A DNA stretch of 64,000 nt, from NCBI GenBank assembly GCA_020849275.1, contig JADLGO010000011.1:1-64000 (forward strand), given 5' to 3'. Under the pieces are notes generated by a model. The model was not told the DNA's origin, did no database searches, and saw only the letters and a program-made list of their open reading frames with translations. A program made the translations under genes and the position numbers. Source of the DNA: Chthonomonadales bacterium (lineage in GTDB: Bacteria > Armatimonadota > Chthonomonadetes > Chthonomonadales > CAJBBX01). This document shows positions 1-64,000 of the stretch, piece by piece (positions within the stretch are counted from its first letter, which is position 1; each line of letters begins with the position of its first letter).

Positions 1-198
1 CCCCCCCCCGGCGCGAAGGCGAGTCAGCCGGCATGGCCGGCACGTCCCGGATGAACGCATCGCTGCACCTCTCCAGGGAACGCGGCCGCGACATCGGGGG
101 AGAGGCGGCCTCTGCCTGTAGTGTACGCCCGGTTGCGCCGGACGTCAAGGGCTGTCCGCCGATCTGTCCGCCGATCGGGTCGCTCCGTCCGCGCGACG

Positions 199-227
199 TT
201 GACAGCCCCGTGGAGCCATGCTACAAT
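199..227 (+). promoter_or_regulatory. sigma70-type promoter of the nfo-moaD / moaE operon
   Basis: TTGACA at 199-204 and TACAAT at 222-227 are separated by exactly 17 bp. The predicted transcript would start near 234, about 35 nt ahead of the first gene. Seen directly in sequence; activity is inferred. Confidence 0.8.
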
Positions 228-268
228 CCTCCTCGGTGCGCGGCCCCGCGGCCGACGTGAGAGGAGCG

Positions 269-1390
269 ATGAGCGAAGACGACGGCGAACCCGGTCGGCT
301 TCTTGGCGCGCACATGCCCACGGCCGGCGGCCCGGCGAGTAGCCTGGTTTCGGGCCACAAGATCGGGTGCACGGCGGTGCAACTCTTCACGGGCAATCCG
401 CGCCAGTGGGCGCACCCACCGCTCAGGGACGAGGCGATCGACGCGTTCCGAGAGGCGCGGCAGGCCACGGGAATCGGTTGCGTGGTGGCGCACGACTCCT
501 ATCTGATCAACCTCGCCGCCCCGGACTTCGAGATTCTCGATCGCTCGCGCAAGGCCTTTCGGCGCGAGTTGGAGCGCGCCGACGCGCTCGGCATCCCATG
601 GGTGGTCACCCACATGGGCGCGCACCTCGGGAGCGGCGAGGAGATGGGCCTGGAGGTGCTCACGGCAAGCGTGCTCGGGTTGCTCGATGAGACGGAGGGG
701 ATGTGCGCGGGCATCGCGTTGGAGAACACCGCGGGACAGGGCACGTGCCTGGGTTGGCGATTCGAGCACCTGGCCCGCGTGATGGAGGGCGCCGGCGCCC
801 ACGTGCGCCTCGGCGCTTGCTTCGATACCTGCCATGCGTTCGCCGCGGGCTACGACGTCTCGAGCCCGGAGGGCTACGAGGCCACCATTGAACGCCTGGC
901 GGCCGTGGTCGGCCTGCAGGCGCTGAAGGTGGTTCACGCCAACGACGCGAAGCGGCCGCTGGGCAGCCGCGTCGACCGCCACGAGCACATTGGGCGCGGG
1001 TACATTGGCATGGCCGCCTTCGCGCGCTTGCTGCGCGACGAGCGTCTGCGGCGCGTGCCGGTCATCGTGGAGACGCCCGACGCCGAGACGATGCACCGGG
1101 TGAACGTGGCGCGGCTCAGGAGGCTGGCCGCGGGGGGGACGATGGGCGTGCAGGTGAAGGTGCGGTTCTTCGGGCACTTCTCCGAGATGGGGTTGGACGG
1201 GCTGGAACTCGACGTGCCGGGCGGCTCCACCGTGGCGGGGTTGGCGAGTGAGATCGCCTCGCGCGACGCGCGCTTCGAGCGACTGGCCCGCTACTGCCGA
1301 GCGGCCGTCAACGAGGAGTACGCGGGGAGCGACGCGGTGCTTCAGGAGGGTGACGAGGTGGCGTTCATCCCGCCGATGAGCGGCGGGTAG
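269..1390 (+). CDS. Endonuclease IV (Nfo) fused in frame to molybdopterin synthase small subunit MoaD
   Basis: Predicted 373 residues. Residues 1 to about 288 are an endonuclease IV TIM barrel, an apurinic/apyrimidinic site nuclease of base-excision repair. The expected metal ligands are all present in order: His in VAHDSY, His in VTHMGAH, Glu in ALENTAG, Asp and His in FDTCHAF, His in VHAND, Asp and His in RVDRHEH, Glu in VETPD. From Met292 (nt 1142) a complete MoaD ubiquitin-like domain of 82 residues follows, ending in the Gly-Gly tail that is thiocarboxylated to carry sulfur for molybdopterin. moaE follows 9 bp later, so the MoaD part has its normal partner. The start at 269 is chosen because the LLGAH strand needs it; the GAGAGGAG ribosome site lies close (2 nt gap). 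The junction lies just after a run of seven G (1132-1138), so a sequencing indel could have joined two overlapping genes; see findings. Confidence 0.85.
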   Translation: MSEDDGEPGRLLGAHMPTAGGPASSLVSGHKIGCTAVQLFTGNPRQWAHPPLRDEAIDAFREARQATGIGCVVAHDSYLINLAAPDFEILDRSRKAFRRELERADALGIPWVVTHMGAHLGSGEEMGLEVLTASVLGLLDETEGMCAGIALENTAGQGTCLGWRFEHLARVMEGAGAHVRLGACFDTCHAFAAGYDVSSPEGYEATIERLAAVVGLQALKVVHANDAKRPLGSRVDRHEHIGRGYIGMAAFARLLRDERLRRVPVIVETPDAETMHRVNVARLRRLAAGGTMGVQVKVRFFGHFSEMGLDGLELDVPGGSTVAGLASEIASRDARFERLARYCRAAVNEEYAGSDAVLQEGDEVAFIPPMSGG

Positions 1391-1399
1391 AAGGCGGGT

Positions 1400-1825
1400 A
1401 TGGGCCACATCAGTCCGGATCCGATCGACGTGAGCGCGCTCCAGAAGCGCGTGGCCGGCCCGGCCAACGGGGCGGTGCTGACCTTCGTAGGGCAGACGCG
1501 GAACCTATCCCGCGGACGCGAGGTCGCCTACCTGGAATACGACGCCTACGCGCCGATGGCCGAGAAGATGCTGGCCAGCCTGGAGACGGAGGCCGCCAGG
1601 CGCTGGGGCGTGGAGGTGGCGATCGCCCACAAGGTAGGCCGCGTCGAGCTCTGCGAGCCGAGCGTGGTCATCTGCGTCGGCTCACCGCATCGCATCGAGG
1701 CGTTTGAGGCCTGCCGGTGGTGCATCGACACGCTCAAGGAGACGGTGCCCATCTGGAAGAAGGAGGTGACGCCTGACGGCACCTTCTGGATCGAGGGTGA
1801 CTTGGCGGTCCCTTCGGCGCCCTGA
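1400..1825 (+). CDS. moaE: Molybdopterin synthase catalytic subunit MoaE
   Basis: 141 residues, normal length for MoaE. With MoaD it converts precursor Z (cyclic pyranopterin monophosphate) to molybdopterin by inserting two sulfurs. Family hallmarks visible are the FVGQTRN strand, the YLEYDAYAPMAEKM helix, the HKVGRVE stretch, and the VPIWKKE motif whose lysine contacts the MoaD C-terminus. It follows the MoaD-containing gene by 9 bp and overlaps the next gene by 29 bp, so the three form one operon driven from 199-227. No other molybdenum cofactor genes are in the window. Confidence 0.93.
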   Translation: MGHISPDPIDVSALQKRVAGPANGAVLTFVGQTRNLSRGREVAYLEYDAYAPMAEKMLASLETEAARRWGVEVAIAHKVGRVELCEPSVVICVGSPHRIEAFEACRWCIDTLKETVPIWKKEVTPDGTFWIEGDLAVPSAP

Positions 1826-2309
1826 TCCGATCCTCCGCGTGGTGTTGGTGCTCGCCACCGCCGCGCTGCCATCCCTTGGCGGATGCCGCCCGGCCCCGCC
1901 GGGAGCGCGAGCCCTTTCGCCCGAGGAGCGTTCCCGCGCGCGCGAGATCCTCGCCGAGCCGAGCGACGAGCGCCCGCTGAAACCGCCGCCGACCGCCGAG
2001 GAGGCGGCACGCGAGGAGGTGGAGGCGTCACGCGCCCCCTTCTATCGACGCGTTCGCGCGGAGTACGGCGAGGCGGTCAGGCGCTGCGCCGCGGATCGCG
2101 CCGACACGCTCTCTCTCACCCTCGCCCCCGCCACCCCGGAGACCATCACATCGATCTGCCAGAACGTGCTTGCGGTCGACGGCGCGCGATTCGGCTTCCG
2201 TCGGGCGGAGTTCTGGGCGCCGAACCCGCCCGGCGAGAGCCGGCCGGCCAGGCTCGTCGCCGAGTGCCTCCAAGGGGAGAGCGGCCTGTGGACGATCATC
2301 TGGAAGTGA
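1797..2309 (+). CDS. Small lipoprotein of unknown function
   Basis: 170 residues from a GTG start. A hydrophobic signal (about residues 13-29) ends in a lipobox, LGGC, with Cys30 as the probable lipidated residue. The mature part begins with a Pro/Glu-rich linker, then a compact domain with two further cysteines (CAAD and ICQN). No family recognised. It overlaps the 3' end of moaE by 29 bp and ends 7 bp from the converging oxidoreductase gene. The overlap suggests translational coupling; a role in molybdenum cofactor use is not implied by anything visible. Confidence 0.7.
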   Translation: MTWRSLRRPDPILRVVLVLATAALPSLGGCRPAPPGARALSPEERSRAREILAEPSDERPLKPPPTAEEAAREEVEASRAPFYRRVRAEYGEAVRRCAADRADTLSLTLAPATPETITSICQNVLAVDGARFGFRRAEFWAPNPPGESRPARLVAECLQGESGLWTIIWK

Positions 2310-2316
2310 TGCCGGG

Positions 2317-3420
2317 CTACGGCTCGACGGAGTCGGGGGGCAGGTCGAGAGGCAGAGCCGCGGGCCGCCCGGGTTGCGTCGCGCAGCGGTAGTGGCCTCC
2401 GGACGCCGAGGAGTCGAGGAAGCCTTCCATCGCGTCAAGAACGTGGAAGGCCAGGTCGCCGCTGGCGCGGTGCGGTCGGCCGGCCACGATGGCGGCGGCC
2501 ATGTCCGCCACGCCCACGCCGCGGCAGTTTCCAGCGAAGCCGTAGGCAAGCGGCACCTCGCTCCAGCCCTCCGCCCCCTTGCGCCGCACCCGGGGCGTTC
2601 CGCCGAACCCGTTGGGGTCGGGCACCAGCAGAGACCCCTCGGTTCCGTAGATCTCAAGCGGCGGGAGCGTCGAGCTCCACACGTCGAACGAGGTCAGGAT
2701 GGTGCCGACGGCGCCCGAGGCGAAGTCCATCACCCCGGCGATGTGCGTGGGCGTCTCGACGCGCACGACCTTGCCGTGTTTTGGCTGGCTGGTGACGGTG
2801 CGCTCCGGGAAGGTGACGCGGGCCGAGCCGGTGAGGCGCTCCACGGGCCCGAGCATGTTGACGAGGGCGGTGATGTAGTAGGGGCCCATGTCCATCATCG
2901 GCCCACCGCCCACCTCATAGTAGAACTCCGGGCTCGGGTGCCAACTCTCGTGCCCGTGGCAGAGCATGAAGGCGGTCGCGCCGATCGGCTCGCCGATCCA
3001 GCCATCGTCGATGAGCTTCCGACAGGTCTGGTGACCGCCGCCCAGAAAGGTGTCGGGAGCGCACCCCACGCGCAGCCCACGTGCCTCGGCGGCCTCCAGC
3101 AGCCGCCGCCCGTCGGCGCGGTTGGTGGCGAGCGGCTTCTCGGCGTAGACGTGCTTTCCGGCCTCGATGGCGGCGAGCGAGATCGGCGCGTGGGCCTTCG
3201 GCACGGTCAGGTTCACGATGATCTCGATCTCGGGGTCAGCCAGAAGGCCCTCGACCGTACAGACTCTGGGGACGCCCCACTCGGCGGCCCGGGCCTGTGC
3301 CTTTCCCATGTCGAGATCGGCGCATGCGGCGACGCGGAGGTTCCGGTAGCTCTTGCCCGCCTGGAAGTAGACCGGGCTGATGTTGCCGCAGCCGATGATG
3401 CCGACGTTCATGCGTTGCAC
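2317..3420 (-). CDS. Gfo/Idh/MocA family NAD(P)-dependent oxidoreductase
   Basis: 367 residues. N-terminal Rossmann fold with the GIIGCGNI dinucleotide loop at residues 7-14 and the family EKP motif at 94-96 supplying the catalytic lysine. The C-terminal alpha/beta domain contains GGGPMMDMGPYYITAL, the usual substrate-side helix with a metal- or substrate-facing Asp. The start is taken as GTG at 3420 because AGGGAGG sits 8 nt upstream; ATG at 3411 is an alternative. No Tat signal, unlike the two relatives at 36.7-39.4 kb, so it should be cytoplasmic. Substrate unknown, probably a sugar or cyclitol. Confidence 0.9.
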   Translation of the reverse strand: MQRMNVGIIGCGNISPVYFQAGKSYRNLRVAACADLDMGKAQARAAEWGVPRVCTVEGLLADPEIEIIVNLTVPKAHAPISLAAIEAGKHVYAEKPLATNRADGRRLLEAAEARGLRVGCAPDTFLGGGHQTCRKLIDDGWIGEPIGATAFMLCHGHESWHPSPEFYYEVGGGPMMDMGPYYITALVNMLGPVERLTGSARVTFPERTVTSQPKHGKVVRVETPTHIAGVMDFASGAVGTILTSFDVWSSTLPPLEIYGTEGSLLVPDPNGFGGTPRVRRKGAEGWSEVPLAYGFAGNCRGVGVADMAAAIVAGRPHRASGDLAFHVLDAMEGFLDSSASGGHYRCATQPGRPAALPLDLPPDSVEP

Positions 3421-3647
3421 GGTGGTGCCCTCCCTGGTGGCGCCCCCGGCCCACCCGTCGCGCGCCCGCGCGGCGTGGGACCGGGCAGAACCCTCTTCAT
3501 GCGTGATTCTACCTGACAGCGGGCGCCGCCGGCGGCGCGATTCGGCGAACGGCAGGGCCCGTTACGTCGTCTTCTGCGTTGGGAGAGGCCCGTGGCGCGT
3601 CAGACGCGGCGGACGCGGCCGCGCACGGCTTCCGTGGAGATCCCGGA

Positions 3648-5069
3648 ATGAGGAGGGACCGCAAGGTGAGACGACACGTGGGGTGGGGGACCGCGCTGCT
3701 ATGCGCGGCCGCGGCGCTGGCCGCGTTCCCGGGATGCGGCAGCGGCGGCGGATCGAGCGCGGGCCTCGCGGGCGTCGTGACCGATGCCGAGGGGCAGGCG
3801 GTGGCCGGGGCCCGGGTGACGTCGGGTGGTGCCAGCACCGTCTCGCTCAGCAACGGCTCGTTCACCATGAGCGTCGGCGGCACGGGGTACCGGACCGTGC
3901 GAGCGGAGAGCACGATCGGCGGGCGTCGGTGGTCCGGCGAGACGCGTGTTGACCTCGTGAAGGGCGAGCAGAACCGCTCGGTGAACATCGTCGTGTCCGA
4001 TGAGCGCTACCAGGGCGCCGTCGCCGGCCGCGTGGTCGACCAGTCCGGATTCGGGTTCGACGGCGCGAAGGTCTTCGTGGGCGGTCCGCTCGGGTCGACG
4101 CTCGCCATCACGGACCGGAGCGGCAACTATGAGGTGGGCCGCCTGACGCCCGGGTTCACCTACACCGTGACGGCGTCGTTTGCCGGCTATCTGAACGACA
4201 CACGCACCGTGTCGGTGACCGCCAACCAGACATCCGCGCTCTCGTTCGCCCTAGCGGCCTCGAACCCCCAGGGCGCCATCCCGGCGCCTCGGGACGTCAG
4301 CGCGCAGGCGTGGACCATCGCCGCAACGATCACGCGGGCCGACGACCCCGCGCGCGGGCTCTACGAGTGGCTTAAGCACGTGTATCGCCGCAAGCGCGGC
4401 CTGCCGGATGGTCCCGTGGCTCGGGTGATCGAGCGCAAGGGCGCTGGCCGTGTCACCCCGGCCGACTCGGTCATCGAGGTCGATCTGTTCTGGGAATACG
4501 ACAGCTACAACGATCTGTTCGGTTACGCCGTGAAGCGCGGCACCGCCGCCAACCCGTCGCGCGTCGTCGCCGTGCTGCGCGACCCGCTAGCGGCCGCGTT
4601 CTTCGATCTAGACTCCGCGCTCTCGCCCTACACCCGTTACCACTACACCGTGCACGGGCTCGACACCATCGACTTCCCGGATAACGGCCTCGTCGGGCCG
4701 GGCAGCGCCGACGTTGCCGCCCGGCCTCTCGGCCGTCTCCACGCGGAGGGCCCCATCGGTGGGGCACAGGTGACGCCGCCGCCGCTCCTTCAGTGGTCGG
4801 CGGTGAGCGGAGCCGACACGTACCAGGTGTACGTGTTCGACCAGTTCCCGGACCTCCAGAACGCGGACGATCCCAACGGCGTGGCGCCCATCTGGCCGGA
4901 GGACATCGACAGGCCCGGCTCCAGCCTGGTGAACGCTCCCACGACAAGCGTTCGCTACGCCGGACCGGCGCTGCGCTCCGGGCGAACCTACTACTGGCTG
5001 GTGGTCGCCTCGGACGTCGGCGGCGAAGCCCTCTCGGCCAGCCAGCTCGAGCGCTTCGTCGCCCGATAG
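3648..5069 (+). CDS. Lipoprotein with two carboxypeptidase regulatory-like domains and a fibronectin-like C-terminus
   Basis: 473 residues. Positively charged N-terminus, hydrophobic segment and a lipobox-like FPGC with Cys30, so probably a surface lipoprotein. Two consecutive beta-sandwich repeats of the carboxypeptidase regulatory-like type follow (about 35-120 and 123-210; the second has RSGNYEVGRLTPG). The C-terminal third has WSAVSGADTYQVYVFD and RTYYWLVVASD, typical of fibronectin III or purple-acid-phosphatase-like sandwich domains. ATG at 3648 is preferred to the longer frame because GGAG lies 8 nt before it and the signal peptide begins there. Likely a cell-surface binding or structural protein; ligand unknown. 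Confidence 0.78.
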   Translation: MRRDRKVRRHVGWGTALLCAAAALAAFPGCGSGGGSSAGLAGVVTDAEGQAVAGARVTSGGASTVSLSNGSFTMSVGGTGYRTVRAESTIGGRRWSGETRVDLVKGEQNRSVNIVVSDERYQGAVAGRVVDQSGFGFDGAKVFVGGPLGSTLAITDRSGNYEVGRLTPGFTYTVTASFAGYLNDTRTVSVTANQTSALSFALAASNPQGAIPAPRDVSAQAWTIAATITRADDPARGLYEWLKHVYRRKRGLPDGPVARVIERKGAGRVTPADSVIEVDLFWEYDSYNDLFGYAVKRGTAANPSRVVAVLRDPLAAAFFDLDSALSPYTRYHYTVHGLDTIDFPDNGLVGPGSADVAARPLGRLHAEGPIGGAQVTPPPLLQWSAVSGADTYQVYVFDQFPDLQNADDPNGVAPIWPEDIDRPGSSLVNAPTTSVRYAGPALRSGRTYYWLVVASDVGGEALSASQLERFVAR

Positions 5070-5078
5070 CAAACGTAT

Positions 5079-5108
5079 AGCCGGGCAGCGGCCACCCGCT
5101 GCCCGGCT
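5079..5108. terminator. 13-bp perfect hairpin between convergent units
   Basis: AGCCGGGCAGCGG (5079-5091) pairs perfectly with 5096-5108 around a 4-nt loop. There is no T-run on either side. It lies 10 bp after the lipoprotein stop and at the end of the candidate leftward small transcript, so it could serve both directions. Confidence 0.65.
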
Positions 5109-5182
5109 TCACTGAAGAACGGCGACGGCGTGCCGTTCATGACCCGAAGGCTAAAACGGCTCAGCCCTCGCCGTCCCTCCGT

Positions 5183-5205
5183 TGACTAAAATCCATCCTT
5201 AGTCA
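5183..5205. repeat. Inverted repeat TGACTAA-N9-TTAGTCA
   Basis: Perfect 7-bp arms at 5183-5189 and 5199-5205. In DNA it resembles a small operator. In the leftward RNA it forms a hairpin that overlaps the Shine-Dalgarno tail and places ATG in the loop. Confidence 0.6.
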
Positions 5206-5230
5206 CCACCTCCTCTCCCAGTCTAGCCCC

Positions 5231-5259
5231 ATTATCCTTCACAACCGGGCGTAAGTCAA
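5231..5259 (-). promoter_or_regulatory. sigma70-type promoter facing left, not in front of any ordinary gene
   Basis: On the minus strand TTGACT (5259-5254) and GATAAT (5236-5231) are exactly 17 bp apart. It lies just beyond the 3' end of the 5300-5830 gene and fires into the intergenic gap, so it must drive something small or an antisense transcript into 3648-5069. Confidence 0.65.
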
Positions 5260-5299
5260 GGGCCGCGTTCGTGGCCGCGCGGGCCAGTCGGCAGGGCGC

Positions 5300-5830
5300 T
5301 CAGGCATCGCGGCGAGTGGCGACCGCGCGCGGACCGCCGGCAGGCAGCACCCACTGCGGAAGCCAGAAGCTGAACGCCACGATCCGGCCCGCGCGCCGGC
5401 GCACAGCGAGCTCGCCGCCCATGCGCACGATGCGCGCCGACGCGCCGGCGAGGCGCGGATCGCCCTCGGGGCACGGCGCTCGCGTCGCCGCGTCCGAAGG
5501 GTTGAGGACCATGTCAAACGTGACGCAGACGTTGCCGTGCGACGGGTAGGCACGCAGATCTACGGTGCCGCGTCCGACGGAATCGGCAAGGTAGGCGGCC
5601 AGCTCCGCCAGGGCGCGGAGCAGCGCGACCCGATCGGCGGCGGCGGCCAGGGGCTCCCAGGCGATCAGCTCGAGGGAGACAGACACGCCGCGCTGCTCGA
5701 TGCCGGGCCGCGCCGCACGATGGAACTCGTCGAGGAGCGAGTCCACGAAGACGCCCTCGATATGGCACTGGAGCGGTGCGGTGGCGATACGCGCGTCGGT
5801 GGGGGCAGACACCTGCTGTCTCATCATCAT
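5300..5830 (-). CDS. Protein resembling a degenerate histidine-kinase-type ATPase domain
   Basis: 176 residues; three consecutive ATG codons open it (5830, 5827, 5824). The central helix LLRALAELAAYLADSV and the following strand NVCVTFDMVL fit the N-box helix and sheet of GHKL ATPases. The end, ASARIVRMGGELAVRRRAG...FSFWLP, matches the last helix-strand-strand of sensor kinases. The Asn of the N box and the glycine-rich G boxes are not recognisable, so ATP binding is doubtful. No dimerisation/His domain, sensor or membrane segment is present. Possibly a stand-alone regulatory relic of a kinase or anti-sigma-like protein. Identification by fold pattern only. Confidence 0.55.
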   Translation of the reverse strand: MMMRQQVSAPTDARIATAPLQCHIEGVFVDSLLDEFHRAARPGIEQRGVSVSLELIAWEPLAAAADRVALLRALAELAAYLADSVGRGTVDLRAYPSHGNVCVTFDMVLNPSDAATRAPCPEGDPRLAGASARIVRMGGELAVRRRAGRIVAFSFWLPQWVLPAGGPRAVATRRDA

Positions 5831-5911
5831 GGTATGGTCGTCGGGGAGTGATGGGCGCTATCCGTTTGTTCCACAGTGCGGTTCCCGTGGCATGGTCTGC
5901 GTGGGCCAGTC

Positions 5912-5940
5912 TTGACAAATCCCGGTAGTTCCCCTAGAAT
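5912..5940 (+). promoter_or_regulatory. sigma70-type promoter of the quinate-dehydrogenase-like operon
   Basis: TTGACA at 5912-5917 and TAGAAT at 5935-5940 with a 17-bp spacer. The gene starts 21 bp after the -10 box, behind GGGAG at 5951-5955. Confidence 0.8.
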
Positions 5941-5960
5941 GCCGCCGCACGGGAGCAGTC

Positions 5961-6908
5961 ATGAAAAGGGTCGTGAGCGTCAGCCTCGGCACCTCAAGCC
6001 GCGACAAGTCGGCGCAAGCCACCTTCCTGGACACGCCGTTCACGCTCGAGCGCATCGGCACGGACGGTGATCGAGCGCGGTTCCGCGCGACCGTCGCCGA
6101 GCTAGACGGCAAGGTCGACTGTTTTGGTGTCGGCGGAACGGACGCGTTTCTTTATGCCGGCGATCGGCGCTATGCGTTCCGGCAGACGCTCGACCTGATG
6201 CGCGGCGCGCGCGTGAGCCCCTGGGTGGACGGAAGCGGACTCAAACACACACTCGAGCGCGAGACGGTCGGCTACCTGCACGACAGCGGCCTCGTCGACT
6301 TCTCGACGAAGCGCGTGCTGCTCGTCTCCGCAGTCGACCGCTTCGGGATGGCCGAGGCGCTGGTCGGCCGAGCGCGCTCCATCGTCTTCGGTGACCTTCT
6401 CTTCGGCCTTGGCCTGCCGATTCCGCTGCGCTCCTGGCCAACGGTGAAGGCGCTGGCGCGCCTCGTGCTGCCGGTCGTGACGCGCTTGCCGGTGGAGTGG
6501 ATCTACCCGACCGGCGCGAAGCAGGAGGTCAACACCCCGAGGTTCCCACGCGTCTTCCGCGAGGCCGACGTGATCGCCGGTGACTGGCACATCATCCGCC
6601 GGTTCATGCCGGACCGGCTCGACGGCAAGATCATCCTGACTCAGTCGAGCCGCGCCGCCGAGGTCGAGTTGCTGCGTCGACGGGGGGCCGAGCTTCTCAT
6701 CACCACTACGCCCGAGATCGGTGGGGAGTCGTTCGCGACGAACGTGATGGAGGGGGTGCTGGTCGTGCTCCTTGGCAGGCCGCCTGCGGAGTTGACGCCC
6801 ACGGATTACGTGGGTACACTGAAGCGACTCGGCTGGCGTCCGACGCTGACCTGGCTGCAGCGTGCCCCGGCGGCTCAGGGAGAGGCGCCGCGCGCCGATC
6901 CGACGTGA
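5961..6908 (+). CDS. Quinate 5-dehydrogenase-like protein of unclear activity
   Basis: 315 residues. I recognise the start (KRVVSVSLGTSSRDK), the DGKVDCFGVGGTDAFLYAG segment and VDGSGLKHTLERE as belonging to a family that databases label quinate 5-dehydrogenase, found next to a shikimate-dehydrogenase-like or acyl-ACP-reductase-like gene in other bacteria. It has no obvious GxGxxG dinucleotide loop, so the name should be treated as provisional. A late ITTTPEIGGESFATNVMEG stretch is well ordered and may be an active-site region. The partner gene starts 73 bp downstream on the same transcript, supporting a joint two-protein function. Confidence 0.65.
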   Translation: MKRVVSVSLGTSSRDKSAQATFLDTPFTLERIGTDGDRARFRATVAELDGKVDCFGVGGTDAFLYAGDRRYAFRQTLDLMRGARVSPWVDGSGLKHTLERETVGYLHDSGLVDFSTKRVLLVSAVDRFGMAEALVGRARSIVFGDLLFGLGLPIPLRSWPTVKALARLVLPVVTRLPVEWIYPTGAKQEVNTPRFPRVFREADVIAGDWHIIRRFMPDRLDGKIILTQSSRAAEVELLRRRGAELLITTTPEIGGESFATNVMEGVLVVLLGRPPAELTPTDYVGTLKRLGWRPTLTWLQRAPAAQGEAPRADPT

Positions 6909-6981
6909 GCGCGCCGGACACGGCGCTCGCGGTTCGGCCGGATCGCTCGTTCGGCGGAGCGCCGCGCGGCCGGAATGCGCC

Positions 6982-8097
6982 ATGGACACCTTTGCCTTCG
7001 TGATCCACCCCATCGATGCACGCCGGGACATCGCCCGTAAGTACCCCGTTGCACGCTACCTGCCGGAACGCCTTATCGAGTGGTACATTGAGCGCCGCGA
7101 TCCGCTGGTCGTCGCGCACGTCACCGGCGTGCGCTCGGCCACGGGGGCGCGGACCGAGGGGTGGTTCATCGGATGCCCGCTCACTCCTCGCCAGTTCCTC
7201 GAACTGCCTCTGGAGCAGGTCTACGCGAAGCTCGAGCAGTGCGGGAGGATCGCCGAGGAACTGGGCGCCGGCATTCTAGGTCTCGGGGCGTTCACCTCCG
7301 TGGTAGGAGATGGCGGGCGCACGCTGGCGGGCCGCCTGCGCATCCCGGTGACCACCGGCAACTCCTACACCGTCGCCACGGCCGTCGAGGGAGCCGTCGA
7401 TGCCGCCCGGCGCATGGGTGCCGAGCTCTGCGACGCCCGCGTGGCGGTGGTTGGTGCCTCGGGCTCGATAGGGGCGACGTGCGCGGAGATCCTGGCGCGA
7501 CGGGCGCGCTCGGTGGCCCTCGTTGGCCGCAGCGCGGAGCGGTTGGAGGCGGCGGCGCGGCGCGTGCGCGAGGCCGCCACAGGCGCCGTCGACGTGTACC
7601 TCGACGTGGCGGCAGGCCTGCGTGACGCCGACATCGTGGTCACGGTGAGCAGCGCGGCAAAGGCCATCGTGCTGCCATCGCACATGAAGGGCGGGGCGGT
7701 GGTGTGCGACGTCGCGCGGCCGCGCGATGTGTCGACGGCGGTGGCGCGCGAGCGGCCGGACGTGCTGGTGATCGAGGGGGGCGTGGTGCGCGTTCCGGGC
7801 GATATGCGGTGCGCGAAGGCCGGGGACGAGCAGCGGCCCTTCGGCTTTGGCTTCCCGCCGGGCACGGCCTATGCGTGCATGTCCGAGACGATGGCGCTCG
7901 CGCTGGAGGGGCGGTTGGAGAGCTTCACGCTGGGCAAGGAGGTCTCCGTCGCTCAGGTCGACGAGATCGCGGGCATCTGCGCCCGGCACGGCTTCCGATT
8001 GGACGGCTACCGGTCGTTCGAGCGCCTGGTGACGGATGAGCAGGTCGCCGCGGCGCGCGCCGCCGCGGGCCGGCCCGCGCCGACGCACGCCGCCTGA
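6982..8097 (+). CDS. Long-chain acyl-ACP reductase-like / shikimate-dehydrogenase-like protein
   Basis: 371 residues. N-terminal domain with GCPLTPRQFLELP, then a Rossmann fold with VVGASGSIGATCAE (NADPH loop), then FPPGTAYACMSETMALALEG, which aligns by eye with the cyanobacterial acyl-ACP reductase stretch around its catalytic cysteine. Here Cys299 is conserved; the cyanobacterial enzyme uses a cysteine near residue 294. That family reduces fatty acyl-ACP to aldehydes. No aldehyde-deformylating oxygenase is in the window. ATG at 6982 is chosen over the longer frame because homology begins there, although the ribosome site is weak. Co-transcribed with the preceding gene; the pairing is known in other phyla, the substrate is not established here. 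Confidence 0.72.
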   Translation: MDTFAFVIHPIDARRDIARKYPVARYLPERLIEWYIERRDPLVVAHVTGVRSATGARTEGWFIGCPLTPRQFLELPLEQVYAKLEQCGRIAEELGAGILGLGAFTSVVGDGGRTLAGRLRIPVTTGNSYTVATAVEGAVDAARRMGAELCDARVAVVGASGSIGATCAEILARRARSVALVGRSAERLEAAARRVREAATGAVDVYLDVAAGLRDADIVVTVSSAAKAIVLPSHMKGGAVVCDVARPRDVSTAVARERPDVLVIEGGVVRVPGDMRCAKAGDEQRPFGFGFPPGTAYACMSETMALALEGRLESFTLGKEVSVAQVDEIAGICARHGFRLDGYRSFERLVTDEQVAAARAAAGRPAPTHAA

Positions 8098-8125
8098 GGG
8101 CGGAGTGACGCACGGGAGGGAACCC

Positions 8126-9073
8126 ATGGAGCTATCGCGACGCGAGATGATCGCCGGCGCCGTGGCGGCCGCCGCCGGGCTCACCCGTGGGCGGGCGGAA
8201 GCCGTCGCCGGGCGCATGCCGATGCGCACGCTCGGCCGCACCGGCGCGCGCGTCTCGCTCATCGGCTTCGGCTCCGCCCCGCTGGGCCACAGCTTCCAGT
8301 CGCAGGAGGTGTTCGATCGCATGCTGGGCGAGGCGCTCGACCTCGGCATCAACTACGTCGACACGGCCACCATCTACGACGTGTCGCAGGAGCGCCTCGG
8401 GCCCATCGTCAAGCGCAACCGCAAACGAATATTCCTGACCACCAAGACGCGCGGCACCACGAAGGCGGGCGCGCTGAAGACCATCGAGGAGAGTTTGCGG
8501 TTGCTGCAGACCGACCACGTCGACCTGGTGCACATGCACAACGTGGGGGACCTTGATGTTAACCGGCTGACGGACGATGACAGCGCACTGCGGGGCATCC
8601 AGGAGGCTCAGCGGCGCGGATGGGCGCGTTTCGTGGGCGCCACCAGCCACATGAACGTGCCACGTCTGCTGCCTGTGCTCGCGACCGGCGCCATCGATGT
8701 CATCATGGTGCCGATCAACTTCGTCTACCGGCAGACCTACGACTTCGAGGGCAAGGTGCTGCCCATCGCTCGCAAGCACCGCATCGGCATCATCGCGATG
8801 AAGGTGCTCGGCGGTGTGCCCAACTGGCAGTACCGCACGCCGACGCCGTGCCTGATGCCAGCCGACCGCGTTGAGTTGGCGATCCGCTACGCGCTCAGCG
8901 TGCCCGACGTGGCGACGGCCGTGATCGGGCTCAATTTCCCCGAGCAACTCCGGCAAGCGGCCGCGGCAGCTCGGGCCTTCAAGCCGCTGAACGAGCGTGA
9001 ACGGGTCGAGGTCGTCGAGGAGGGCGCGCGTCTCGCAAAGGCCTGGGGCACGCACCTCGGTCCGGTCCAGTAG
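8126..9073 (+). CDS. Tat-exported aldo/keto reductase
   Basis: 315 residues. Opens with a twin-arginine motif (SRREMI, residues 4-9) and an Ala/Gly-rich hydrophobic stretch, so it is probably exported folded. The TIM barrel follows: TLGRTGARVSLIGFG, DTATIYDVSQERLG (catalytic Asp and Tyr), TTKTRG (Lys) and VDLVHMHN (His), completing the AKR tetrad. The end, NFPEQLRQAAAAARAF, fits the cofactor-binding C-terminus. ATG at 8126 follows GGGAGGG by 5 nt. An NADPH enzyme exported by Tat is uncommon outside this kind of bacterium, where cofactor may be loaded before export. Third gene of the rightward run, 28 bp after the previous one. Confidence 0.85.
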   Translation: MELSRREMIAGAVAAAAGLTRGRAEAVAGRMPMRTLGRTGARVSLIGFGSAPLGHSFQSQEVFDRMLGEALDLGINYVDTATIYDVSQERLGPIVKRNRKRIFLTTKTRGTTKAGALKTIEESLRLLQTDHVDLVHMHNVGDLDVNRLTDDDSALRGIQEAQRRGWARFVGATSHMNVPRLLPVLATGAIDVIMVPINFVYRQTYDFEGKVLPIARKHRIGIIAMKVLGGVPNWQYRTPTPCLMPADRVELAIRYALSVPDVATAVIGLNFPEQLRQAAAAARAFKPLNERERVEVVEEGARLAKAWGTHLGPVQ

Positions 9074-9079
9074 GCCGCG

Positions 9080-11050
9080 TTACGGACTGACGACGGGCTC
9101 CAGATACGCTTCCGTCCTGCGCACGATGCCGTCGAACCATGCGCCGGAGGGATCCACCATCGGGATCCACCACGCAGCCGGTCGATGCTGCGTGTGCGGA
9201 AGCCCCTCTACGGTGAGGATCGCGCTGCGCACGAGGCCAAGGCGCGCCATGGCCGCCTCCGCCTCGATTTCGGCGAGCCGTCGCCGGGCCGGGCCAGCCT
9301 GCGCGCCGCGCTCCAACTCCAGCCGATGCGCCCGCAGGTCCGCGATAGCCGCCATTGCCTCGCGCCGCGCGCCCAGCAACTCCGCCAGCCGCCGCTCGTA
9401 GGCATCGCGCCGCTCGGTCTGTGCGCTCGTCCACTGTGTCGTCGCGCGGAAGTGCTCGCCGCGCTCGCGCTCGGTCTTGACGATGCTCCGCTTGGTCTCG
9501 CGCAGCTCCGCGCGGCGCCGATCGACCTCCTGCTGCACCCGCACAGCCTGCGCGCGCAACTCACGCAGGAGCCGCTTCGCCTCCTCGTACTCCGCCAGCC
9601 TCTGCCCCCAGGGGTCGCCCTCGCGTCCCGCGAGGAAAGCCATCAGCTCCCGCGGCGACGTGATCTCGCGCAGCCGCCGGAGCAGGGCGCGCTGCTCGTC
9701 GACCGCGCCGCGCCACGAGTCTGCCAACTCCGCGCCGCTAAGCTGCGGCCGGCCCAGTGGGCCGGCGAAGGCGGGTGGAAGGACCAGGCGCACCCGTGCG
9801 TCGCGCAACGCGTCCCAGGTGGGATAGCGGAGGCGCAGGATAGGCCGAAGATCCGCCTCGATCCCACGATCGCGCAGGAAGTCGTTCATCTGGCGCGTTC
9901 GCGCGACGTAGGCCGACCCCTCCTCGTTGAAGACGAAGATGAACTCACGGGCCAGCATGGAAATGAGGGCCACGGCCTTGCCGACGAGCACGACGCACGG
10001 GCCGAGCTCGGCGCGCAGCACCTCGGCGAGGGCCTGAACCGAGTGGATCGGCTCGCGCAATGGGATCCGCACCGGCTCGCGGGTCTCGACATGGATGGCG
10101 CGCAGCGTCACTCGCAGAGTCCCCCGGCCGTGCTCGGGGATCACCAGATCGAACGGCAGGGCGCCAAGACCGAAGCGGTCGAGCGTGTACATCTCCGTCC
10201 CCGCCACCGCGCCGTCATAGGCCTCCCGCGCCAGGTCGCGCGTGCGCTCGTTGAGGAACAGGTCGACGAGCGCGAACCGGGGGAGCGAGGCGGTCTCCGG
10301 GGCGAAGCGCAGCAGGCTGGCGGTGCAACTGGTCTCGGTGGCGGCGGGGCGAGCCCCGAGGAGCAACTCGAAGAGCCGGGGGTACATGTGGCGGTAGAGG
10401 CTGCACATCACCTCGTCGGGCTGCGCCTCCACATACTCGCAGACCTCGCCGAGCAGGCTCTCCGCGAGTTCGGCTGCCCGCGCGCGACAGCAGTCGTCCA
10501 CGATCGATTCGACGGTGCCCTGGAAACCCCAGCGAAGCATCTCGGCAAGCGCCGTTCCCACGTCGCGCAACCGCAGGTTATGCACCATGAGGTCGCGCCC
10601 GTCCGTGTAGACCAGTCCGCGCCACCCCCACGCCTCCGTCACCTCATCCAGGAACCGCTGCTCGCCCTCGGGCGCGCCGGCGGCGAGCGTGCGGAACGGA
10701 ACCCGATGGCGCGTGAAGTCGTGGCGCGTGGGGAAGCACTCGCTGCCAAACAGCCGCGCGATCTCGCCCGCCGCGGACCAGAGGTCCTTGGTGGTCCCGT
10801 CGTTATGCGGCATCAACTCGAAACGCGACTGGCCGGGCCGACGCCTCCCGAGCTTGGCGAAGTAGTCGGTGTCGTGCACGCCCAGCACCATGCGTCCGCC
10901 CAGCCCGAGGGAATCGAGCATCCGGCGAAGGACGGCCTTCATCGGCTCGTCCCACCACACGGTCTGACCGAGGGCCAGGAAGGGCGTGTCGGGATAGCGC
11001 TCCCGGAGCCCCTCCAGCACGGGGCGCACAGACGGATGTAAGTCGATCAC
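9080..11050 (-). CDS. Unrecognised 656-residue protein with a C-terminal coiled coil
   Basis: Starts at GTG 11050, with GGAG 8 nt upstream. The N-terminal part is globular, with acidic and histidine-rich motifs (GVHDTDYFAK, MPHNDGTTKDLW, TRHDFTRHRVPF) that could bind metal or nucleotide. The middle has a strongly hydrophobic GPCVVLVGKAVALISMLAREFIF block in an otherwise soluble protein. Residues about 484-604 are a long charged amphipathic helix suited to a coiled coil (many E, R, K, Q). The last 50 residues are again globular (HRPAAWWIPMVDPSGAWFDG). No signal peptide. I do not recognise the family. It stands alone on its strand, convergent with the aldo/keto reductase (6 bp gap) and 145 bp beyond the deglycation pair. 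Confidence 0.8.
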   Translation of the reverse strand: MIDLHPSVRPVLEGLRERYPDTPFLALGQTVWWDEPMKAVLRRMLDSLGLGGRMVLGVHDTDYFAKLGRRRPGQSRFELMPHNDGTTKDLWSAAGEIARLFGSECFPTRHDFTRHRVPFRTLAAGAPEGEQRFLDEVTEAWGWRGLVYTDGRDLMVHNLRLRDVGTALAEMLRWGFQGTVESIVDDCCRARAAELAESLLGEVCEYVEAQPDEVMCSLYRHMYPRLFELLLGARPAATETSCTASLLRFAPETASLPRFALVDLFLNERTRDLAREAYDGAVAGTEMYTLDRFGLGALPFDLVIPEHGRGTLRVTLRAIHVETREPVRIPLREPIHSVQALAEVLRAELGPCVVLVGKAVALISMLAREFIFVFNEEGSAYVARTRQMNDFLRDRGIEADLRPILRLRYPTWDALRDARVRLVLPPAFAGPLGRPQLSGAELADSWRGAVDEQRALLRRLREITSPRELMAFLAGREGDPWGQRLAEYEEAKRLLRELRAQAVRVQQEVDRRRAELRETKRSIVKTERERGEHFRATTQWTSAQTERRDAYERRLAELLGARREAMAAIADLRAHRLELERGAQAGPARRRLAEIEAEAAMARLGLVRSAILTVEGLPHTQHRPAAWWIPMVDPSGAWFDGIVRRTEAYLEPVVSP

Positions 11051-11195
11051 AGGTTTCGCTCCGGCGTGCCTGGCCCGTCCGCGCGGGCGTCGCCGAGGTC
11101 GCTGCTCCACAGTGTACCTGAACTCGCGGAGAGCCTCGCGGGCGCACCGTAAGCTATACGCGCGCGGCGGCCCGCCCGTGCCGGCCGGCGCTTGC

Positions 11196-12098
11196 TCAGC
11201 GGACATAGGCGCGCAGCGCGCCGTCGACCATCGCGCCGTAGGGCACCTCACCGAAGTGGTTCAGGTGGACGAGGAGGGGATACAGCTGCAGCAGGGGTCG
11301 CCGGTGCGCGTACCCGCGGTCGAGTGGCCAGGCGCTGGCGTAGGCGTCGACGAAGCCCCGGGGGAATCCGCCGAACAGCTCGACATAGGCCATCTCCACC
11401 TCGCGATCGGCTAGGTAGACCGCCGGGTCAATGACAACGGCCGCGCCGTTGGCCGGCAGGAAGTTGCCGCTCCAGAGGTCGCCGTGCACCAGGCAGGGCG
11501 CCTCGTTTCTCGTGGGCAGCAGGCGGTCCAGGACCGCCATCACCGCCTCAAGTCGGCGTTCCCGATGCGGGGGCATGCGGCCGTGGCGGCGCGCGACAGC
11601 GGCCTGCGGCGCCAGGCGGCAGTCGCGGTAGAACGCCGCCCACGAGTCGTGCGGGGCGTTCGGCTGAGCGTTCAGTCCCAGATAGTTGTCGCGGTCGAGC
11701 CCGAACTGTGCGCCCGGCCGCGCGGAGCGGCGATGATGGTCGGCCAGCGCGTCGGCGAACCCGCGCGAGAACGCGCGCTCGTCGTGCGGTGGCGCGCTCT
11801 CAACGAGTTCCAGCGCGAGATAGGGAGGCGCCGGTCCCTCCTCTCCGGCGTCGCGCCGCGCGAGCACGCGAGGAACTCGCAGCGCCCCAACGGCGCGAAT
11901 TCGCTCCAGGCCGTCGGCCTCCGCCGCGTAGAACCCGACGGGCGCCGCGGGGTTCCACTTCACGAACACCCTCTCGCCTCCGGCCTCCACGCGGGCGCTG
12001 CGGTTGATCATTCCTCCGGTCATGGGCACGGAGGCGCCGATGCGTGAGCCGAGGGCATCGGCGAGCGCCTGGCGCAGGGCGACGGGAAGCTCGCTCAC
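11196..12098 (-). CDS. Fructosamine/ketosamine-3-kinase family protein
   Basis: 300 residues, full length for the family. Aminoglycoside-phosphotransferase fold: VFVKWNP (ATP-binding Lys), catalytic loop CLVHGDLWSGN with Asp and Asn, and VVIDPAVYLADREVEMAY containing the metal-binding Asp. Members phosphorylate C3 of ketoamine sugars on glycated proteins, making them unstable so that the amine is freed. Bacterial members often prefer ribulosamines and erythrulosamines. Its start overlaps the end of the phosphatase gene by 4 bp (ATGA-type coupling), which fits a two-enzyme repair pathway. Confidence 0.9.
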   Translation of the reverse strand: MSELPVALRQALADALGSRIGASVPMTGGMINRSARVEAGGERVFVKWNPAAPVGFYAAEADGLERIRAVGALRVPRVLARRDAGEEGPAPPYLALELVESAPPHDERAFSRGFADALADHHRRSARPGAQFGLDRDNYLGLNAQPNAPHDSWAAFYRDCRLAPQAAVARRHGRMPPHRERRLEAVMAVLDRLLPTRNEAPCLVHGDLWSGNFLPANGAAVVIDPAVYLADREVEMAYVELFGGFPRGFVDAYASAWPLDRGYAHRRPLLQLYPLLVHLNHFGEVPYGAMVDGALRAYVR

Positions 12099-12556
12099 AG
12101 CCCGTGCTCACGGCGAATGTGGGCGAGCAGGCCGTCGGTCGCGGCGTCTACGAGGGCGTAGACGGCGTCGAACCCGCCCGTGTAGTAGGGGTCTGGCACG
12201 TCGCGGAGCGCCGAGCTCGGCGCGAAGTCCAGGAGCCGCGCGAGGCGGGCGCGCGACGGGCCGAAAGCCTCCAGGTCGACCAGGTTGGCCTCGTCCATGG
12301 CGATCACGTAGTCGGCGTCGGCCAGGTCGGCCTCCGTCACGAGCCGCGCGAGGTGCTCGAAGTGGATCCCGTGGGCGCGCAGCGCGCGCAGCGTTCCGCG
12401 GTGCGGCGGCTCGCCGAGGTGCCAGTGGCCGGTGCCGGCCGAGTCGGCCTCGATGTGCGCCTCCAATCCGGCCTGGCGGACGCGCTGCATGAAGACGGCC
12501 TCGGCCATCGGCGAACGGCAGATGTTGCCGAGACACACGAAGATGACGCGAACCAT
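12095..12556 (-). CDS. Low-molecular-weight phosphotyrosine phosphatase family protein, probably a deglycation phosphatase
   Basis: 153 residues. The P-loop CLGNICRS (residues 8-15) has the nucleophile Cys8 and the Arg; the general-acid motif DPYY is at 122-125. Biochemically the family is annotated as protein tyrosine phosphatase, but LMW-PTP homologues have been shown to act on ribulosamine 5-phosphates. Here the gene is translationally coupled to a fructosamine-kinase homologue, and no tyrosine kinase or exopolysaccharide cluster is adjacent, so the sugar-phosphate role is the better reading. AAGGAAG precedes the ATG by 4 nt. Confidence 0.9.
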   Translation of the reverse strand: MVRVIFVCLGNICRSPMAEAVFMQRVRQAGLEAHIEADSAGTGHWHLGEPPHRGTLRALRAHGIHFEHLARLVTEADLADADYVIAMDEANLVDLEAFGPSRARLARLLDFAPSSALRDVPDPYYTGGFDAVYALVDAATDGLLAHIRREHGL

Positions 12557-12596
12557 TCCGCTTCCTTTGGGGGGCGGCAGAGCGGGCCCATCCGGA

Positions 12597-12625
12597 TTGA
12601 CGCCCTGCCCCCTGACGGCTATAAT
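12597..12625 (+). promoter_or_regulatory. sigma70-type promoter of trpB2
   Basis: TTGACG at 12597-12602 and TATAAT at 12620-12625 with a 17-bp spacer. The gene starts 36 bp after the -10 box, in a region divergent from the phosphatase gene. Confidence 0.82.
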
Positions 12626-12660
12626 GCGGACAACCTCCCGGCCCTACAGGAAACACAGCC

Positions 12661-13968
12661 ATGAGCGTGCCTACAAGCATCACTCTACCCTCCTCCGAGA
12701 CCCCGAAGGAGTGGTATAACCTGCTCGCCGACCTGCCCACCCCGATGCCCCCGCCACTCCACCCCGCTACCCAGAGGCCGGTCACGCCGGAAGACATGCT
12801 TCCGATCTTCCCCGCCAACCTGGTGGCGCAGGAGATGTGTCAGGAGCGGTGGGTTGAGATCCCCGATCCGATCCGCGAGATCTACGCTCTCTGGCGTCCG
12901 ACCCCGCTGCTGCGGGCCGTGCGCCTGGAACGCGCGCTCCAGACGCCCGCGCACATCTACTACAAGTACGAGGGAGTGAGCCCCGCCGGGTCACACAAGC
13001 CCAACACGGCCGTTGCGCAGGCGTTCTACAACCGCGAGGCGGGCGTACGCCGTCTGGCCACGGAGACTGGCGCGGGCCAATGGGGCGCGTCGCTGGCGTT
13101 CGCGTGCCAGCTCTTCGGGCTCGAGTGCACGGTGTATATGGTCAAGGTCAGCTACCAGCAGAAGCCCTATCGCCGGATGATGATGGAGACATGGGGCGCG
13201 GAGGTGTTCCCGAGCCCGAGCGAGCAAACGGGGTTCGGGCGCAGGGTTCTCGCCGAGGACCCGGCCTGCCCGGGAAGCCTGGGGATGGCGATCAGCGAGG
13301 CCATCGAGGACACGCTCCGCGCCGAGGCGACGAAGTACTCACTCGGGAGCGTGCTGAATCACGTTCTCATGCACCAGACGGTGATCGGCCTTGAGGCCAT
13401 CAGGCAGATGGAGTTGGCGGGCGAGGAGCCCGACGTCATCATCGGCTGCGTGGGCGGTGGCAGCAACTTCGCCGGCCTCGCCTTCCCGTTTCTTCGCGAG
13501 AAGGTGCTACGGGGCCGCGACTACCGCGTGGTGGCGGTGGAGCCCGCGGCCTGTCCCACGCTCACCGCGGGCGACCTGCGCTACGACTTCGGCGACACGG
13601 CTGGCATGACGCCGCTGCTGATGATGTACACGCTGGGTCACGACTTCATGCCGCCGCGCATCCACGCCGGCGGCCTGCGCTACCACGGCATGGCGCCGGC
13701 GGTGAGCCACGTGAAGAGGCTGGGCCTGATCGAGGCGGTGGCGCGGCCGCAGTCTCAGGTGTTCGAGAAGGCCGTGCTGTTCGCGCGCACGGAGGGCATC
13801 ATCCCGGCGCCGGAGGCGGCTCACGCGGTGGAGGTGGCGATCAACGAGGCTGTGGCGGCGCGGGAGGCCGGCGAGCCGCGCGTCATACTCTTCAATCTCA
13901 GCGGCCACGGCATGCTGGACCTGTCGGCCTACGAGGCGTACCTGTCCGGGTCACTGCAGGACGCGTGA
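12661..13968 (+). CDS. Tryptophan synthase beta subunit, TrpB2 type
   Basis: 435 residues, longer than ordinary TrpB (about 400) as expected of TrpB2. PLP lysine in GSHKPNTA (Lys113), phosphate-gripping loop CVGGGSNF, and the ETGAGQWG catalytic glutamate loop. The N-terminal extension beginning with a Pro-rich [10 protein letters not shown] stretch is typical of TrpB2. TrpB2 proteins condense indole or phosphoserine/serine with indole without a tight TrpA partner. No trpA, trpC or trpD lies in the window, consistent with a stand-alone indole-salvage or serine deaminase role. Own promoter at 12597-12625; a strong hairpin follows it. Confidence 0.93.
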
Positions 13969-14096
13969 GCGCTGCCGCGATGCCATTCGACGGAGCGCCG
14001 GGGGAACCGGGGTCCCACCAGGCCAGGCTCGCCGCGGACGCTCACCCGTCTGTGCCAGGGCCATGCGCGCATCCAGTCGGCCACGCCACGCGCGCC

Positions 14097-14126
14097 GCGC
14101 GCCCCGGCATCCATGCCGGGGCGCGC
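14097..14126. terminator. Strong hairpin after trpB2, between convergent genes
   Basis: Perfect 14-bp palindromic arms (14097-14110 and 14113-14126, GCGCGCCCCGGCAT and complement). No T-run. The rest of 13969-14208 shows nothing else. Confidence 0.6.
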
Positions 14127-14208
14127 GGAGGATGCGAGGGTCCGAGCTCCTGCATGACGGTGCTCGTCTCGAGCGTCGCGGTGATGCGGAGCGGGCCGCC
14201 CGTAGCGA

Positions 14209-15044
14209 CTACCAACCGGGCCCCGGCCGCACGCGTAGACCATCGTCGCCTATCAGGATGCCGCCGCTGAATGCGAACTGCGCGCCGCCCGGGCCGGCCC
14301 CGTGCTGGAGGGCGATCACGAGGCCGGGATCCTCCAGGAACACCTCGACCCCCGCAAGGCCAGACGCGTTCGCCAGCAAGGGCGCCAGCGGATCGCCCGC
14401 AGCCTGCGAGAGCGGCGTGCTCACCACCATCGCCACCACGTTCTCGCGCTCCTCGCGGCCGAGCCTGGCCCACGGGAGGCGCTCACCGGGGCGCAGCGTG
14501 CCGCGGCATAGCGCCAGCACCTCGGCCCTGGCGGCTCGTCCGATGTCGCCGGCACGGCGCATCGCCTCGAGGAGCTGGGCCCGCCGGGGCTTGCCCCCCT
14601 CGTCCCGCACGCGCAGGTAGGTTGCCAGGTCGCGTGGGAGCGCCCGCGCGATCGCGCATCCGGGCTGAGTGTGCCGCGCATGGGAGCCTCGGCCACCCGC
14701 AGGATGTGGGAGCCGTCCTCGCGCTTCACCCACTCCCAGTCGCCAAGAGCGGCGAGAGCCTCCATCACGCTCGATGCCCGCATCCCGGCCGCGTTGAGCG
14801 CCAGAGCGTGCTCGGCAATCTCCGGCGAGGCCTCCAGGCGCAGGCCACCGACGGCGGCATCGGTCACGGAGCGCAGCAGGGCGCCCAGCGTGCTGAGGCC
14901 GCGCGGCGGCATGAGCGTCTGGAGCAGTGGGTCGCCGGATGAGTCCGGGATGCCGCCGCGCGACGCCGGCGGCAACGGGTTGCCAAGGGGGGCTGGGGGC
15001 GACCCATCGGGCTCGTCCGGCTTCTGGGCTACCCTACTTCGCAT
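14209..15044 (-). pseudogene. Frameshifted gene of unknown function
   Basis: Two overlapping minus-strand frames together make one protein-like product of about 278 residues. The first runs from ATG 15044 (GGAGG 6 nt upstream) through GLSTLGALLRS, LEASPEIAEHALALNAAGM and GDWEWVKREDGSHILRV to about nt 14670. The second takes over with ARALPRDLATYLRVRDEGG, QLLEAMRRAGD, ENVVAMVVSTPLSQ and GVEVFLEDPGLVIALQHG, ending at the stop 14209-14211. The span is 836 bp, one base short of a multiple of three, so one nucleotide is missing near 14645-14680 (around a GCGCGATCGCGC palindrome). Either a recent pseudogene or a sequencing error. No family recognised. Confidence 0.65.
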
Positions 15045-15105
15045 GATGGACCTCCGGAGCGTCGCGGACGCCAACAGCGCGGCCGGCGGTCGGGACACCC
15101 GTCGC

Positions 15106-15660
15106 CTACGGTACGGGCGCGGTGCAGTACGCGAAGGCGCTCGCCTCCGCCGTGCCCGAGTTGCGGGCGTATGCGGCGGCCCAGACGCTGAAGCCAAAGC
15201 CGCTCCCCTGGTAGATGCACATGAACTCGCCCTCCTCCCAGTTAACTGAGAAGGGGTTGCCATCATTGTCCGTGTCGAACCCGATGCCAAAGTAGGGGTC
15301 CAGAAGGTACCCGACGTCGGCCATCGCCCCGTCGTCGGCCGACCCATCCAGCGTGTCGGCGACCAGACTGATCCAGGGCTGGAACCACTGACCCTGGCCA
15401 TTCCACGCCCAGGAGGTCATGTAACGTGCACACGCGCCGCATGCACTGCCCGGCTGCGCTGTCGTCGCCAGGACCGTCGCGCCCGAGGCGCCCGCCGACA
15501 CGGTGACCGCCGTCCCGGTCTGGTTCAGTGGCAGCACGCGCCAGTGGTAGGTACCGGTCGACCAGTAACCCTGCGAGACCCAATCGGCCCGGGCGCTCGT
15601 CGCGAACAGCGCGGCCGCGAGGAGCGCCAGCATGCCGCCCCAGCGATGTGAAGACCTCAT
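15106..15660 (-). CDS. Secreted protein of unknown function
   Basis: 184 residues from ATG 15660, with AGGAGAGG 6 nt upstream. A classical signal peptide ends at about residue 25 (TSARA before DW). The mature protein is Gly/Trp/Tyr-rich with WVSQGYWSTGTYHWRVLPL, TVSAGASGATVLA, CGACARY, and FDTDNDGNPFSVNWEEGE, an Asp/Asn-rich turn that could bind calcium. Four cysteines (two in CGAC, one in FMCIY, one in AYCTA) may form disulfides. No family recognised. Same strand and 61 bp upstream of the frameshifted gene, so they may once have formed one unit. Confidence 0.75.
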   Translation of the reverse strand: MRSSHRWGGMLALLAAALFATSARADWVSQGYWSTGTYHWRVLPLNQTGTAVTVSAGASGATVLATTAQPGSACGACARYMTSWAWNGQGQWFQPWISLVADTLDGSADDGAMADVGYLLDPYFGIGFDTDNDGNPFSVNWEEGEFMCIYQGSGFGFSVWAAAYARNSGTAEASAFAYCTAPVP

Positions 15661-15736
15661 GGCTTGCCTCTCCTGTCTGGCCGGCGAGGGCCCGGCCGTC
15701 ACGCAGGTACGCGCCCGCGCGCCGACGCGGACGCGG

Positions 15737-15877
15737 TCAGGCGCCGTGGGTAGAGAGGAGGGGAACGCGCGGCTTCGCGCGGGCGGGGGGGCGCGAGCAG
15801 GCGCGCTTCGGGGTGGGCCGGGCGGCCGGCCACCGGGCCGCGACCACCGTAAAGCGGGTGCGGCGGAGGCGCCTCAT
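15737..15877 (-). CDS. Possible small basic ORF upstream of the secreted protein
   Basis: 46 codons, strongly Arg/Pro-rich (starts RRLRRTRFTVVAARW). GAGGAG lies 6 nt before its ATG, and a good promoter lies 50 bp further up (15928-15956). Composition in such GC-rich DNA can arise by chance, so this may be only the untranslated leader of the 15106-15660 gene. It could instead be a leader peptide. Confidence 0.3.
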   Translation of the reverse strand: MRRLRRTRFTVVAARWPAARPTPKRACSRPPARAKPRVPLLSTHGA

Positions 15878-15927
15878 GGCCTCGCTCCTCGCGCACAGCG
15901 AACGGCCAGGCAAGCGCTGGCAGGCAC

Positions 15928-15956
15928 ATTGTAACATCGAGCCCAGCGCGCGCCAA
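15928..15956 (-). promoter_or_regulatory. sigma70-type promoter, leftward
   Basis: On the minus strand TTGGCG (15956-15951) and TACAAT (15933-15928) are 17 bp apart. Likely drives the 46-codon frame and the secreted-protein gene starting at 15660. The stretch 15957-16379 up to the tRNA promoter holds no other recognisable gene. Confidence 0.55.
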
Positions 15957-16342
15957 GGGGCCGTGGATCTCCGTGATCCGCCACGCGTCCCAGCGAACGG
16001 GTCGGCTTCGGCGAGGCGCTGTGGCGGGCGGCAACGGGCGGCAGGGGCCCGCAGGCGCGACCGCTAGAAACGTGTTCATGTACGTGCCGGGGACGTGCGG
16101 AGACGAAGGCACTGCGACCGCCAGGATGCCCCTTTGCCCGCCGGCGCTGCTCGGCTGGGCCGGGAGCCTCCGCACGCCCCAGGAGGTAGGCGCGAATGGC
16201 CATCGGCTCCCCAAGCGCACCCGCTCACGCCGTCCGCCCCGCCCGTCCGCCCCGCCAAGAGCACGCGGGACATAGCTCCAGCCGGACCACCCCGTGACGC
16301 GACCTCATCGACGAGCTGCCGCGACAGGGACTGGTGGGTGGG

Positions 16343-16378
16343 ACGCATGCGCGCAGTTACAGAGGAACGCATGCGCGC
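16343..16378. repeat. Two direct copies of ACGCATGCGCGC just upstream of the tRNA-Gly promoter
   Basis: Identical 12-mers at 16343-16354 and 16367-16378, 24 bp apart, the second ending 2 bp before the -35 box. Each contains GCATGC, itself palindromic. The placement suggests an activator or upstream-element-like site, but this could be chance. Confidence 0.4.
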
Positions 16379-16379
16379 C

Positions 16380-16408
16380 TTGACAGCGTGGGTCGGCCTC
16401 CGTATAAT
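16380..16408 (+). promoter_or_regulatory. Consensus promoter of tRNA-Gly
   Basis: TTGACA at 16380-16385, 17-bp spacer, TATAAT at 16403-16408: full consensus. The mature tRNA begins 14 bp after the -10 box. Confidence 0.9.
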
Positions 16409-16421
16409 GAGAGCCGTGCGC

Positions 16422-16493
16422 GCGGGAATAGCTCAGTGGTAGAGCATCTGCTTCCCAAGCAGAGGGTCGCGGGTTCGAGTCCCGTTTCCCGCT
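16422..16493 (+). tRNA. tRNA-Gly (anticodon CCC)
   Basis: 72 nt. Acceptor GCGGGAA pairs with TTCCCGC at 16486-16492; D loop with AGCTCAGTGGTAGAGC; anticodon stem TCTGC/GCAGA enclosing TTCCCAA, giving CCC; T arm GCGGGTTCGAGTCCCGT; discriminator T. CCA is not encoded. Reads GGG. Confidence 0.96.
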
Positions 16494-17145
16494 CGAAGGG
16501 TCTCCAGGTCCGCAACGCGGTCGGACGCCGCCGCCTGCCATGGCATCGGAGCGGGCGCCGCGCTGGCTGCGGCGGATCGGGCCGGCTACGGGGGCTGTCC
16601 GCCCTCCACCTCTCGTTCGAGCTGCCGACGCCGGACGCCAGCTTCAACTCGACTGACTTCTCGATGGTGAGCGTTCCTACGCCGTCGACCGCGGTGGCGA
16701 GTTCCAGTGGGGCCGGCAACACGACGGGTTTCGGCCTGCAATCGCCCGGGTACTCTCCGCTAGTGCCGACCTCCACCGGTACGTTGGCGCGCGTCGCGCG
16801 GAACGCCCAAGGTCGCGCGCCAACTGACGTAGGGTCTCGTTCAGCATGCCTGCCCCGCGTAAGAATCGCTGCCCCTCCTCATTCGGCTGGCGTGGGCGAC
16901 GCGATCGCGCGCTCGAGATTGTGGGGTCCACCGCTAGCGTGCTCGGGCATCGTCGTCCTGCCTCTGTCCATGGGGCGCGGCGCCAACGCGCGCCAGCGCG
17001 CCCCTGCCAGGGTCCACGCATTCTGCCATCCGGTGCGAGAGGCGCCGACACCTCGGCGACAGTCCACGCGCAGGCGGCTGGTGGGCGCGCCGTGGCTCGG
17101 CGCGCCCACGGAGTGGCTGGAGGCCGCCCGGCGTCGGGGCGCGGT
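16494..17145. other. About 650 bp without a supported gene
   Basis: No frame here has a start with a ribosome site and convincing composition. A minus-strand stretch around 16600-16776 reads fairly protein-like (VVLPAPLELATAVDG, SVELKLASGVG), but it has no usable start and runs on into the antisense of tRNA-Gly. It may be a decayed gene end. No terminator hairpin for the tRNA was found. Confidence 0.5.
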
Positions 17146-17174
17146 TTGACAACGCGGCGGCGCGGCAGTATACT
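17146..17174 (+). promoter_or_regulatory. sigma70-type promoter of the M16 peptidase - dapB unit
   Basis: TTGACA at 17146-17151, 17-bp spacer, TATACT at 17169-17174. Predicted leader of about 145 nt to the ATG at 17327, with a small CCCCGG/CCGGGG stem within it. Confidence 0.8.
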
Positions 17175-17326
17175 CAACCGCGACGCACGGGGCGGCGTCC
17201 ACTGCAGGCGTGGTCCGGTCCGCGCCCGGCGCTCCGTCGAGCCGTGCAGACCCCGGCGCAATACCGGGGGATTCCGTACGCGTGGCCGGGTGGCCAGGCC
17301 GATCGGCCCACGCGCGGCGAGGGTCC

Positions 17327-18598
17327 ATGATCCGAGAGGGTATAGAGGTAACGACGCTTCCCAACGGACTGCGCGTGGTCTCCGAGACGGTCGACCATGT
17401 CCAGTCGGCGTCGGTCGGCATCTGGGTGGGCGTGGGATCCCGCAACGAGGATGTCCCGGTCCGGGGCATCACTCACTTCATCGAGCACATGCTTTTCAAG
17501 GGCACGGCCGCTCGCTCCGCGCGGCAGATCGCGGACGAGATCGAGTCTCGCGGGGGGAGTCTGAACGCGTTCACCGACAAGGAGTACACCTGCTACTACG
17601 CCAGGTCGCTCGCCACCGAGGCCGATACCGTGATGGACGTGCTCACCGACATGCTGTGCCGCTCGGCGCTAGCGCCTGATGAGCTCGCTCTCGAGCAGAA
17701 CGTAGTGCTCGAGGAGATCAAGCGCCACCGCGATACGCCGGATGACCTGGTGCACGACGTTTTCGCGGAAACGATGTGGGCGCGACACCCGCTGGGGAGG
17801 CCCATCATCGGCACCGCGCGCACTGTCGGAGCCCTCACGCGTGCCGACCTCGTTCGCTACATGGGGGCGCACTACACGCCCGATCGAATCGTGCTCGCCG
17901 CGGCCGGAAACGTGCCCCACGCCGCCGTAGTCTCGCTCGCCGAGCGCTACCTGGGTCACCTGTCGGGCCGCGCGGGCCAGAGGCGCCTCACCGCGCCCAG
18001 GGCCACCGGAGCCAGCCGCCTGGTGCGCCGACGCACCGAGCAGGTGCACTTCTGCCTGGGGTGCCCGGGCTTTCGCCAGACGGACGATGCCCGCTACGCG
18101 ATGACGATTCTGGACATGGCGCTCGGCGGCAACATGAGCTCGCGCCTGTTCCAGGAGATCCGCGAGAAGCGCGGCCTGGCCTACTCCGTGGGCACCTACA
18201 CCCAGTCGTATGCCACCGGCGGCGTCTTCGTCGTATACGGCGGCACGAGCCCCGCGACCTTTGAGCAGGTGGTGGAGTTGGCGCGCGCCGAGATCGAGAA
18301 GGTGAGGCGCGAGGGGCTGACGGAGGATGAGGTGTCCAAGGCCAAGACGCAGCTTCGGGGTGCGCTCGTGCTGGGCCTGGAGAGCATGAGCAGCCGTATG
18401 ATGCGGATGGGCAAGTCGATGCTCTACTTCGGGCGCGTCGTCCCTCTGGAAGAGATCCTCGCGAAGGTGGACGCCGTCTCGTGCGACCGCATTCGCGAGA
18501 TGGCGCACGCCATGTTCGCGGACGAGAACCTCACGCTGGCCACGGTCGGGCCGCTCGCGCGGGGAACTGCGGCCCCGGCGGCGGCCGCGGCCAACTGA
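17327..18598 (+). CDS. M16 family zinc metallopeptidase
   Basis: 423 residues. Inverted zinc motif HFIEH at residues 50-54 (HxxEH), and the third ligand in ALEQNVVLEEI. Typical two-domain M16B single-subunit protein with the C-terminal half beginning near RTEQVHFCLGCPG, and REKRGLAYSVGTYTQSY, the conserved substrate-side region. These peptidases (PqqL/YmxG-like) are often encoded next to dapB or dapG, as here. Start at ATG 17327 is by homology; the ribosome site (GAGGG) is weak. No signal peptide, so cytoplasmic. Substrate unknown. Confidence 0.92.
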   Translation: MIREGIEVTTLPNGLRVVSETVDHVQSASVGIWVGVGSRNEDVPVRGITHFIEHMLFKGTAARSARQIADEIESRGGSLNAFTDKEYTCYYARSLATEADTVMDVLTDMLCRSALAPDELALEQNVVLEEIKRHRDTPDDLVHDVFAETMWARHPLGRPIIGTARTVGALTRADLVRYMGAHYTPDRIVLAAAGNVPHAAVVSLAERYLGHLSGRAGQRRLTAPRATGASRLVRRRTEQVHFCLGCPGFRQTDDARYAMTILDMALGGNMSSRLFQEIREKRGLAYSVGTYTQSYATGGVFVVYGGTSPATFEQVVELARAEIEKVRREGLTEDEVSKAKTQLRGALVLGLESMSSRMMRMGKSMLYFGRVVPLEEILAKVDAVSCDRIREMAHAMFADENLTLATVGPLARGTAAPAAAAAN

Positions 18599-18624
18599 GC
18601 GGGGCGGGGCGCGGAGGGGACAGG

Positions 18625-19443
18625 GTGGCGAAGCGGATCCGGGTGGCGGTGGCGGGCGCGGCCGGCAGGATGGGGCGCGAGGTGGTCCGCGCGGTGCTCG
18701 AGGCCGATGACCTCGAGATCGTGGCGGCGGTCGATCACGTGCTCACTGGCGCCGATGCCGGCGTAGTGGCGGGTGCGGGCGCCTGCGGCGTCATCATCAG
18801 CGAGTCGCTGGACCGGGCGTTGGCGTGCGCCGACGTGCTGGTTGACTTCACGGTGCCCACGAGCGCGATGGCGAACCTGCGCGCCGCGCTCGAGGCCGGC
18901 GTCTCGCCGGTCGTCGGCACGACGGGCCTCACGGAGACAGACCTCGCCGAAGCGCGCGCGCTCAGTGGACAGGTCGGCGTGGCGGCCATGGTGGTGCCGA
19001 ACTTCGCCATCGGCGCCGTGCTGATGATGACCTTCGCCGCACAGGCCGCACGTCACCTCCCGGACGTGGAGATCGTTGAACTGCACCACGAGAGGAAGCT
19101 CGACGCGCCCTCGGGCACGGCGATGCTCACGGCGCGCCGTGTCGCGGCCGCGCGACGCCAGGACGCGGCCCCCTCGCTCGTGCCGGCCGGGGCCGAGGAG
19201 AGGACCGCCGGCGCGCGGGGAGCCGAAGTCGAGGGGATCCGCATTCATAGCGTGCGACTGCCCGGACTCGTGGCGCACCAGGAGGTGATCCTCGGGGGAG
19301 TGGGGCAGACGCTGACCATCCGTCACGACTCGACGGATCGCCGCGGCTTCATGCCGGGAGTCCTCCTTGCCGTGCGTGTCGTCCGCGGGATGGAGGGCCT
19401 GTGCATCGGCCTGGAGCCGGCCCTGGGCCTGGCTCCGGTTTGA
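18625..19443 (+). CDS. dapB: 4-hydroxy-tetrahydrodipicolinate reductase
   Basis: 272 residues from a GTG start behind GGAGGGG. NAD(P)H loop AGAAGRMG near residues 10-17, VLVDFTVP, VVGTTGLTE, VVPNFAIGAVLM, and the catalytic/substrate motif ELHHERKLDAPSGTA with the His pair, Lys and Gly-Thr. Reduces hydroxytetrahydrodipicolinate in the diaminopimelate/lysine pathway, which feeds peptidoglycan. 26 bp after the M16 gene, so one operon from 17146. dapA is not in the window. Confidence 0.96.
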   Translation: MAKRIRVAVAGAAGRMGREVVRAVLEADDLEIVAAVDHVLTGADAGVVAGAGACGVIISESLDRALACADVLVDFTVPTSAMANLRAALEAGVSPVVGTTGLTETDLAEARALSGQVGVAAMVVPNFAIGAVLMMTFAAQAARHLPDVEIVELHHERKLDAPSGTAMLTARRVAAARRQDAAPSLVPAGAEERTAGARGAEVEGIRIHSVRLPGLVAHQEVILGGVGQTLTIRHDSTDRRGFMPGVLLAVRVVRGMEGLCIGLEPALGLAPV

Positions 19444-19459
19444 GCGGCGGCCCTCTGCG

Positions 19460-20047
19460 ATGGCGGACCCGGCGCCCCCGGGCGAGGGGCTGCTGCCAGA
19501 GATCTTGGCCCCCGATCTCGACGTGATCTTCGTCGGCGCGGCGCCGAGCGTCTGCGCGGCGCGAAGCGGCCACTACTACGCCGGGCCGCGCAACCGCTTC
19601 TGGTCGCTCCTGTGGCAGGCGGGCTTGACGCCGCGCCTGCTGCGTGCCGACGAGGACTCCGAGGTGCTGCGCTTCGGGATCGGCCTTACCGCGATCCACC
19701 CCGGCCTCATCTCTACCAGCAACGCACTGCTCCCCGAGCCCACCGAGGGGCAGCGCGAGCGTCTGCGCGCCCGCCTGGTAGCGCTGGCGCCGAGCGTCGT
19801 CTGCTACAACGGCAAGGATGTCTACCGCATGTGCACCGGCGCCGAGGCCGGCGCCTGGGGCCCGCTACCCGAACGCGTGGGGGCCGCGCGTGTGTTCGTT
19901 GCGCACAGCACGAGCGGCCGCGCGGACCGCTGGGGCGCCGATCGACTCTGGCTGTTCGGCGAGTTGCGGCGACTGGTGGAGGAGCTGCGCGCGGAGCGCC
20001 CCGGATCGCCAGGAGCGCGCCCGGCGATCCAGGCACGCGACCCCTAG
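19460..20047 (+). CDS. Mug/TDG-type mismatch-specific DNA glycosylase, atypical motif 1
   Basis: 195 residues. The block DVIFVGAAPS (residues 21-30) followed by SGHYYAGPRNRFWSLLWQAGLTP is the Mug-type motif region, and VAHSTSGRAD corresponds to the minor-groove intercalation loop. Family members remove uracil or thymine from G:U/G:T mismatches. E. coli Mug uses an Asn in GINPG; here the position is within GAAPS, so that Asn is absent. This is seen in a sub-branch of the family and may mean altered specificity or catalysis. Gap to dapB is 16 bp, so probably co-transcribed. It overlaps the converging isomerase gene by 4 bp. Confidence 0.82.
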   Translation: MADPAPPGEGLLPEILAPDLDVIFVGAAPSVCAARSGHYYAGPRNRFWSLLWQAGLTPRLLRADEDSEVLRFGIGLTAIHPGLISTSNALLPEPTEGQRERLRARLVALAPSVVCYNGKDVYRMCTGAEAGAWGPLPERVGAARVFVAHSTSGRADRWGADRLWLFGELRRLVEELRAERPGSPGARPAIQARDP

Positions 20048-20811
20048 ATGCCGAGCTCGTCGCGCATGTACCGACGGCTGATCTGGACCGACTCCGCGTG
20101 CGGCAGCGCCGTGCGGTCCTGCTCCGCCACCACCCACTCGACTCCCGCCTTGCGGGCGGCGGCCATCGAGCCCTTCAGGTCGACCACCCCGCGGCCGAGT
20201 TCCAGGAACTCCACGCTCCCGTCGGCGTGCTTGCGCCCATCCTTGAAATGGTAGTAGCCTGCGCGCGCCGCGTGCTCGGCGATGAACCGTGCCGGGTCCT
20301 CGCCGCCGACGGTGACCCAGAAGACATCGATGTTGAACTTCACGAGGTCGGGGTCAGTGTCGCGGGAGAGGATCTGCATCCCGTTGACCCCGCCCAGGTC
20401 CTCGAACTCCCAGGCGTGGTTGTGGTAGTTGAAGACCAGGCCCTCGTCCCTCAGGCGCTTCCCGACGCGGTTGAAAAGCTCGCAGGAGGCGCGGTAGCCT
20501 TCGGCCGACTTGCTATCTGAGACGCCGGAACACATCATGTCACGGATGCCCATCGCCTTGCAGTAGGCGACGTTGTCGGCGAGCCTTGCCTCCTCGGCGT
20601 AGTCGCCGTAGCCGAAGTGGGCGCCGGACGGTCGCAGGCCGTTCTCGTCGAGCAACCGGCGAATCGGGCTCTCCCCGTAGCTGGTGAACAGGTTGCCGGC
20701 CTCGATGGCCGGAAACCCGGCGGCGGCCACGTCGCGCAGGACCCCGGCGATGTCGGAATGGTTGCGCTCGCCGAACACGATCAACTGGATGGCGGCGGTA
20801 GGTTCTGCCAT
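20044..20811 (-). CDS. Sugar phosphate isomerase/epimerase (xylose isomerase-like TIM barrel)
   Basis: 255 residues. AP-endonuclease-2-like TIM barrel: GFPAIEAGNLF, SGAHFGYGD, FNYHNHAWEFE, LVKFNIDVFWV (metal Asp), YYHFKDGRKH (metal His) and WVVAEQD (Glu). These residues match the metal site of hydroxypyruvate/inosose-type isomerases. GGAGGAG precedes the ATG by 8 nt. Such proteins typically work with Gfo/Idh/MocA oxidoreductases in sugar or inositol catabolism; three of those are in the window but not adjacent. Confidence 0.88.
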   Translation of the reverse strand: MAEPTAAIQLIVFGERNHSDIAGVLRDVAAAGFPAIEAGNLFTSYGESPIRRLLDENGLRPSGAHFGYGDYAEEARLADNVAYCKAMGIRDMMCSGVSDSKSAEGYRASCELFNRVGKRLRDEGLVFNYHNHAWEFEDLGGVNGMQILSRDTDPDLVKFNIDVFWVTVGGEDPARFIAEHAARAGYYHFKDGRKHADGSVEFLELGRGVVDLKGSMAAARKAGVEWVVAEQDRTALPHAESVQISRRYMRDELGI

Positions 20812-20967
20812 GTTCCTGGCTCCTCCATTGGGATGGCGCGTAAGCCGACGGGGCAGCGCGCGGCTGGCGACGCCGCGGGCCGGCGTGCGCCCTCACTGAG
20901 GACGGGTTCTCGGCCGACCGCCGGCGATCCTGCCGGCGTCGGGCGCCGCGTGGGCCGCGGCGCGTCT

Positions 20968-20995
20968 CGGGCCGCCCGCTGGCGCGGGCGGCCCG
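20968..20995 (-). terminator. 12-bp hairpin downstream of the DUF5679 gene
   Basis: CGGGCCGCCCGC (20968-20979) pairs perfectly with 20984-20995 around a 4-nt loop. It lies 40 bp past the stop of the small zinc-ribbon gene. No T-run. Confidence 0.6.
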
Positions 20996-21034
20996 ATCAC
21001 GGAAGGGACCCAATAGTGCTCGTGGCGCGAAGTG

Positions 21035-21172
21035 CTACTTGCCGATCTTGATCATCTTGGTGCCGCAGGTCGTGCAGGTACCGGTGGTCGCCGGCTTACC
21101 GTTTTTCATTGTGATGGCCGTCGGGTTCAACATCTCCTTCTTCGCCTTGCACTTCACGCAATAGCCTTCCAT
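21035..21172 (-). CDS. Small zinc-ribbon protein, DUF5679 type
   Basis: 45 residues. Two CxxC pairs (Cys5/Cys8 in YCVKCK, Cys33/Cys36 in CTTCG) make a single zinc ribbon; the segment between them, MLNPTAITMKNGKPATTG, is characteristic of the DUF5679 family. Some members are the isolated C-terminal ribbon of DNA topoisomerase I-like proteins. GGGGGA lies about 10 nt before the ATG. Followed by its own hairpin. Probably nucleic-acid binding; function unproven. Confidence 0.88.
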   Translation of the reverse strand: MEGYCVKCKAKKEMLNPTAITMKNGKPATTGTCTTCGTKMIKIGK

Positions 21173-21323
21173 TGACCGGTGTCCCCCTTCGCAGAGTGTG
21201 CGGTGCGCGTCTGGTTTCGCTGGCCGGGCGGGGATCCCCTTCCGTGCCATGCCCGGAGCCAGGCCCTCGGCACGATGCAGAGCGCATCGGAACCCTGTCT
21301 GTGCCGAAGCGTGCCGCCGAAGA

Positions 21324-22487
21324 TCAGCCCGGCGGGTACAGCAGGTGGCGGCGCCTGCGCGCACGGAAATCAGCAACACCCGCCCGCCACTCCACGGCGA
21401 TGTCCGCCGCGGCGGCGCCGCGCCGAAGCGCGTCGAGCGTGCCCCGGTTCGCCACGAGCCGCTCGTATTCCTGCAGGCGCCACTCGTCCTCATGCACGTC
21501 GCGGAGCGCGGCGGCGACCTCGATGCCCAGGCTGACGCTCTCCAGTCGGTCGCGGTCCGTCACGAGGACCTCCACGCCATCACATCGCTCCCGCGCGAAG
21601 CGTGACGCCGAGGGTACGAACGCCCGCGGAACGAACGACGCGCCGGGCACCTCGCGTTCACACAGCGCGCGCCACACGCGCCGCCCGTCCATCCACGGCG
21701 CCCCGAACACCTCGAACGGCCGATCGGTGCCCCGACCCACCGAGACGTTCGTCGTCTCCAGCAGGCCCACGCCCGGGTAGAGGATGGCCTGTGTGAGGCT
21801 TCGCATGTTCGGAGAGGGGTCGACCCAGGGGATACCGGTGGCGTCCCACCAGTCGGCGCGGCGCCATCCCTCGCACGGCACGACCTCCATCTCGACCGCG
21901 ATGCCACGCTCGGCGCGAAATAGGCCGGCCAACTCGCCCACCGTCATGCCGTGGCGAACCGGCAAGGCGTGCCACGCCGTGAACGAGAGCCGGTCGGCGT
22001 CCGCCACGGGGCCCTCTACGTCCATGCCGTTGATCGGGTTGGGCCGGTCGAGCACGACGCAGCGAACGCCTGCCCGACCGGCTGCCTCGAGCGCTCCGCC
22101 GAGCGTGCTGATGTAGGTGTAGAAGCGACAGCCCACGTCCTGGATGTCGAAGACCAGATCGTCGAGGCCGCGCAGGTGTTCGGGGGTGGGCGCCAGGCGC
22201 TCGCCGTAGAGGCTGCAGACCGGCAGGCCCGTGGTGTCGTCGACCGTGTCGGCAACGCGCTCGTCGGCCACGCCGTACAGGCCGTGCTCCGGGCTGAAGA
22301 GACGCTCGAGGCGCACGTCGTCGGCGGAGTGCAGCAGGCTCGCGGTCGGGACGCCATCGACGGCGCGGCCCGTGTGGTTCGTGATGAGCCCTACCCGCCT
22401 GCCGCGCAAGGAGTCGAAGCCGCGCAGACGCAGCACGTCGACCCCTGTGAGGGCTCCGTGAAGCGGCGGGTGCTCAACGGGGGGCAT
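21324..22487 (-). CDS. NamZ-like exo-beta-N-acetylmuramidase (DUF1343)
   Basis: 387 residues. Family signature blocks in order: RRVGLITNHTGR, FSPEHGLYGV, DLVFDIQDVGCRFYTY, VLDRPNPING and IPWVDPSPNM. Members such as Bacillus NamZ remove terminal MurNAc from peptidoglycan fragments during cell-wall recycling. I see no secretion signal in this copy, so it may act inside the cell on imported muropeptides, unless the true start is further upstream. The start overlaps the end of the GH10-like gene by 14 bp; the pair is co-translated. Confidence 0.88.
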   Translation of the reverse strand: MPPVEHPPLHGALTGVDVLRLRGFDSLRGRRVGLITNHTGRAVDGVPTASLLHSADDVRLERLFSPEHGLYGVADERVADTVDDTTGLPVCSLYGERLAPTPEHLRGLDDLVFDIQDVGCRFYTYISTLGGALEAAGRAGVRCVVLDRPNPINGMDVEGPVADADRLSFTAWHALPVRHGMTVGELAGLFRAERGIAVEMEVVPCEGWRRADWWDATGIPWVDPSPNMRSLTQAILYPGVGLLETTNVSVGRGTDRPFEVFGAPWMDGRRVWRALCEREVPGASFVPRAFVPSASRFARERCDGVEVLVTDRDRLESVSLGIEVAAALRDVHEDEWRLQEYERLVANRGTLDALRRGAAAADIAVEWRAGVADFRARRRRHLLYPPG

Positions 22488-24654
22488 GGCGCCTTCGTTG
22501 CCACGCGATCACGCCGAAGAGGGCCGGAACCGCGAGCCAGCGCGCTGCCCCCGAGACTCGCGCGGCCAGGGGCATCGGAAGGTAGACGACTTCCTCGGGC
22601 ACGCGCGGCCGCAGTCTCAGGAGCGGGTCGCCGCCTGCGCGCGGCGTCGCCGTCAGGAGGCCCGTCACGTGCGCGTACTGCCCAGTTGGCGGGGCCGGCA
22701 GGGCCGTCTCCACGTCCTCCACGCCGGGCAGCTTGCGGCCGACGAGAACCACCTCCACGCGGGTACCCGGCCGAGCGCCTTCGGTGACCTCCAGGATGGC
22801 CAGCCCGGGCGCGGAGTCGACGACCCGGCCTTCGACCGAGGCCAAGCACGGGTTCGCGCCGCCGGCGGCGGGCAGCGGCCCCGCCCGCTCGTCCCAGGGA
22901 GCGCGCATACCGACCAGGCGGGCGGCCGCCCCGATCACGGCCCGCTCGCCGCCCTCGCCACCCATCAGGCCCTGGAGGGCCACGATGTCGCCGGGTTGGA
23001 ACGCCACCACGGGCGCCGCGGCAAGGTCCACGCGTAGCAGCGGCCCGAGCGCCGGGTCATCGGCCACGTAGAGGCGGCCCGGGAACACATCGGTCCCGCC
23101 GACCACGAGCGCCGATCGCAGGCGCACGGGCGCTCCTGCCGGCAGCATCGCGGCGTCGGCGACCCGGTCCAGCATGGCTGTGGACGCGCTCCCGAGGAAC
23201 CGGTTGACGGCCACGGACGTGCCGGCGAGGACAACCGCGGACGCGCTGCTCCGGGTGTATCCCGGCGCCTCCACATCCACCTGGTAGCGTCCGGGCGGCA
23301 GGTCGATGGCTGCCCAGAACCCGGTGCCATCGGCCTCCAGGCGGCGCGCGCGGCCTCGGCCGCGAACGGTGACGCGCGCGCCGTCGATGGGATCGAGGCT
23401 CGCCGAGGTCAGAACGAAGCCCATCAGGTGGCCCAGACGCGGCCGCAGCTTCCAGGGCACCACCGGCGCCTCAGCCGGGGCGGCGAAAGGCGGTGCCGGC
23501 TCGGCCGGCGATGGGGTGGAGAGAGCAGCGTACAGAGCCGGATCGTAGGTGCGCTCGCCGCCGTCGGGAGCCGCGTTGGTGCCGGCGTAGGAGTAGAGGA
23601 GCACGCCGCCCTTCGCGCGATTGCCGCGCGCGCTCGGTTCGCGGACCGCCGCGATCTGGTGGAGCGTGTCCGGGATCGTGTTCAGCCAGGCGCCAGTGCC
23701 CGGCACCGCCCAGCGCCCATATTGGTTGTCCTTTGACCAGTTGAGCCAATCGCGAAACCAGCCTGGGTAGCGGCGCTCGGAGTAGTAGGCCATCAGGCAG
23801 TTCAGGTCGAGGATCCCCTCCCTCATCCAGGCGCGCCAGTCCTGGAACACTCGGTTCATCGCTGCCGACTTCCCGTTCCAGTCGGCCTCATCGCGCGGGC
23901 CGGCGCCCCAAGTGATGGTGGCCGCCGACATCGCGGCGCGCGGCTTCAGGACCGCGCCGAGGGCGTAGACCTTGCGCACGATGGCGGTCACCTGGTCGCG
24001 CCGCCATTGCTTCCACAGCGGATCGGCGGCCGCGGGCTGCCCACGGCGGCCGTGACGCGCGTTGAACCGGGCCACGCTAACCGGATTGTAGCCCCAGTTG
24101 GCGCCCCCGTAGCGCACGAAGTCGAAGTGGACGCCGTCGACATCGTAATGGCGCAGCACGTCAAGGTAGACGCGCGCGGTCCAGTCGGCGGCATCCGGGT
24201 TGCCCGGGTCCACCTTGGTGGCCTCGCGGTCGTAGTCCTCGCCCTTGTCCGACAAACTCAGCCACTCCGGGTGTAGCGCGGCGATGTGCCACGGGTTGCC
24301 GTGCGTGCGGCCTACCGCGCAGGTGTTCAGCCAGGCGTGGACCTGTATGCGCGGGGTGAGTGCGTGGGCGCGTTCCACCAGGTAGGCCAGCGCGTCGACG
24401 CGGCCCGGGTCGTCGGAGGCCCAGGGGTCGTAGCGTGACTGATAGTAGGCGTCGCCGCCCTTGCGCATCTGGGCGAAGATCGCGTTGCAGTGGGCCGTCC
24501 GCAGGCGCTGCAAGAGGGTGTCGATCTCCACGCGGGTACGGGCCCCCTCGTTGAAGGCGTCGGCCCAGAAGGCGCGGATCTCCTGGGTGCGCGCGCCGCC
24601 CGCGAGCAGGGCGAGCATCGCGGCCGCGGCCACAACCGTGCGGGTGGTTCTCAT
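22474..24654 (-). CDS. Secreted GH10-like (GHL10 / DUF187-type) glycoside hydrolase with C-terminal sandwich domains
   Basis: 726 residues. Signal peptide about 1-23. Barrel from about 25 to 370: IRAFWADAFNEG, CNAIFAQMRKGGDAYY, VHAWLNT, YDVDGVHFDFVRY (with Asp-Phe-Asp near the active site) and LDLNCLMAYYSER. A carboxypeptidase-regulatory-like repeat (about 410-480; SLDPIDGARVTV and PPGRYQVDVEAPGY), OB-like strands, and a final hydrophobic segment followed by RRR suggest C-terminal membrane anchoring. This family cleaves glycans including peptidoglycan-like substrates. Overlaps namZ, implying coupled cell-wall turnover. Confidence 0.85.
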   Translation of the reverse strand: MRTTRTVVAAAAMLALLAGGARTQEIRAFWADAFNEGARTRVEIDTLLQRLRTAHCNAIFAQMRKGGDAYYQSRYDPWASDDPGRVDALAYLVERAHALTPRIQVHAWLNTCAVGRTHGNPWHIAALHPEWLSLSDKGEDYDREATKVDPGNPDAADWTARVYLDVLRHYDVDGVHFDFVRYGGANWGYNPVSVARFNARHGRRGQPAAADPLWKQWRRDQVTAIVRKVYALGAVLKPRAAMSAATITWGAGPRDEADWNGKSAAMNRVFQDWRAWMREGILDLNCLMAYYSERRYPGWFRDWLNWSKDNQYGRWAVPGTGAWLNTIPDTLHQIAAVREPSARGNRAKGGVLLYSYAGTNAAPDGGERTYDPALYAALSTPSPAEPAPPFAAPAEAPVVPWKLRPRLGHLMGFVLTSASLDPIDGARVTVRGRGRARRLEADGTGFWAAIDLPPGRYQVDVEAPGYTRSSASAVVLAGTSVAVNRFLGSASTAMLDRVADAAMLPAGAPVRLRSALVVGGTDVFPGRLYVADDPALGPLLRVDLAAAPVVAFQPGDIVALQGLMGGEGGERAVIGAAARLVGMRAPWDERAGPLPAAGGANPCLASVEGRVVDSAPGLAILEVTEGARPGTRVEVVLVGRKLPGVEDVETALPAPPTGQYAHVTGLLTATPRAGGDPLLRLRPRVPEEVVYLPMPLAARVSGAARWLAVPALFGVIAWQRRRHAPR

Positions 24655-24814
24655 GCCGGTATGTTAGGCGAGACGCGCGGCTTTGTCAACGGTGCCGGTG
24701 CGGCGCGTCGAGGTGCGGCTCGCGCGGGGCGAGCCCGGCTGAAGGATTCCGCGCCGGTTCGTGGTATAAAGCTTCGCCGATGTGATCCCAATGTAACGCA
24801 GCACGAGGAGATCG

Positions 24815-25975
24815 ATGAAAGCTACCTGTGTGCTTGGCGTCGCGCTCGCCCTGGCGCTGGCGGCGCCCTCCACCGCTGGCGCGGACGATGGGCAGGCGTT
24901 CCTGGCCATCTTCGCGGAGACCACGCAGATGCGCATGGCCGGCATGCCCGAGATTCCCGAGATGCCCGAGTTCCCGGCCGATCTGAAGCTGCCCGCGGGC
25001 GCGAAGCTGCCGGGTGGCATGGGCGGCGCCTTGCAGGGCTTCGGACGCCCGGCGCGCAAACTCAGCGTCCGCCTCTGGTCGCCGGGAATCGCGCCTGAGC
25101 ACGCTACCGCGGCCCTCGCGATCCCCGAGGGCCTGAAGCTGGGCGCAAAGCTCGATCTGCAGCTCTACCGCCCGAAGCCGGGGCAGGTGGAGGAGGGCGG
25201 CGACGGCCCGAACGGCGCCGCCAGCGGCGAGTTCACCATCAAGCGGTACTGGGGCTCGTCGCCCACGGTGAAGGACGGTCAGCCCGAGATCATGGACCTG
25301 AAGGGCCTCACGCCGGAGCAGCAGAAGGCCGTGCGCGCGCAGGCTCGCCAGGGCCGGGCCGCCGCGAGCTACTTCTACCAGCCGGACTGGACCACGGGCT
25401 ACTGGCCGACCGATGAGCAGCCCGGCCACATCGCCAGGGACGCCGAGCTCGCGGGCCACTACGCGCTCACGACGAGCTACACGGGCCAGATCGCGATCGA
25501 CGTGCCAGACAGCATCGGGTTCCTGGACGCCATCGCGCTGAGCAGCCCGGACCTAAAGGAGGCCGTCTCTCTCGATAAGCCAATCGCGCTGCGCTGGAGG
25601 GCGATCCCGGGCGCCCTGGGACTGCATGCGCGGATCATGGGCATGCTCGGCCGGAACACGCTGATCCTCTGGGAGTCCTCCGAGGTCCGGGGCGACCCCG
25701 GCCTCCGCGACGACTTCATGCAGATGGCCGAGGTCCGCGATCTGGTCGCGAAGACGATCTTCATGCCGGGCAGCGCCGTGGAGGTAACGGTCCCCATCGG
25801 CATCTTCAAGGACTGCGATATGGTCTTCATGCAGATGGTGGGGTACGGTCCCGGCACGGCGCTGGCCAGCGGGCAGCCTCTGCCCCGCGTGCAGACGAAG
25901 ACCTCGCTGCAGGTGATGCTTGGCGGCAAGCGTATGGCCGACCTGAGCGGCGCGGGCGACGAGGGCGCGGAGTAG
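24815..25975 (+). CDS. Secreted protein of unknown function
   Basis: 386 residues. Signal peptide 1-23 (STAGA before DD); GAGGAG 4 nt before ATG. After the signal, an unusual MPEIPEMPEF run of Met/Pro/Glu and a Gly-rich KLPAGAKLPGGMGG precede the main domain. The mature protein looks all-beta, with repeated motifs such as LRLWSPGI-like strands and IALRWRAIPGALGLHARIMG. No cysteines except one in KDCDMV, no catalytic motif recognised. Monocistronic between the divergent hydrolase pair and a hairpin terminator. Lineage-specific secreted protein is the safest description. Confidence 0.75.
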   Translation: MKATCVLGVALALALAAPSTAGADDGQAFLAIFAETTQMRMAGMPEIPEMPEFPADLKLPAGAKLPGGMGGALQGFGRPARKLSVRLWSPGIAPEHATAALAIPEGLKLGAKLDLQLYRPKPGQVEEGGDGPNGAASGEFTIKRYWGSSPTVKDGQPEIMDLKGLTPEQQKAVRAQARQGRAAASYFYQPDWTTGYWPTDEQPGHIARDAELAGHYALTTSYTGQIAIDVPDSIGFLDAIALSSPDLKEAVSLDKPIALRWRAIPGALGLHARIMGMLGRNTLILWESSEVRGDPGLRDDFMQMAEVRDLVAKTIFMPGSAVEVTVPIGIFKDCDMVFMQMVGYGPGTALASGQPLPRVQTKTSLQVMLGGKRMADLSGAGDEGAE

Positions 25976-26003
25976 TCGAACGCGGACCCAGCGATGCGAG
26001 GGA

Positions 26004-26032
26004 CGCGGCCGGCCCGATCCGGGCCGGCCGCG
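26004..26032. terminator. 12-bp hairpin between convergent genes
   Basis: CGCGGCCGGCCC (26004-26015) pairs with 26021-26032 around a 5-nt loop. It can end both the rightward secreted-protein gene and the long leftward operon that ends at 26041. No T-run. Confidence 0.7.
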
Positions 26033-26040
26033 CGCACCTC

Positions 26041-27429
26041 TCAGCGGAAGAAGCGGAAGTCCTCCAGAGTGTGCCGGAGGTGCTGCAGGAACCGGATTGC
26101 GGTTTCGCCGTCGATGACCCGGTGGTCGTAGCTCAGGCACAGGTACATCATCGAGCGGATGGCGATCGTGTCGTCCTCGCGCACCACGGGCATCTTCTGG
26201 ATGGCCTCGACCCCCAGGATGGCCGACTGCGGCGCGTTGATGATGGGCGTGGAGAGGATGGCGCCGAACACGCCGGGGTTGGTGATGGTGAACGTGCCGC
26301 CCTGCACGTCGGCGGGCGCCAGCTTGCCGCCGCGCGCGCGCGCCGCCAGCTCCTCGACCTCGCGAGCGACCGCTACGAGGTCCTTCAGGTGCGCGTTCCG
26401 GACGACCGGAACGATCAGCCCACCCTCGCCGAGGCTGACGGCCACCCCCATATGCACGTACTTCCGCGCCACGATCGTCTCGCCCTGGATCGTTGCGTTG
26501 ACCATCGGGAAGGCCAGGAGCGCGTCGGCCGTGGCCTTGACGAAGAACGGCGTATAGGTGAGGCGCAGGCCGTACTCCTTCTGCCAGGTCTCCTTGTTGG
26601 CCGCGCGGAACGCGACCAACCGCGTGACGTCCGCCTGGGCGATCGTGGTGACGTGCGGCGCGGTGAAGGCGGAGCGCGAGAGGTGGTCCGCGATCATGCG
26701 CCTCATACCGGTGAACGGCACGACGATCTCGTCGGCCCTGCCGGGCTCTCCCGCGGCGGCGGACTCCTGAGCCGGGCCGACCGACGGCGTGACGGTGGGT
26801 GGAGTCGCGGGAACGCGGCCGCGCGCGACGGGTGTCGGCTCGGCCTCAGCCGGCGCGGGGACAGTGGGCGGCGGGACCGCGGGCGAAGGCGCGGCGAGCA
26901 CGCCGGTGACGTGCGAGACGTAGGAGACGAGGTCGCTCTTGGTGACGCGTCCGTTCTCGCCCGTGCCCTGCAGTTGCCCCGAGGAGACGAGGAAGTCCAG
27001 GTCCAGGCCGTGCTCGCGGGCCATGCGGCGCACGAGTGGGGTGTAGTGGCGCCGCTCCTCGGACGGGACGGCCCTTGCGCCGTTGCCGGCCTCCGGCTCG
27101 GGCGGGCGGGGCGGTGCCTCGGCCGTGATCGGACCGTCGGCCGCCACCTCGGGCGGCGCCGCGGCGTCCGGCGGCGCGGCTTGATCGGCGTCGGCCGTGT
27201 CGATCACCGCGATCACGGTCTCGACGGGCACCGTATCGCCCTCCTTGGCGCGTAACTCCCGGACCACGCCGGCGGCGGGGGCCGGCAACTCGACGTTCAC
27301 CTTGTCCGTGGAGATCTCCACGAGCGGCTCTTCCTGCGCAACCTTGTCGCCCGGCTGTTTCAGCCAGCGCGTGATCTGTCCCTCGGCCACGCTCTCTCCC
27401 AACTGGGGAAGAATCACATCCGTAGGCAC
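26041..27429 (-). CDS. 2-oxoacid dehydrogenase E2 (dihydrolipoyl acyltransferase)
   Basis: 462 residues. Lipoyl domain at 1-78 with lipoylated Lys43 in EISTDKVNVE. Pro/Ala linker. Peripheral subunit-binding domain with YTPLVRRMAREHG and GTGENGRVTKSDL (about 127-172). A second Pro/Ala linker, then the catalytic core to the end, with the active-site motif YDHRVIDGE. A single lipoyl domain and this lipoyl sequence resemble branched-chain or generalist E2s. The E1alpha/E1beta heterotetramer upstream excludes 2-oxoglutarate dehydrogenase. The E3 (lipoamide dehydrogenase) is not in the window. Confidence 0.94.
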   Translation of the reverse strand: MPTDVILPQLGESVAEGQITRWLKQPGDKVAQEEPLVEISTDKVNVELPAPAAGVVRELRAKEGDTVPVETVIAVIDTADADQAAPPDAAAPPEVAADGPITAEAPPRPPEPEAGNGARAVPSEERRHYTPLVRRMAREHGLDLDFLVSSGQLQGTGENGRVTKSDLVSYVSHVTGVLAAPSPAVPPPTVPAPAEAEPTPVARGRVPATPPTVTPSVGPAQESAAAGEPGRADEIVVPFTGMRRMIADHLSRSAFTAPHVTTIAQADVTRLVAFRAANKETWQKEYGLRLTYTPFFVKATADALLAFPMVNATIQGETIVARKYVHMGVAVSLGEGGLIVPVVRNAHLKDLVAVAREVEELAARARGGKLAPADVQGGTFTITNPGVFGAILSTPIINAPQSAILGVEAIQKMPVVREDDTIAIRSMMYLCLSYDHRVIDGETAIRFLQHLRHTLEDFRFFR

Positions 27430-27451
27430 GGCGGTCTCCGTTCGGTTCAGG

Positions 27452-28468
27452 TCAGTAGCGCGCGAGCTTGCGCGCCGCCTCGACGACGTCGGTCACGCTC
27501 GGCAGGTAGAAGCGCTCGAGCGGGGGGCTGAACGGCACGTGGGTGTCGGCGCTCGCGATGCGCACGATCGGGGCATCCAAGCTGTCGAAGGCCTGCTCCG
27601 CCAGGATCGCGGCGATCTCGCCGCCGAATCCCCCCGTGCGCGACGCCTCGTGCACGACCATGACCCGATTGGTCTTTCGCACGCTCTCCAGGATCGTCTC
27701 CGTGTCGAGCGGCACCATCGTGCGGATGTCGATGACCTCCAGGTCGATGTCGTCCTCCTCAAGCAGCTCCGCGGCCGCCTGGCAGAGAGAGACCATGGCG
27801 CCCCAGGTGACCACGGTGATGTCGGTGCCTGCGCTGGCGACGCGCGCCTTGCCGAGCGGGACGATGTACTCCTCGTCCGGGATGTTCTCCTTGACGCGGC
27901 GGTAGAGGTACTTGTGCTCGAAGAAGATGACGGGGTTGTTGTCGCGGATGGCGGCCTTGATAAGGCCCTTGGCGTCGTAGGCGGTGGCGGGCATGACGAC
28001 CTTGAGCCCGGCGACCTGGGTGAACCAGGCCTCGCGCGACTGTGAGTGGAACAGCCCGCCATGGATGTTGCCGCCGCTCGGCCCGCGGACCACCATCGGC
28101 ACGGAGCAGGCGCCTCCGTAGCGGTAGCGGTAGGTTGCGGCCTCGTTGACGATCTGGTCGAAGCCGCACGAGATGAAGTCCATGAACTGCATCTCGGCCA
28201 CGGGCCGCATGCCCATCAGCGCGGCGCCGATCGACACTCCGACGATGGCCGACTCGGCGATCGGCATGTCGATGACGCGCTCCGGGCCGAACTCGTCGTG
28301 GAAACCGTCGGTCACCTTGAAGGCGCCGCCATAGACGCCGACGTCCTCTCCGAGGACGAAGACGCGCTCTTCACGGCGCATCTCCTCGGCGATGCCCTCG
28401 CGGATCGCTCCCAGGTAGGTGGTTTGGTGCATGGCGTCATGGCCGCCCGGTCCGGCGGCGGCGGTCAT
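27452..28468 (-). CDS. 2-oxoacid dehydrogenase E1 beta subunit
   Basis: 338 residues (start ATG 28468; ATG at 28432 is equally possible, and neither has a strong ribosome site). Transketolase-type pyrimidine-binding domain: EDVGVYGGAFKVTDG, AEMQFMDFISCGFDQIVNEAA, and RGPSGGNIHGGLFHSQ. C-terminal domain has EASRTGGFGGEIAA. With E1alpha it forms the ThDP-dependent decarboxylase of pyruvate or branched-chain 2-oxoacids. 22 bp before E2. Confidence 0.94.
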   Translation of the reverse strand: MTAAAGPGGHDAMHQTTYLGAIREGIAEEMRREERVFVLGEDVGVYGGAFKVTDGFHDEFGPERVIDMPIAESAIVGVSIGAALMGMRPVAEMQFMDFISCGFDQIVNEAATYRYRYGGACSVPMVVRGPSGGNIHGGLFHSQSREAWFTQVAGLKVVMPATAYDAKGLIKAAIRDNNPVIFFEHKYLYRRVKENIPDEEYIVPLGKARVASAGTDITVVTWGAMVSLCQAAAELLEEDDIDLEVIDIRTMVPLDTETILESVRKTNRVMVVHEASRTGGFGGEIAAILAEQAFDSLDAPIVRIASADTHVPFSPPLERFYLPSVTDVVEAARKLARY

Positions 28469-28515
28469 GGGCGTCCGCGGCGCCGATCGCCGGCGTCCGG
28501 GCGGCCCCGGGGGTG

Positions 28516-29601
28516 CTAGCGGCCCAACCAGGGCGTACGCACGTAGTTGGGGTATGGTGTGGCCCAGTGCGTAACGCCGGCGGACTCGTCAAACAGGTCC
28601 TCGGCAGCCTCATGCCCTTCTGGCAGGGGGCTGTTCTGCGCGAACTCGACGGCGTCGCGCACCTCCTGGACGACGTCGGGGGGCGGCTCCGGGAGGTCCG
28701 CCTCGTCGAAGCCGTGATCGAGCAGGTAGCGCCGGTAGCGGCCGATGGGGTCCTTCTCTGCCCAGCGCTCCACCTCCGCGCGGTCGCGGTAGTTCGCCTG
28801 GTCCGCCTCGCTGTGGCCGTCCATTCGGTAGGTGACGCACTCCACGAACGTCCCCCCCTCTCCCCGGCGCGCGCGCTCGACGGCGGCCATGGTGGTGTCG
28901 TAGACCTCCAGCACGTCGTTGCCGTCGATCGCGCAGCTTGGCATGCCGTAGGCCTCGCCCTTCTTGTAGAACGGGACGGCCGACTCAAGGGCGGGAGGGG
29001 TGGAGTAAGCGTACTGGTTGTTTTCGCAGATCCAGACGCAAGGGATGCGGTGGATGCCGGCGAAGTTGAGCGCTTCGTGGAAGTCGCCGCGGGCCGTCGA
29101 GCCCTCGCCGAAGTAGCAGACGGCCACGCTGTCGCGCCCGAGCATCCGCCCGGCGAGGGCGACGCCCGCCGCAATTGGCATCGAGGAGGCGAGCATGGAG
29201 GTGGACCCGATGACGCCAATCTCAAGGTCGCCGGTATGGGTCCAGGAGTCCTTACCGCGGGAGGGGGCGCTGGCGCGCGCCATGATCTGCGACATCATCT
29301 GCCTCGCGCTCATGCCCTTAACGAGGAAGGCCCCCATGTCACGATGGACGGGGGCGACCTTGTCGTCGCGCCGCAGACCGTAGATGGTGCCAACGACGAT
29401 GGCCTCCTGCCCGCGTCCCGAGTAGACGCCGCCCAGAATCTTGCCCTGCTTGTTGAGGCGCCCTATGCTCTCCTCGAAATGGCGCACACGCCAGAGCTGC
29501 CGGTAGAGTCCGTACAGCAGGTCGCGGTCGCGACGGGCGTCCCGGCCGTCCGCGACGGACGGGGCCCGGCGCTGCGACCGAGCGGGCGTCTTGGCGTTCA
29601 A
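28516..29601 (-). CDS. 2-oxoacid dehydrogenase E1 alpha subunit
   Basis: 361 residues. Opens with TTG at 29601, behind GGAGGG at 6 nt. ThDP/Mg motif GEGSTARGDFHEALNFAG...CENN; phosphate side KDSWTHTGDLEIGVIGSTS; RMDGHSEAD loop. The lack of the GxRGGS-type HHH loop of plain PDH and the general sequence suggest the pyruvate/2-oxoisovalerate family without choosing between them. 63 bp downstream of lgt on the same strand, so transcribed with or read through from the ileS-lgt run. Confidence 0.94.
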   Translation of the reverse strand: MNAKTPARSQRRAPSVADGRDARRDRDLLYGLYRQLWRVRHFEESIGRLNKQGKILGGVYSGRGQEAIVVGTIYGLRRDDKVAPVHRDMGAFLVKGMSARQMMSQIMARASAPSRGKDSWTHTGDLEIGVIGSTSMLASSMPIAAGVALAGRMLGRDSVAVCYFGEGSTARGDFHEALNFAGIHRIPCVWICENNQYAYSTPPALESAVPFYKKGEAYGMPSCAIDGNDVLEVYDTTMAAVERARRGEGGTFVECVTYRMDGHSEADQANYRDRAEVERWAEKDPIGRYRRYLLDHGFDEADLPEPPPDVVQEVRDAVEFAQNSPLPEGHEAAEDLFDESAGVTHWATPYPNYVRTPWLGR

Positions 29602-29664
29602 CGGCGACCCTCCTTGCGGCTTCGTTCCGTTTATTGTACCTAATCGTCTGGACTGCCGCGGCGG

Positions 29665-30498
29665 CTAGCCACTCCGCGACACCTCCGCCGAGACCTCCCC
29701 GGCGGTCACGGGCGCGGGACGCGCGCGAATGCGCCACAGTGCGAGCACCAGCACCGGGATCGCCGCAGCGCAGAAGAGCTGCGCCTGCGTCAGACCGAAG
29801 GCGTAGACGGCCGCGGTCGCCCCCCTGCGGAACTCCTCGATCACGAACCGGTAGGCGCAGTAGAGCAGCAGATAGCCGGTCAGCAGCTCGCCGCGCCGTG
29901 TGGTGACGCGGCTCCAGCGGTCCAGCACCACGAACATCGCCAGGTTGATGAGCGTGGCGTACAGCTGCGCGGGGTGGCTGGGAGGCGTCAGCATCCCGGC
30001 TGTGTGCTCGTCCGGGAACCGCACGGCCCAGGGCAGCTCGCACGGATGGCCGTAGCAGCACCCGTTGAGGAAGCAGCCGATGCGCCCGAACGCGTAGGCG
30101 AGCGCGAAGCCCGGCGCCGTCAGATCGGCCATCTCGAGGAACGAGAGGCGGTGCTTGCGGCAGTACCACGCGAGGTAGAAGAAGGCCAGGAACGCCCCCA
30201 TGAACGAGAGGCCGCCCTCCCACAGCTTGAACGCCGACAGCGGGTCGTCGCGGAACGCTCCCCAGTTCAGGGCCACGTACAGCAGGCGAGTGCCTAGGAT
30301 GCCGATCGGGAGGCCGACCACGGCGGCGTCGAAGACGTGCTCCGGGGTGACCACTCCCGGCGCGCCCGGCGCGCGCCCGGCCATACGCCGGCGCGCAGCG
30401 GCCATCGCGTACCAGAGCGCGAGCAGAAACCCGACGAGGATCAGAACGCCGTAGGAGCGGACCGTGATGGGGCCGAGCTTGAAGAGGATGGGGTGCAT
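29665..30498 (-). CDS. lgt: Prolipoprotein diacylglyceryl transferase
   Basis: 277 residues with about seven hydrophobic segments. Family signature GRIGCFLNGCCYGHPCELPW, plus the N-terminal ITVRSYGVLI, WEGGLSFMGAFLAF and HPAQLYATLINL. Transfers diacylglycerol from phosphatidylglycerol to the lipobox Cys of prolipoproteins, the step before LspA. ATG at 30498 is chosen by homology; upstream extension in the same frame has no support. 22 bp after lspA. The window encodes several lipoproteins that would be its substrates. Confidence 0.95.
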   Translation of the reverse strand: MHPILFKLGPITVRSYGVLILVGFLLALWYAMAAARRRMAGRAPGAPGVVTPEHVFDAAVVGLPIGILGTRLLYVALNWGAFRDDPLSAFKLWEGGLSFMGAFLAFFYLAWYCRKHRLSFLEMADLTAPGFALAYAFGRIGCFLNGCCYGHPCELPWAVRFPDEHTAGMLTPPSHPAQLYATLINLAMFVVLDRWSRVTTRRGELLTGYLLLYCAYRFVIEEFRRGATAAVYAFGLTQAQLFCAAAIPVLVLALWRIRARPAPVTAGEVSAEVSRSG

Positions 30499-30520
30499 GG
30501 GCGAAGGGCTCGTTCCGGGC

Positions 30521-31051
30521 TCACGTGCGCAGGCGGCCGGGTGCCTCGGGCGCGTCCGGCGCCGGATCGGCGCGGCGGTCGGCGCCCGCGGCGGGGCCTC
30601 CGCACGCGATGCGCCACGCGAGCAGCAGAATGCCGACGCTAATGGCCGAGTCGGCGATGTTGAAGACCGGCCACAGGTTACGGCCGGCAGCGCTGTGGAT
30701 GTTGAAGAAGTCCTGAACGTAGCCCAGGCGCATTCGGTCCACCAAGTTGCCAAGCGCGCCGCCCAGCGCGAGCGCGATACCGGCGCTCGCCCACAGGTCC
30801 CGGCGCTGGAACCGGTGGTAGGCCAACCCGAGCGCGGCGGCGGCGACCAGCGCCACCACGATGAAAACCCCGTTGCGCGCCTGCAGCAGGCTGAAGGCGC
30901 CGCCGGTGTTCTGGGTGGGAGTGAGCGAGAGCCAGCCCGGCACGATCGGCCGGCTTTCGCCGTAGGTCAGCGCCCCCATCACTGCCCACTTGGAGACCTG
31001 ATCCGCGCAGACGATGGCCGCCACGACCGCGTAGAAGCGCAGCGAGGCCAT
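30521..31051 (-). CDS. lspA: Lipoprotein signal peptidase (signal peptidase II)
   Basis: 176 residues, four membrane segments. Catalytic aspartates in GNLVDRMRLGYVQDFF and FNIADSAIS; also NTGGAFS and the early DQVSKW. Its ATG overlaps the TGA of the upstream zinc-finger gene (TGATG), an efficient coupling arrangement. The C-terminal tail is Ala/Arg/Pro-rich and variable. Works directly after Lgt. Confidence 0.95.
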   Translation of the reverse strand: MASLRFYAVVAAIVCADQVSKWAVMGALTYGESRPIVPGWLSLTPTQNTGGAFSLLQARNGVFIVVALVAAAALGLAYHRFQRRDLWASAGIALALGGALGNLVDRMRLGYVQDFFNIHSAAGRNLWPVFNIADSAISVGILLLAWRIACGGPAAGADRRADPAPDAPEAPGRLRT

Positions 31052-31410
31052 CACCGCTCCAGGGCAGTCTGGCAGGCGATGCAGAACGCAGCGTAGGGCA
31101 GCGCGCGCAGGCGCTCCTCGGCGATCGGCCGGCCACACTGCAGGCACTTCCCGTAGGTGCCGGCCTCGATGCGGGCAAGCGCCTCGTCCACCTGCCGCAG
31201 GACCCTCTGGACGTTCGCCTCGAGCGCGGCCTCCTTCTCGCGCTCGAACACCTCCGTGCCGATGTCGCCTGGATGGTTGATGTCGTAGTCGGTAAGCTCG
31301 CCGAGCTCCTCCGACATGCTCTCACTCTCATCGAGCGCATTCCGTTCGAGTTCCAGCCGCTCGCGTTCCTCGAGAAGCCGCTTGCGGTACCCCTCGGTGT
31401 CGATAGCCAT
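31051..31410 (-). CDS. DksA/TraR-type C4 zinc-finger protein
   Basis: 119 residues. N-terminal charged coiled coil (RKRLLEERERLELERNAL) with a later acidic turn, then the C4 finger KCLQCGRPI...CIACQ. DksA binds the RNA polymerase secondary channel and with ppGpp adjusts rRNA and amino-acid promoters; shorter relatives with this architecture are common next to lspA and ileS. The coiled-coil-tip Asp pair typical of DksA is not clear here (DYDINHPGD is the nearest), so exact regulatory activity is uncertain. Confidence 0.88.
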   Translation of the reverse strand: MAIDTEGYRKRLLEERERLELERNALDESESMSEELGELTDYDINHPGDIGTEVFEREKEAALEANVQRVLRQVDEALARIEAGTYGKCLQCGRPIAEERLRALPYAAFCIACQTALER

Positions 31411-31419
31411 GGTCTGTTC

Positions 31420-34233
31420 CTAGTCTGGCACGAGCTGCGACACGACGTCGGCGCAGCGCGCGCACAGGTCCGGGTCGGTCTTGCTGACCCCCACGTCCTC
31501 GCGGACGAGCCAGCAGCGAGCGCACTTCGCACCAGGCGCCTGCCCGGCCTCGGCGCGGGCCTGCCCGGCCTCGATCTCGGGGTCGGCGATGATGGCGAGG
31601 TGCGACACCCGGAAGACCGCCGCCAGGTCGGCCGGGAAGGCGAGCAGCCCCTCGGCCGTCGCCGGGTCCACCGTCAACGTCACGCCGGCCTCCAGGGGCT
31701 TACGGAGCCGCTTCTCCTGTCGCGCCGACTCGATGGCGAGGTTCACCGCCTCGCGCAGGGCGAGCACGGGCTCCCAGAGCGCAAGCACATCGAGGTAGGC
31801 GGCGCTTCGCGCCTCCGGGAAATTGGTAAGCTGCACGCTCTCGGCCCGATCGCGCAGGCCCAGAAGCTGCCAGACCTCCTCCGCGGTATGCGAGAGCACC
31901 GGGGCCAGCAGCCCGGCGAGCGTGCTGGCCAACGCGTGGAGCGCCGTCTGCGCGGAGCGCCTCTCCAGGGAGTTGGGCGCCGAGCAGTATAGCCTGTCCT
32001 TCAATACGTCGAGGTAAAAGGCGCTGAGTTCCACCGCGCAGAAGCGGCTTACCGCATGGTACACGCGGTGGAACTCGAAGGCCTCGTAGGCCGCGGCGCA
32101 CTCGGCGACTACGCGGTCGAGTTGTGCGAGCGCCCACCAGTCAATGGAGAGCATGCGGGCCTCGCGCACACCATCGCGCTCCGGCCGGAAATCGTAGAGG
32201 TTGTTCACCAGGAAGCGCAGTGTGTTGCGGATCAGCCGGTAGGTCTGCGCCACCTGATCGATGATCTCGTCGGAACAGCGAACGTCCTCGAAGTAGTCGG
32301 TCGACGCCACCCAGAGCCGCAGGATGTCGGCGCCGAGGTTGCGCACCACGTCGTTGGGCGACACGGCGTTGCCGAGCGACTTGTGCATGGCGCGGCCGGT
32401 CTCGTCCAGCGTCCAGCCGTTCGTGATGACAGCGTCGTAGGGCGCCCGACCGCGCAGGGCAACCGAGATCATGAGCGAAGAGTTGAACCAGCCCCGGTGC
32501 TGGTCGGAGCCTTCCAGGTAGAGGCTGGCCGGCCAGCTCAGACGTGGCCACTCGCCACTGTCCAGGACGGCCAGGTGCGTCGAGCCCGAGTCGAACCAGA
32601 CGTCCAGGATGTCGGTCTCCTTGTCGAAGGCGGTTCCGCCGCAACGCGCGCAGGCGAGGCCGTCCGGCAGGATCTCGGCCGCCGGCGCCTCGTACCAGGC
32701 GTCCGAGCCACGCGCCGCCACCAGGTCGCGCACGGCGTCGATGGCGGCCATGGTCAGGATCTCGCTCCCGCAGGTGCGGCAGTAGAAGGCCGGAATCCCA
32801 ACACCCCAGGCGCGCTGGCGGCTCAGACACCAGTCCGGCCGAGCGGCCACCATCGATCGGATGCGGTTGGCGCTGACCGGCGGAAACCACCGGACGGCCC
32901 GAATCGCCTCGAGCGAGCGCTCGCGGTGCCCGTCATGGTCGATGTTCATGAACCACTGCACGGTGGCGCGGAAGAGCAGCGGGTTGTGGCAGCGCCAGCA
33001 GTGCGGGTAGCTGTGCGCATAGGGCGCGTCCGCCAACAGGTGGCCGGCCTGGCGCAGCGCGCCGACCACGCGCAGGTCGGCCTCGCCCCCCAGGATGCGC
33101 GCTCCCTCGAACTCCTGCCCGGCCTCTGCGGTGAAGGCGCCGGACGGCCCCACGGGACAGAGGACCTCCAGGCCGTAGCGCTGGCCGGTCTCGAAGTCCT
33201 CCTTGCCGTGCCCCGGGGCCGTGTGCACCACGCCGGTGCCGTCCTCCATCGTCACATAGTCGGCGAACACGATGGGCGAGGTGCGGCGAAACAGCGGATG
33301 CCAGGCCACCACGCCTTCAAGGTCCGAGCCGCGGATGCGCCGCACGACGCGCGGTGCGGCACCGGAGAGCAGCCCTCGCGCCACCGCGTCCGCCATGGGC
33401 TCGGCGACCAGGTAGCGGTCGCCGCCGGCCTCCAGCACGACGTAGTTGGCATCGGAGCGCACCGCGACCGCCAGGTTGGCGGGGATGGTCCAGGGAGTCG
33501 TCGTCCAGATGAGCACGTACGTGTTCGGCGGATCGGCGGCATCACCACCGAAGACGCCGGCCGGGTCACGATGCACCGGGAACCGGACGTAGATGCTGCG
33601 CGAGGTGTGCTCGCGGTACTCCACCTCGGCGTCGGCGAGGGCGGTCTCGCAGGCGGCGCACCAGAGCACCGGCTTCAGGCCGCGGTAGACGTAGCCGCGC
33701 TCGGCGAGTTGCCCGAAGACGTCGACGATCCGCGCCTCGAACGAGGTGGTCATCGTCAGGTAGGGATGGTCCCAGTCGCCGCGCACCCCGAGCCGCCGGA
33801 ACTGCTCCTTCTGCGCTGCGACCCAGGTCGTCGCATACTCGCGGCACCGGCGGCGCATAGCGACGCGGTCCGGCGTCTCGCCGGCCTCGCGGAAAGCGCG
33901 CGCCACGTTGTTCTCGATCGGCATGCCGTGGTTATCCCAACCGGGAACATAGGGCACGCAATAGCCGCACATCGTGCGATGCTTGACGATGATGTCCTTG
34001 GCGATCTTGTTGAGGGCGTGGCCGAGATGGATGTCGCCGTTGGAGTAAGGCGGGCCGTCGTGCAGCACGAAGGCGCCGCGCGGCGCCTCCTTCTCCAGGG
34101 AGAGGCGGTAGAGATCGATCTCGTCCCAGAACCGCTGGATCTCCGGTTCGCGTGCCGGCAGGTTGGCCCGCTGCGGCATGGCGCCGGGCTGGTTGTCGCT
34201 CAGCGTAACGTTGAGTGTCTTCCGGTAGTCCAT
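31420..34233 (-). CDS. ileS: Isoleucyl-tRNA synthetase
   Basis: 937 residues. Class I signature HLGH (residues 69-72) in PPYSNGDIHLGHALNK, KMSKS equivalent in GRAMHKSLGNAVSP, editing domain with WTTTPWTIPAN, and a C-terminal zinc finger CARCWLVREDVG...CARC. Charges tRNA-Ile and edits valine. ATG at 34233 is chosen by homology (MDYRKTLNV); the longer frame runs into the promoter-leader element. Expressed from 34347-34376 with a hairpin leader; heads the run ileS-dksA-lspA-lgt-E1alpha-E1beta-E2. Confidence 0.97.
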   Translation of the reverse strand: MDYRKTLNVTLSDNQPGAMPQRANLPAREPEIQRFWDEIDLYRLSLEKEAPRGAFVLHDGPPYSNGDIHLGHALNKIAKDIIVKHRTMCGYCVPYVPGWDNHGMPIENNVARAFREAGETPDRVAMRRRCREYATTWVAAQKEQFRRLGVRGDWDHPYLTMTTSFEARIVDVFGQLAERGYVYRGLKPVLWCAACETALADAEVEYREHTSRSIYVRFPVHRDPAGVFGGDAADPPNTYVLIWTTTPWTIPANLAVAVRSDANYVVLEAGGDRYLVAEPMADAVARGLLSGAAPRVVRRIRGSDLEGVVAWHPLFRRTSPIVFADYVTMEDGTGVVHTAPGHGKEDFETGQRYGLEVLCPVGPSGAFTAEAGQEFEGARILGGEADLRVVGALRQAGHLLADAPYAHSYPHCWRCHNPLLFRATVQWFMNIDHDGHRERSLEAIRAVRWFPPVSANRIRSMVAARPDWCLSRQRAWGVGIPAFYCRTCGSEILTMAAIDAVRDLVAARGSDAWYEAPAAEILPDGLACARCGGTAFDKETDILDVWFDSGSTHLAVLDSGEWPRLSWPASLYLEGSDQHRGWFNSSLMISVALRGRAPYDAVITNGWTLDETGRAMHKSLGNAVSPNDVVRNLGADILRLWVASTDYFEDVRCSDEIIDQVAQTYRLIRNTLRFLVNNLYDFRPERDGVREARMLSIDWWALAQLDRVVAECAAAYEAFEFHRVYHAVSRFCAVELSAFYLDVLKDRLYCSAPNSLERRSAQTALHALASTLAGLLAPVLSHTAEEVWQLLGLRDRAESVQLTNFPEARSAAYLDVLALWEPVLALREAVNLAIESARQEKRLRKPLEAGVTLTVDPATAEGLLAFPADLAAVFRVSHLAIIADPEIEAGQARAEAGQAPGAKCARCWLVREDVGVSKTDPDLCARCADVVSQLVPD

Positions 34234-34296
34234 TGGTTCGGTCCGTTTCCCGTCGTCCTCCCGGCGGGCAGCCAGCGCGCGGTCTCCCGCGGCCTC

Positions 34297-34357
34297 ATGC
34301 GGAAACGACCCCGCGCAGTTGCGGGGTCGCACCGGGTGGTCTTTCCATTATAGCGCA
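34297..34357 (-). repeat. 61-bp promoter-leader repeat, copy 1 (ileS)
   Basis: Matches 36439-36499 at 55 of 61 positions without gaps. On the minus strand it contains the -10 box TATAAT and, starting about 20 nt later, CGACCCCGC-N6-GCGGGGTCG, a perfect 9-bp RNA hairpin. This is followed by GTTTCCGCAT, identical in both copies. The hairpin sits at the predicted mRNA 5' end. Confidence 0.85.
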
Positions 34358-34376
34358 GGCGGGCGGCCTCGCGCAA
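34347..34376 (-). promoter_or_regulatory. ileS promoter within the repeated element
   Basis: TTGCGC (34376-34371), 18-bp spacer, TATAAT (34352-34347), read on the minus strand. TGCGC precedes the -10 in both copies. Confidence 0.75.
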
Positions 34377-34410
34377 ACCGCCGCTGCGCGGCGCCGCGCC
34401 CGCGGGCCGG

Positions 34411-34453
34411 CGACGCCCGACGCCCCCGCAGGCGAGGGGGCGCCCGGCGTCGG
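34411..34453 (-). terminator. GC-rich hairpin after the TPR protein gene
   Basis: Arms of 17 nt (34411-34427 and about 34436-34452) pair at about 15 positions. It lies 4 bp past the TPR gene and insulates it from the ileS promoter. Confidence 0.55.
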
Positions 34454-34456
34454 GTG

Positions 34457-35512
34457 CTACCTGGCTGCGGGTTGCGCTTCCGGCGGGTAGGGCGGAGGCC
34501 CGATCCGCTTGAGCTGGTCGAGCCATGCGGCGATGCTCTTCGCTTGCTTCGCCGCGTCCTCGGCCATCTCTCCGCCTCCGAGGCGCGCCGCCCGCTCGAA
34601 GCGCCGCTGCGCCTCCGGGAGCTGCTTCTGCCGCCGGAGCACCCGGCCGATCCAGTAGCTGACAGTCGCGCTGCGCGGGGCCAGCCGGTCGGCGGCCAGC
34701 AGGTCGCGCGGCGCGTTCGACAGGCTCATGGTCATCGATTCCACGCCCCGAACCGTCAGGGCGCTCGCCTCGATGCCCGCCACGGTCCGCTCCACCCGCG
34801 GGTCCTCGCCTGCCAGCCACCGCGCGCCCGGATTCCGCTGCCCGGCGCGCCGGTAGGCCGTGAGCGCCCCGGCGGAATCACGGACCCGACAGAAGGCGAT
34901 GAGCATGCCGTAGTGGAGCGCAGAGCAGGAAGTGTGCTCCTGGCAGGCCAGGTAGCACTGGAGCGCCTCCGCGCTGCGCCCCTGCGCCAGCAGGATTTCG
35001 CCCGGGAGCACGCTGTTGATGGCCCGCGGGCGCGGCGGAGGCGGCAGGAGACGCGGCGAAAGAAGGACCCACTGGCCGTTCCTCAGCCCAACGTGATCCG
35101 CCACGAGCTGTGGCGGCGGGTCATAATGCGGCTGCAGCGCGAGGTACGTGCGGAACGCCGCCTCCGCCGCGCCGTAATCACCCGCCCAGTAGAGCTCCTG
35201 GGCGCGCACCATGAACTTGGAGCCGCGCTCGCGGGCCGCCGCGACCTCCGGAGGAGGCGGAACGGTTACGCCGCCGCTGAAGATGCGAGGCCGATGCTCC
35301 TCTCCCGCAGAGGCTCCTTCCGGCGGCTGCTGCGCCAGGGCTGGCGCGGCGACTATCATCGTCAGGGGCGCGAGGACGAGACACAGCACGGAACCAGTAC
35401 GCCGCTGCCGCCCTCGTGTTGGGCCTGGGATGGCACAGCTACTCGGGAACCCATATGCTTGCGCTGTTGCTGCTTCCTCGCCAACGCGGATGCTCAGGGC
35501 AGGACGTGTCAC
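34457..35512 (-). CDS. Secreted tetratricopeptide-like protein
   Basis: 351 residues if GTG 35512 is the start. A hydrophobic export segment (SVLCLVLAPLTMIVAAPALA before QQ) lies about 40 residues in, behind RGRQRRT. Such a long N-region is unusual, so the true start may be GTG 35389 or may have been lost. The mature part contains helical pairs typical of TPR: FMVRAQELYWAGDYGAAEAAFRTYLAL, LAQGRSAEALQCYLACQ, and LPEAQRRFERAARLGG near the end. It probably mediates protein-protein contacts in the envelope. The gene lies between a relic frame upstream and the ileS promoter downstream. Confidence 0.72.
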   Translation of the reverse strand: MTRPALSIRVGEEAATAQAYGFPSSCAIPGPTRGRQRRTGSVLCLVLAPLTMIVAAPALAQQPPEGASAGEEHRPRIFSGGVTVPPPPEVAAARERGSKFMVRAQELYWAGDYGAAEAAFRTYLALQPHYDPPPQLVADHVGLRNGQWVLLSPRLLPPPPRPRAINSVLPGEILLAQGRSAEALQCYLACQEHTSCSALHYGMLIAFCRVRDSAGALTAYRRAGQRNPGARWLAGEDPRVERTVAGIEASALTVRGVESMTMSLSNAPRDLLAADRLAPRSATVSYWIGRVLRRQKQLPEAQRRFERAARLGGGEMAEDAAKQAKSIAAWLDQLKRIGPPPYPPEAQPAAR

Positions 35513-35826
35513 CGCTCATGTGTCGACCAGGGCCGCTGAATGCCCAGACACCAGGGAACACGTCCCAGTCGAGTCGTGCTGTCCAGTCCCACGACCAGCT
35601 CACCAGCGGTACCCAGCGGCTGTCAGGGCTCGGCGGAAGGTACATCAGGTAGGTCGTGAGACCGTCAGTCCGGGTGATCCCCCTGGCGTCGGGCTCCAGG
35701 CCGGTGTTGGGGGAGTCCTCCCCCTGGCGCCGACTGCCGTCGGCAACGAACGGTGTGGTCGGGCTCGTTGGGTGCGGGTATGGGTACGCCCCGTCCAGCC
35801 CTCCCGTGCACGCCTCGCGCGTCCCG
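35439..35826 (-). pseudogene. Possible remnant of a secreted-protein gene
   Basis: The minus-strand frame ending at TAG 35439-35441 stays open to the end of the next gene, about 390 bp, and reads very unlike a chance GC-rich frame: GAYPYPHPTSPTTPFVADG, then DGLTTYLMYLPPSPDSRW, WSWDWTARLDWD, FPGVWAFSGP. It has no start codon with a ribosome site; the only ATG codons lie late, at 35645 and after. It overlaps the proposed 5' end of the TPR gene. Probably the 3' part of a truncated gene; family unknown. Confidence 0.4.
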
Positions 35827-36420
35827 TCACCGTTTCCAGGCGAAGCTCGCGTGCAGCTTCGCGAACGCGGCCGCCAGCCGCCGGGGCTCCGTGGCCCGCA
35901 TCGTGAGCGCCAGCACGAACAGCCTCGCCCCGCGTATGCAGTACGCCGTGCGCGTCAGCGTCGCCGGCCCCGCGCCCCACGCCCGCACCGTGCGGATCAG
36001 CGCCGGGGCGCCGCCGAGCTCACCGCGCGTCTCACGCACGACGCGGACGCCGCGCAGGCGCGCGATGCGCCGGCGCATCTCGCGGCCGAACTCCGCCAGC
36101 GACATGCTGGGCGCGGGACGCGCCGTGAAGGTGACGTTCGGCCGGAACCCCGGCCGGGCCGGGGGCGCGCGCAGAACGCGCTGCGCGCGCGACAGGAACT
36201 CCATCGTCGTCTCGCCCGGCGAAACTCGGCGCGCCGGCTCGGCGCGCGCGCCGGGCCGAATGAAGACGGCGACCGCGCCCGCGTGCCGCACACGCGCCCA
36301 TCCCGCCGGCGGGTCGAACGCGCACCCAAGCGCCGCGTTGCGGTAGTGCGGATCCCCGTCGGCAGGCGCCGCCATCACGGTCGCCGCCAGAAGCGCGCCG
36401 AGCGCGCCCGGGCGTCCCAT
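35827..36420 (-). CDS. Secreted protein resembling the DUF1795/PsbP-like family
   Basis: 197 residues. Signal peptide about 1-22. The mature start YRNAALGCAFDPPAGWARV, with a hydrophobic strand AVAVFIRPG after it, and the late TAYCIRGARLFVLALTM followed by an amphipathic end helix (RLAAAFAKLHASFAWK), match the PsbP/DcrB-like fold. Such proteins sit in the envelope with varied roles. GGGAGGTGG 7 nt before ATG gives strong translation. It is expressed from the second copy of the promoter-leader element shared with ileS. Confidence 0.72.
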   Translation of the reverse strand: MGRPGALGALLAATVMAAPADGDPHYRNAALGCAFDPPAGWARVRHAGAVAVFIRPGARAEPARRVSPGETTMEFLSRAQRVLRAPPARPGFRPNVTFTARPAPSMSLAEFGREMRRRIARLRGVRVVRETRGELGGAPALIRTVRAWGAGPATLTRTAYCIRGARLFVLALTMRATEPRRLAAAFAKLHASFAWKR

Positions 36421-36438
36421 CGCGCGGCCACCTCCCGT

Positions 36439-36499
36439 ATGCGGAAACGACCCCGCGCGGTTGCGGGGTCGAGCCAGGTGGTCTTCTCATTATAGCGCA
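36439..36499 (-). repeat. 61-bp promoter-leader repeat, copy 2
   Basis: See copy 1 at 34297-34357. The six mismatches fall outside the stem: one in the hairpin loop, the rest between the -10 box and the stem. The stem itself is identical. Confidence 0.85.
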
Positions 36500-36517
36500 C
36501 GAGGAGCGATGGCGCAA
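36489..36517 (-). promoter_or_regulatory. Promoter of the DUF1795-like gene within the repeated element
   Basis: TTGCGC (36517-36512), 17-bp spacer, TATAAT (36494-36489) on the minus strand. The neighbouring rightward -10-like TACAAT at 36575-36580, which could serve the oxidoreductase at 36749, lacks a good -35. The rest of 36581-36748 is untranslated leader with nothing recognised. Confidence 0.75.
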
Positions 36518-36748
36518 ATCGGCGGGGTGGGGCCGCGGCGCGCTCTACAGGGGCCGGCGCGGCTCGGCATACGGTACAATAAGGTGGCGAAGTGCGTGAG
36601 ACCGGAGCCGCGGCCGTGCGCCCGAGCCGCAGGCTCTCCGGAAGGAGCCCCCCGTGTCCGCGGCCCGCCTACCGGAGGCATCACCTCCGCTCGACACACT
36701 CGCGCGCGAGCCGGCGGCTCGACGTTGCGCCGTGCTTTGGAGGGACAC

Positions 36749-38029
36749 ATGACGGACCAGAACCACCTCAACCGCCGCGACTTCCTGAAGGGGGCCACGC
36801 TCACCTCGCTCGGCATCGCGTTAGCCGCCGAGGAGATCAACGCGCACGCGCAGGCCGCCCAGCCCGCCGGCGACACACCCGCCGGGCCGCCGGTGAACTG
36901 CGCGGTCATCGGTCTGGGTGCGCAGGGACGCGAGATCCTGGCTACGCTGGCCAAGCTCGGCAACGCCCCGGCGGTCGCGATCTGCGACTCCTACACCTCG
37001 CCACCGTACGTCAAGCGCGCCAGCGACATCGCGCCGAAGGCCGCCTTCGTCGCCGAGTACGGCAAGGTGCTGGAGAACCCGGACGTGAAGGCGGTCTTCG
37101 TCGCGACTCCCTCCCACCTGCACAAGCCGATCGCACTTGACGCGCTCGCCGCGGGCAAGCACGTCTACTGCGAGGCCCCGCTGGCGAGCGACCTGGCCGA
37201 CGCCAGAGCGATCGCCGTGGGGGCCGCGGCGTCGAAGGCGCTCTTCCAAGCGGGGCTGCAGTACCGCGCGAACAAGATGCATAACCATGTGCGCGGTTTC
37301 GTGCTCTCCGGCGCCCTCGGAGCGCCCGTCGGCGGACGGGGGCAATGGCACAAGAAGACCTCCTGGCGGCGCGGCGCGCCCACGCCAGAACGACAGAAAG
37401 ACCTCAACTGGCGGCTGTTCAAGGAGACCTCGCTCGGACTGCCCGGCGAGGTCGGCATCCACCAGTTCGATGTGGCCTCCTGGTTCCTGAAGGCACTCCC
37501 GGTAAAGGTCAGTGGGTTCGGTGGGGTGCAGGTGTGGTCGAGCGACGGCATGGAGGTGCAGGACACCATTCAGTGCGTCCTCGAATACCCCAGCGGAGTC
37601 CGCTTCGTCTATGACGCCACGCTCGGCAACTCGTTTGACGGCACATACGAGATGCTGATGGGCGCCAACTCCGCCATGCTGATCCGCGATCAGCGCGCCT
37701 GGATGTTCAAGGAGACCGACTCGCCGCTGCTCGGCTGGGAGGTGTACGCGCGCAAGGACAAGGTTGGCGATGAGACGGGCGTGGCCCTCGTGGCGGACTC
37801 CACCAAGCTGATCGCCCAGGGCAAGGAGCCTGGCAAGGTCGGAGCCGACGTTACCAAGACGGCGCTGTACCAGGCCATCGACTCGTTCCTGGACTGCGTG
37901 CGCACCAACAAGAAGCCGGCGACAGGAGCCCTCGAGGGGTACCAGGCAACCGTGGTGGGCGCCAGGGTGCAGGAGGCGTGCATGGGCGGCACCACCGTGG
38001 AGTTCCAGAAGGACTGGTTTGCTATCTAG
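36749..38029 (+). CDS. Tat-exported Gfo/Idh/MocA family protein lacking the catalytic lysine
   Basis: 426 residues. Tat signal NRRDFLKGATLTSLG (residues 8-22). Rossmann fold with VIGLGAQGREI (53-63). The family EKP motif is EAP here (142-144), so the lysine used for proton transfer is missing. The C-terminal domain has GLPGEVGIHQFDVASWFL, the usual metal/substrate helix. GGAGGG lies 4 nt before ATG. It is followed 72 bp later by a second Tat-exported member that keeps EKP. Possibly a binding or scaffold paralogue, or an enzyme using another residue. Confidence 0.88.
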   Translation: MTDQNHLNRRDFLKGATLTSLGIALAAEEINAHAQAAQPAGDTPAGPPVNCAVIGLGAQGREILATLAKLGNAPAVAICDSYTSPPYVKRASDIAPKAAFVAEYGKVLENPDVKAVFVATPSHLHKPIALDALAAGKHVYCEAPLASDLADARAIAVGAAASKALFQAGLQYRANKMHNHVRGFVLSGALGAPVGGRGQWHKKTSWRRGAPTPERQKDLNWRLFKETSLGLPGEVGIHQFDVASWFLKALPVKVSGFGGVQVWSSDGMEVQDTIQCVLEYPSGVRFVYDATLGNSFDGTYEMLMGANSAMLIRDQRAWMFKETDSPLLGWEVYARKDKVGDETGVALVADSTKLIAQGKEPGKVGADVTKTALYQAIDSFLDCVRTNKKPATGALEGYQATVVGARVQEACMGGTTVEFQKDWFAI

Positions 38030-38101
38030 CGCGAGCGTACGCGCGACAACGCGCCGCGGCCGGAGCCAGCGTCAGCCTGCCGCGGAAGGAGCCAACACTC
38101 T

Positions 38102-39439
38102 ATGAGCCAGAATCCGGAAAAGGCGGGCACTACGCGCCGTGAGTTCTTTCGGCACGCCGCCGCGACGGCGGCCGTCGGGGTCGCCGCGACGAGCGCGGCG
38201 AAGAGCTCGGTCTACTCCCTCGCCCCCCAGCGCGTCATCGGCGCCAACGACCGCATCCTGACCGGCCACGTCGGCATGGGCGGGCAGGGCATGACGCACC
38301 TTCGCCTGCTGGGCGAGAACGCCACCGACTTCAACTGCCAGCCCATCGCCGTCTGCGACCTCTACGTGCGCCGCAAGAAGCAGGCGCAGATCGACGCCAA
38401 GCTCTCGGAGTCGCAAGCGTTCGACGACTACGGCAGACTGCTCGAGAACAAGGACATCGACGCGGTCTGGGTGACGACCTCCGATAACTGGCACGCGCCG
38501 ATCGCCCTGGCGGCCATGCAGGCCGGCAAGCACGTCTACATCGAGAAGCCGATGTGTCGCTCCATCGAGGAGGCGTACGCCCTCTTCGACGCTGCCAAGA
38601 AGACCGGGCGCGTGGTGCAGGTCGGCTCGCAGGGCTGCTCGGACCAGAAGTGGCACGTGGCCGGCCAGGTCGTGAAGTCCGGCCGCATCGGCAAGGCCAT
38701 CATGGCGCAGGGCAGCTACTGCCGCAACGGGCGCGACGGCGAGTGGAACTACTACCACATCGACGAGGACGCCTCACCCAGATCCAGCGGCGACGGCTAC
38801 GTCAACTGGGAGGTCTTCCGCAAGGGCCTCGGCCCCAAGGAGTGGGACCCGGATCGTTACTTCCGCTGGCGCAAGTACTGGGCCTACGGCAATGGGATCA
38901 TGGGCGACCTCTTCCCGCATCGCCTGCATCCGCTGATGATCGCCCTGGCCCTCCCGCTGGAGGGCGACCGCGGCTTCCCGTCGCGCGTGGCTTCTACGGG
39001 CGGCATCTACGTTCAGAAGGTGAACCCGGTCACCGGCAAGCCGGACCGCGAGGTGCCCGACCTGACGAACATCGTGGTTGACTTCCCGGAGGAGGTCACC
39101 GTGATGCTGCTCGGCTCCACCATCAATGAGCAGGGCTGGCCGGACATGATTCGCGGCAACAAGGCCACCCTCTACTTTGGCGGTAACGGCGTGAAGGTTC
39201 AGCCGGAGCGCGTGTGGGCCGAGGAGGTCGAGGGCGGCATCGAGCCGGTGCCCGGCGAGGGCGAGCGCATCGAGACGCACCAGAGGAACTTCCTCGACTG
39301 CGTTCGCACCAGCGGCGTGCCCAACTGCAACATCGACCTCGCCCTCCGCGCGCAGGTCATGATCTCCCTCGGTGAGATGGCCTACCGCAAGGGCAAGACG
39401 ATGCACTTCGACCCGAAGACCCGCAAGGCGTTCGGCTAG
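38102..39439 (+). CDS. Tat-exported Gfo/Idh/MocA family oxidoreductase
   Basis: 445 residues. Twin-arginine signal TRREFFRHAAATAAVG (11-26). The N-terminal nucleotide loop is GHVGMGGQGMTHL; the catalytic EKP is at 148-150 (YIEKPMCRS). The middle contains a Trp/Tyr-rich NWEVFRKGLGPKEWDPDRYFRWRKYWAYG, and the MGDLFPHRLHPLMIAL helix holds the substrate-side His. This long form is characteristic of periplasmic sugar oxidoreductases of the glucose-fructose-oxidoreductase branch. GGAAGGAG lies 10 nt before ATG. Same transcript as the preceding paralogue; a long hairpin terminates it. Confidence 0.9.
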   Translation: MSQNPEKAGTTRREFFRHAAATAAVGVAATSAAKSSVYSLAPQRVIGANDRILTGHVGMGGQGMTHLRLLGENATDFNCQPIAVCDLYVRRKKQAQIDAKLSESQAFDDYGRLLENKDIDAVWVTTSDNWHAPIALAAMQAGKHVYIEKPMCRSIEEAYALFDAAKKTGRVVQVGSQGCSDQKWHVAGQVVKSGRIGKAIMAQGSYCRNGRDGEWNYYHIDEDASPRSSGDGYVNWEVFRKGLGPKEWDPDRYFRWRKYWAYGNGIMGDLFPHRLHPLMIALALPLEGDRGFPSRVASTGGIYVQKVNPVTGKPDREVPDLTNIVVDFPEEVTVMLLGSTINEQGWPDMIRGNKATLYFGGNGVKVQPERVWAEEVEGGIEPVPGEGERIETHQRNFLDCVRTSGVPNCNIDLALRAQVMISLGEMAYRKGKTMHFDPKTRKAFG

Positions 39440-39458
39440 ACTCGGGGCGACGTGGCTT

Positions 39459-39497
39459 CGCAGGGGGTGGAGGGCCGGGGGCCCTCCACCCCCTGCG
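39459..39497 (+). terminator. 18-bp perfect hairpin after the oxidoreductase pair
   Basis: CGCAGGGGGTGGAGGGCC (39459-39476) pairs perfectly with 39480-39497 around GGG. It lies 20 bp past the stop. The strongest stem in the window, but without a T-run. Confidence 0.75.
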
Positions 39498-39535
39498 CGT
39501 CTGGGGTCGGCACGCAGCCGGGCAGGAGGTGAGCG

Positions 39536-40498
39536 ATGGAGGAGCTCGTGACGGCGGCTTGCAGCGCGATGGCCACCCGCTTCGAGATCGCCCTGTGGGG
39601 CGGGGCTCCGGCCAACCTGCGCGGGACGGCCGCCGAGGCGCTCGCGGAGATCGAGCGGCTCGAGGCGCAGCTCAGCGCCTTCCGTCCGGACAGCGACATC
39701 GCCGACATCAACGCGCGCGCGGCTCGCGAGCCGGTGGTCGTGGAGCCGCGCCTCTTCGCGCTGCTCCAGCGCGCCGCCGAGATCACCCACGAGACCGGCG
39801 GAGCGTTCGACATCACGGTCGGGCCTCTGCTTCGGGCCTGGGGGTTCGCGGGAGGGAGCGGCGCGCCGCCCGATCCCGCCGCGCTCGCCGCGGCCCGAGC
39901 CGCGACGGGCATGGGGCTCGTCATGCTCGACGCCGACACGTGGACCGTGCGGTTCGCGCGCGAGGGCGTGGCGCTCGACCTGGGCGCGATCGGCAAGGGC
40001 TATGCCATCGAGCGCGCCGCGGGCGTTGTGCGCGGTGCCGGGGTGGGCGGCGCGCTACTGCACGGCGGCACGAGCACCGTACAGGCGGTGGGCGGCAGGC
40101 CCGACGGCACCGCGTGGCCCGTCGCCATCGCCGATCCCGCTCGCGCCGGCGAGAGGATCCGGGTGGTGCAGTTGCGCGACTCGGCGCTGTCGGTCTCTGC
40201 GCCGCACGGTAAGTGGTTCACGCAGGACGGCCAGATGCTCGGGCACGTCCTGGACCCCCGACGCGGCGCGCCGATGCGCGGCGCGTCGCTGGCGGCGGTG
40301 ATGGGCGTGTCCGCCATAGACAGCGACGCGTTGTCGACCGGGCTGCTCGTGCTCGGCCCCTCCTTCCTGGAGCGGCTCCGCTCGCTGCCGGGCGTCGCCG
40401 GCCTCCTGGTGCTCGAGGGGCCCGACGGCTCGCCACGCGTGGTCGAGACGCCCGGACCGCTTGACGCCTTCGGCGCGCACGGGTATACTAAAACCTGA
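39536..40498 (+). CDS. apbE: FAD:protein FMN transferase (ApbE family)
   Basis: 320 residues. ApbE hallmarks: ATRFEIALWG start strand, AFRPDSDIADIN, GGAFDITVGPLLRAWGF, the LDLGAIGKGYAIE magnesium/FAD site, HGGTSTVQAVG, and GHVLDPRRG. Transfers FMN to a Thr/Ser of target flavoproteins such as Rnf/Nqr subunits. AGGAGGTGAGCG precedes the ATG. No signal or lipobox, so this copy appears cytoplasmic, which is less usual. No flavinylated target is evident nearby. Confidence 0.92.
   Translation: MEELVTAACSAMATRFEIALWGGAPANLRGTAAEALAEIERLEAQLSAFRPDSDIADINARAAREPVVVEPRLFALLQRAAEITHETGGAFDITVGPLLRAWGFAGGSGAPPDPAALAAARAATGMGLVMLDADTWTVRFAREGVALDLGAIGKGYAIERAAGVVRGAGVGGALLHGGTSTVQAVGGRPDGTAWPVAIADPARAGERIRVVQLRDSALSVSAPHGKWFTQDGQMLGHVLDPRRGAPMRGASLAAVMGVSAIDSDALSTGLLVLGPSFLERLRSLPGVAGLLVLEGPDGSPRVVETPGPLDAFGAHGYTKT
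40461..40489 (+). promoter_or_regulatory. Promoter of the carbonic anhydrase gene, inside the end of apbE
   Basis: TTGACG (40461-40466), 17-bp spacer, TATACT (40484-40489). It lies within the last 38 bp of apbE, giving a leader of about 75 nt. Confidence 0.72.
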
Positions 40499-40571
40499 GC
40501 GAGTCGACCGATCAAGTCATGTATTGACGCTCAGCGCCGCGCCGCGCGATGGGCAGGGAGGGATTTCACCC

Positions 40572-41072
40572 ATGAGCGTGATAGACGAGACCCTTAAGGC
40601 AAACGAGCGCTACGCCGCCGGCTTCGCTCTGGCCGGACTGCCCATGCCGCCGGGACGGCATCTTGCCGTCGTGGCGTGCATGGACGCCCGGCTGACGGTG
40701 GAGGAGATGCTCGGACTGAAGACTGGCGACGCGCACGTCATTCGCAACGCGGGGGCGTATGTCACGGACGACGTGCTGCGCTCGCTGGTGATCTCGCAAC
40801 GCCTGCTGGGCACGCGCGAGGTCGCCATCATCAGCCACACCGACTGCGGGATGCTCACCTTCAAGGGCGATGAGCTACGCGATCGGCTGGAGAAGGAGAC
40901 CGGCGCGTCGCCAGTGACGCCCGTGGCGTTCCACGAGTTCTCCGATCTCGACGGCAACGTGCGCGAGGGGATCCGGCGCGTACGATCCTACCCGTGGACC
41001 CCGAGCTCCATCCTGGTTCGCGGCTTCGTGTACGACGTTAAGAGCGGGAAGCTGCGCGAGGTGACCGCCTGA
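40572..41072 (+). CDS. Beta-class carbonic anhydrase
   Basis: 166 residues, small clade. Zinc ligands Cys36 (CMDAR, with the Asp38/Arg40 dyad), His89 and Cys92 in SHTDCGM. VIRNAGAYVTDDVLRSL is the conserved substrate-side helix. Interconverts CO2 and bicarbonate in the cytoplasm. GGAGGG lies 9 nt before ATG. Own promoter inside apbE, so it can be expressed independently. Confidence 0.93.
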   Translation: MSVIDETLKANERYAAGFALAGLPMPPGRHLAVVACMDARLTVEEMLGLKTGDAHVIRNAGAYVTDDVLRSLVISQRLLGTREVAIISHTDCGMLTFKGDELRDRLEKETGASPVTPVAFHEFSDLDGNVREGIRRVRSYPWTPSSILVRGFVYDVKSGKLREVTA

Positions 41073-41091
41073 ACGCCGCACGCGGCGCGCG

Positions 41092-41121
41092 TTGACACGG
41101 GCCCTCCCGCCCGGCGATAAT
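41092..41121 (+). promoter_or_regulatory. Promoter of the WecG/TagA-type gene
   Basis: TTGACA (41092-41097), 18-bp spacer, GATAAT (41116-41121). GGGAGG lies just behind, with the ATG at 41140; the short leader means transcription starts almost at the ribosome site. Confidence 0.75.
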
Positions 41122-41139
41122 GAGGGTGGGAGGACGACG

Positions 41140-41895
41140 ATGGCGGCAACCCCGCGGCCCTCCGCGGACCGAGTGCAGTTGCACGGGCTGGGTGTCGACC
41201 GCGTGACGATGGACGACACCCTCGCGCTGATTGACGCCTTTGTGCGCGAGGGCGGGCCCCACCACATCGTCACCCTCGATTCCTCGATGTGCGTGACAGC
41301 GCGCGCCGACGCGGAGTTGCGCGAGATCGTGCGGGCGGCCGAGTTGGTGACGCCGGACAGCGTCGGCGTGCTCTGGGCCTGCCGCCGGGCCGGGTGCCCG
41401 CTGCCGGAGCAGGTGTCGGGCGTAGACATCGTCGACCGCCTGTGCGCGCGCTCCGCTGAGCGGGGCCACCGGCTCTTCTTCCTGGGCGGCGCGCCGGGCG
41501 TGGCGGAGGACGCGGCGAAGCGCATGGCCACGCGCTTTCCGGGCTGTCAGGTCGTGGGAACGCGCGACGGCTACTTCCGGCCGGAGGAGGAGGCGGGGGT
41601 GCTGGAGGCCATCGGCCATGCCCGCCCGGACGTGCTCTGCGTGGCGATGGGGATCCCGCGGCAGGAGAAGTGGATCGCGCGCAACCGCGACCGCCTGTGC
41701 GTTCCCGTCCTGATCGGAGTCGGCGGAACGCTTGACGTCGCCTCCGGGCGCGTGAGCCGGGCGCCTCGCTGGGTGCGGCGCGCCAACGCGGAGTGGCTGT
41801 ACCGCCTGCTACGCAACCCGCGCAAGCTGGTGAAGGCGCTGACGCTCCCGCGCTTCGCGTGGATGACGCTGCGGGCGCCGCGAGCGCGGCCGTAG
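41140..41895 (+). CDS. WecG/TagA/CpsF family glycosyltransferase
   Basis: 251 residues. Motifs: HIVTLDSSM, ELVTPDSVGVLWACRRAG (conserved Asp), LFFLGGAPGVAEDAAKRM, CVAMGIPRQEKWI, and GVGGTLDVASGRVSRAPRWVRRANAEWLYRL. Members transfer N-acetylmannosamine-type sugars to undecaprenyl-linked GlcNAc (teichoic acids or enterobacterial common antigen). GGGAGG lies 6 nt before ATG. No other polymer-synthesis gene is adjacent, so the polymer is unknown. Confidence 0.92.
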   Translation: MAATPRPSADRVQLHGLGVDRVTMDDTLALIDAFVREGGPHHIVTLDSSMCVTARADAELREIVRAAELVTPDSVGVLWACRRAGCPLPEQVSGVDIVDRLCARSAERGHRLFFLGGAPGVAEDAAKRMATRFPGCQVVGTRDGYFRPEEEAGVLEAIGHARPDVLCVAMGIPRQEKWIARNRDRLCVPVLIGVGGTLDVASGRVSRAPRWVRRANAEWLYRLLRNPRKLVKALTLPRFAWMTLRAPRARP

Positions 41896-41925
41896 CCCGC
41901 GCGTCCATCGGCACGACCCGCACGA

Positions 41926-41956
41926 AACGGCCCGCCCTCGACGAGGGCGGGCCGTT
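41926..41956. terminator. 14-bp hairpin between convergent genes
   Basis: AACGGCCCGCCCTC (41926-41939) pairs with 41943-41956 around GAC. Symmetrical, so usable from either side; on the rightward strand it is followed by a TTCT-containing tail. Confidence 0.72.
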
Positions 41957-41975
41957 CTGCTCGCGTCAGCCAGGA

Positions 41976-42236
41976 TCACTCGCTCCGACGCGTCACGTTG
42001 CGGCCGGCGGTGCCTTCCTTCTCGCGAAGCTTGCGCACCGCCTCCGCGTAGTCGGGAGACACCTGCCGGTTCGGCCCGCGCTTCGCCTGGGCCTCGGGAG
42101 AAGTCCACTCCGCGGCGGCCCGCTTCTCCATCTGCATCGGCCGAATCCAGAACACGTAGCCCAGGATGGCGACCAGGACGACCGCGATGACGACGACCGG
42201 TAGCGGGTTGATCTCTTTCTGGCTCAGGTTCGCCAT
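41976..42236 (-). CDS. Small single-pass membrane protein
   Basis: 86 residues. One transmembrane helix (VVVIAVVLVAILGYVFWI, about 14-31), then a charged tail with a helical end (DYAEAVRKLREKEG). Lies 27 bp behind the pseudopilin gene on the same strand and is probably co-transcribed, which suggests an accessory role in the pseudopilus or secretion system. No family recognised. Confidence 0.72.
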   Translation of the reverse strand: MANLSQKEINPLPVVVIAVVLVAILGYVFWIRPMQMEKRAAAEWTSPEAQAKRGPNRQVSPDYAEAVRKLREKEGTAGRNVTRRSE

Positions 42237-42263
42237 GACAACCCCCGGAACTCGATGCGGTCG

Positions 42264-43070
<807 letters not shown>

Positions 43071-43356
43071 ACGAGTCGTTGCTCCTTTCGAGACAGACGG
43101 GCTCGGTGCGACGGGGCACCGGCCATGCCGTGCAACCGCTTCGAGTTCGCGCGCGTTCGGTGGGGCCATCTGGGCGCGCGGGCTGTCGGGGCGCCAGGGC
43201 CGAGGAGGACTGCGCCGCGCACGGCGCGAACCGATTGAGATGGCGCCAAGCTACGCCTGTGCCCTCTCCGGTCCGGCCACCCACGGCGAGCGGACGCCAC
43301 GCTCAGTTTAGCATGACTCATTTGCGCTGTCAATGCTACGTTGTGGGCTGTGTAAC

Positions 43357-43401
43357 TGCTCAGCGAATATGTCCGAGGTTATTGCTCAGGGACTTTGTCC
43401 G
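43357..43401 (+). repeat. Two imperfect direct repeats at the edge of a transposase relic
   Basis: TGCTCAGCGAATATGTCCG (43357-43375) and TGCTCAGGGACTTTGTCCG (43383-43401) match at 16 of 19 positions, 26 bp apart. Repeated end motifs of this kind are the transposase-binding sites of many insertion sequences; this is probably the left end. Confidence 0.5.
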
Positions 43402-43414
43402 CATGCTTATGGGT

Positions 43415-43700
43415 ATGGCGACGATCACATTGAGCGTCAGACAGCAGCGGCGATCTGAGCTGCTAACGACGGTAGCGTCTGGTGGCATCCAGGTTGGAGA
43501 GGCTGCGGCGCTGCCGGGGTAAGGGGAACGGCAGGCACACTGCGCCGCCCGGGGGCTGAGGGACGAGGGCTGGGGAGCGTGGTCTGGGGGAGCGCGGGTC
43601 GACGCCCGCGCCACAGGAGGCCGGATGCGGTCCGTTCGCGGTTGGCCGAACCGACGGCTCGATAGGGCGCGGGACGACACCGCTGCGGCCCGCTGCCGGC
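43415..43700 (+). pseudogene. Decayed insertion-sequence transposase fragment (ISNCY / integrase-catalytic type N-terminus)
   Basis: The frame from ATG 43415 reads MATITLSVRQQRRSELLTT, then VASGGIQVGEAAALPG and a stop at 43520-43522. This matches the N-terminal helix-turn-helix of a transposase family whose intact members continue with a second helix-turn-helix and LRDEG...NRRLD. In another frame further on, LRDEGWGAW and GWPNRRLDRARDD occur between about 43553 and 43680, so the gene is broken by frameshifts and truncated with no DDE domain left. The rest of 43071-43356 and 43701-43900 shows no gene. Confidence 0.6.
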
Positions 43701-43900
43701 CGCGGCCTCCTGGCGGTGTGACGCCTCTGATGTGGCCGGACAGGCTTGCCTGCTGTCCGTCACGGTGGGACGGGTGGGGCCCGACCGCCCGAGGGTCTCC
43801 CGAGCCGCCGGCGCGGCGGCAGGAATGACCGGCGCCGACCACGAAAGGGCGGCCGGAGCGAGCCAGGCGAAGGCGAGCGCGGGTGACGCGGGAGGCAGTC

Positions 43901-45496
43901 ATGCAGGACGGTCGTGCGACGCGCGGCATCGTTGTCGCGCGCGGAGGCGTGGCGGCGGCCTCGCAACCGCTCGCGGTCTCCGCGGCGCTCGCGATCCTTG
44001 CCCACGGCGGGACCTGTGCCGACGCGGCGATCGCCGCCTCGGCGGTCCTCACGGTGGTCGAGCCCTACGCCAGCCACATCGGCGGCGATGCGTTCGTCGT
44101 TTACTACGACGCGGACGCTCGGGCTACGACGGCCTTCAACGGCTCCGGCACGGCTCCCGCGCTTGCCTGCGCCGGCGCGTTCCCCGACGGTATACCGGAC
44201 CGCGGCCCGAGCGCCGCGAGCGTGCCGGGGATCGTCGACCTGTGGTTCACCCTTCACGAGCGCTTCGGCTCCTTCCCGGTCGAGACGCTCCTCGCCCCGG
44301 CCATCAGCTACGCAGGTGAGGGTTTCCCGGCGGGCCACCGGTACTCGCGTGTTTTCGCCGCGGCCGCAGCCTCTCCGGGAGACCCGTGGGTGGCCCGCGC
44401 CCTTCCCGTGCTGGGCGGTGGCACGCCGACCCCCCGGCCAGGCGAGCGCGTTGTGCAACCCGACCTCGCCCGCACCATGGCCGAAGTGGCGCATGGCGGC
44501 CGGGCCGCGTTCTATGAGGGCCCCGTGGCGGAGCGTATTGAAGCGTTCTGCAAGGCCAACGGCGGCCTCATAGGCCGCGAGGACCTTGCGGCCCACCGCA
44601 CGGAGGTGCGGGAGCCGCTGCGCGTGGATTACCGCGGCTACACCGTGCACGGCCAGCCTCCAGTCTCGCAGGGCGTGATCCTCCTTGAGGAACTGAACCT
44701 CGTGGAGCGCTTTCCGCTGGCCGCCATGCAGCCGGCGAGCGCCGACGCCGTGCACGTGATGGTGGAAGCCAAGAAGCTGGCGTTCGCCGATCGGTACGCG
44801 AACCTCGGCGATCCTCGGTGCGTTGCGGTGCCCATCGCCGAGTTGCTCTCGAAGGAGCACGCGGCGCGGCGGGCGTGCAGGATCGACATGTCGAGGGCCG
44901 GACCGTCCGCCCTCGCTGCGGACGAAGGCCGCGACACGACGTACTTCTGCGTGGTCGACGGCAGGGGCAACGCGATCAGCTTCATCCAGAGCGTCTTCTG
45001 GGCCTTCGGCTCGGGCGTCGTTGTCGATGGGACGGGGATCCTCCTGAACAACCGCATGACGGGCTTCTCGATGGACCCCGCAAGCCCGAACGCCCTGGCT
45101 CCGGGCAGACGGCCCGTTCACACGCTCAATGCCTATGTGGTTACTCGCGACGACGAGCTGGTGTGGGTCGGCGGGACGCCCGGCGGCAACGTGCAGGTGC
45201 AGAGCAACCTGCAGGTGCTGTGCAACGTGATCGACTTTGGCATGGATCCCCAGCGCGCCGTCGAGGCGCCACGATGGCAGCATTCCGACGAGGGCGGCGC
45301 AACCGGCGTGCTCGAGATCGAGGCTCGGATCGATCCTGGCGTGGTCGCGGAGTTGCGCCGGCGCGGCCACGACGTGCGCTCCGTTGGACCGTGGTCGCAC
45401 GGCAGCAGCTACCAGCTCATCTGGCGAGATCGCGAGACGGGCAGCTACCACGCTGGCTCGGACCCACGCTGCGACGGCCATGCAGCCGGTTTCTGA
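43901..45496 (+). CDS. Gamma-glutamyltransferase family protein
   Basis: 531 residues. N-terminal nucleophile fold: ASQPLAVSAALAILAHGGTCADAAIAA, EPYASHIGGDAFVVYYD, and the autocleavage/catalytic threonine in GRDTTYFCVVDGRGNAISF (Thr346). Large subunit before it, small subunit after (NNRMTGFSM, PNALAPGRRPVHTLN, GGTPGGNVQVQ). The GG doublet of the oxyanion loop is replaced by GGTPGGN here, as in GGT-like cephalosporin acylase or CapD relatives. No signal peptide seen, so probably cytoplasmic. ATG 43901 is preferred because GGAGG lies 5 nt upstream; GTG 43883 is possible. Confidence 0.9.
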   Translation: MQDGRATRGIVVARGGVAAASQPLAVSAALAILAHGGTCADAAIAASAVLTVVEPYASHIGGDAFVVYYDADARATTAFNGSGTAPALACAGAFPDGIPDRGPSAASVPGIVDLWFTLHERFGSFPVETLLAPAISYAGEGFPAGHRYSRVFAAAAASPGDPWVARALPVLGGGTPTPRPGERVVQPDLARTMAEVAHGGRAAFYEGPVAERIEAFCKANGGLIGREDLAAHRTEVREPLRVDYRGYTVHGQPPVSQGVILLEELNLVERFPLAAMQPASADAVHVMVEAKKLAFADRYANLGDPRCVAVPIAELLSKEHAARRACRIDMSRAGPSALAADEGRDTTYFCVVDGRGNAISFIQSVFWAFGSGVVVDGTGILLNNRMTGFSMDPASPNALAPGRRPVHTLNAYVVTRDDELVWVGGTPGGNVQVQSNLQVLCNVIDFGMDPQRAVEAPRWQHSDEGGATGVLEIEARIDPGVVAELRRRGHDVRSVGPWSHGSSYQLIWRDRETGSYHAGSDPRCDGHAAGF

Positions 45497-45964
45497 GCGC
45501 TGAGTACACTTGCAGAGGCCTCTCCATGCAGTCTCCTCGATGCCGCCGGGAGGCGCCCGAGGGCGCCGCGTTCCGCCGCCACGGCCGCGCGGCAACGGGC
45601 ATCGTGCCGACCACCGACCGATGACCAGCCGCCTGCGCCCCTCGCCAGTACCGCACGTGCGCCAGCGCGCGCGAACGCGACCGCGACCGGGGCGCGTCCG
45701 AGCGCGCTGGCGCCGGTCCAGGCGCCGTTCGGGATCGTGCTGCCCCTGGTGGCCATCGTTGGTGGCCTGACCGCCGCGCCATGCGCGTGCTGGGCGGCGC
45801 GCTCGTGGTCACGCCGCTCACCTCCCGCCAGGGTCGGGCCGCGTGTCACGTCGCGCGCCAGGGAGCGTCCTAATAGGATGGAGGGAGCCCGCGCGACCCG
45901 CCTAACGATGGGGCGGTCGCGGGCACCGCTGAGCCCTCACCCTCCAGGGGAGGGACCTACCACC
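45497..45964. other. About 470 bp without a supported gene
   Basis: The plus-strand frame around 45620-45770 reads DDQPPAPLAS and then a hydrophobic FGIVLPLVAIVGGL, and a neighbouring frame continues MRVLGGALVVTPLTS. This may be a broken membrane-protein remnant. No start with a ribosome site and no promoter could be assigned. Confidence 0.4.
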
Positions 45965-47269
45965 ATGAAACTGCGAGTGTGCACGCTCTACCGAGGAGCC
46001 GCCTCGCGGCTGCTGCTGGCGGGCGCGCTTTCGATCGCTCTGACCCTCTCGTCGAGCGGCCTCGCCCAGCGGCGAGGGCCCGGAGACCGCACCGGCGGCG
46101 GCAGCCCGCCGCGGCGCGAGTCTCCGCCGCCGGCGCGCGAGGAACCGCCGAAGCGGGAATCCGCGCCTCCCACGCGCACGGACCCCGCCCCCCGTCGCGA
46201 CGTGAGCCCGCCGGCCCCGGATCCGGCGCCGCGGCGTGACGTTGCCCCGCCGCCCGACCCGACGCCGCGTCGGGAGATCGGCGATCGGTCGGGCCCCGGC
46301 GACCGCACCGGCCCGACCCGGCGCGAGAGCGCGCCGCCGCCCGATGGCGACCGCGCGCCAACCACGGCCCCACGGCGCGGCGGCGACGACCGCGCCGGAC
46401 CGGCTCCGGATCGGCCTGCTGGCCCCGACGACCCGGGCCGGCTCCCTGGCACGCGATACGCGCCACAGCCGACGCGCGACCGCGGCGGCAACGGCAGCCG
46501 TCCGACCGACCCGAGCCCGGCGCCCAGCCGTGACCGGGCGCTCGACCTCTTCACACGCTCGGCCGAGGGGCGGCGCTACCAGAACGGCATCGCGCTGCGT
46601 CCCGGCGCCTACGTGCCTCGGGAGCCGGTGCGCCACTACTTCGACTCGGGCTGGAGCTTCTACCCTTACTACGGCCCATCGTATGAGGCCGGGGAGGTCT
46701 ACCGCTCCCCGTACGGGTACTTCGGGAGCGTGCCGCCCTACATCTACCGCGCGCACACCTACTACCGGCCGCCGACCGTGGTCTACGTCGAGGTCCCGGT
46801 CTACCGCAACCGCGTGTCCGTTGGCTTCCGCGACGACGACAGCGACTACTACCTGGCCGACCCCGACTACCTCTACGAGCAGGAGCGCGTGGACCCCGAC
46901 GTGCGGCGCGCTCTTGACGACCTCGAAGAGGCGTTCGAGCGCGCCAACATCGGCCTGCTGGTTCCCTTGACCGATCCGGCCGTGCGCATCGCTGTGCTGG
47001 AGGGCGGCGCCTACCAATACACGCTGAGCGCAAGCGACTACCTCGACATGACGCGCGATATGCTGCGCAACGTCGACACGGTGGAGTTCCACCTCACGCG
47101 CGTGCGGCGCCGGGCCTCGGGCGTCTACGTCGCCTCGGGCCGCCACGTGTATCGCACGGGCAGCGGCGTCCGGCGCACCGTCTACGTGAGTTTCGCGCTC
47201 GAGCGCGTGCTCGGGCGCTGGGTCATCACGCAGGTTGGGTACGCGCCCGAGCGCCTGGACGATCGGTAG
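45965..47269 (+). CDS. Secreted protein with a long Pro/Arg-rich repeat region
   Basis: 434 residues. Signal peptide 1-35 (SSSGLA before QRR). Residues about 36-195 are low-complexity Pro/Arg/Asp with a repeating PAPRRDV / PTRRESAPP unit, likely a disordered wall-spanning or polyanion-binding stretch. Then a Tyr-rich segment (SFYPYYGPSYEAGEVYRSPYGYFG) and a C-terminal globular domain (DPDVRRALDDLEEAFERANIG onwards) that ends in YVSFALERVLGRWVITQVG. GGGAGGG lies 10 nt before ATG. No family recognised. Confidence 0.75.
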   Translation: MKLRVCTLYRGAASRLLLAGALSIALTLSSSGLAQRRGPGDRTGGGSPPRRESPPPAREEPPKRESAPPTRTDPAPRRDVSPPAPDPAPRRDVAPPPDPTPRREIGDRSGPGDRTGPTRRESAPPPDGDRAPTTAPRRGGDDRAGPAPDRPAGPDDPGRLPGTRYAPQPTRDRGGNGSRPTDPSPAPSRDRALDLFTRSAEGRRYQNGIALRPGAYVPREPVRHYFDSGWSFYPYYGPSYEAGEVYRSPYGYFGSVPPYIYRAHTYYRPPTVVYVEVPVYRNRVSVGFRDDDSDYYLADPDYLYEQERVDPDVRRALDDLEEAFERANIGLLVPLTDPAVRIAVLEGGAYQYTLSASDYLDMTRDMLRNVDTVEFHLTRVRRRASGVYVASGRHVYRTGSGVRRTVYVSFALERVLGRWVITQVGYAPERLDDR

Positions 47270-47288
47270 ACCGCGCGCGGGGATCCCT

Positions 47289-47320
47289 GGCCGGGCGGCT
47301 CTCGATGGGGCCGCCCGGCC
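47289..47320 (+). terminator. 11-bp hairpin between the Pro/Arg-rich protein and GH15 genes
   Basis: GGCCGGGCGGC (47289-47299) pairs with 47310-47320 around a 10-nt loop, 19 bp past the stop. No T-run. Confidence 0.55.
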
Positions 47321-47349
47321 TTCGCTCGCCAGGGAGGAAGGCAGACCCA

Positions 47350-49329
47350 ATGCCACGTGATCTTGTCCTCGGCAACGGCTCGCTGCTCGCGGCCTTCGAC
47401 CGCGACCTGTCGCTGCGCGACCTCTACTGGCCCCTCGTCGGGATGCCCAACCATCTGTCAGGGCACTACGCGCGCCTCGGCGTGTGGGTGGATGGCCGCT
47501 TCGCCTGGTCCGCCGACCCCACCTGGGAGCGAACGCCGGAGTACCTGCCGGGAACGCTGGTGACCAACGCGACGCTTCACTCGGCCGAGCTGGGAATCCG
47601 ACTCACGGTGCAGGACTGCGTCTACCATCGCGCCGACATCCTGCTGCGCCGCTTCGGCATCGAGGACCTGGCTGGACGGGGGCGCGAGGTGCGGCTGTTC
47701 CTCGGCAACGACCTGCATATCGCCGAGACCGATATCGGTGACACCGCGTTCTATGACCCGTTCGCCGACGCCGTGATCCACTACAAGCGCTCGTTCTACT
47801 TCCTGGCGGGCGGAGCGGGCCCCGAGGGCGGCCTCCATCAGTATGCCACCGGCATCAAGGGCTTTGGCGGCGCGGAGGGGACGTGGCGCGACGCCGAGGA
47901 CGGCGAGCTCTCCGGGAACGCGGTGGCGCAGGGCTCAGTCGATTCGGTGATCAGCGTGCGTGCGCTCCTCGATCCGCACGGCAGGGCGGAGGCTCGCGCC
48001 TGGCTGTGTGCCGGACCCGACCATGGGACGGTGCGCCGTCTGCACACGATGGCCGCGGGTCGCTTCAATACACTCCTGCAGAACACGCGTCACTACTGGA
48101 TGGCATGGTCGGACCGCGATCAGGAGCGCGTCTCGCGGCTTCCTCCGGCCGTGGCCGCCCTCTTTCGGCGCAGCCTGCTCGTGATGCGCACGAACATCGA
48201 CAGGCGAGGCGCGATCATCGCCGCCAACGACTCGGATATCATGCAGACGGCGCGCGCGCACTACTCGTACATGTGGCCGCGCGACGGCGCCCTCGTGGCC
48301 GACGCGCTCGATCGGTTGGGCTTTGAGGACATCTCCCGGCGCTTCTTCCTCTTTTGCGGGCGCGTGCTGCCGAAGGACCGCGCCGTGCTCCTGCACAAGT
48401 ACAGCGCCGACGGCTCGTGGGGAGCCACCTGGCACCCCTGGGTGGTCCAGGGCATGCACGAGGTGCCCTTTCAGGAGGACAGCACCGCGCTCGTGCTCTG
48501 GGCACTGTGGCGGCACTACGAGCGCTGCCGCGACCTGGAGTTCGTCGAGTCGGTCTACGACGAGATGGTGCTGCCCTGCGCCGACTTCATCGCGGAGCAC
48601 CGGGACCCCGCGACGGGGCTGCCGCTGCCCTCTTACGACCTCTGGGAGGAGCGGCGCGGGGTCCATGCCTACACGTGCGCTACCGTGCACGCGGCGCTGA
48701 CGGCCGCCGCCAACCTCTCGGCCGTGTTTGAGGATGGCCACGCCGAGCGCTATCGCGAGGCCGCACAGGCCGTGCGCAAGGGCATGGAGGAGCATCTGTG
48801 GGACGCCGAGGCGAACCGGTTCGCCCGCCGTCTGATCCTGTCCGATCCGGGCTCGACGGCCGCCATCGAGCGCGACCTGACCATCGACAGCGCGCTGTAC
48901 GGGCTCTTCGCCTTCGGGGCATTTGGGGCCGACGACCCGCGTATCCAGTCCACGATGCGCGCGTTCATCACGCGGCTCTGGGTGCAGTCCGATGTCGGCG
49001 GGATGGCAAGGTACGAGGGCGATTACTACTTCCGGCGCAGTGAGGACACCGGCCGCGTACCCGGCAACCCGTGGCTCATCTGCACGCTCTGGGCCGCCCA
49101 GTGGTTCGTGGCTCAGGCGCACAGCGTGGAGGAGCTCGTGCCCGCGATGGAGCTGCTGATGTGGGCCTGCCGCCACGCCCTACCCTCCGGCGTGCTGCCC
49201 GAGCAGCTTCACCCGTACACGGGGGAGCCGTTGTCGGTGGCTCCGCTGACATGGAGCCACGCCGAGTTCGTCGCAACGGTGCTGGACTACCTGGATCGAC
49301 AGGACGCGCTGTCAGCGCGCCCCGTGTAG
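47350..49329 (+). CDS. GH15 family glucoamylase-like alpha-glucosidase
   Basis: 659 residues. N-terminal beta-sandwich (LVLGNGSLLAAFDRDLSLRDLYWP) then an (alpha/alpha)6 barrel with YMWPRDGALVADAL, GSWGATWHPWVVQ, YDLWEERRGVHAYT (general acid Glu) and LPEQLHPYTGEPLSVAPLTWSHAEF (general base Glu). No signal peptide, so it should act on intracellular oligosaccharides: glucan, trehalose-like or glucuronan substrates cannot be told apart by eye. GGAGG precedes ATG. Confidence 0.92.
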   Translation: MPRDLVLGNGSLLAAFDRDLSLRDLYWPLVGMPNHLSGHYARLGVWVDGRFAWSADPTWERTPEYLPGTLVTNATLHSAELGIRLTVQDCVYHRADILLRRFGIEDLAGRGREVRLFLGNDLHIAETDIGDTAFYDPFADAVIHYKRSFYFLAGGAGPEGGLHQYATGIKGFGGAEGTWRDAEDGELSGNAVAQGSVDSVISVRALLDPHGRAEARAWLCAGPDHGTVRRLHTMAAGRFNTLLQNTRHYWMAWSDRDQERVSRLPPAVAALFRRSLLVMRTNIDRRGAIIAANDSDIMQTARAHYSYMWPRDGALVADALDRLGFEDISRRFFLFCGRVLPKDRAVLLHKYSADGSWGATWHPWVVQGMHEVPFQEDSTALVLWALWRHYERCRDLEFVESVYDEMVLPCADFIAEHRDPATGLPLPSYDLWEERRGVHAYTCATVHAALTAAANLSAVFEDGHAERYREAAQAVRKGMEEHLWDAEANRFARRLILSDPGSTAAIERDLTIDSALYGLFAFGAFGADDPRIQSTMRAFITRLWVQSDVGGMARYEGDYYFRRSEDTGRVPGNPWLICTLWAAQWFVAQAHSVEELVPAMELLMWACRHALPSGVLPEQLHPYTGEPLSVAPLTWSHAEFVATVLDYLDRQDALSARPV

Positions 49330-49339
49330 CACGACGGGC

Positions 49340-49768
49340 TCAGCGCGCGCACCGCATTCGGCGGTGCTCGATGCCCGCGTCCAGGAAGACGGGCCCCTCC
49401 GCCTCGAAGCCCAGACGCTCGTAGAAGCGTATCGCCGTGAGCTGCGCGTCCAGGATGAGCTCGGCGAACCGGCGGAAGCCCGCGCCCATCACGTACCACA
49501 TCAAGTCGCGCCCGATCCCGCGCCCGCGAACCTCGGGCAGGAGCGCGACCCGGCCGATCTTGCCGACGCCCGCACCGACCGCCACCAGGCGCGCGGTGCC
49601 GACCACCGTGTCGTCCTCATCAACGAGAAAGTGGTCCGCCTCCTCGTCCTGAGCGTCGATCTCCTCCCCAACCGGCACGCCCTGCTCCTCCACGAACACG
49701 CGCATTCGCACGTCGATGCACGCCTGTCGCTCGGCGGGAGTGTGGGCGAGCCGGATGACGGCGCTCAT
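49340..49768 (-). CDS. GNAT family N-acetyltransferase
   Basis: 142 residues, ElaA/YjcF-like. ACIDVRMRVFVEEQGVPVGEEID, then the acetyl-CoA site IGRVALLPEVRGRGIGRDLM (motif A, RGRGIG), and LDAQLTAIRFYERLGFEAEGPVFLDAGIEHRRM. Predicted to acetylate a small molecule or a protein N-terminus. ATG at 49768 by homology; no ribosome site visible, so it may be weakly expressed. Convergent with the GH15 gene (10 bp gap). Confidence 0.88.
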   Translation of the reverse strand: MSAVIRLAHTPAERQACIDVRMRVFVEEQGVPVGEEIDAQDEEADHFLVDEDDTVVGTARLVAVGAGVGKIGRVALLPEVRGRGIGRDLMWYVMGAGFRRFAELILDAQLTAIRFYERLGFEAEGPVFLDAGIEHRRMRCAR

Positions 49769-49800
49769 CGCGCGGCGTCCGCGGCTCCCCGTGGCCGCGC

Positions 49801-49830
49801 TTGACACCGGGCGCGGGGGGTGACTATACT
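49801..49830 (+). promoter_or_regulatory. Promoter of tRNA-Val
   Basis: TTGACA (49801-49806), 18-bp spacer, TATACT (49825-49830). The tRNA starts 21 bp after the -10 box. Confidence 0.85.
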
Positions 49831-49850
49831 GAGGCGCATTGCGGCGGCGG

Positions 49851-49923
49851 GGGCGAATAGCTCAGTCGGTAGAGCGCTTCGTTTACACCGAAGTGGTCGG
49901 GGGTTCGAGTCCCTCTTCGCCCA
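49851..49923 (+). tRNA. tRNA-Val (anticodon UAC)
   Basis: 73 nt. Acceptor GGGCGAA pairs with TTCGCCC at 49916-49922; D loop AGCTCAGTCGGTAGAGC; anticodon stem CTTCG/CGAAG enclosing TTTACAC, giving TAC; T arm GGGGGTTCGAGTCCCTC; discriminator A. CCA not encoded. Confidence 0.96.
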
Positions 49924-49955
49924 TCCAGATTGCCGGCAGCGGCATCCCTGGGGCC

Positions 49956-51290
49956 TCACGCGCTCGCCGCGGCAGTGCGCGCCACGCTCCGCTCCAGCCT
50001 GGCCTCGAACAGGTCGATCTCGGCGTCCGTCACGCCGAGGCACGGCCGCAGCCGAACGGTGTCGGGGCCCGCTCCCAGCAGCAGGAGGTCCTCGCGCTCC
50101 AGGGCGTCGGCCACGAGCCGGCGCTTGAGGTCGGGCGAGCGCAGGGAGAACCCCTGATAGAGGCCCATGCCGCGCACGTTGCCGAGCACGGAGCGGTGGC
50201 GCGCCGCCAGGCGCCGCAGCGCCGCCACCAGCCGCGCCGCTCTGGCCGGCACCTGGTCGATCAGCCGCTCCTCGCGTACCACGCGCATCTCCTGGACGAA
50301 ACGCACCATGTCGGCCAGGGTGCCGCCCCAGGTGGAGTCCAGCACGCCGCGATCCTCCATCGGGTGCAACATGAAGACGACCCCGCAGGCGAGCTTCTTC
50401 GCTGCGGCGACGGCCTGAGGAGGGTAGGGCAGGTCAAGCTGGTCGATGGCGAAGAAGGTGCCTGTCTGCCCGCCAGCGGTCTGCACCTCGTCGAACCCGA
50501 GGAAGACGCCGTACTCGTGCGCGAGCGCGCTGAGGCCACGGTAGAACTCGGGCGCGGCGAGGCGATGGCCGCCCGCGCCCTGAAGCGGCTCCACGACGAT
50601 GCCGGCCACCTCGTCGAGGTGCGCCGCGAGCAGCCGCCGCACCTCCGCGAGCGCGCGCGCCGCCTCGGCCCGGCCAGCCTCCGGAGACGCGTCCGTGTCG
50701 ATGGCGGGGAAGGCCACGGGGAGGTTTCCCTGGTCGAAGCCGTGGAAATCGCGCGTGACCACCGGGTCGTGGGGGAGCTCGGTGACGTTGAGGGCAAAGA
50801 CGGTGCGGCCGTGGAAGGCCCTGTCGAAGTAGATGAAACGTCGCCCTGCGCCGCTGCCGGGTGCGCCGCCGGAGCGCTGCCGATGGAGATTCATGAAGTA
50901 CTTCATCATATTCTCAACGGCCTCGGCGCCGGAGTTCACGACGTAGACCTCGAGGTCCGGGTTGCACATGCAGGCCGGGGCCAGGCTGTGCACGAGGCGG
51001 TAGTACTCCAGGCACTCCGCCGTCAGGAAGTCCGGGTTGGCCACCTTGTTGTTGGCCGCGAGCGCGAGCCGCCGGACATAGTCGGGCTCATAGAGACGAG
51101 GGTGGTTGTGCCCGATCAGTTTCGATCCGTAGTAGCCAGCCCAGTCGAAGAGGCGCCGGCCCTCGACGGTCGCCAACCACATCCCCTCGGACGCCGCGAG
51201 GTCGATCGCGAACGGGAAGGGGGACGCCCGGACGTACCGGCCCAACTCGCCCAGCATCTCTTCGCTTGACCGGCACGCCAGCGATCCCAT
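49956..51290 (-). CDS. lat: L-lysine 6-transaminase-like class III aminotransferase
   Basis: 444 residues, the length of mycobacterial LAT. YYGSKLIGHNHPRLYEPDYVRR, NSGAEAVENMMKYF, FHGRTVFALNVTE, FDEVQTAGGQTGTF, PLP lysine in AAAKKLACG, and STWGGTLADMVR, which is close to the lysine 6-transaminase signature. Converts lysine and 2-oxoglutarate to aminoadipate semialdehyde (cyclising to piperideine carboxylate) and glutamate. GGAGG lies 7 nt before ATG 51290. No aminoadipate-semialdehyde dehydrogenase is adjacent. Gene symbol by resemblance. Confidence 0.87.
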   Translation of the reverse strand: MGSLACRSSEEMLGELGRYVRASPFPFAIDLAASEGMWLATVEGRRLFDWAGYYGSKLIGHNHPRLYEPDYVRRLALAANNKVANPDFLTAECLEYYRLVHSLAPACMCNPDLEVYVVNSGAEAVENMMKYFMNLHRQRSGGAPGSGAGRRFIYFDRAFHGRTVFALNVTELPHDPVVTRDFHGFDQGNLPVAFPAIDTDASPEAGRAEAARALAEVRRLLAAHLDEVAGIVVEPLQGAGGHRLAAPEFYRGLSALAHEYGVFLGFDEVQTAGGQTGTFFAIDQLDLPYPPQAVAAAKKLACGVVFMLHPMEDRGVLDSTWGGTLADMVRFVQEMRVVREERLIDQVPARAARLVAALRRLAARHRSVLGNVRGMGLYQGFSLRSPDLKRRLVADALEREDLLLLGAGPDTVRLRPCLGVTDAEIDLFEARLERSVARTAAASA

Positions 51291-51406
51291 CCGCCATCCT
51301 CCGTCCAGCCGCGCTCCTGGATTCCCTACCGGCGGCCCGGTCACCTGCCCCCTGCCCAGGGCACGGGCTCGGCCGACGCCCCGGGGCCTTGCGCGCGGCC
51401 CGCGCT

Positions 51407-51436
51407 TTGACTCCCGCCGCGTCGTGCGGTTACAAT
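51407..51436 (+). promoter_or_regulatory. Promoter of the helicase gene
   Basis: TTGACT (51407-51412), 18-bp spacer, TACAAT (51431-51436). GGAGG and ATG 51453 follow almost immediately, implying a very short leader. Confidence 0.72.
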
Positions 51437-51452
51437 AGCCTGGAGGTGCGCG

Positions 51453-53723
<2,271 letters not shown>

Positions 53724-53745
53724 CACGCGCCGAGGGGAGGTGCGT

Positions 53746-53952
53746 ATGGTACGCGTTGACCTGGTGAACTCCGGTATGTCGCCCGCCGAGACGTCCGCAC
53801 CGCTCCCGAGTCACGGCGAGGCGGCCCCGAGGGTCTGGGTCGGGAGACTGCGCGCGGTGGCCGGCCTCCCGGACAGCCAGGGGAGCCTGGCCTTCATTGG
53901 CGCGGCGGGCCGCGGCGAGCGGGCGGGCAGCGTTCCCGTGGCGCGCGGCTAG
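53746..53952 (+). CDS. Possible small ORF between pcrA and mnmE
   Basis: 68 codons. AGGGGAGGTG lies at a perfect distance (about 6 nt) before ATG 53746, one of the best ribosome sites in the window, and the frame ends 16 bp before mnmE. The product has no signal, no cysteine and no recognised domain (MVRVDLVNSG start, RVWVGRLRAVAG, GSLAFIGAAGRG). mnmE itself has a poor ribosome site, so this frame may boost it by coupling. Could also be spurious. Confidence 0.45.
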   Translation: MVRVDLVNSGMSPAETSAPLPSHGEAAPRVWVGRLRAVAGLPDSQGSLAFIGAAGRGERAGSVPVARG

Positions 53953-53968
53953 GGGCCTCTCGCGCGCC

Positions 53969-55363
53969 ATGCTCGGATTCGGCGACACCATTGCGGCCGT
54001 GGCGACACCGCCGGGCTACGGCGGCGTGGCCATCGTGCGAATCTCCGGCCCGGGCGCCTTCGCCATCGCGGACCGGCTGTTCGACGGCCCGGCCGGCCCA
54101 CCCTCCGGGTTCGCGACGCACACGATCCACCACGGTCTCGCTCGGGACCCGGCCACGCGCGCGGCGCTGGACGACGTACTGCTCCTGGCCTTCCGCGCGC
54201 CGCGCTCCTACACCGGCGAAGACGTCGTGGAGCTCTCTTGCCACGGCGGGCCGCTCACGGTCGCCGCGATCCTCGGCGCAGCGGAGCGGGCCGGCGCGCG
54301 GCCCGCGGAGCCCGGCGAGTTCACGTGTCGAGCGTTCGTCAACGGCCGCATGGACCTGGCGCAGGCCGAGGCCGTATGCGACCTGATCCGATCACGGACG
54401 GAGGCCGCGCGGCGCGTCGCGCTCCGGCAGCGCGATGGCGAGCTCTCGCACGCCGTGGCCGGCGCCGCAGACGAACTGACCGCCCTTCTCGCGGCGATCG
54501 AGGCGAGCATCGACTTTGGCGACGAGGTCGGAGATGTCGACCGGGCGGCGGCCCTGGATCTCGTACGTGGTGTCCGGTCACGGGTCGACGCGCTGCTTGC
54601 CACCGCCGCGCGCGGTCGCGCCCTGCGCGATGGCGCCCGGTTGGCGATCGTCGGCCGGCCGAACGTCGGCAAGTCGAGCCTGATGAACGCGCTGCTCCGC
54701 GCGGATCGCGTGATCGTGACGCCCGTGGCCGGCACGACACGCGACGCGGTCGAGGAGAGCGCTGCGGTCGGCGGCGTCCCAGTGACGGTGGTCGACACGG
54801 CCGGCCTGCGTGATTCGGCGGACGCCGTGGAGCGGATGGGCGTTGAGCGCGCGCGCGCGGCCGCCGCGGCGGCCGACGTGCTTCTGTTCGTCGTGGACGC
54901 CGTGGAGGGGTGGACGGCCGACGACGACGCCGCGGCGCGCTCCCTGCCGCCGGTGAGGACGGTGTGGATCGCCAACAAGTGCGACCTGGTGGGGGAGGGG
55001 AGCGCCGAGCTCCTGGCGAATCGACTGGACATGGCCACGGGCGGCGCGCCGGTTGCACGCGTATCGGCCCTCACCGGCGCCGGGATCGAGGCGCTGGAGG
55101 ATGCCATCGGCCTGGTGCTCCTCGGCGGCGCTGGCGCCGGCGAGGCGCCGGTCGTTGTGGCGAGCGAGCGTCACGCGCGGGCGCTGAGCGTCGCGCGAGA
55201 GAGCCTTTCGCACGCAGTCGTGACAGGCGAGAGTGGCCTGCCAATCGACCTGATCACGGTCGACGTGCGCGGAGCCCTGGAGGCGCTCGGCCAGATTACC
55301 GGCGCGACCGCCTCGAACGACGTCATCGCCCGCGTCTTCCGCGACTTCTGCGTGGGGAAGTGA
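53969..55363 (+). CDS. mnmE: tRNA modification GTPase MnmE (TrmE)
   Basis: 464 residues. N-terminal tetrahydrofolate-binding domain (DTIAAVATPPGYGGVAIVRISG, VELSCHGGP, GEFTCRAFVNGRMDL), helical domain, then the G domain: GRPNVGKSS (229-237), TPVAGTTRD (251-259), DTAGLRD (276-282) and NKCD. Ends FCVGK, the CIGK-type cysteine tail, with Val instead of Ile. With MnmG it installs the carboxymethylaminomethyl group on U34 of certain tRNAs. mnmG is not in the window. Confidence 0.96.
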   Translation: MLGFGDTIAAVATPPGYGGVAIVRISGPGAFAIADRLFDGPAGPPSGFATHTIHHGLARDPATRAALDDVLLLAFRAPRSYTGEDVVELSCHGGPLTVAAILGAAERAGARPAEPGEFTCRAFVNGRMDLAQAEAVCDLIRSRTEAARRVALRQRDGELSHAVAGAADELTALLAAIEASIDFGDEVGDVDRAAALDLVRGVRSRVDALLATAARGRALRDGARLAIVGRPNVGKSSLMNALLRADRVIVTPVAGTTRDAVEESAAVGGVPVTVVDTAGLRDSADAVERMGVERARAAAAAADVLLFVVDAVEGWTADDDAAARSLPPVRTVWIANKCDLVGEGSAELLANRLDMATGGAPVARVSALTGAGIEALEDAIGLVLLGGAGAGEAPVVVASERHARALSVARESLSHAVVTGESGLPIDLITVDVRGALEALGQITGATASNDVIARVFRDFCVGK

Positions 55364-55526
55364 GACGGCGACGGCGGGCGCGTTGCCGGTCGGGCCAGGC
55401 TGCAGCGCGCCGCGCCCGCCAGTGGTTGCCCGCCGACCGGAGCCGGGGTACATTGCCTCCGATCGGCCACGAGTGCCCGGCCGGACAGGCTGCCGAGCCC
55501 GCGAACGACTGCGAGGCCAACGCGCG

Positions 55527-56585
55527 ATGAGAGTGCTCTATCGGGCCGACGGCGGCCACCCGATCGGTACCGGTCACGTCTATCGCGCCGAGCGCCTGCT
55601 GCGCCAGATGCTGCGAACGCCGGGCGTGGAAGCATGCGTGCTGACGGCCGAGGAGCCGGCCACGGAGCGCATTCTTGAGGGGCTCCCGGCGCGGGTCGAG
55701 CGGCTGCCGCCTCGGACGGATCGCGTCGCCGTCAAGCCGCGACTCCAGGCCGATCCCGTACTCGAGAGGCTGGCGCGGGAGGCCTGGGACTTGATCGTTG
55801 TGGATATGCTGGACACGCCCGCGGAAGACATGCGGCGCCTCCGGGAGGTCGGCATCCCCATCGCCACCTTCGACGACCGTGGGCCCGGCCGAGTCTTTGC
55901 AGACACGATCGTCAACGTCCTCGTCACCGAGCCGGAGCCCGTGCGGCTCCCGGCCGGCACGCGGCTGCTCGAGGGCGGCCCCTACGTCACGCTGGACAGG
56001 CCGTACCGCGATGCGGGGCGGCGGTACTCACCCCGCCGGTTCGACACGATGCGCCGGGTCTTCGTCGCGATGGGGGGCGCCGACGCTGCCGGGCTCACCG
56101 TCAACGTCGCGCGCGCCCTAACTCTCGTGCCCGCCGTCGAGCGTGTGGAGTTCGCCTGCGGCCCGGCGTTCCCGCACCGCGCCGATCTCGACGTCGTGTT
56201 GGAGGGCGCCCCCTGGGGGCACACCGTCCGCATCGGCCTGCCGAGCCTGATCGAGCCGCTGCTCGCGGCCGATCTGGCGATCGTGGCCGGAGGACTGACC
56301 ATGTATGAGGCGTGCTGCGTCGGCGCGCCAGCGCTCGCGGTGTGCCAGCCCATCGATCACCAGCTAGAGCTGTCCGAACGCCTGGCCGCCGCGGGCGCCA
56401 TGGCGACGGTCGGCTACGGCCTCGAGGCGAACGACGAACTGATCGCGCACGCCGTGGGCGAGTTGGCGCGCGATCCTGACCGCCGCCGTGCCCTCTCGGT
56501 GCGCGGGCCAGCGCTGGTGGACGGGCGCGGCACCGAGCGCACGGCGACGGCGCTCATGGAAACAACGCGGCGCGGCGATCCCTGA
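55527..56585 (+). CDS. PseG/SpsG-like nucleotide-sugar hydrolase or glycosyltransferase
   Basis: 352 residues, GT-B fold related to MurG. N-terminus VLYRADGGHPIGTGHVYRAERLL is the PseG glycine-rich entry (G-x-G-H); VVDMLDTPAED and FDDRGPGRVFADTIVNVL follow the family; the late GGLTMYEACCVGAPALAVC is the nucleotide-sugar loop. PseG cleaves UDP from a trideoxy sugar on the way to pseudaminic acid, but no other pse gene is adjacent, so substrate and even hydrolase versus transferase remain open. Ribosome site weak (GAGG). Heads a rightward run of envelope-sugar genes. Confidence 0.75.
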   Translation: MRVLYRADGGHPIGTGHVYRAERLLRQMLRTPGVEACVLTAEEPATERILEGLPARVERLPPRTDRVAVKPRLQADPVLERLAREAWDLIVVDMLDTPAEDMRRLREVGIPIATFDDRGPGRVFADTIVNVLVTEPEPVRLPAGTRLLEGGPYVTLDRPYRDAGRRYSPRRFDTMRRVFVAMGGADAAGLTVNVARALTLVPAVERVEFACGPAFPHRADLDVVLEGAPWGHTVRIGLPSLIEPLLAADLAIVAGGLTMYEACCVGAPALAVCQPIDHQLELSERLAAAGAMATVGYGLEANDELIAHAVGELARDPDRRRALSVRGPALVDGRGTERTATALMETTRRGDP

Positions 56586-56617
56586 TACCACGCGGGACCC
56601 AGCGTCTGGAGGCGTAC

Positions 56618-57367
56618 ATGCACCCCGATCGCGCCCTTGTCATCGTACCCACCTACAACGAGCGCGACAACATGCCGGCCCTGCTCGATTCGCTGCTCGC
56701 GAGCCCTCTGTGCCTGGACGTGCTGGTCGTGGACGACGGATCGCCGGACGGTACCGCCGACCTGGTGGACGAGCACTCTGGCTCCTCCGGCCGATGCGTG
56801 GTGATGCGCCGCAGGGGGAGGCGGGGACTGGGGCGCAGCTACGTCGACGGCTACCGCTGGGCGCTCGCCGCCGGCTATCCTCGCGTCGTGCAGATGGACG
56901 CCGACCTCTCGCACAACCCCGACTACATACCGGCGCTGCTGTCGGCCTCCCAGGAGGCCGACGTCGTACTGGGCTCCCGCTACTGCCGCGGCGGAGGGGT
57001 TCGCGATTGGCCCTGGCGCCGCGTCTTGCTGAGTCGGTTCGCGAATCTGTACGTCGGCGCGGTCGCCGGCCTCCCTGTCCGAGACGCCACGAGCGGCTTT
57101 CGCTGCTATACGCGCGGCGCGCTGGAGAGGATCCAGATCGACCGGGTGGCGAGCAATGGGTACGCCTTTCAGGTTGAGATGACTTATCGCGCCCAGCAGG
57201 CCGGGCTGCTGCTCGCGGAGTGCCCGATCGTTTTCACGGACCGTCGAGCCGGGCGGTCGAAGATATCGCGCGCGGTGCTCGTGGAGTCGATGGTGGTTCC
57301 GTGGCGGCTGCGGCTGGGCCTCTCGGCGGCGCCGGCCCGGCCCTCTCCAGAGCGGCCGGCGGCGTGA
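56618..57367 (+). CDS. Polyprenol-phosphate mannosyltransferase-like GT2 enzyme
   Basis: 249 residues. GT-A fold with VPTYNERDN, VVDDGSPDGTADL (metal DDG), LGRSYVDGYRWAL, MDADLSHNPDY (DAD metal site), YRFATSG-like ATSGFRCYTR, the acceptor-side VEMTYRAQQAG and VFTDRRAGRSKIS. Resembles DPM1/Ppm1 enzymes that make dolichol- or polyprenol-phosphate mannose/glucose. GGAGG 5 nt before ATG. The next gene's GTG overlaps its stop, so the two are coupled. Confidence 0.9.
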   Translation: MHPDRALVIVPTYNERDNMPALLDSLLASPLCLDVLVVDDGSPDGTADLVDEHSGSSGRCVVMRRRGRRGLGRSYVDGYRWALAAGYPRVVQMDADLSHNPDYIPALLSASQEADVVLGSRYCRGGGVRDWPWRRVLLSRFANLYVGAVAGLPVRDATSGFRCYTRGALERIQIDRVASNGYAFQVEMTYRAQQAGLLLAECPIVFTDRRAGRSKISRAVLVESMVVPWRLRLGLSAAPARPSPERPAA

Positions 57368-58704
57368 CCGGCGCGCGCGGCCTTGGGGCCTGCCTGTGCG
57401 CGTGCCTGGCGGGCCTCACAGGCTGTCGAAGCCAGGCGACGCAGGGGAGCGCGGCCCTGCCGCCGATCCTCCTGGCTGCCGCTGACCAGTACGCTGACAT
57501 CGCCCCACGGTGGTCGCCCGACGGTCTGCGCATCGCGTTCCTTCGGATCCGCGCGGATCGCACCTGCCAGCCCTGGGTCGCATCGCGCGATCTGCGCCAC
57601 CTACGTCCCCTCGCGCCATCATCCATCGTCTCCCCTGACCGTCCGCAACGGACGGCGCGGGGCGCGCCGGCGCCGGCGGCGGGTCTCGCATGGCTGCCGG
57701 ACGGCTCGGGGGTCGCCGTGCCGCGCGCGGAGTGGTTTGCGCTTCGCGATGGCGAGCGCCTGCCAGGGATCTCGCTCTGGCTGGCCCCGCTGGACAACTC
57801 CCCGGCGCGCCCGCTCGCCGTCCATCCGGAGCCTTACGAGGATGACCTCTACTACTACCGGTCACCGGCCTTCTCGCGAGATGGCTGGCGACTGGCCTTC
57901 GTCGGCGAGGGGCTCGGGGGGGCCGCCGGCCTCTACGTGCGCACGCTGGCGGGGCACGGCCCGGCGATGGATCGGCCGCGGCCCGACGAGTACGTGGACG
58001 CTGACCTGCCAACGTGGTCGCCCCACGGCGGGCTGCTTGCCTTGCGCCAGGGCATCCAGCGCGCTCCGACCAGCGACCCGGTCGAGACGGTCCGCGTGAT
58101 CGAGCCCGGCGGGTGGGTGGCGCGGCGCGTGGCCGTCTTCACCGCCACGGTCCTGCGGGGGGCTGCCACGCCGAGCGGGTCGCGCCGGGCCGTCGTGCCG
58201 CGCGTAACGGGCATCGCGTGGTCGGCCGATGGGAAGCGGCTGGCCTGCACAGTGGAGGAGCGCGAGGGCGGGCCCGCCGGCGTGTGGATCGTGGGGACTG
58301 ACGGCGGCGGCCGCGCGCCCACGCGAGCGACGCCGGCCGGATCGGCCCGCTACGCGGCGCCCATGTGGCTTGCTTCGGGAGTGGTGCTGGCCACGCGGGT
58401 GTGGGGCGCGGCCGTGCGGGCCGTGCTGATCGACGCCGCGACGCATACCGTGCGCCCCCTCGTGATGCTGCCCGGGGAGGATCTTGGCTGGTCGCCCGAC
58501 GGGCGCGCGGTCGTCTGCTCGACGGGGCCGCGCAGCGGGCAAGGACCCGCGGCGCCGGCGGCGCTGCGGGTCCTTGCGACGGGTTACGAGGGCCGGGAGG
58601 CGGCCCAGACGCCGTCAGGCCGGACCAGGCTCCGGCCTGAGCCGCGGCTCGAGCCGGGGCCGGCTGTGCTCGGGCTCGATGGCCGGGGCCGCGCCGGGAG
58701 TTGA
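57364..58704 (+). CDS. Lipoprotein with a TolB/WD40-like beta-propeller
   Basis: 446 residues from GTG 57364, which overlaps the TGA of the preceding gene. Lipobox LTGC, Cys21. Repeated blades with W-S-P-D-G/S-A-D-G turns: APRWSPDGLRIAFLRI, LAWLPDGSGVAV, PAFSRDGWRLAFVG, PTWSPHGGLLALR, IAWSADGKRLACT, and LGWSPDGRAVVCS. Proline and charged linkers between them. A surface-exposed binding protein is likely. The last 90 bp are antisense to the end of ftsH; see findings. Confidence 0.82.
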   Translation: MTGARGLGACLCACLAGLTGCRSQATQGSAALPPILLAAADQYADIAPRWSPDGLRIAFLRIRADRTCQPWVASRDLRHLRPLAPSSIVSPDRPQRTARGAPAPAAGLAWLPDGSGVAVPRAEWFALRDGERLPGISLWLAPLDNSPARPLAVHPEPYEDDLYYYRSPAFSRDGWRLAFVGEGLGGAAGLYVRTLAGHGPAMDRPRPDEYVDADLPTWSPHGGLLALRQGIQRAPTSDPVETVRVIEPGGWVARRVAVFTATVLRGAATPSGSRRAVVPRVTGIAWSADGKRLACTVEEREGGPAGVWIVGTDGGGRAPTRATPAGSARYAAPMWLASGVVLATRVWGAAVRAVLIDAATHTVRPLVMLPGEDLGWSPDGRAVVCSTGPRSGQGPAAPAALRVLATGYEGREAAQTPSGRTRLRPEPRLEPGPAVLGLDGRGRAGS

Positions 58705-60588
58705 CGGGCGCAGCGGATCCTCGGGCGCCTCCTCGGGGAGCGGCTGCGCGTAGAGGACCGCCAGGAACTCCTCTCGCTCCATCGACTCCTTCTGCATGAG
58801 CCGCTCGACGATGGCCTCCATCCGCTCGAAGTGCTGCGTCAGGATCTGTCGGGCCCGCTGGTAGTTGCGATCCATGATGGAGCGGACCTCCTCATCGATG
58901 GCCTGCGCCACCTCCTCGGAGTAGTCGCGATCCTCCATGATGTCGCGGCCCAGAAACGGGTTGCCGTGCCGCCGGCCCAGGCGCAGCGGGCCGAGGCGCT
59001 CGCTCATGCCATACTCGCACACCATCGCGCGCGCCATGTCGGTCGCCTTGTCCAGGTCGCTGGCGGCGCCGGTGTCCATGTCGCCGAAAACGATCATCTC
59101 GGCCACGCGCCCGGCCAGAGCCATCGAGATCGTGTCCTCGATCTCCGCCTTTGTCCGATTGTAGCGGTCCTCCGTCGGCAGGCTGATGGTATATCCCAGC
59201 GCCATGCCGCGCGGCAGGATGCTGACCTTGTTGACCGGGTCCGCCTTGGGCAGCAACTCGCCAACGATCGCGTGGCCGGCCTCATGGAAGGCCGTTCGGC
59301 GCCGGACATCCTCGGTGAGGACGCGGCTCTTGCGCTCCGGGCCCATGATGACGCGGTCGATCGACTCCTCGAACTCGGCGAGCGTGATGCGAGTCTTGTC
59401 GCGCCTGGCCGCCAGAAGGGCGGCTTCGTTCACCAGGTTGGCGATGTCGGCGCCCGTGAAGCCCGGCGTGCGCTGCGCAAGGCCCTCGATCGCCTTCTCG
59501 CGCTCGGCCTCGCTTCCGTCGAAGTCGAGCGGTTTGCCGCGCAGGTGGACTCGGAAGATCTCCTTGCGGCCTCGCGCGTCCGGCGCGTCCACCACCACGC
59601 GCCGGTCGAAGCGGCCGGGGCGCAGGAGCGCCGGGTCGAGGACGTCGGGCCGGTTGGTCGCGGCGATCAGGATGACGCCCGAGTTGGGGTCGAACCCGTC
59701 CATCTCCACGAGGAGCTGATTGAGCGTCTGCTCGCGCTCATCGTGTCCGCCGCCCACGCCGGCGCCACGCTGGCGCCCGACCGCGTCGATCTCATCGATG
59801 AAGATCAGCGAAGGGCGATTGCTCTTGGCGGTGTCGAACAGGTCGCGCACGCGGCTGGCGCCGACGCCCACGAACATCTCCACGAAGTCGGAGCCGGAGA
59901 TGTGGAAGAAGGGAACGCCCGCCTCGCCCGCGATTGCGCGCGAGAGCATCGTCTTGCCGCAACCTGGAGGCCCGAGCAGGAGCACGCCCTTGGGGATCTT
60001 CGCGCCGAGGGCTTGGAACTTCTTGGCGTTCTTGAGGAACTCGACGATCTCCTGAAGCTCCTGCTTCGCCTCCTGCACGCCGGCGACGTCGTCGAACGTG
60101 AGCTTCGGGACGTTCTCGCCAAGTCGCTTGGCCCGGGCGCGCCCAAAGGAGAGCGCCTGGTTGCCGCCGGACTGCGCCTGCCGGATGAAGATGAACCACA
60201 GGAAGGCGATGAACGCCAGGGGAAGGATGATCGAGACAAGAATCCCGGTCATGAAGTCCGAGAGCAGCGGCTGCTTGTAACGGAAGGGGACCTTGTGGTC
60301 GAGCAGAAGCTGCTGGAGGCTCGCGAGGGAATCGGGCGCCGCCGGCAGGTTGACGACGAAGGTCTCGCTCCGGGCCGTCGGCGGCGTATGATTGTACTCG
60401 CCGCGGAAGACGTCCTTCTCGAACTCGCCCCTCCGGACGTTGTTGGCCTCAATCTGCGCCACGAACTCCGTGTAGCCGAGCGGGCGGTCGCTCTCGCCAA
60501 GGTGGGCGATGTTGTTGCGCTGTAGCGCGAAGACGACCAGCAGCACCATGCCGAGGGTCGCCAGCAGCTTCAGCGTTCGGGTGTTCAA
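58615..60588 (-). CDS. ftsH: ATP-dependent zinc metalloprotease FtsH
   Basis: 657 residues from TTG 60588, with GGAGG 8 nt upstream. TM1 (about 8-22), a periplasmic domain, TM2 (about 112-135). AAA domain with Walker A GPPGCGKT (206-213), Walker B LIFIDEID, the SRH at [18 protein letters not shown], and the pore motif [10 protein letters not shown]. Zinc motif HEAGH (435-439). The C-terminal tail after the protease domain is Pro/Glu/Arg-rich. Degrades membrane and short-lived regulatory proteins. Sits 84 bp from tilS, the common ftsH-tilS pairing. Confidence 0.97.
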
Positions 60589-60672
60589 AAGCTCGTCCTC
60601 CCAAACACAGTGACACCGGTACGGTCTAGTATAGCATGTACGTACGGACAGCGCCGGCGCCGCGTGCCGCCC

Positions 60673-62091
60673 TCAGCCGGACACCGTGCGCACGAGCAGG
60701 ACGGTGCGCGTGTCGGGAGTCACGCGCGCGCGGTGCGCAATAGCGTGGCCGGCGACCCATACCACGCCGACCCGGTCGACCAGAAGCGGCAAACGGTCCC
60801 GGTCTCGCGCCGGAACCCCGCGGTCCACCAGCATGTCCTGGATCTTCCGCGATCCGGGCGCCCCGAGTGACCGCATCCGGTCGCCTGGTCGGCGGTTGCG
60901 CACCGTCAGCGGTGGGCACAGCGCCTCCAGGTCGAGCGCCGCCTCGCAGGCCGCCCCCGGCCCGCCCCACTCCGCGCTTGGCGCCACCTGGCACTCAACG
61001 CGCACACCCAACTCATGCACCCTCGTGGTGCCCGGCACCGCGACGGTGCGCTCGACACGCAGCGCATTCGCAGGCGCGATCATGCGCTCGACCGCCACCA
61101 GCGGGCCGGCCACGCGGAGCCTGACGTTCGCTCCCCGGAGCGTGCGGCTCCAGACGCCGTCCGACGGGCCACCGGCAGTAGCCGCCTCGACGGCCCATGC
61201 GATGGCGCCGTGCTCGACGTCGACGATGCTGCCGCGCACCGCTTCGACGGCCAGGCGCATGGCGCGCCCGCGCAGCGCCGGGTGCATTTGGGACAGCGCC
61301 GCGCGGCGGAGCGACAGCCGATCGGCGCTACGCTCGACCACGGCGGCCTCGAGGGCCTTCGCGGCGGCCGCATCAAGGTAGTCGTCGTCCGCCGAGGCGA
61401 TGCACGCCAGCCGCTCGATCGCCCCCCGGACGTCCGGGTTATAGTACGTTGCCAGTTCTGGGAGCAGTTCCGAGCGCAGGCGGTTGCGACGGTAGCGCGG
61501 CGACGCGTTCGAGGCGTCGGTCCGATAGGCCAGGCCGTGGGCGCGGCAGTATGCGGCCGTCACCTCGCGCGGCAGATTCCGAAGCGGGCGCACCCGCGAG
61601 CCGGCGAGAGGAGCGAGTCCGCGCAGGCCGCGCAGGCCGGTGCCGCGAAACAGGTTCAGGAGCACCGTCTCGACGTGATCGTCGCGCGTGTGTCCGAGGG
61701 CGATGCGGTCGGCGCCGAGGCGTTGGGCCACCTCGTCCAGGAAGGCGTGGCGAGCTCGCCGCGCGGCCTCCTGCGCCGTCAGGCGCAGCCGCCGCGCCAC
61801 CGCCGGCACGTCGCGCCGCTCGATGGTCGCGGGCACGCCGAGCGCGTCGGCCAGGCCGCGCACGAACGCCGAGTCCGCCAGCGACTCCTCGCCACGGAAG
61901 CTGTGATCGAGGTGCGCCGCGTGCAGATCGAGCCCGCGCTCGTCGCGCATGGACACGAGGGCGTGTAGCAGACAGCAGGAGTCCTGCCCGCCCGAGACCG
62001 CCACCAACACGCGCGCACCGCGGGGCAGAAGCGGCTCACCCGCCGCGAGGGCGCGGATGCTGGCCAGCACCGTATCGGAGACCGTTGCCAT
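60673..62091 (-). CDS. tilS: tRNA(Ile)-lysidine synthase TilS
   Basis: 472 residues from ATG 62091, which lies 9 nt after GGAGGG; ATG 62100 and a longer frame to 62160 are less likely. PP-loop SGGQDS (33-38), LDHSFRG, and ALGHTRDDHVETVLLNLFRGTGLRGLRGL. The C-terminal domain runs ...RRPGDRM. Modifies C34 of the AUA-reading tRNA-Ile to lysidine, so the organism reads AUA this way. Co-directional and upstream of ftsH. Confidence 0.95.
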   Translation of the reverse strand: MATVSDTVLASIRALAAGEPLLPRGARVLVAVSGGQDSCCLLHALVSMRDERGLDLHAAHLDHSFRGEESLADSAFVRGLADALGVPATIERRDVPAVARRLRLTAQEAARRARHAFLDEVAQRLGADRIALGHTRDDHVETVLLNLFRGTGLRGLRGLAPLAGSRVRPLRNLPREVTAAYCRAHGLAYRTDASNASPRYRRNRLRSELLPELATYYNPDVRGAIERLACIASADDDYLDAAAAKALEAAVVERSADRLSLRRAALSQMHPALRGRAMRLAVEAVRGSIVDVEHGAIAWAVEAATAGGPSDGVWSRTLRGANVRLRVAGPLVAVERMIAPANALRVERTVAVPGTTRVHELGVRVECQVAPSAEWGGPGAACEAALDLEALCPPLTVRNRRPGDRMRSLGAPGSRKIQDMLVDRGVPARDRDRLPLLVDRVGVVWVAGHAIAHRARVTPDTRTVLLVRTVSG

Positions 62092-62158
62092 CTGCGCCAT
62101 CCCTCCGTCCCGCTCGGCTCGAGGCGACACGAACCCCGCCGCGCACACGCCCGTACTC

Positions 62159-62188
62159 ATTATTGGCTCGCTCGGGGTAGGCTGTCAA
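62159..62188 (-). promoter_or_regulatory. Promoter of tilS (and probably ftsH)
   Basis: On the minus strand TTGACA (62188-62183), 18-bp spacer, AATAAT (62164-62159). Divergent from citrate synthase. Confidence 0.68.
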
Positions 62189-62303
62189 CAGGATGGCGGA
62201 CGCCGCGTGCCGTTCGCCATCGCACAGGGAATGCGCGGCTGGCTGGCCAATAGTGCCCTCGGCCGCCAGTACCGCAGGCTGTTAACGGGAGGAGGTGCCG
62301 CAA

Positions 62304-63488
62304 ATGACCAGGGAAGCGAAGACGGAGACGCAGGAGCGGACCGAGTCGGCGCCCGCCAGGGCGAACGGAAGCCGCATCCAGGGCGGGCTTGAGGAGGTCG
62401 TCGCCGGGCAGTCAAACATCTGCTACATCGACGGTAAGCACGGCCGGCTACTCTACTACGGCTACGACGTTGCCGAGCTCGCCGCGCAGTCCAGTTTCGA
62501 GGAAGTGGCCTACCTCCTCTGGTATGGCCGCCTGCCGGGCAAGATCGAGTTCGACGCGTTCCTCGATAGCTTCACCGGCAACATGGACCTCCCAATCGAG
62601 ACCGTGATGATCTTGCGCATGTTCCCGAAACACGCGACGCCGATGGAGGTGGTCCGGACGGCCGTCTCCTCGCTCGGACACTGGGATCCGGACAGCGGCA
62701 ACACACGGCTCGACGCATGCCTGCGCAAGGCGATCCGCCTGACGGAGCATCTGCCCCAACTCGTGGCCGCGCATCACCGGCTCCGCGAGGGCCTCGAGCC
62801 CATCCGCGCGACCCCAGGTCGCAGCATCGCGTTCAACTTCCTGCAGATGCTCCACGGCGACCCGCCAGACCCCACGCGGGTGACGGCCTTCGACGTTGCG
62901 CTGATCCTGCACGCCGACCACGAGCTCAACGCCTCGACGTTCGCGGCACGCGTCGTGGCCGCCACCATGTCGGACATGTACTCGGCGATCACCGCGGCGG
63001 TCGGCGCGCTCAAGGGCCCGCTCCACGGCGGCGCCAACCAGCAGGCGGTTCGCATGTTCGAGGAGATCGGCACCCCGGAGAGCGCCGAGCGATGGGTGAA
63101 GGATGCGCTGGCTCGCAAGGTGCGAATCCCCGGCTTCGGGCACCGGGTCTACCGCACGGAAGACCCCCGGGCCACCATTCTGCGCAACTACGCGGAGACG
63201 GTCTCGCGCGGCGCCGGCGACACGCGGCTCTACGACATCGCCAGCGAGGTGGAGCGCGTGGTGCGAGAGAGCACCAGCGTCTTCCCGAACGTCGACCTGT
63301 ACTCGGGCATCGTCTACCACGCGATGGGCATCCCCAGCGAGTTGTTCACGCCGATCTTCGCGATCAGCCGGATGGTGGGGTGGACCGCTCACGTCCTGGA
63401 ACAGTGGTCGAACAACCGCCTCATCCGACCTCGCGCCGAGTATACCGGCCCGATCGGCCTCGACTATGTGCCGATTAACCGGCGCTGA
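62304..63488 (+). CDS. Citrate synthase family protein
   Basis: 394 residues from ATG 62304, with GGGAGGAGG ideally spaced; GTG 62295 is possible. CoA/oxaloacetate catalytic residues in LILHADHELNASTFAARV (catalytic His), GPLHGGANQQAV (second His), GFGHRVYRTEDPR, and FPNVDLYSGIVYHAMGIPS (catalytic Asp). The shorter type II-like form of Gram-positives and many environmental bacteria, rather than the large regulated enzyme; methylcitrate synthase activity cannot be excluded. Followed closely by the response-regulator gene. Confidence 0.92.
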   Translation: MTREAKTETQERTESAPARANGSRIQGGLEEVVAGQSNICYIDGKHGRLLYYGYDVAELAAQSSFEEVAYLLWYGRLPGKIEFDAFLDSFTGNMDLPIETVMILRMFPKHATPMEVVRTAVSSLGHWDPDSGNTRLDACLRKAIRLTEHLPQLVAAHHRLREGLEPIRATPGRSIAFNFLQMLHGDPPDPTRVTAFDVALILHADHELNASTFAARVVAATMSDMYSAITAAVGALKGPLHGGANQQAVRMFEEIGTPESAERWVKDALARKVRIPGFGHRVYRTEDPRATILRNYAETVSRGAGDTRLYDIASEVERVVRESTSVFPNVDLYSGIVYHAMGIPSELFTPIFAISRMVGWTAHVLEQWSNNRLIRPRAEYTGPIGLDYVPINRR

Positions 63489-63581
63489 CGCGGTCGACGG
63501 CCGCGAGCCGGGAGGAGACCGAAGCGGCGCGGGCGCTCCCAGCACCGCCGGGCGCGCGGCCCGTCCGTGCGAGGCAGACTG

Positions 63582-64000
63582 TTGACTTTCAGCGCGCTGG
63601 TCGTGGACGACGAGCCGACGGTGACCGACCTTGTGTCCGCCATTCTGGAGCGAGACGGGTACCGCTGCCGCGCGGCCGGCGATGGTGCTCAGGCGCTGGC
63701 CATGCTGGCCGAGCAGCCCGCCGACTTCGTGCTCACCGACGTGCGCATGCCCGGAATGAACGGGCTGGAGCTGCTCGAACAGGTGCGGATGCACTACCCG
63801 GACATCTTCGTCATCCTGCTGACCGGCGCGGCCGATGTCGAGATGGTTGTGCGCGCCCTGCGCTCGGGCGCCTGTGACTTCATCACGAAGCCGTTCCGGC
63901 TGGAGGGGTTACAGGAGCGCATGCGCCTGGCGGAGCAGCGGCGCGCGGACGCCATGCGAGAGCGCGAGGCCGACGCGCAGCGGCGGAACCGCCTTGACCA
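63582..64000 (+). CDS. Response regulator (receiver domain), cut by the window edge
   Basis: At least 139 residues; opens with TTG 63582, with GAGG 7 nt upstream. CheY-like receiver: acidic pair Asp9/Asp10 in VVDDEPTV, phosphorylated Asp53 in VLTDVRMPGMNG, the Thr in ILLTGAAD, and Lys in ITKPF. After it comes an amphipathic charged helix (RLEGLQERMRLAEQRRADAMRERE), so the output is probably a coiled-coil linked HD-GYP, GGDEF or kinase domain beyond the edge. Too little is present to tell. Confidence 0.85.
   Translation, partial: MTFSALVVDDEPTVTDLVSAILERDGYRCRAAGDGAQALAMLAEQPADFVLTDVRMPGMNGLELLEQVRMHYPDIFVILLTGAADVEMVVRALRSGACDFITKPFRLEGLQERMRLAEQRRADAMREREADAQRRNRLD

What the first reader, a model, noticed from the sequence alone, without database searches (positions are those of the whole stretch)
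34297..36499. A 61-bp promoter plus RNA-hairpin leader is repeated in front of ileS and a secreted DUF1795-like gene
34297-34357 and 36439-36499 match at 55 of 61 bases without gaps. Each carries the -10 box TATAAT (with TTGCGC 17-18 bp upstream just outside the element) and, at the predicted 5' end of the mRNA, a perfect 9-bp stem (CGACCCCGC / GCGGGGTCG) then GTTTCCGCAT. All six mismatches spare the stem, and one is in the loop, as expected if the RNA structure is selected. The genes are unrelated, so the element carries its own regulation. It is not a T-box: no T-box motif is present. It could be a new leader RNA, a protein-binding site or a mobile promoter cassette.
Basis: partly seen in the sequence, partly recalled or inferred. 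Interest (0 to 1): 0.62.

Follow-up and report, generated by a model that had tools for sequence, protein, structure and literature searches.

The report
Conserved ileS promoter-hairpin leader, locally duplicated
A short promoter plus RNA-hairpin in front of the isoleucyl-tRNA synthetase gene has the same stem in another genus of the family, which points to selection, and here it has been copied once to a neighbouring secreted-protein gene; it is a real lineage-specific control element of unknown trigger, not a mobile cassette.

Summary
In detail: two minus-strand copies, 55/61 identical, each with TATAAT and a perfect 9-bp stem spared by all six mismatches. The homology extends to a shared -35 (TTTGCGC); this -35/-10 combination occurs only at these two sites in the genome. 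The spacer between the boxes has diverged freely (8/13 columns) while hairpin plus tail has not (1/33), so the duplication is old and the leader is constrained. There are only two copies in this genome. The same promoter-proximal stem (CGACCCCG/CGGGGTCG, loop 5 instead of 8 nt) lies in front of ileS in two species of another genus of the family. In 12 family genomes it occurs nowhere else; in 85,000 species the promoter+stem pattern gave 14 hits and only those two are beside ileS. A relative of the second gene abuts ileS in a third genus, so local duplication explains the second copy; the mobile-cassette idea is rejected. No compensatory change exists: the stem is invariant. T-box, leader peptide and terminator are excluded. 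Best reading: an ileS 5'-leader RNA hairpin, probably recognised in trans or protecting the mRNA 5' end. In passing: the sister family appears to control ileS with Ile-rich leader-peptide attenuators.

The parts
34371..34377 (-). -35 region TTTGCGC of the ileS promoter
   Evidence: Shared with the second copy; TTTGCGC-N16..20-TATAAT occurs only at these two places in the genome
34347..34352 (-). -10 box TATAAT of the ileS promoter
   Evidence: Sequence; aligned TATAAT in G007, G010 and G004 ileS leaders
34306..34329 (-). Leader hairpin of ileS: CGACCCCGC-AACTGC-GCGGGGTCG (9-bp stem)
   Evidence: 8-bp core stem identical in G007 and G010 ileS leaders; in 12 family genomes only at 4 sites
34297..34305 (-). 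Conserved tail TTTCCGCAT after the hairpin
   Evidence: Identical in both window copies; TTCGCGTAT in G007 and G010
31420..34233 (-). ileS, isoleucyl-tRNA synthetase (937 aa)
   Evidence: PF00133, PF08264, PF06827; 60-70% identical to IleS of relatives
36512..36518 (-). -35 region TTTGCGC of the duplicated promoter
36489..36494 (-). -10 box TATAAT of the duplicated promoter
36448..36471 (-). Duplicated leader hairpin CGACCCCGC-AACCGC-GCGGGGTCG
36439..36447 (-). Conserved tail TTTCCGCAT after the second hairpin
35827..36420 (-). Secreted PsbP/DcrB-like protein gene (197 aa) behind the second copy
   Evidence: 38-39% identical to the gene directly upstream of ileS in G002; that relative hits PsbP at 5.6e-5
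34457..35512 (-). TPR-repeat protein gene lying between the two copies
   Evidence: TPR_2, E = 3.2e-10

Best explanation
This is the ileS promoter together with a 5'-leader RNA hairpin that belongs to ileS in part of this Chthonomonadales family. In the window's lineage the promoter-leader unit was duplicated locally, long ago, so that the neighbouring PsbP/DcrB-like gene now uses a copy. Shown: the stem is identical across genera while loop, flanks and promoter spacer diverged, and the element is restricted to these sites. Inferred: transcription starts just after TATAAT, so the hairpin lies within about 15-20 nt of the mRNA 5' end; it acts as RNA, either as a sequence-specific site for a trans-acting RNA-binding factor that tunes ileS expression, or as a 5' cap against degradation. 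The two genes would then be co-controlled.
For: In 12 family genomes CGACCCCG-N3..12-CGGGGTCG occurs only at the two window sites and at the ileS leaders of G007 and G010, control 0. A covariance model finds the same four (E of about 1e-13 or better; next 0.018) in 31 genomes of the order. In 85,000 species the promoter+stem pattern gave 14 hits; only the G007 and G010 records are next to ileS. Between the window copies the spacer changed at 8 of 13 columns and hairpin+tail at 1 of 33, Fisher P = 4e-5. Loop length differs (8 versus 5 nt) with an invariant stem, which suits RNA better than a dimer operator. G004, sister of G007/G010, has an unrelated but very stable hairpin at the same place behind a homologous promoter (z = -4.8).
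Against: No compensatory change exists in the stem, so RNA pairing is not shown by covariation. Only three ileS leaders carry the stem, two of them from one genus. No transcription start, binding partner or expression effect is known. An invariant palindrome could also be a DNA site.
Confidence: 0.6

Rival explanations
1. DNA operator: CGACCCCG/CGGGGTCG is a palindromic binding site for a dimeric transcription factor placed just downstream of the promoter, acting by roadblock or repression.
For: Stem sequence is invariant and palindromic, with no compensatory change; always tied to a promoter in this family.
Against: Half-site spacing differs by 3 bp between genera (8 versus 5), about a third of a helical turn. 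All four sites are perfect palindromes, more typical of hairpins. Only one or two sites per genome. G004 keeps a hairpin but not the sequence.
Confidence: 0.2
2. Generic 5'-terminal stabilising hairpin: the stem only protects the mRNA 5' end, as the ompA 5' stem-loop does, and its sequence does not matter.
For: Position within about 15-20 nt of the inferred start, strong stem; G004 has a different stable hairpin at the same place.
Against: Sixteen of sixteen stem bases are unchanged between genera whose IleS proteins are about 68% identical, which a sequence-indifferent stem would not need.
Confidence: 0.3
3. Shine-Dalgarno sequestration: the conserved 5' CCACC pairs with the downstream SD around the hairpin, giving a translational switch.
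For: Predicted folds pair CCACCU with AGGUGG of the second gene's SD, and CC.CCCGGUG with the ileS leader.
Against: CCACC is absent from G007 and G010; the ileS GGGAGG is over 20 nt from the start codon; folding z-scores of the full leaders are modest (-2.4 and -1.4).
Confidence: 0.1
4. Mobile promoter cassette that inserts in front of unrelated genes.
For: Two copies before different genes.
Against: Two copies only, 2.1 kb apart; relatives carry it only at ileS; the second gene's relative is adjacent to ileS in G002.
Confidence: 0.03

Closest known systems
Translational T-box riboswitch upstream of ileS in Actinobacteria (PMC1262725)
   Same: Structured leader in front of ileS; possible effect on translation initiation
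   Different: No Rfam T-box match even at E = 10; leader of about 110 nt dominated by one strong 5' hairpin
Leader-peptide transcription attenuators of aminoacyl-tRNA synthetase genes (pheST of gamma-proteobacteria; trpS and leuS of Streptomyces; PMC1262725)
   Same: Control of a synthetase gene by its leader; the sister family's ileS leaders look like this
   Different: The window leader has no Ile-rich peptide and no hairpin with a U-run before ileS
5'-terminal mRNA stem-loops that stabilise transcripts (ompA 5' UTR; own knowledge)
   Same: Strong hairpin close to the 5' end
   Different: Here the stem sequence itself is invariant between genera

Membership tests
T-box riboswitch | T-box covariance model match | tested here: not met
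   No T-box hit in the window or relatives' ileS loci at gathering score, nor in 34180-34420 at E up to 10
Leader-peptide attenuator | Short ORF with a run of the cognate codons | tested here: not met
   No ORF with 3 or more Ile in 7 residues upstream of window ileS, G007 or G010; present in several sister-family leaders
Leader-peptide attenuator | Intrinsic terminator (hairpin plus U-run) before the gene | tested here: not met
   No run of 5 or more T in the 350 nt upstream of window ileS, G007 or G010
Structured cis-regulatory leader RNA | Hairpin conserved at the same place in orthologous leaders | tested here: met
   G000, G007, G010
Structured cis-regulatory leader RNA | Compensatory base-pair changes | tested here: inconclusive
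   All 8 core pairs are invariant in 4 sequences: none found, and no test of pairing either way
Structured cis-regulatory leader RNA | Regulatory effect and ligand | not testable with these tools
   Needs experiments
Mobile or dispersed repeat | Multiple dispersed copies | tested here: not met
   Two adjacent copies only

The most novel reading that the evidence does not exclude
The invariant hairpin is a sequence-specific RNA operator bound by a trans-acting protein, possibly IleRS itself, that replaced an ancestral isoleucine leader-peptide attenuator of ileS in this family and was then copied to bring an envelope-type secreted protein under the same control.
Probability: 0.2. Interest if true: 0.65.

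Novelty: new member of a known kind. Interest (0 to 1): 0.38.

Why it matters
It gives an aminoacyl-tRNA synthetase leader in a barely studied phylum that is neither a T-box nor an attenuator, next to a sister family that appears to use Ile-peptide attenuation for the same gene. The order could therefore show how control of one essential gene is rewired between families. The duplicated copy also predicts that a secreted protein is co-controlled with ileS.

Tried and rejected
T-box and other Rfam families: none. More copies in the genome: none by blastn, pattern or covariance model. Promoter-proximal hairpins as a general habit of this genome: in 864 kb, 6 of 102 TANAAT sites have a downstream hairpin against 4 in the upstream control. 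Two of the six are the window copies; by reading, two look like ends of preceding genes and two precede other genes with unrelated stems. Compensatory changes: none; an extended lower helix is not supported. Promoter+stem hits elsewhere in genome contigs are not next to ileS. A first four-way alignment used the wrong strand for two rows and was replaced.

Full report
Observation. The two copies are real and on the minus strand. The 61-bp stretches differ at six positions, one in the loop and none in the 9-bp stem. A 56-nt consensus has two matches in the window and none in 100 shuffles. The homology reaches further upstream than stated: both have TTTGCGC 17-18 bp before TATAAT, and that pair of boxes occurs only at these two places in the 4.8-Mb genome. 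Between the boxes 8 of 13 aligned columns differ, while only 1 of 33 differs in hairpin plus tail (Fisher P = 4e-5). The copies are therefore an old duplication in which -35, -10, hairpin and TTTCCGCAT were kept.

Extent. blastn, the pattern search and a covariance model all find only these two copies in the genome. In relatives, the 8-bp core CGACCCCG/CGGGGTCG occurs in front of ileS in G007 and G010, two species of another genus, right behind a TATAAT; these records are Chthonomonadales MAGs. It occurs nowhere else in 12 family genomes, with 0 control matches. The covariance model gives E of about 1e-13 or better to these four and 0.018 to the next in 31 genomes of the order. In 85,000 species the promoter+stem pattern hits 14 places, of which only these two lie beside ileS.

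Anatomy and evolution. IleS of the window and of G007 are about 68% identical; loops (8 versus 5 nt) and flanks have diverged, yet all 16 stem bases are identical. G004, sister to that genus in the IleS tree, keeps the promoter and the position but has a different, very stable hairpin (z = -4.8). G002 has no such stem in front of ileS; there a gene 38-39% identical to the window's second gene lies directly upstream of ileS with a short gap. The second gene is thus an ileS neighbour in this family, and a local duplication of the ileS promoter-leader is the simplest origin of the second copy. Between the copies lie a TPR gene and about 320 bp with an open stretch that matched no Pfam family.

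Mechanism. Excluded by test: T-box, Ile leader peptide and U-run terminator, dispersed repeat. Remaining: an RNA hairpin recognised in trans or protecting the 5' end, or a DNA palindrome bound by a protein. The 3-bp change of loop length, the perfect palindromes and the unrelated hairpin in G004 favour RNA. The invariance of the sequence favours specific recognition over mere stability. SD sequestration by the conserved CCACC is predicted in both window leaders but CCACC is not conserved in G007 and G010. None of this is proven, because no stem position varies and no transcription data exist.

Side result. In the sister family, ileS is preceded by what reads as classical attenuators: short peptides with Ile-rich ends (WAIIIEITQA, ALIIEIKQA, PIIIIPQA, IFILILQA, VILIL-stop), an immediately following GGCGACG...CGTCGCC hairpin, then a second hairpin with a run of T before ileS, in ten genomes. 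G003, in the window's family, has a peptide ending HAIVII and the first hairpin, but no T-run. The window's lineage lacks all of this, which suggests that the control of ileS was rewired within the order. Attenuators of synthetase genes (pheST, trpS, leuS) and translational T-boxes of ileS are known (PMC1262725); three searches of the held library found no report of an ileS peptide attenuator.

Verdict. A real, constrained, lineage-specific ileS leader element with one local duplicate; the trigger is unknown and interest is moderate.

Noticed in passing
L088, L089, L090, L091, L092, L093, L094, L095, L096, L099 (upstream of ileS): Sister-family ileS leaders look like Ile-specific leader-peptide attenuators: Ile-rich peptide end, GGCGACG/CGTCGCC hairpin, then a terminator-like hairpin with a T-run. 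Pairing alternatives and covariation were not formally tested.
   Followed up: partly
L027 and L064 (G003 ileS upstream): A genome in the window's family has a leader peptide ending HAIVII followed by the same kind of hairpin, but no T-run; a partial group II intron match lies at L027:1-68.
   Followed up: partly
L083 and L085 (Edaphobacter): Two Edaphobacter genomes share TATAAT plus a CGACCCCGG-loop-CGGGGTCGTCTCGTTTAAGCA hairpin upstream of a long ORF; probably an independent conserved leader hairpin.
   Followed up: no
window 35513-35826: Stretch between the PsbP/DcrB-like and TPR genes with an open frame on the minus strand that matches no Pfam family; possibly a gene remnant.
   Followed up: partly
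window 30521-31410, minus strand: A dksA/traR zinc-finger gene and lspA follow ileS on the same strand; lspA also follows ileS in several relatives.
   Followed up: partly
G006, G009, G011 (L033, L034, L035): One genus of the family has only a distant IleS (about 30% identical), suggesting replacement of the synthetase by another type.
   Followed up: no
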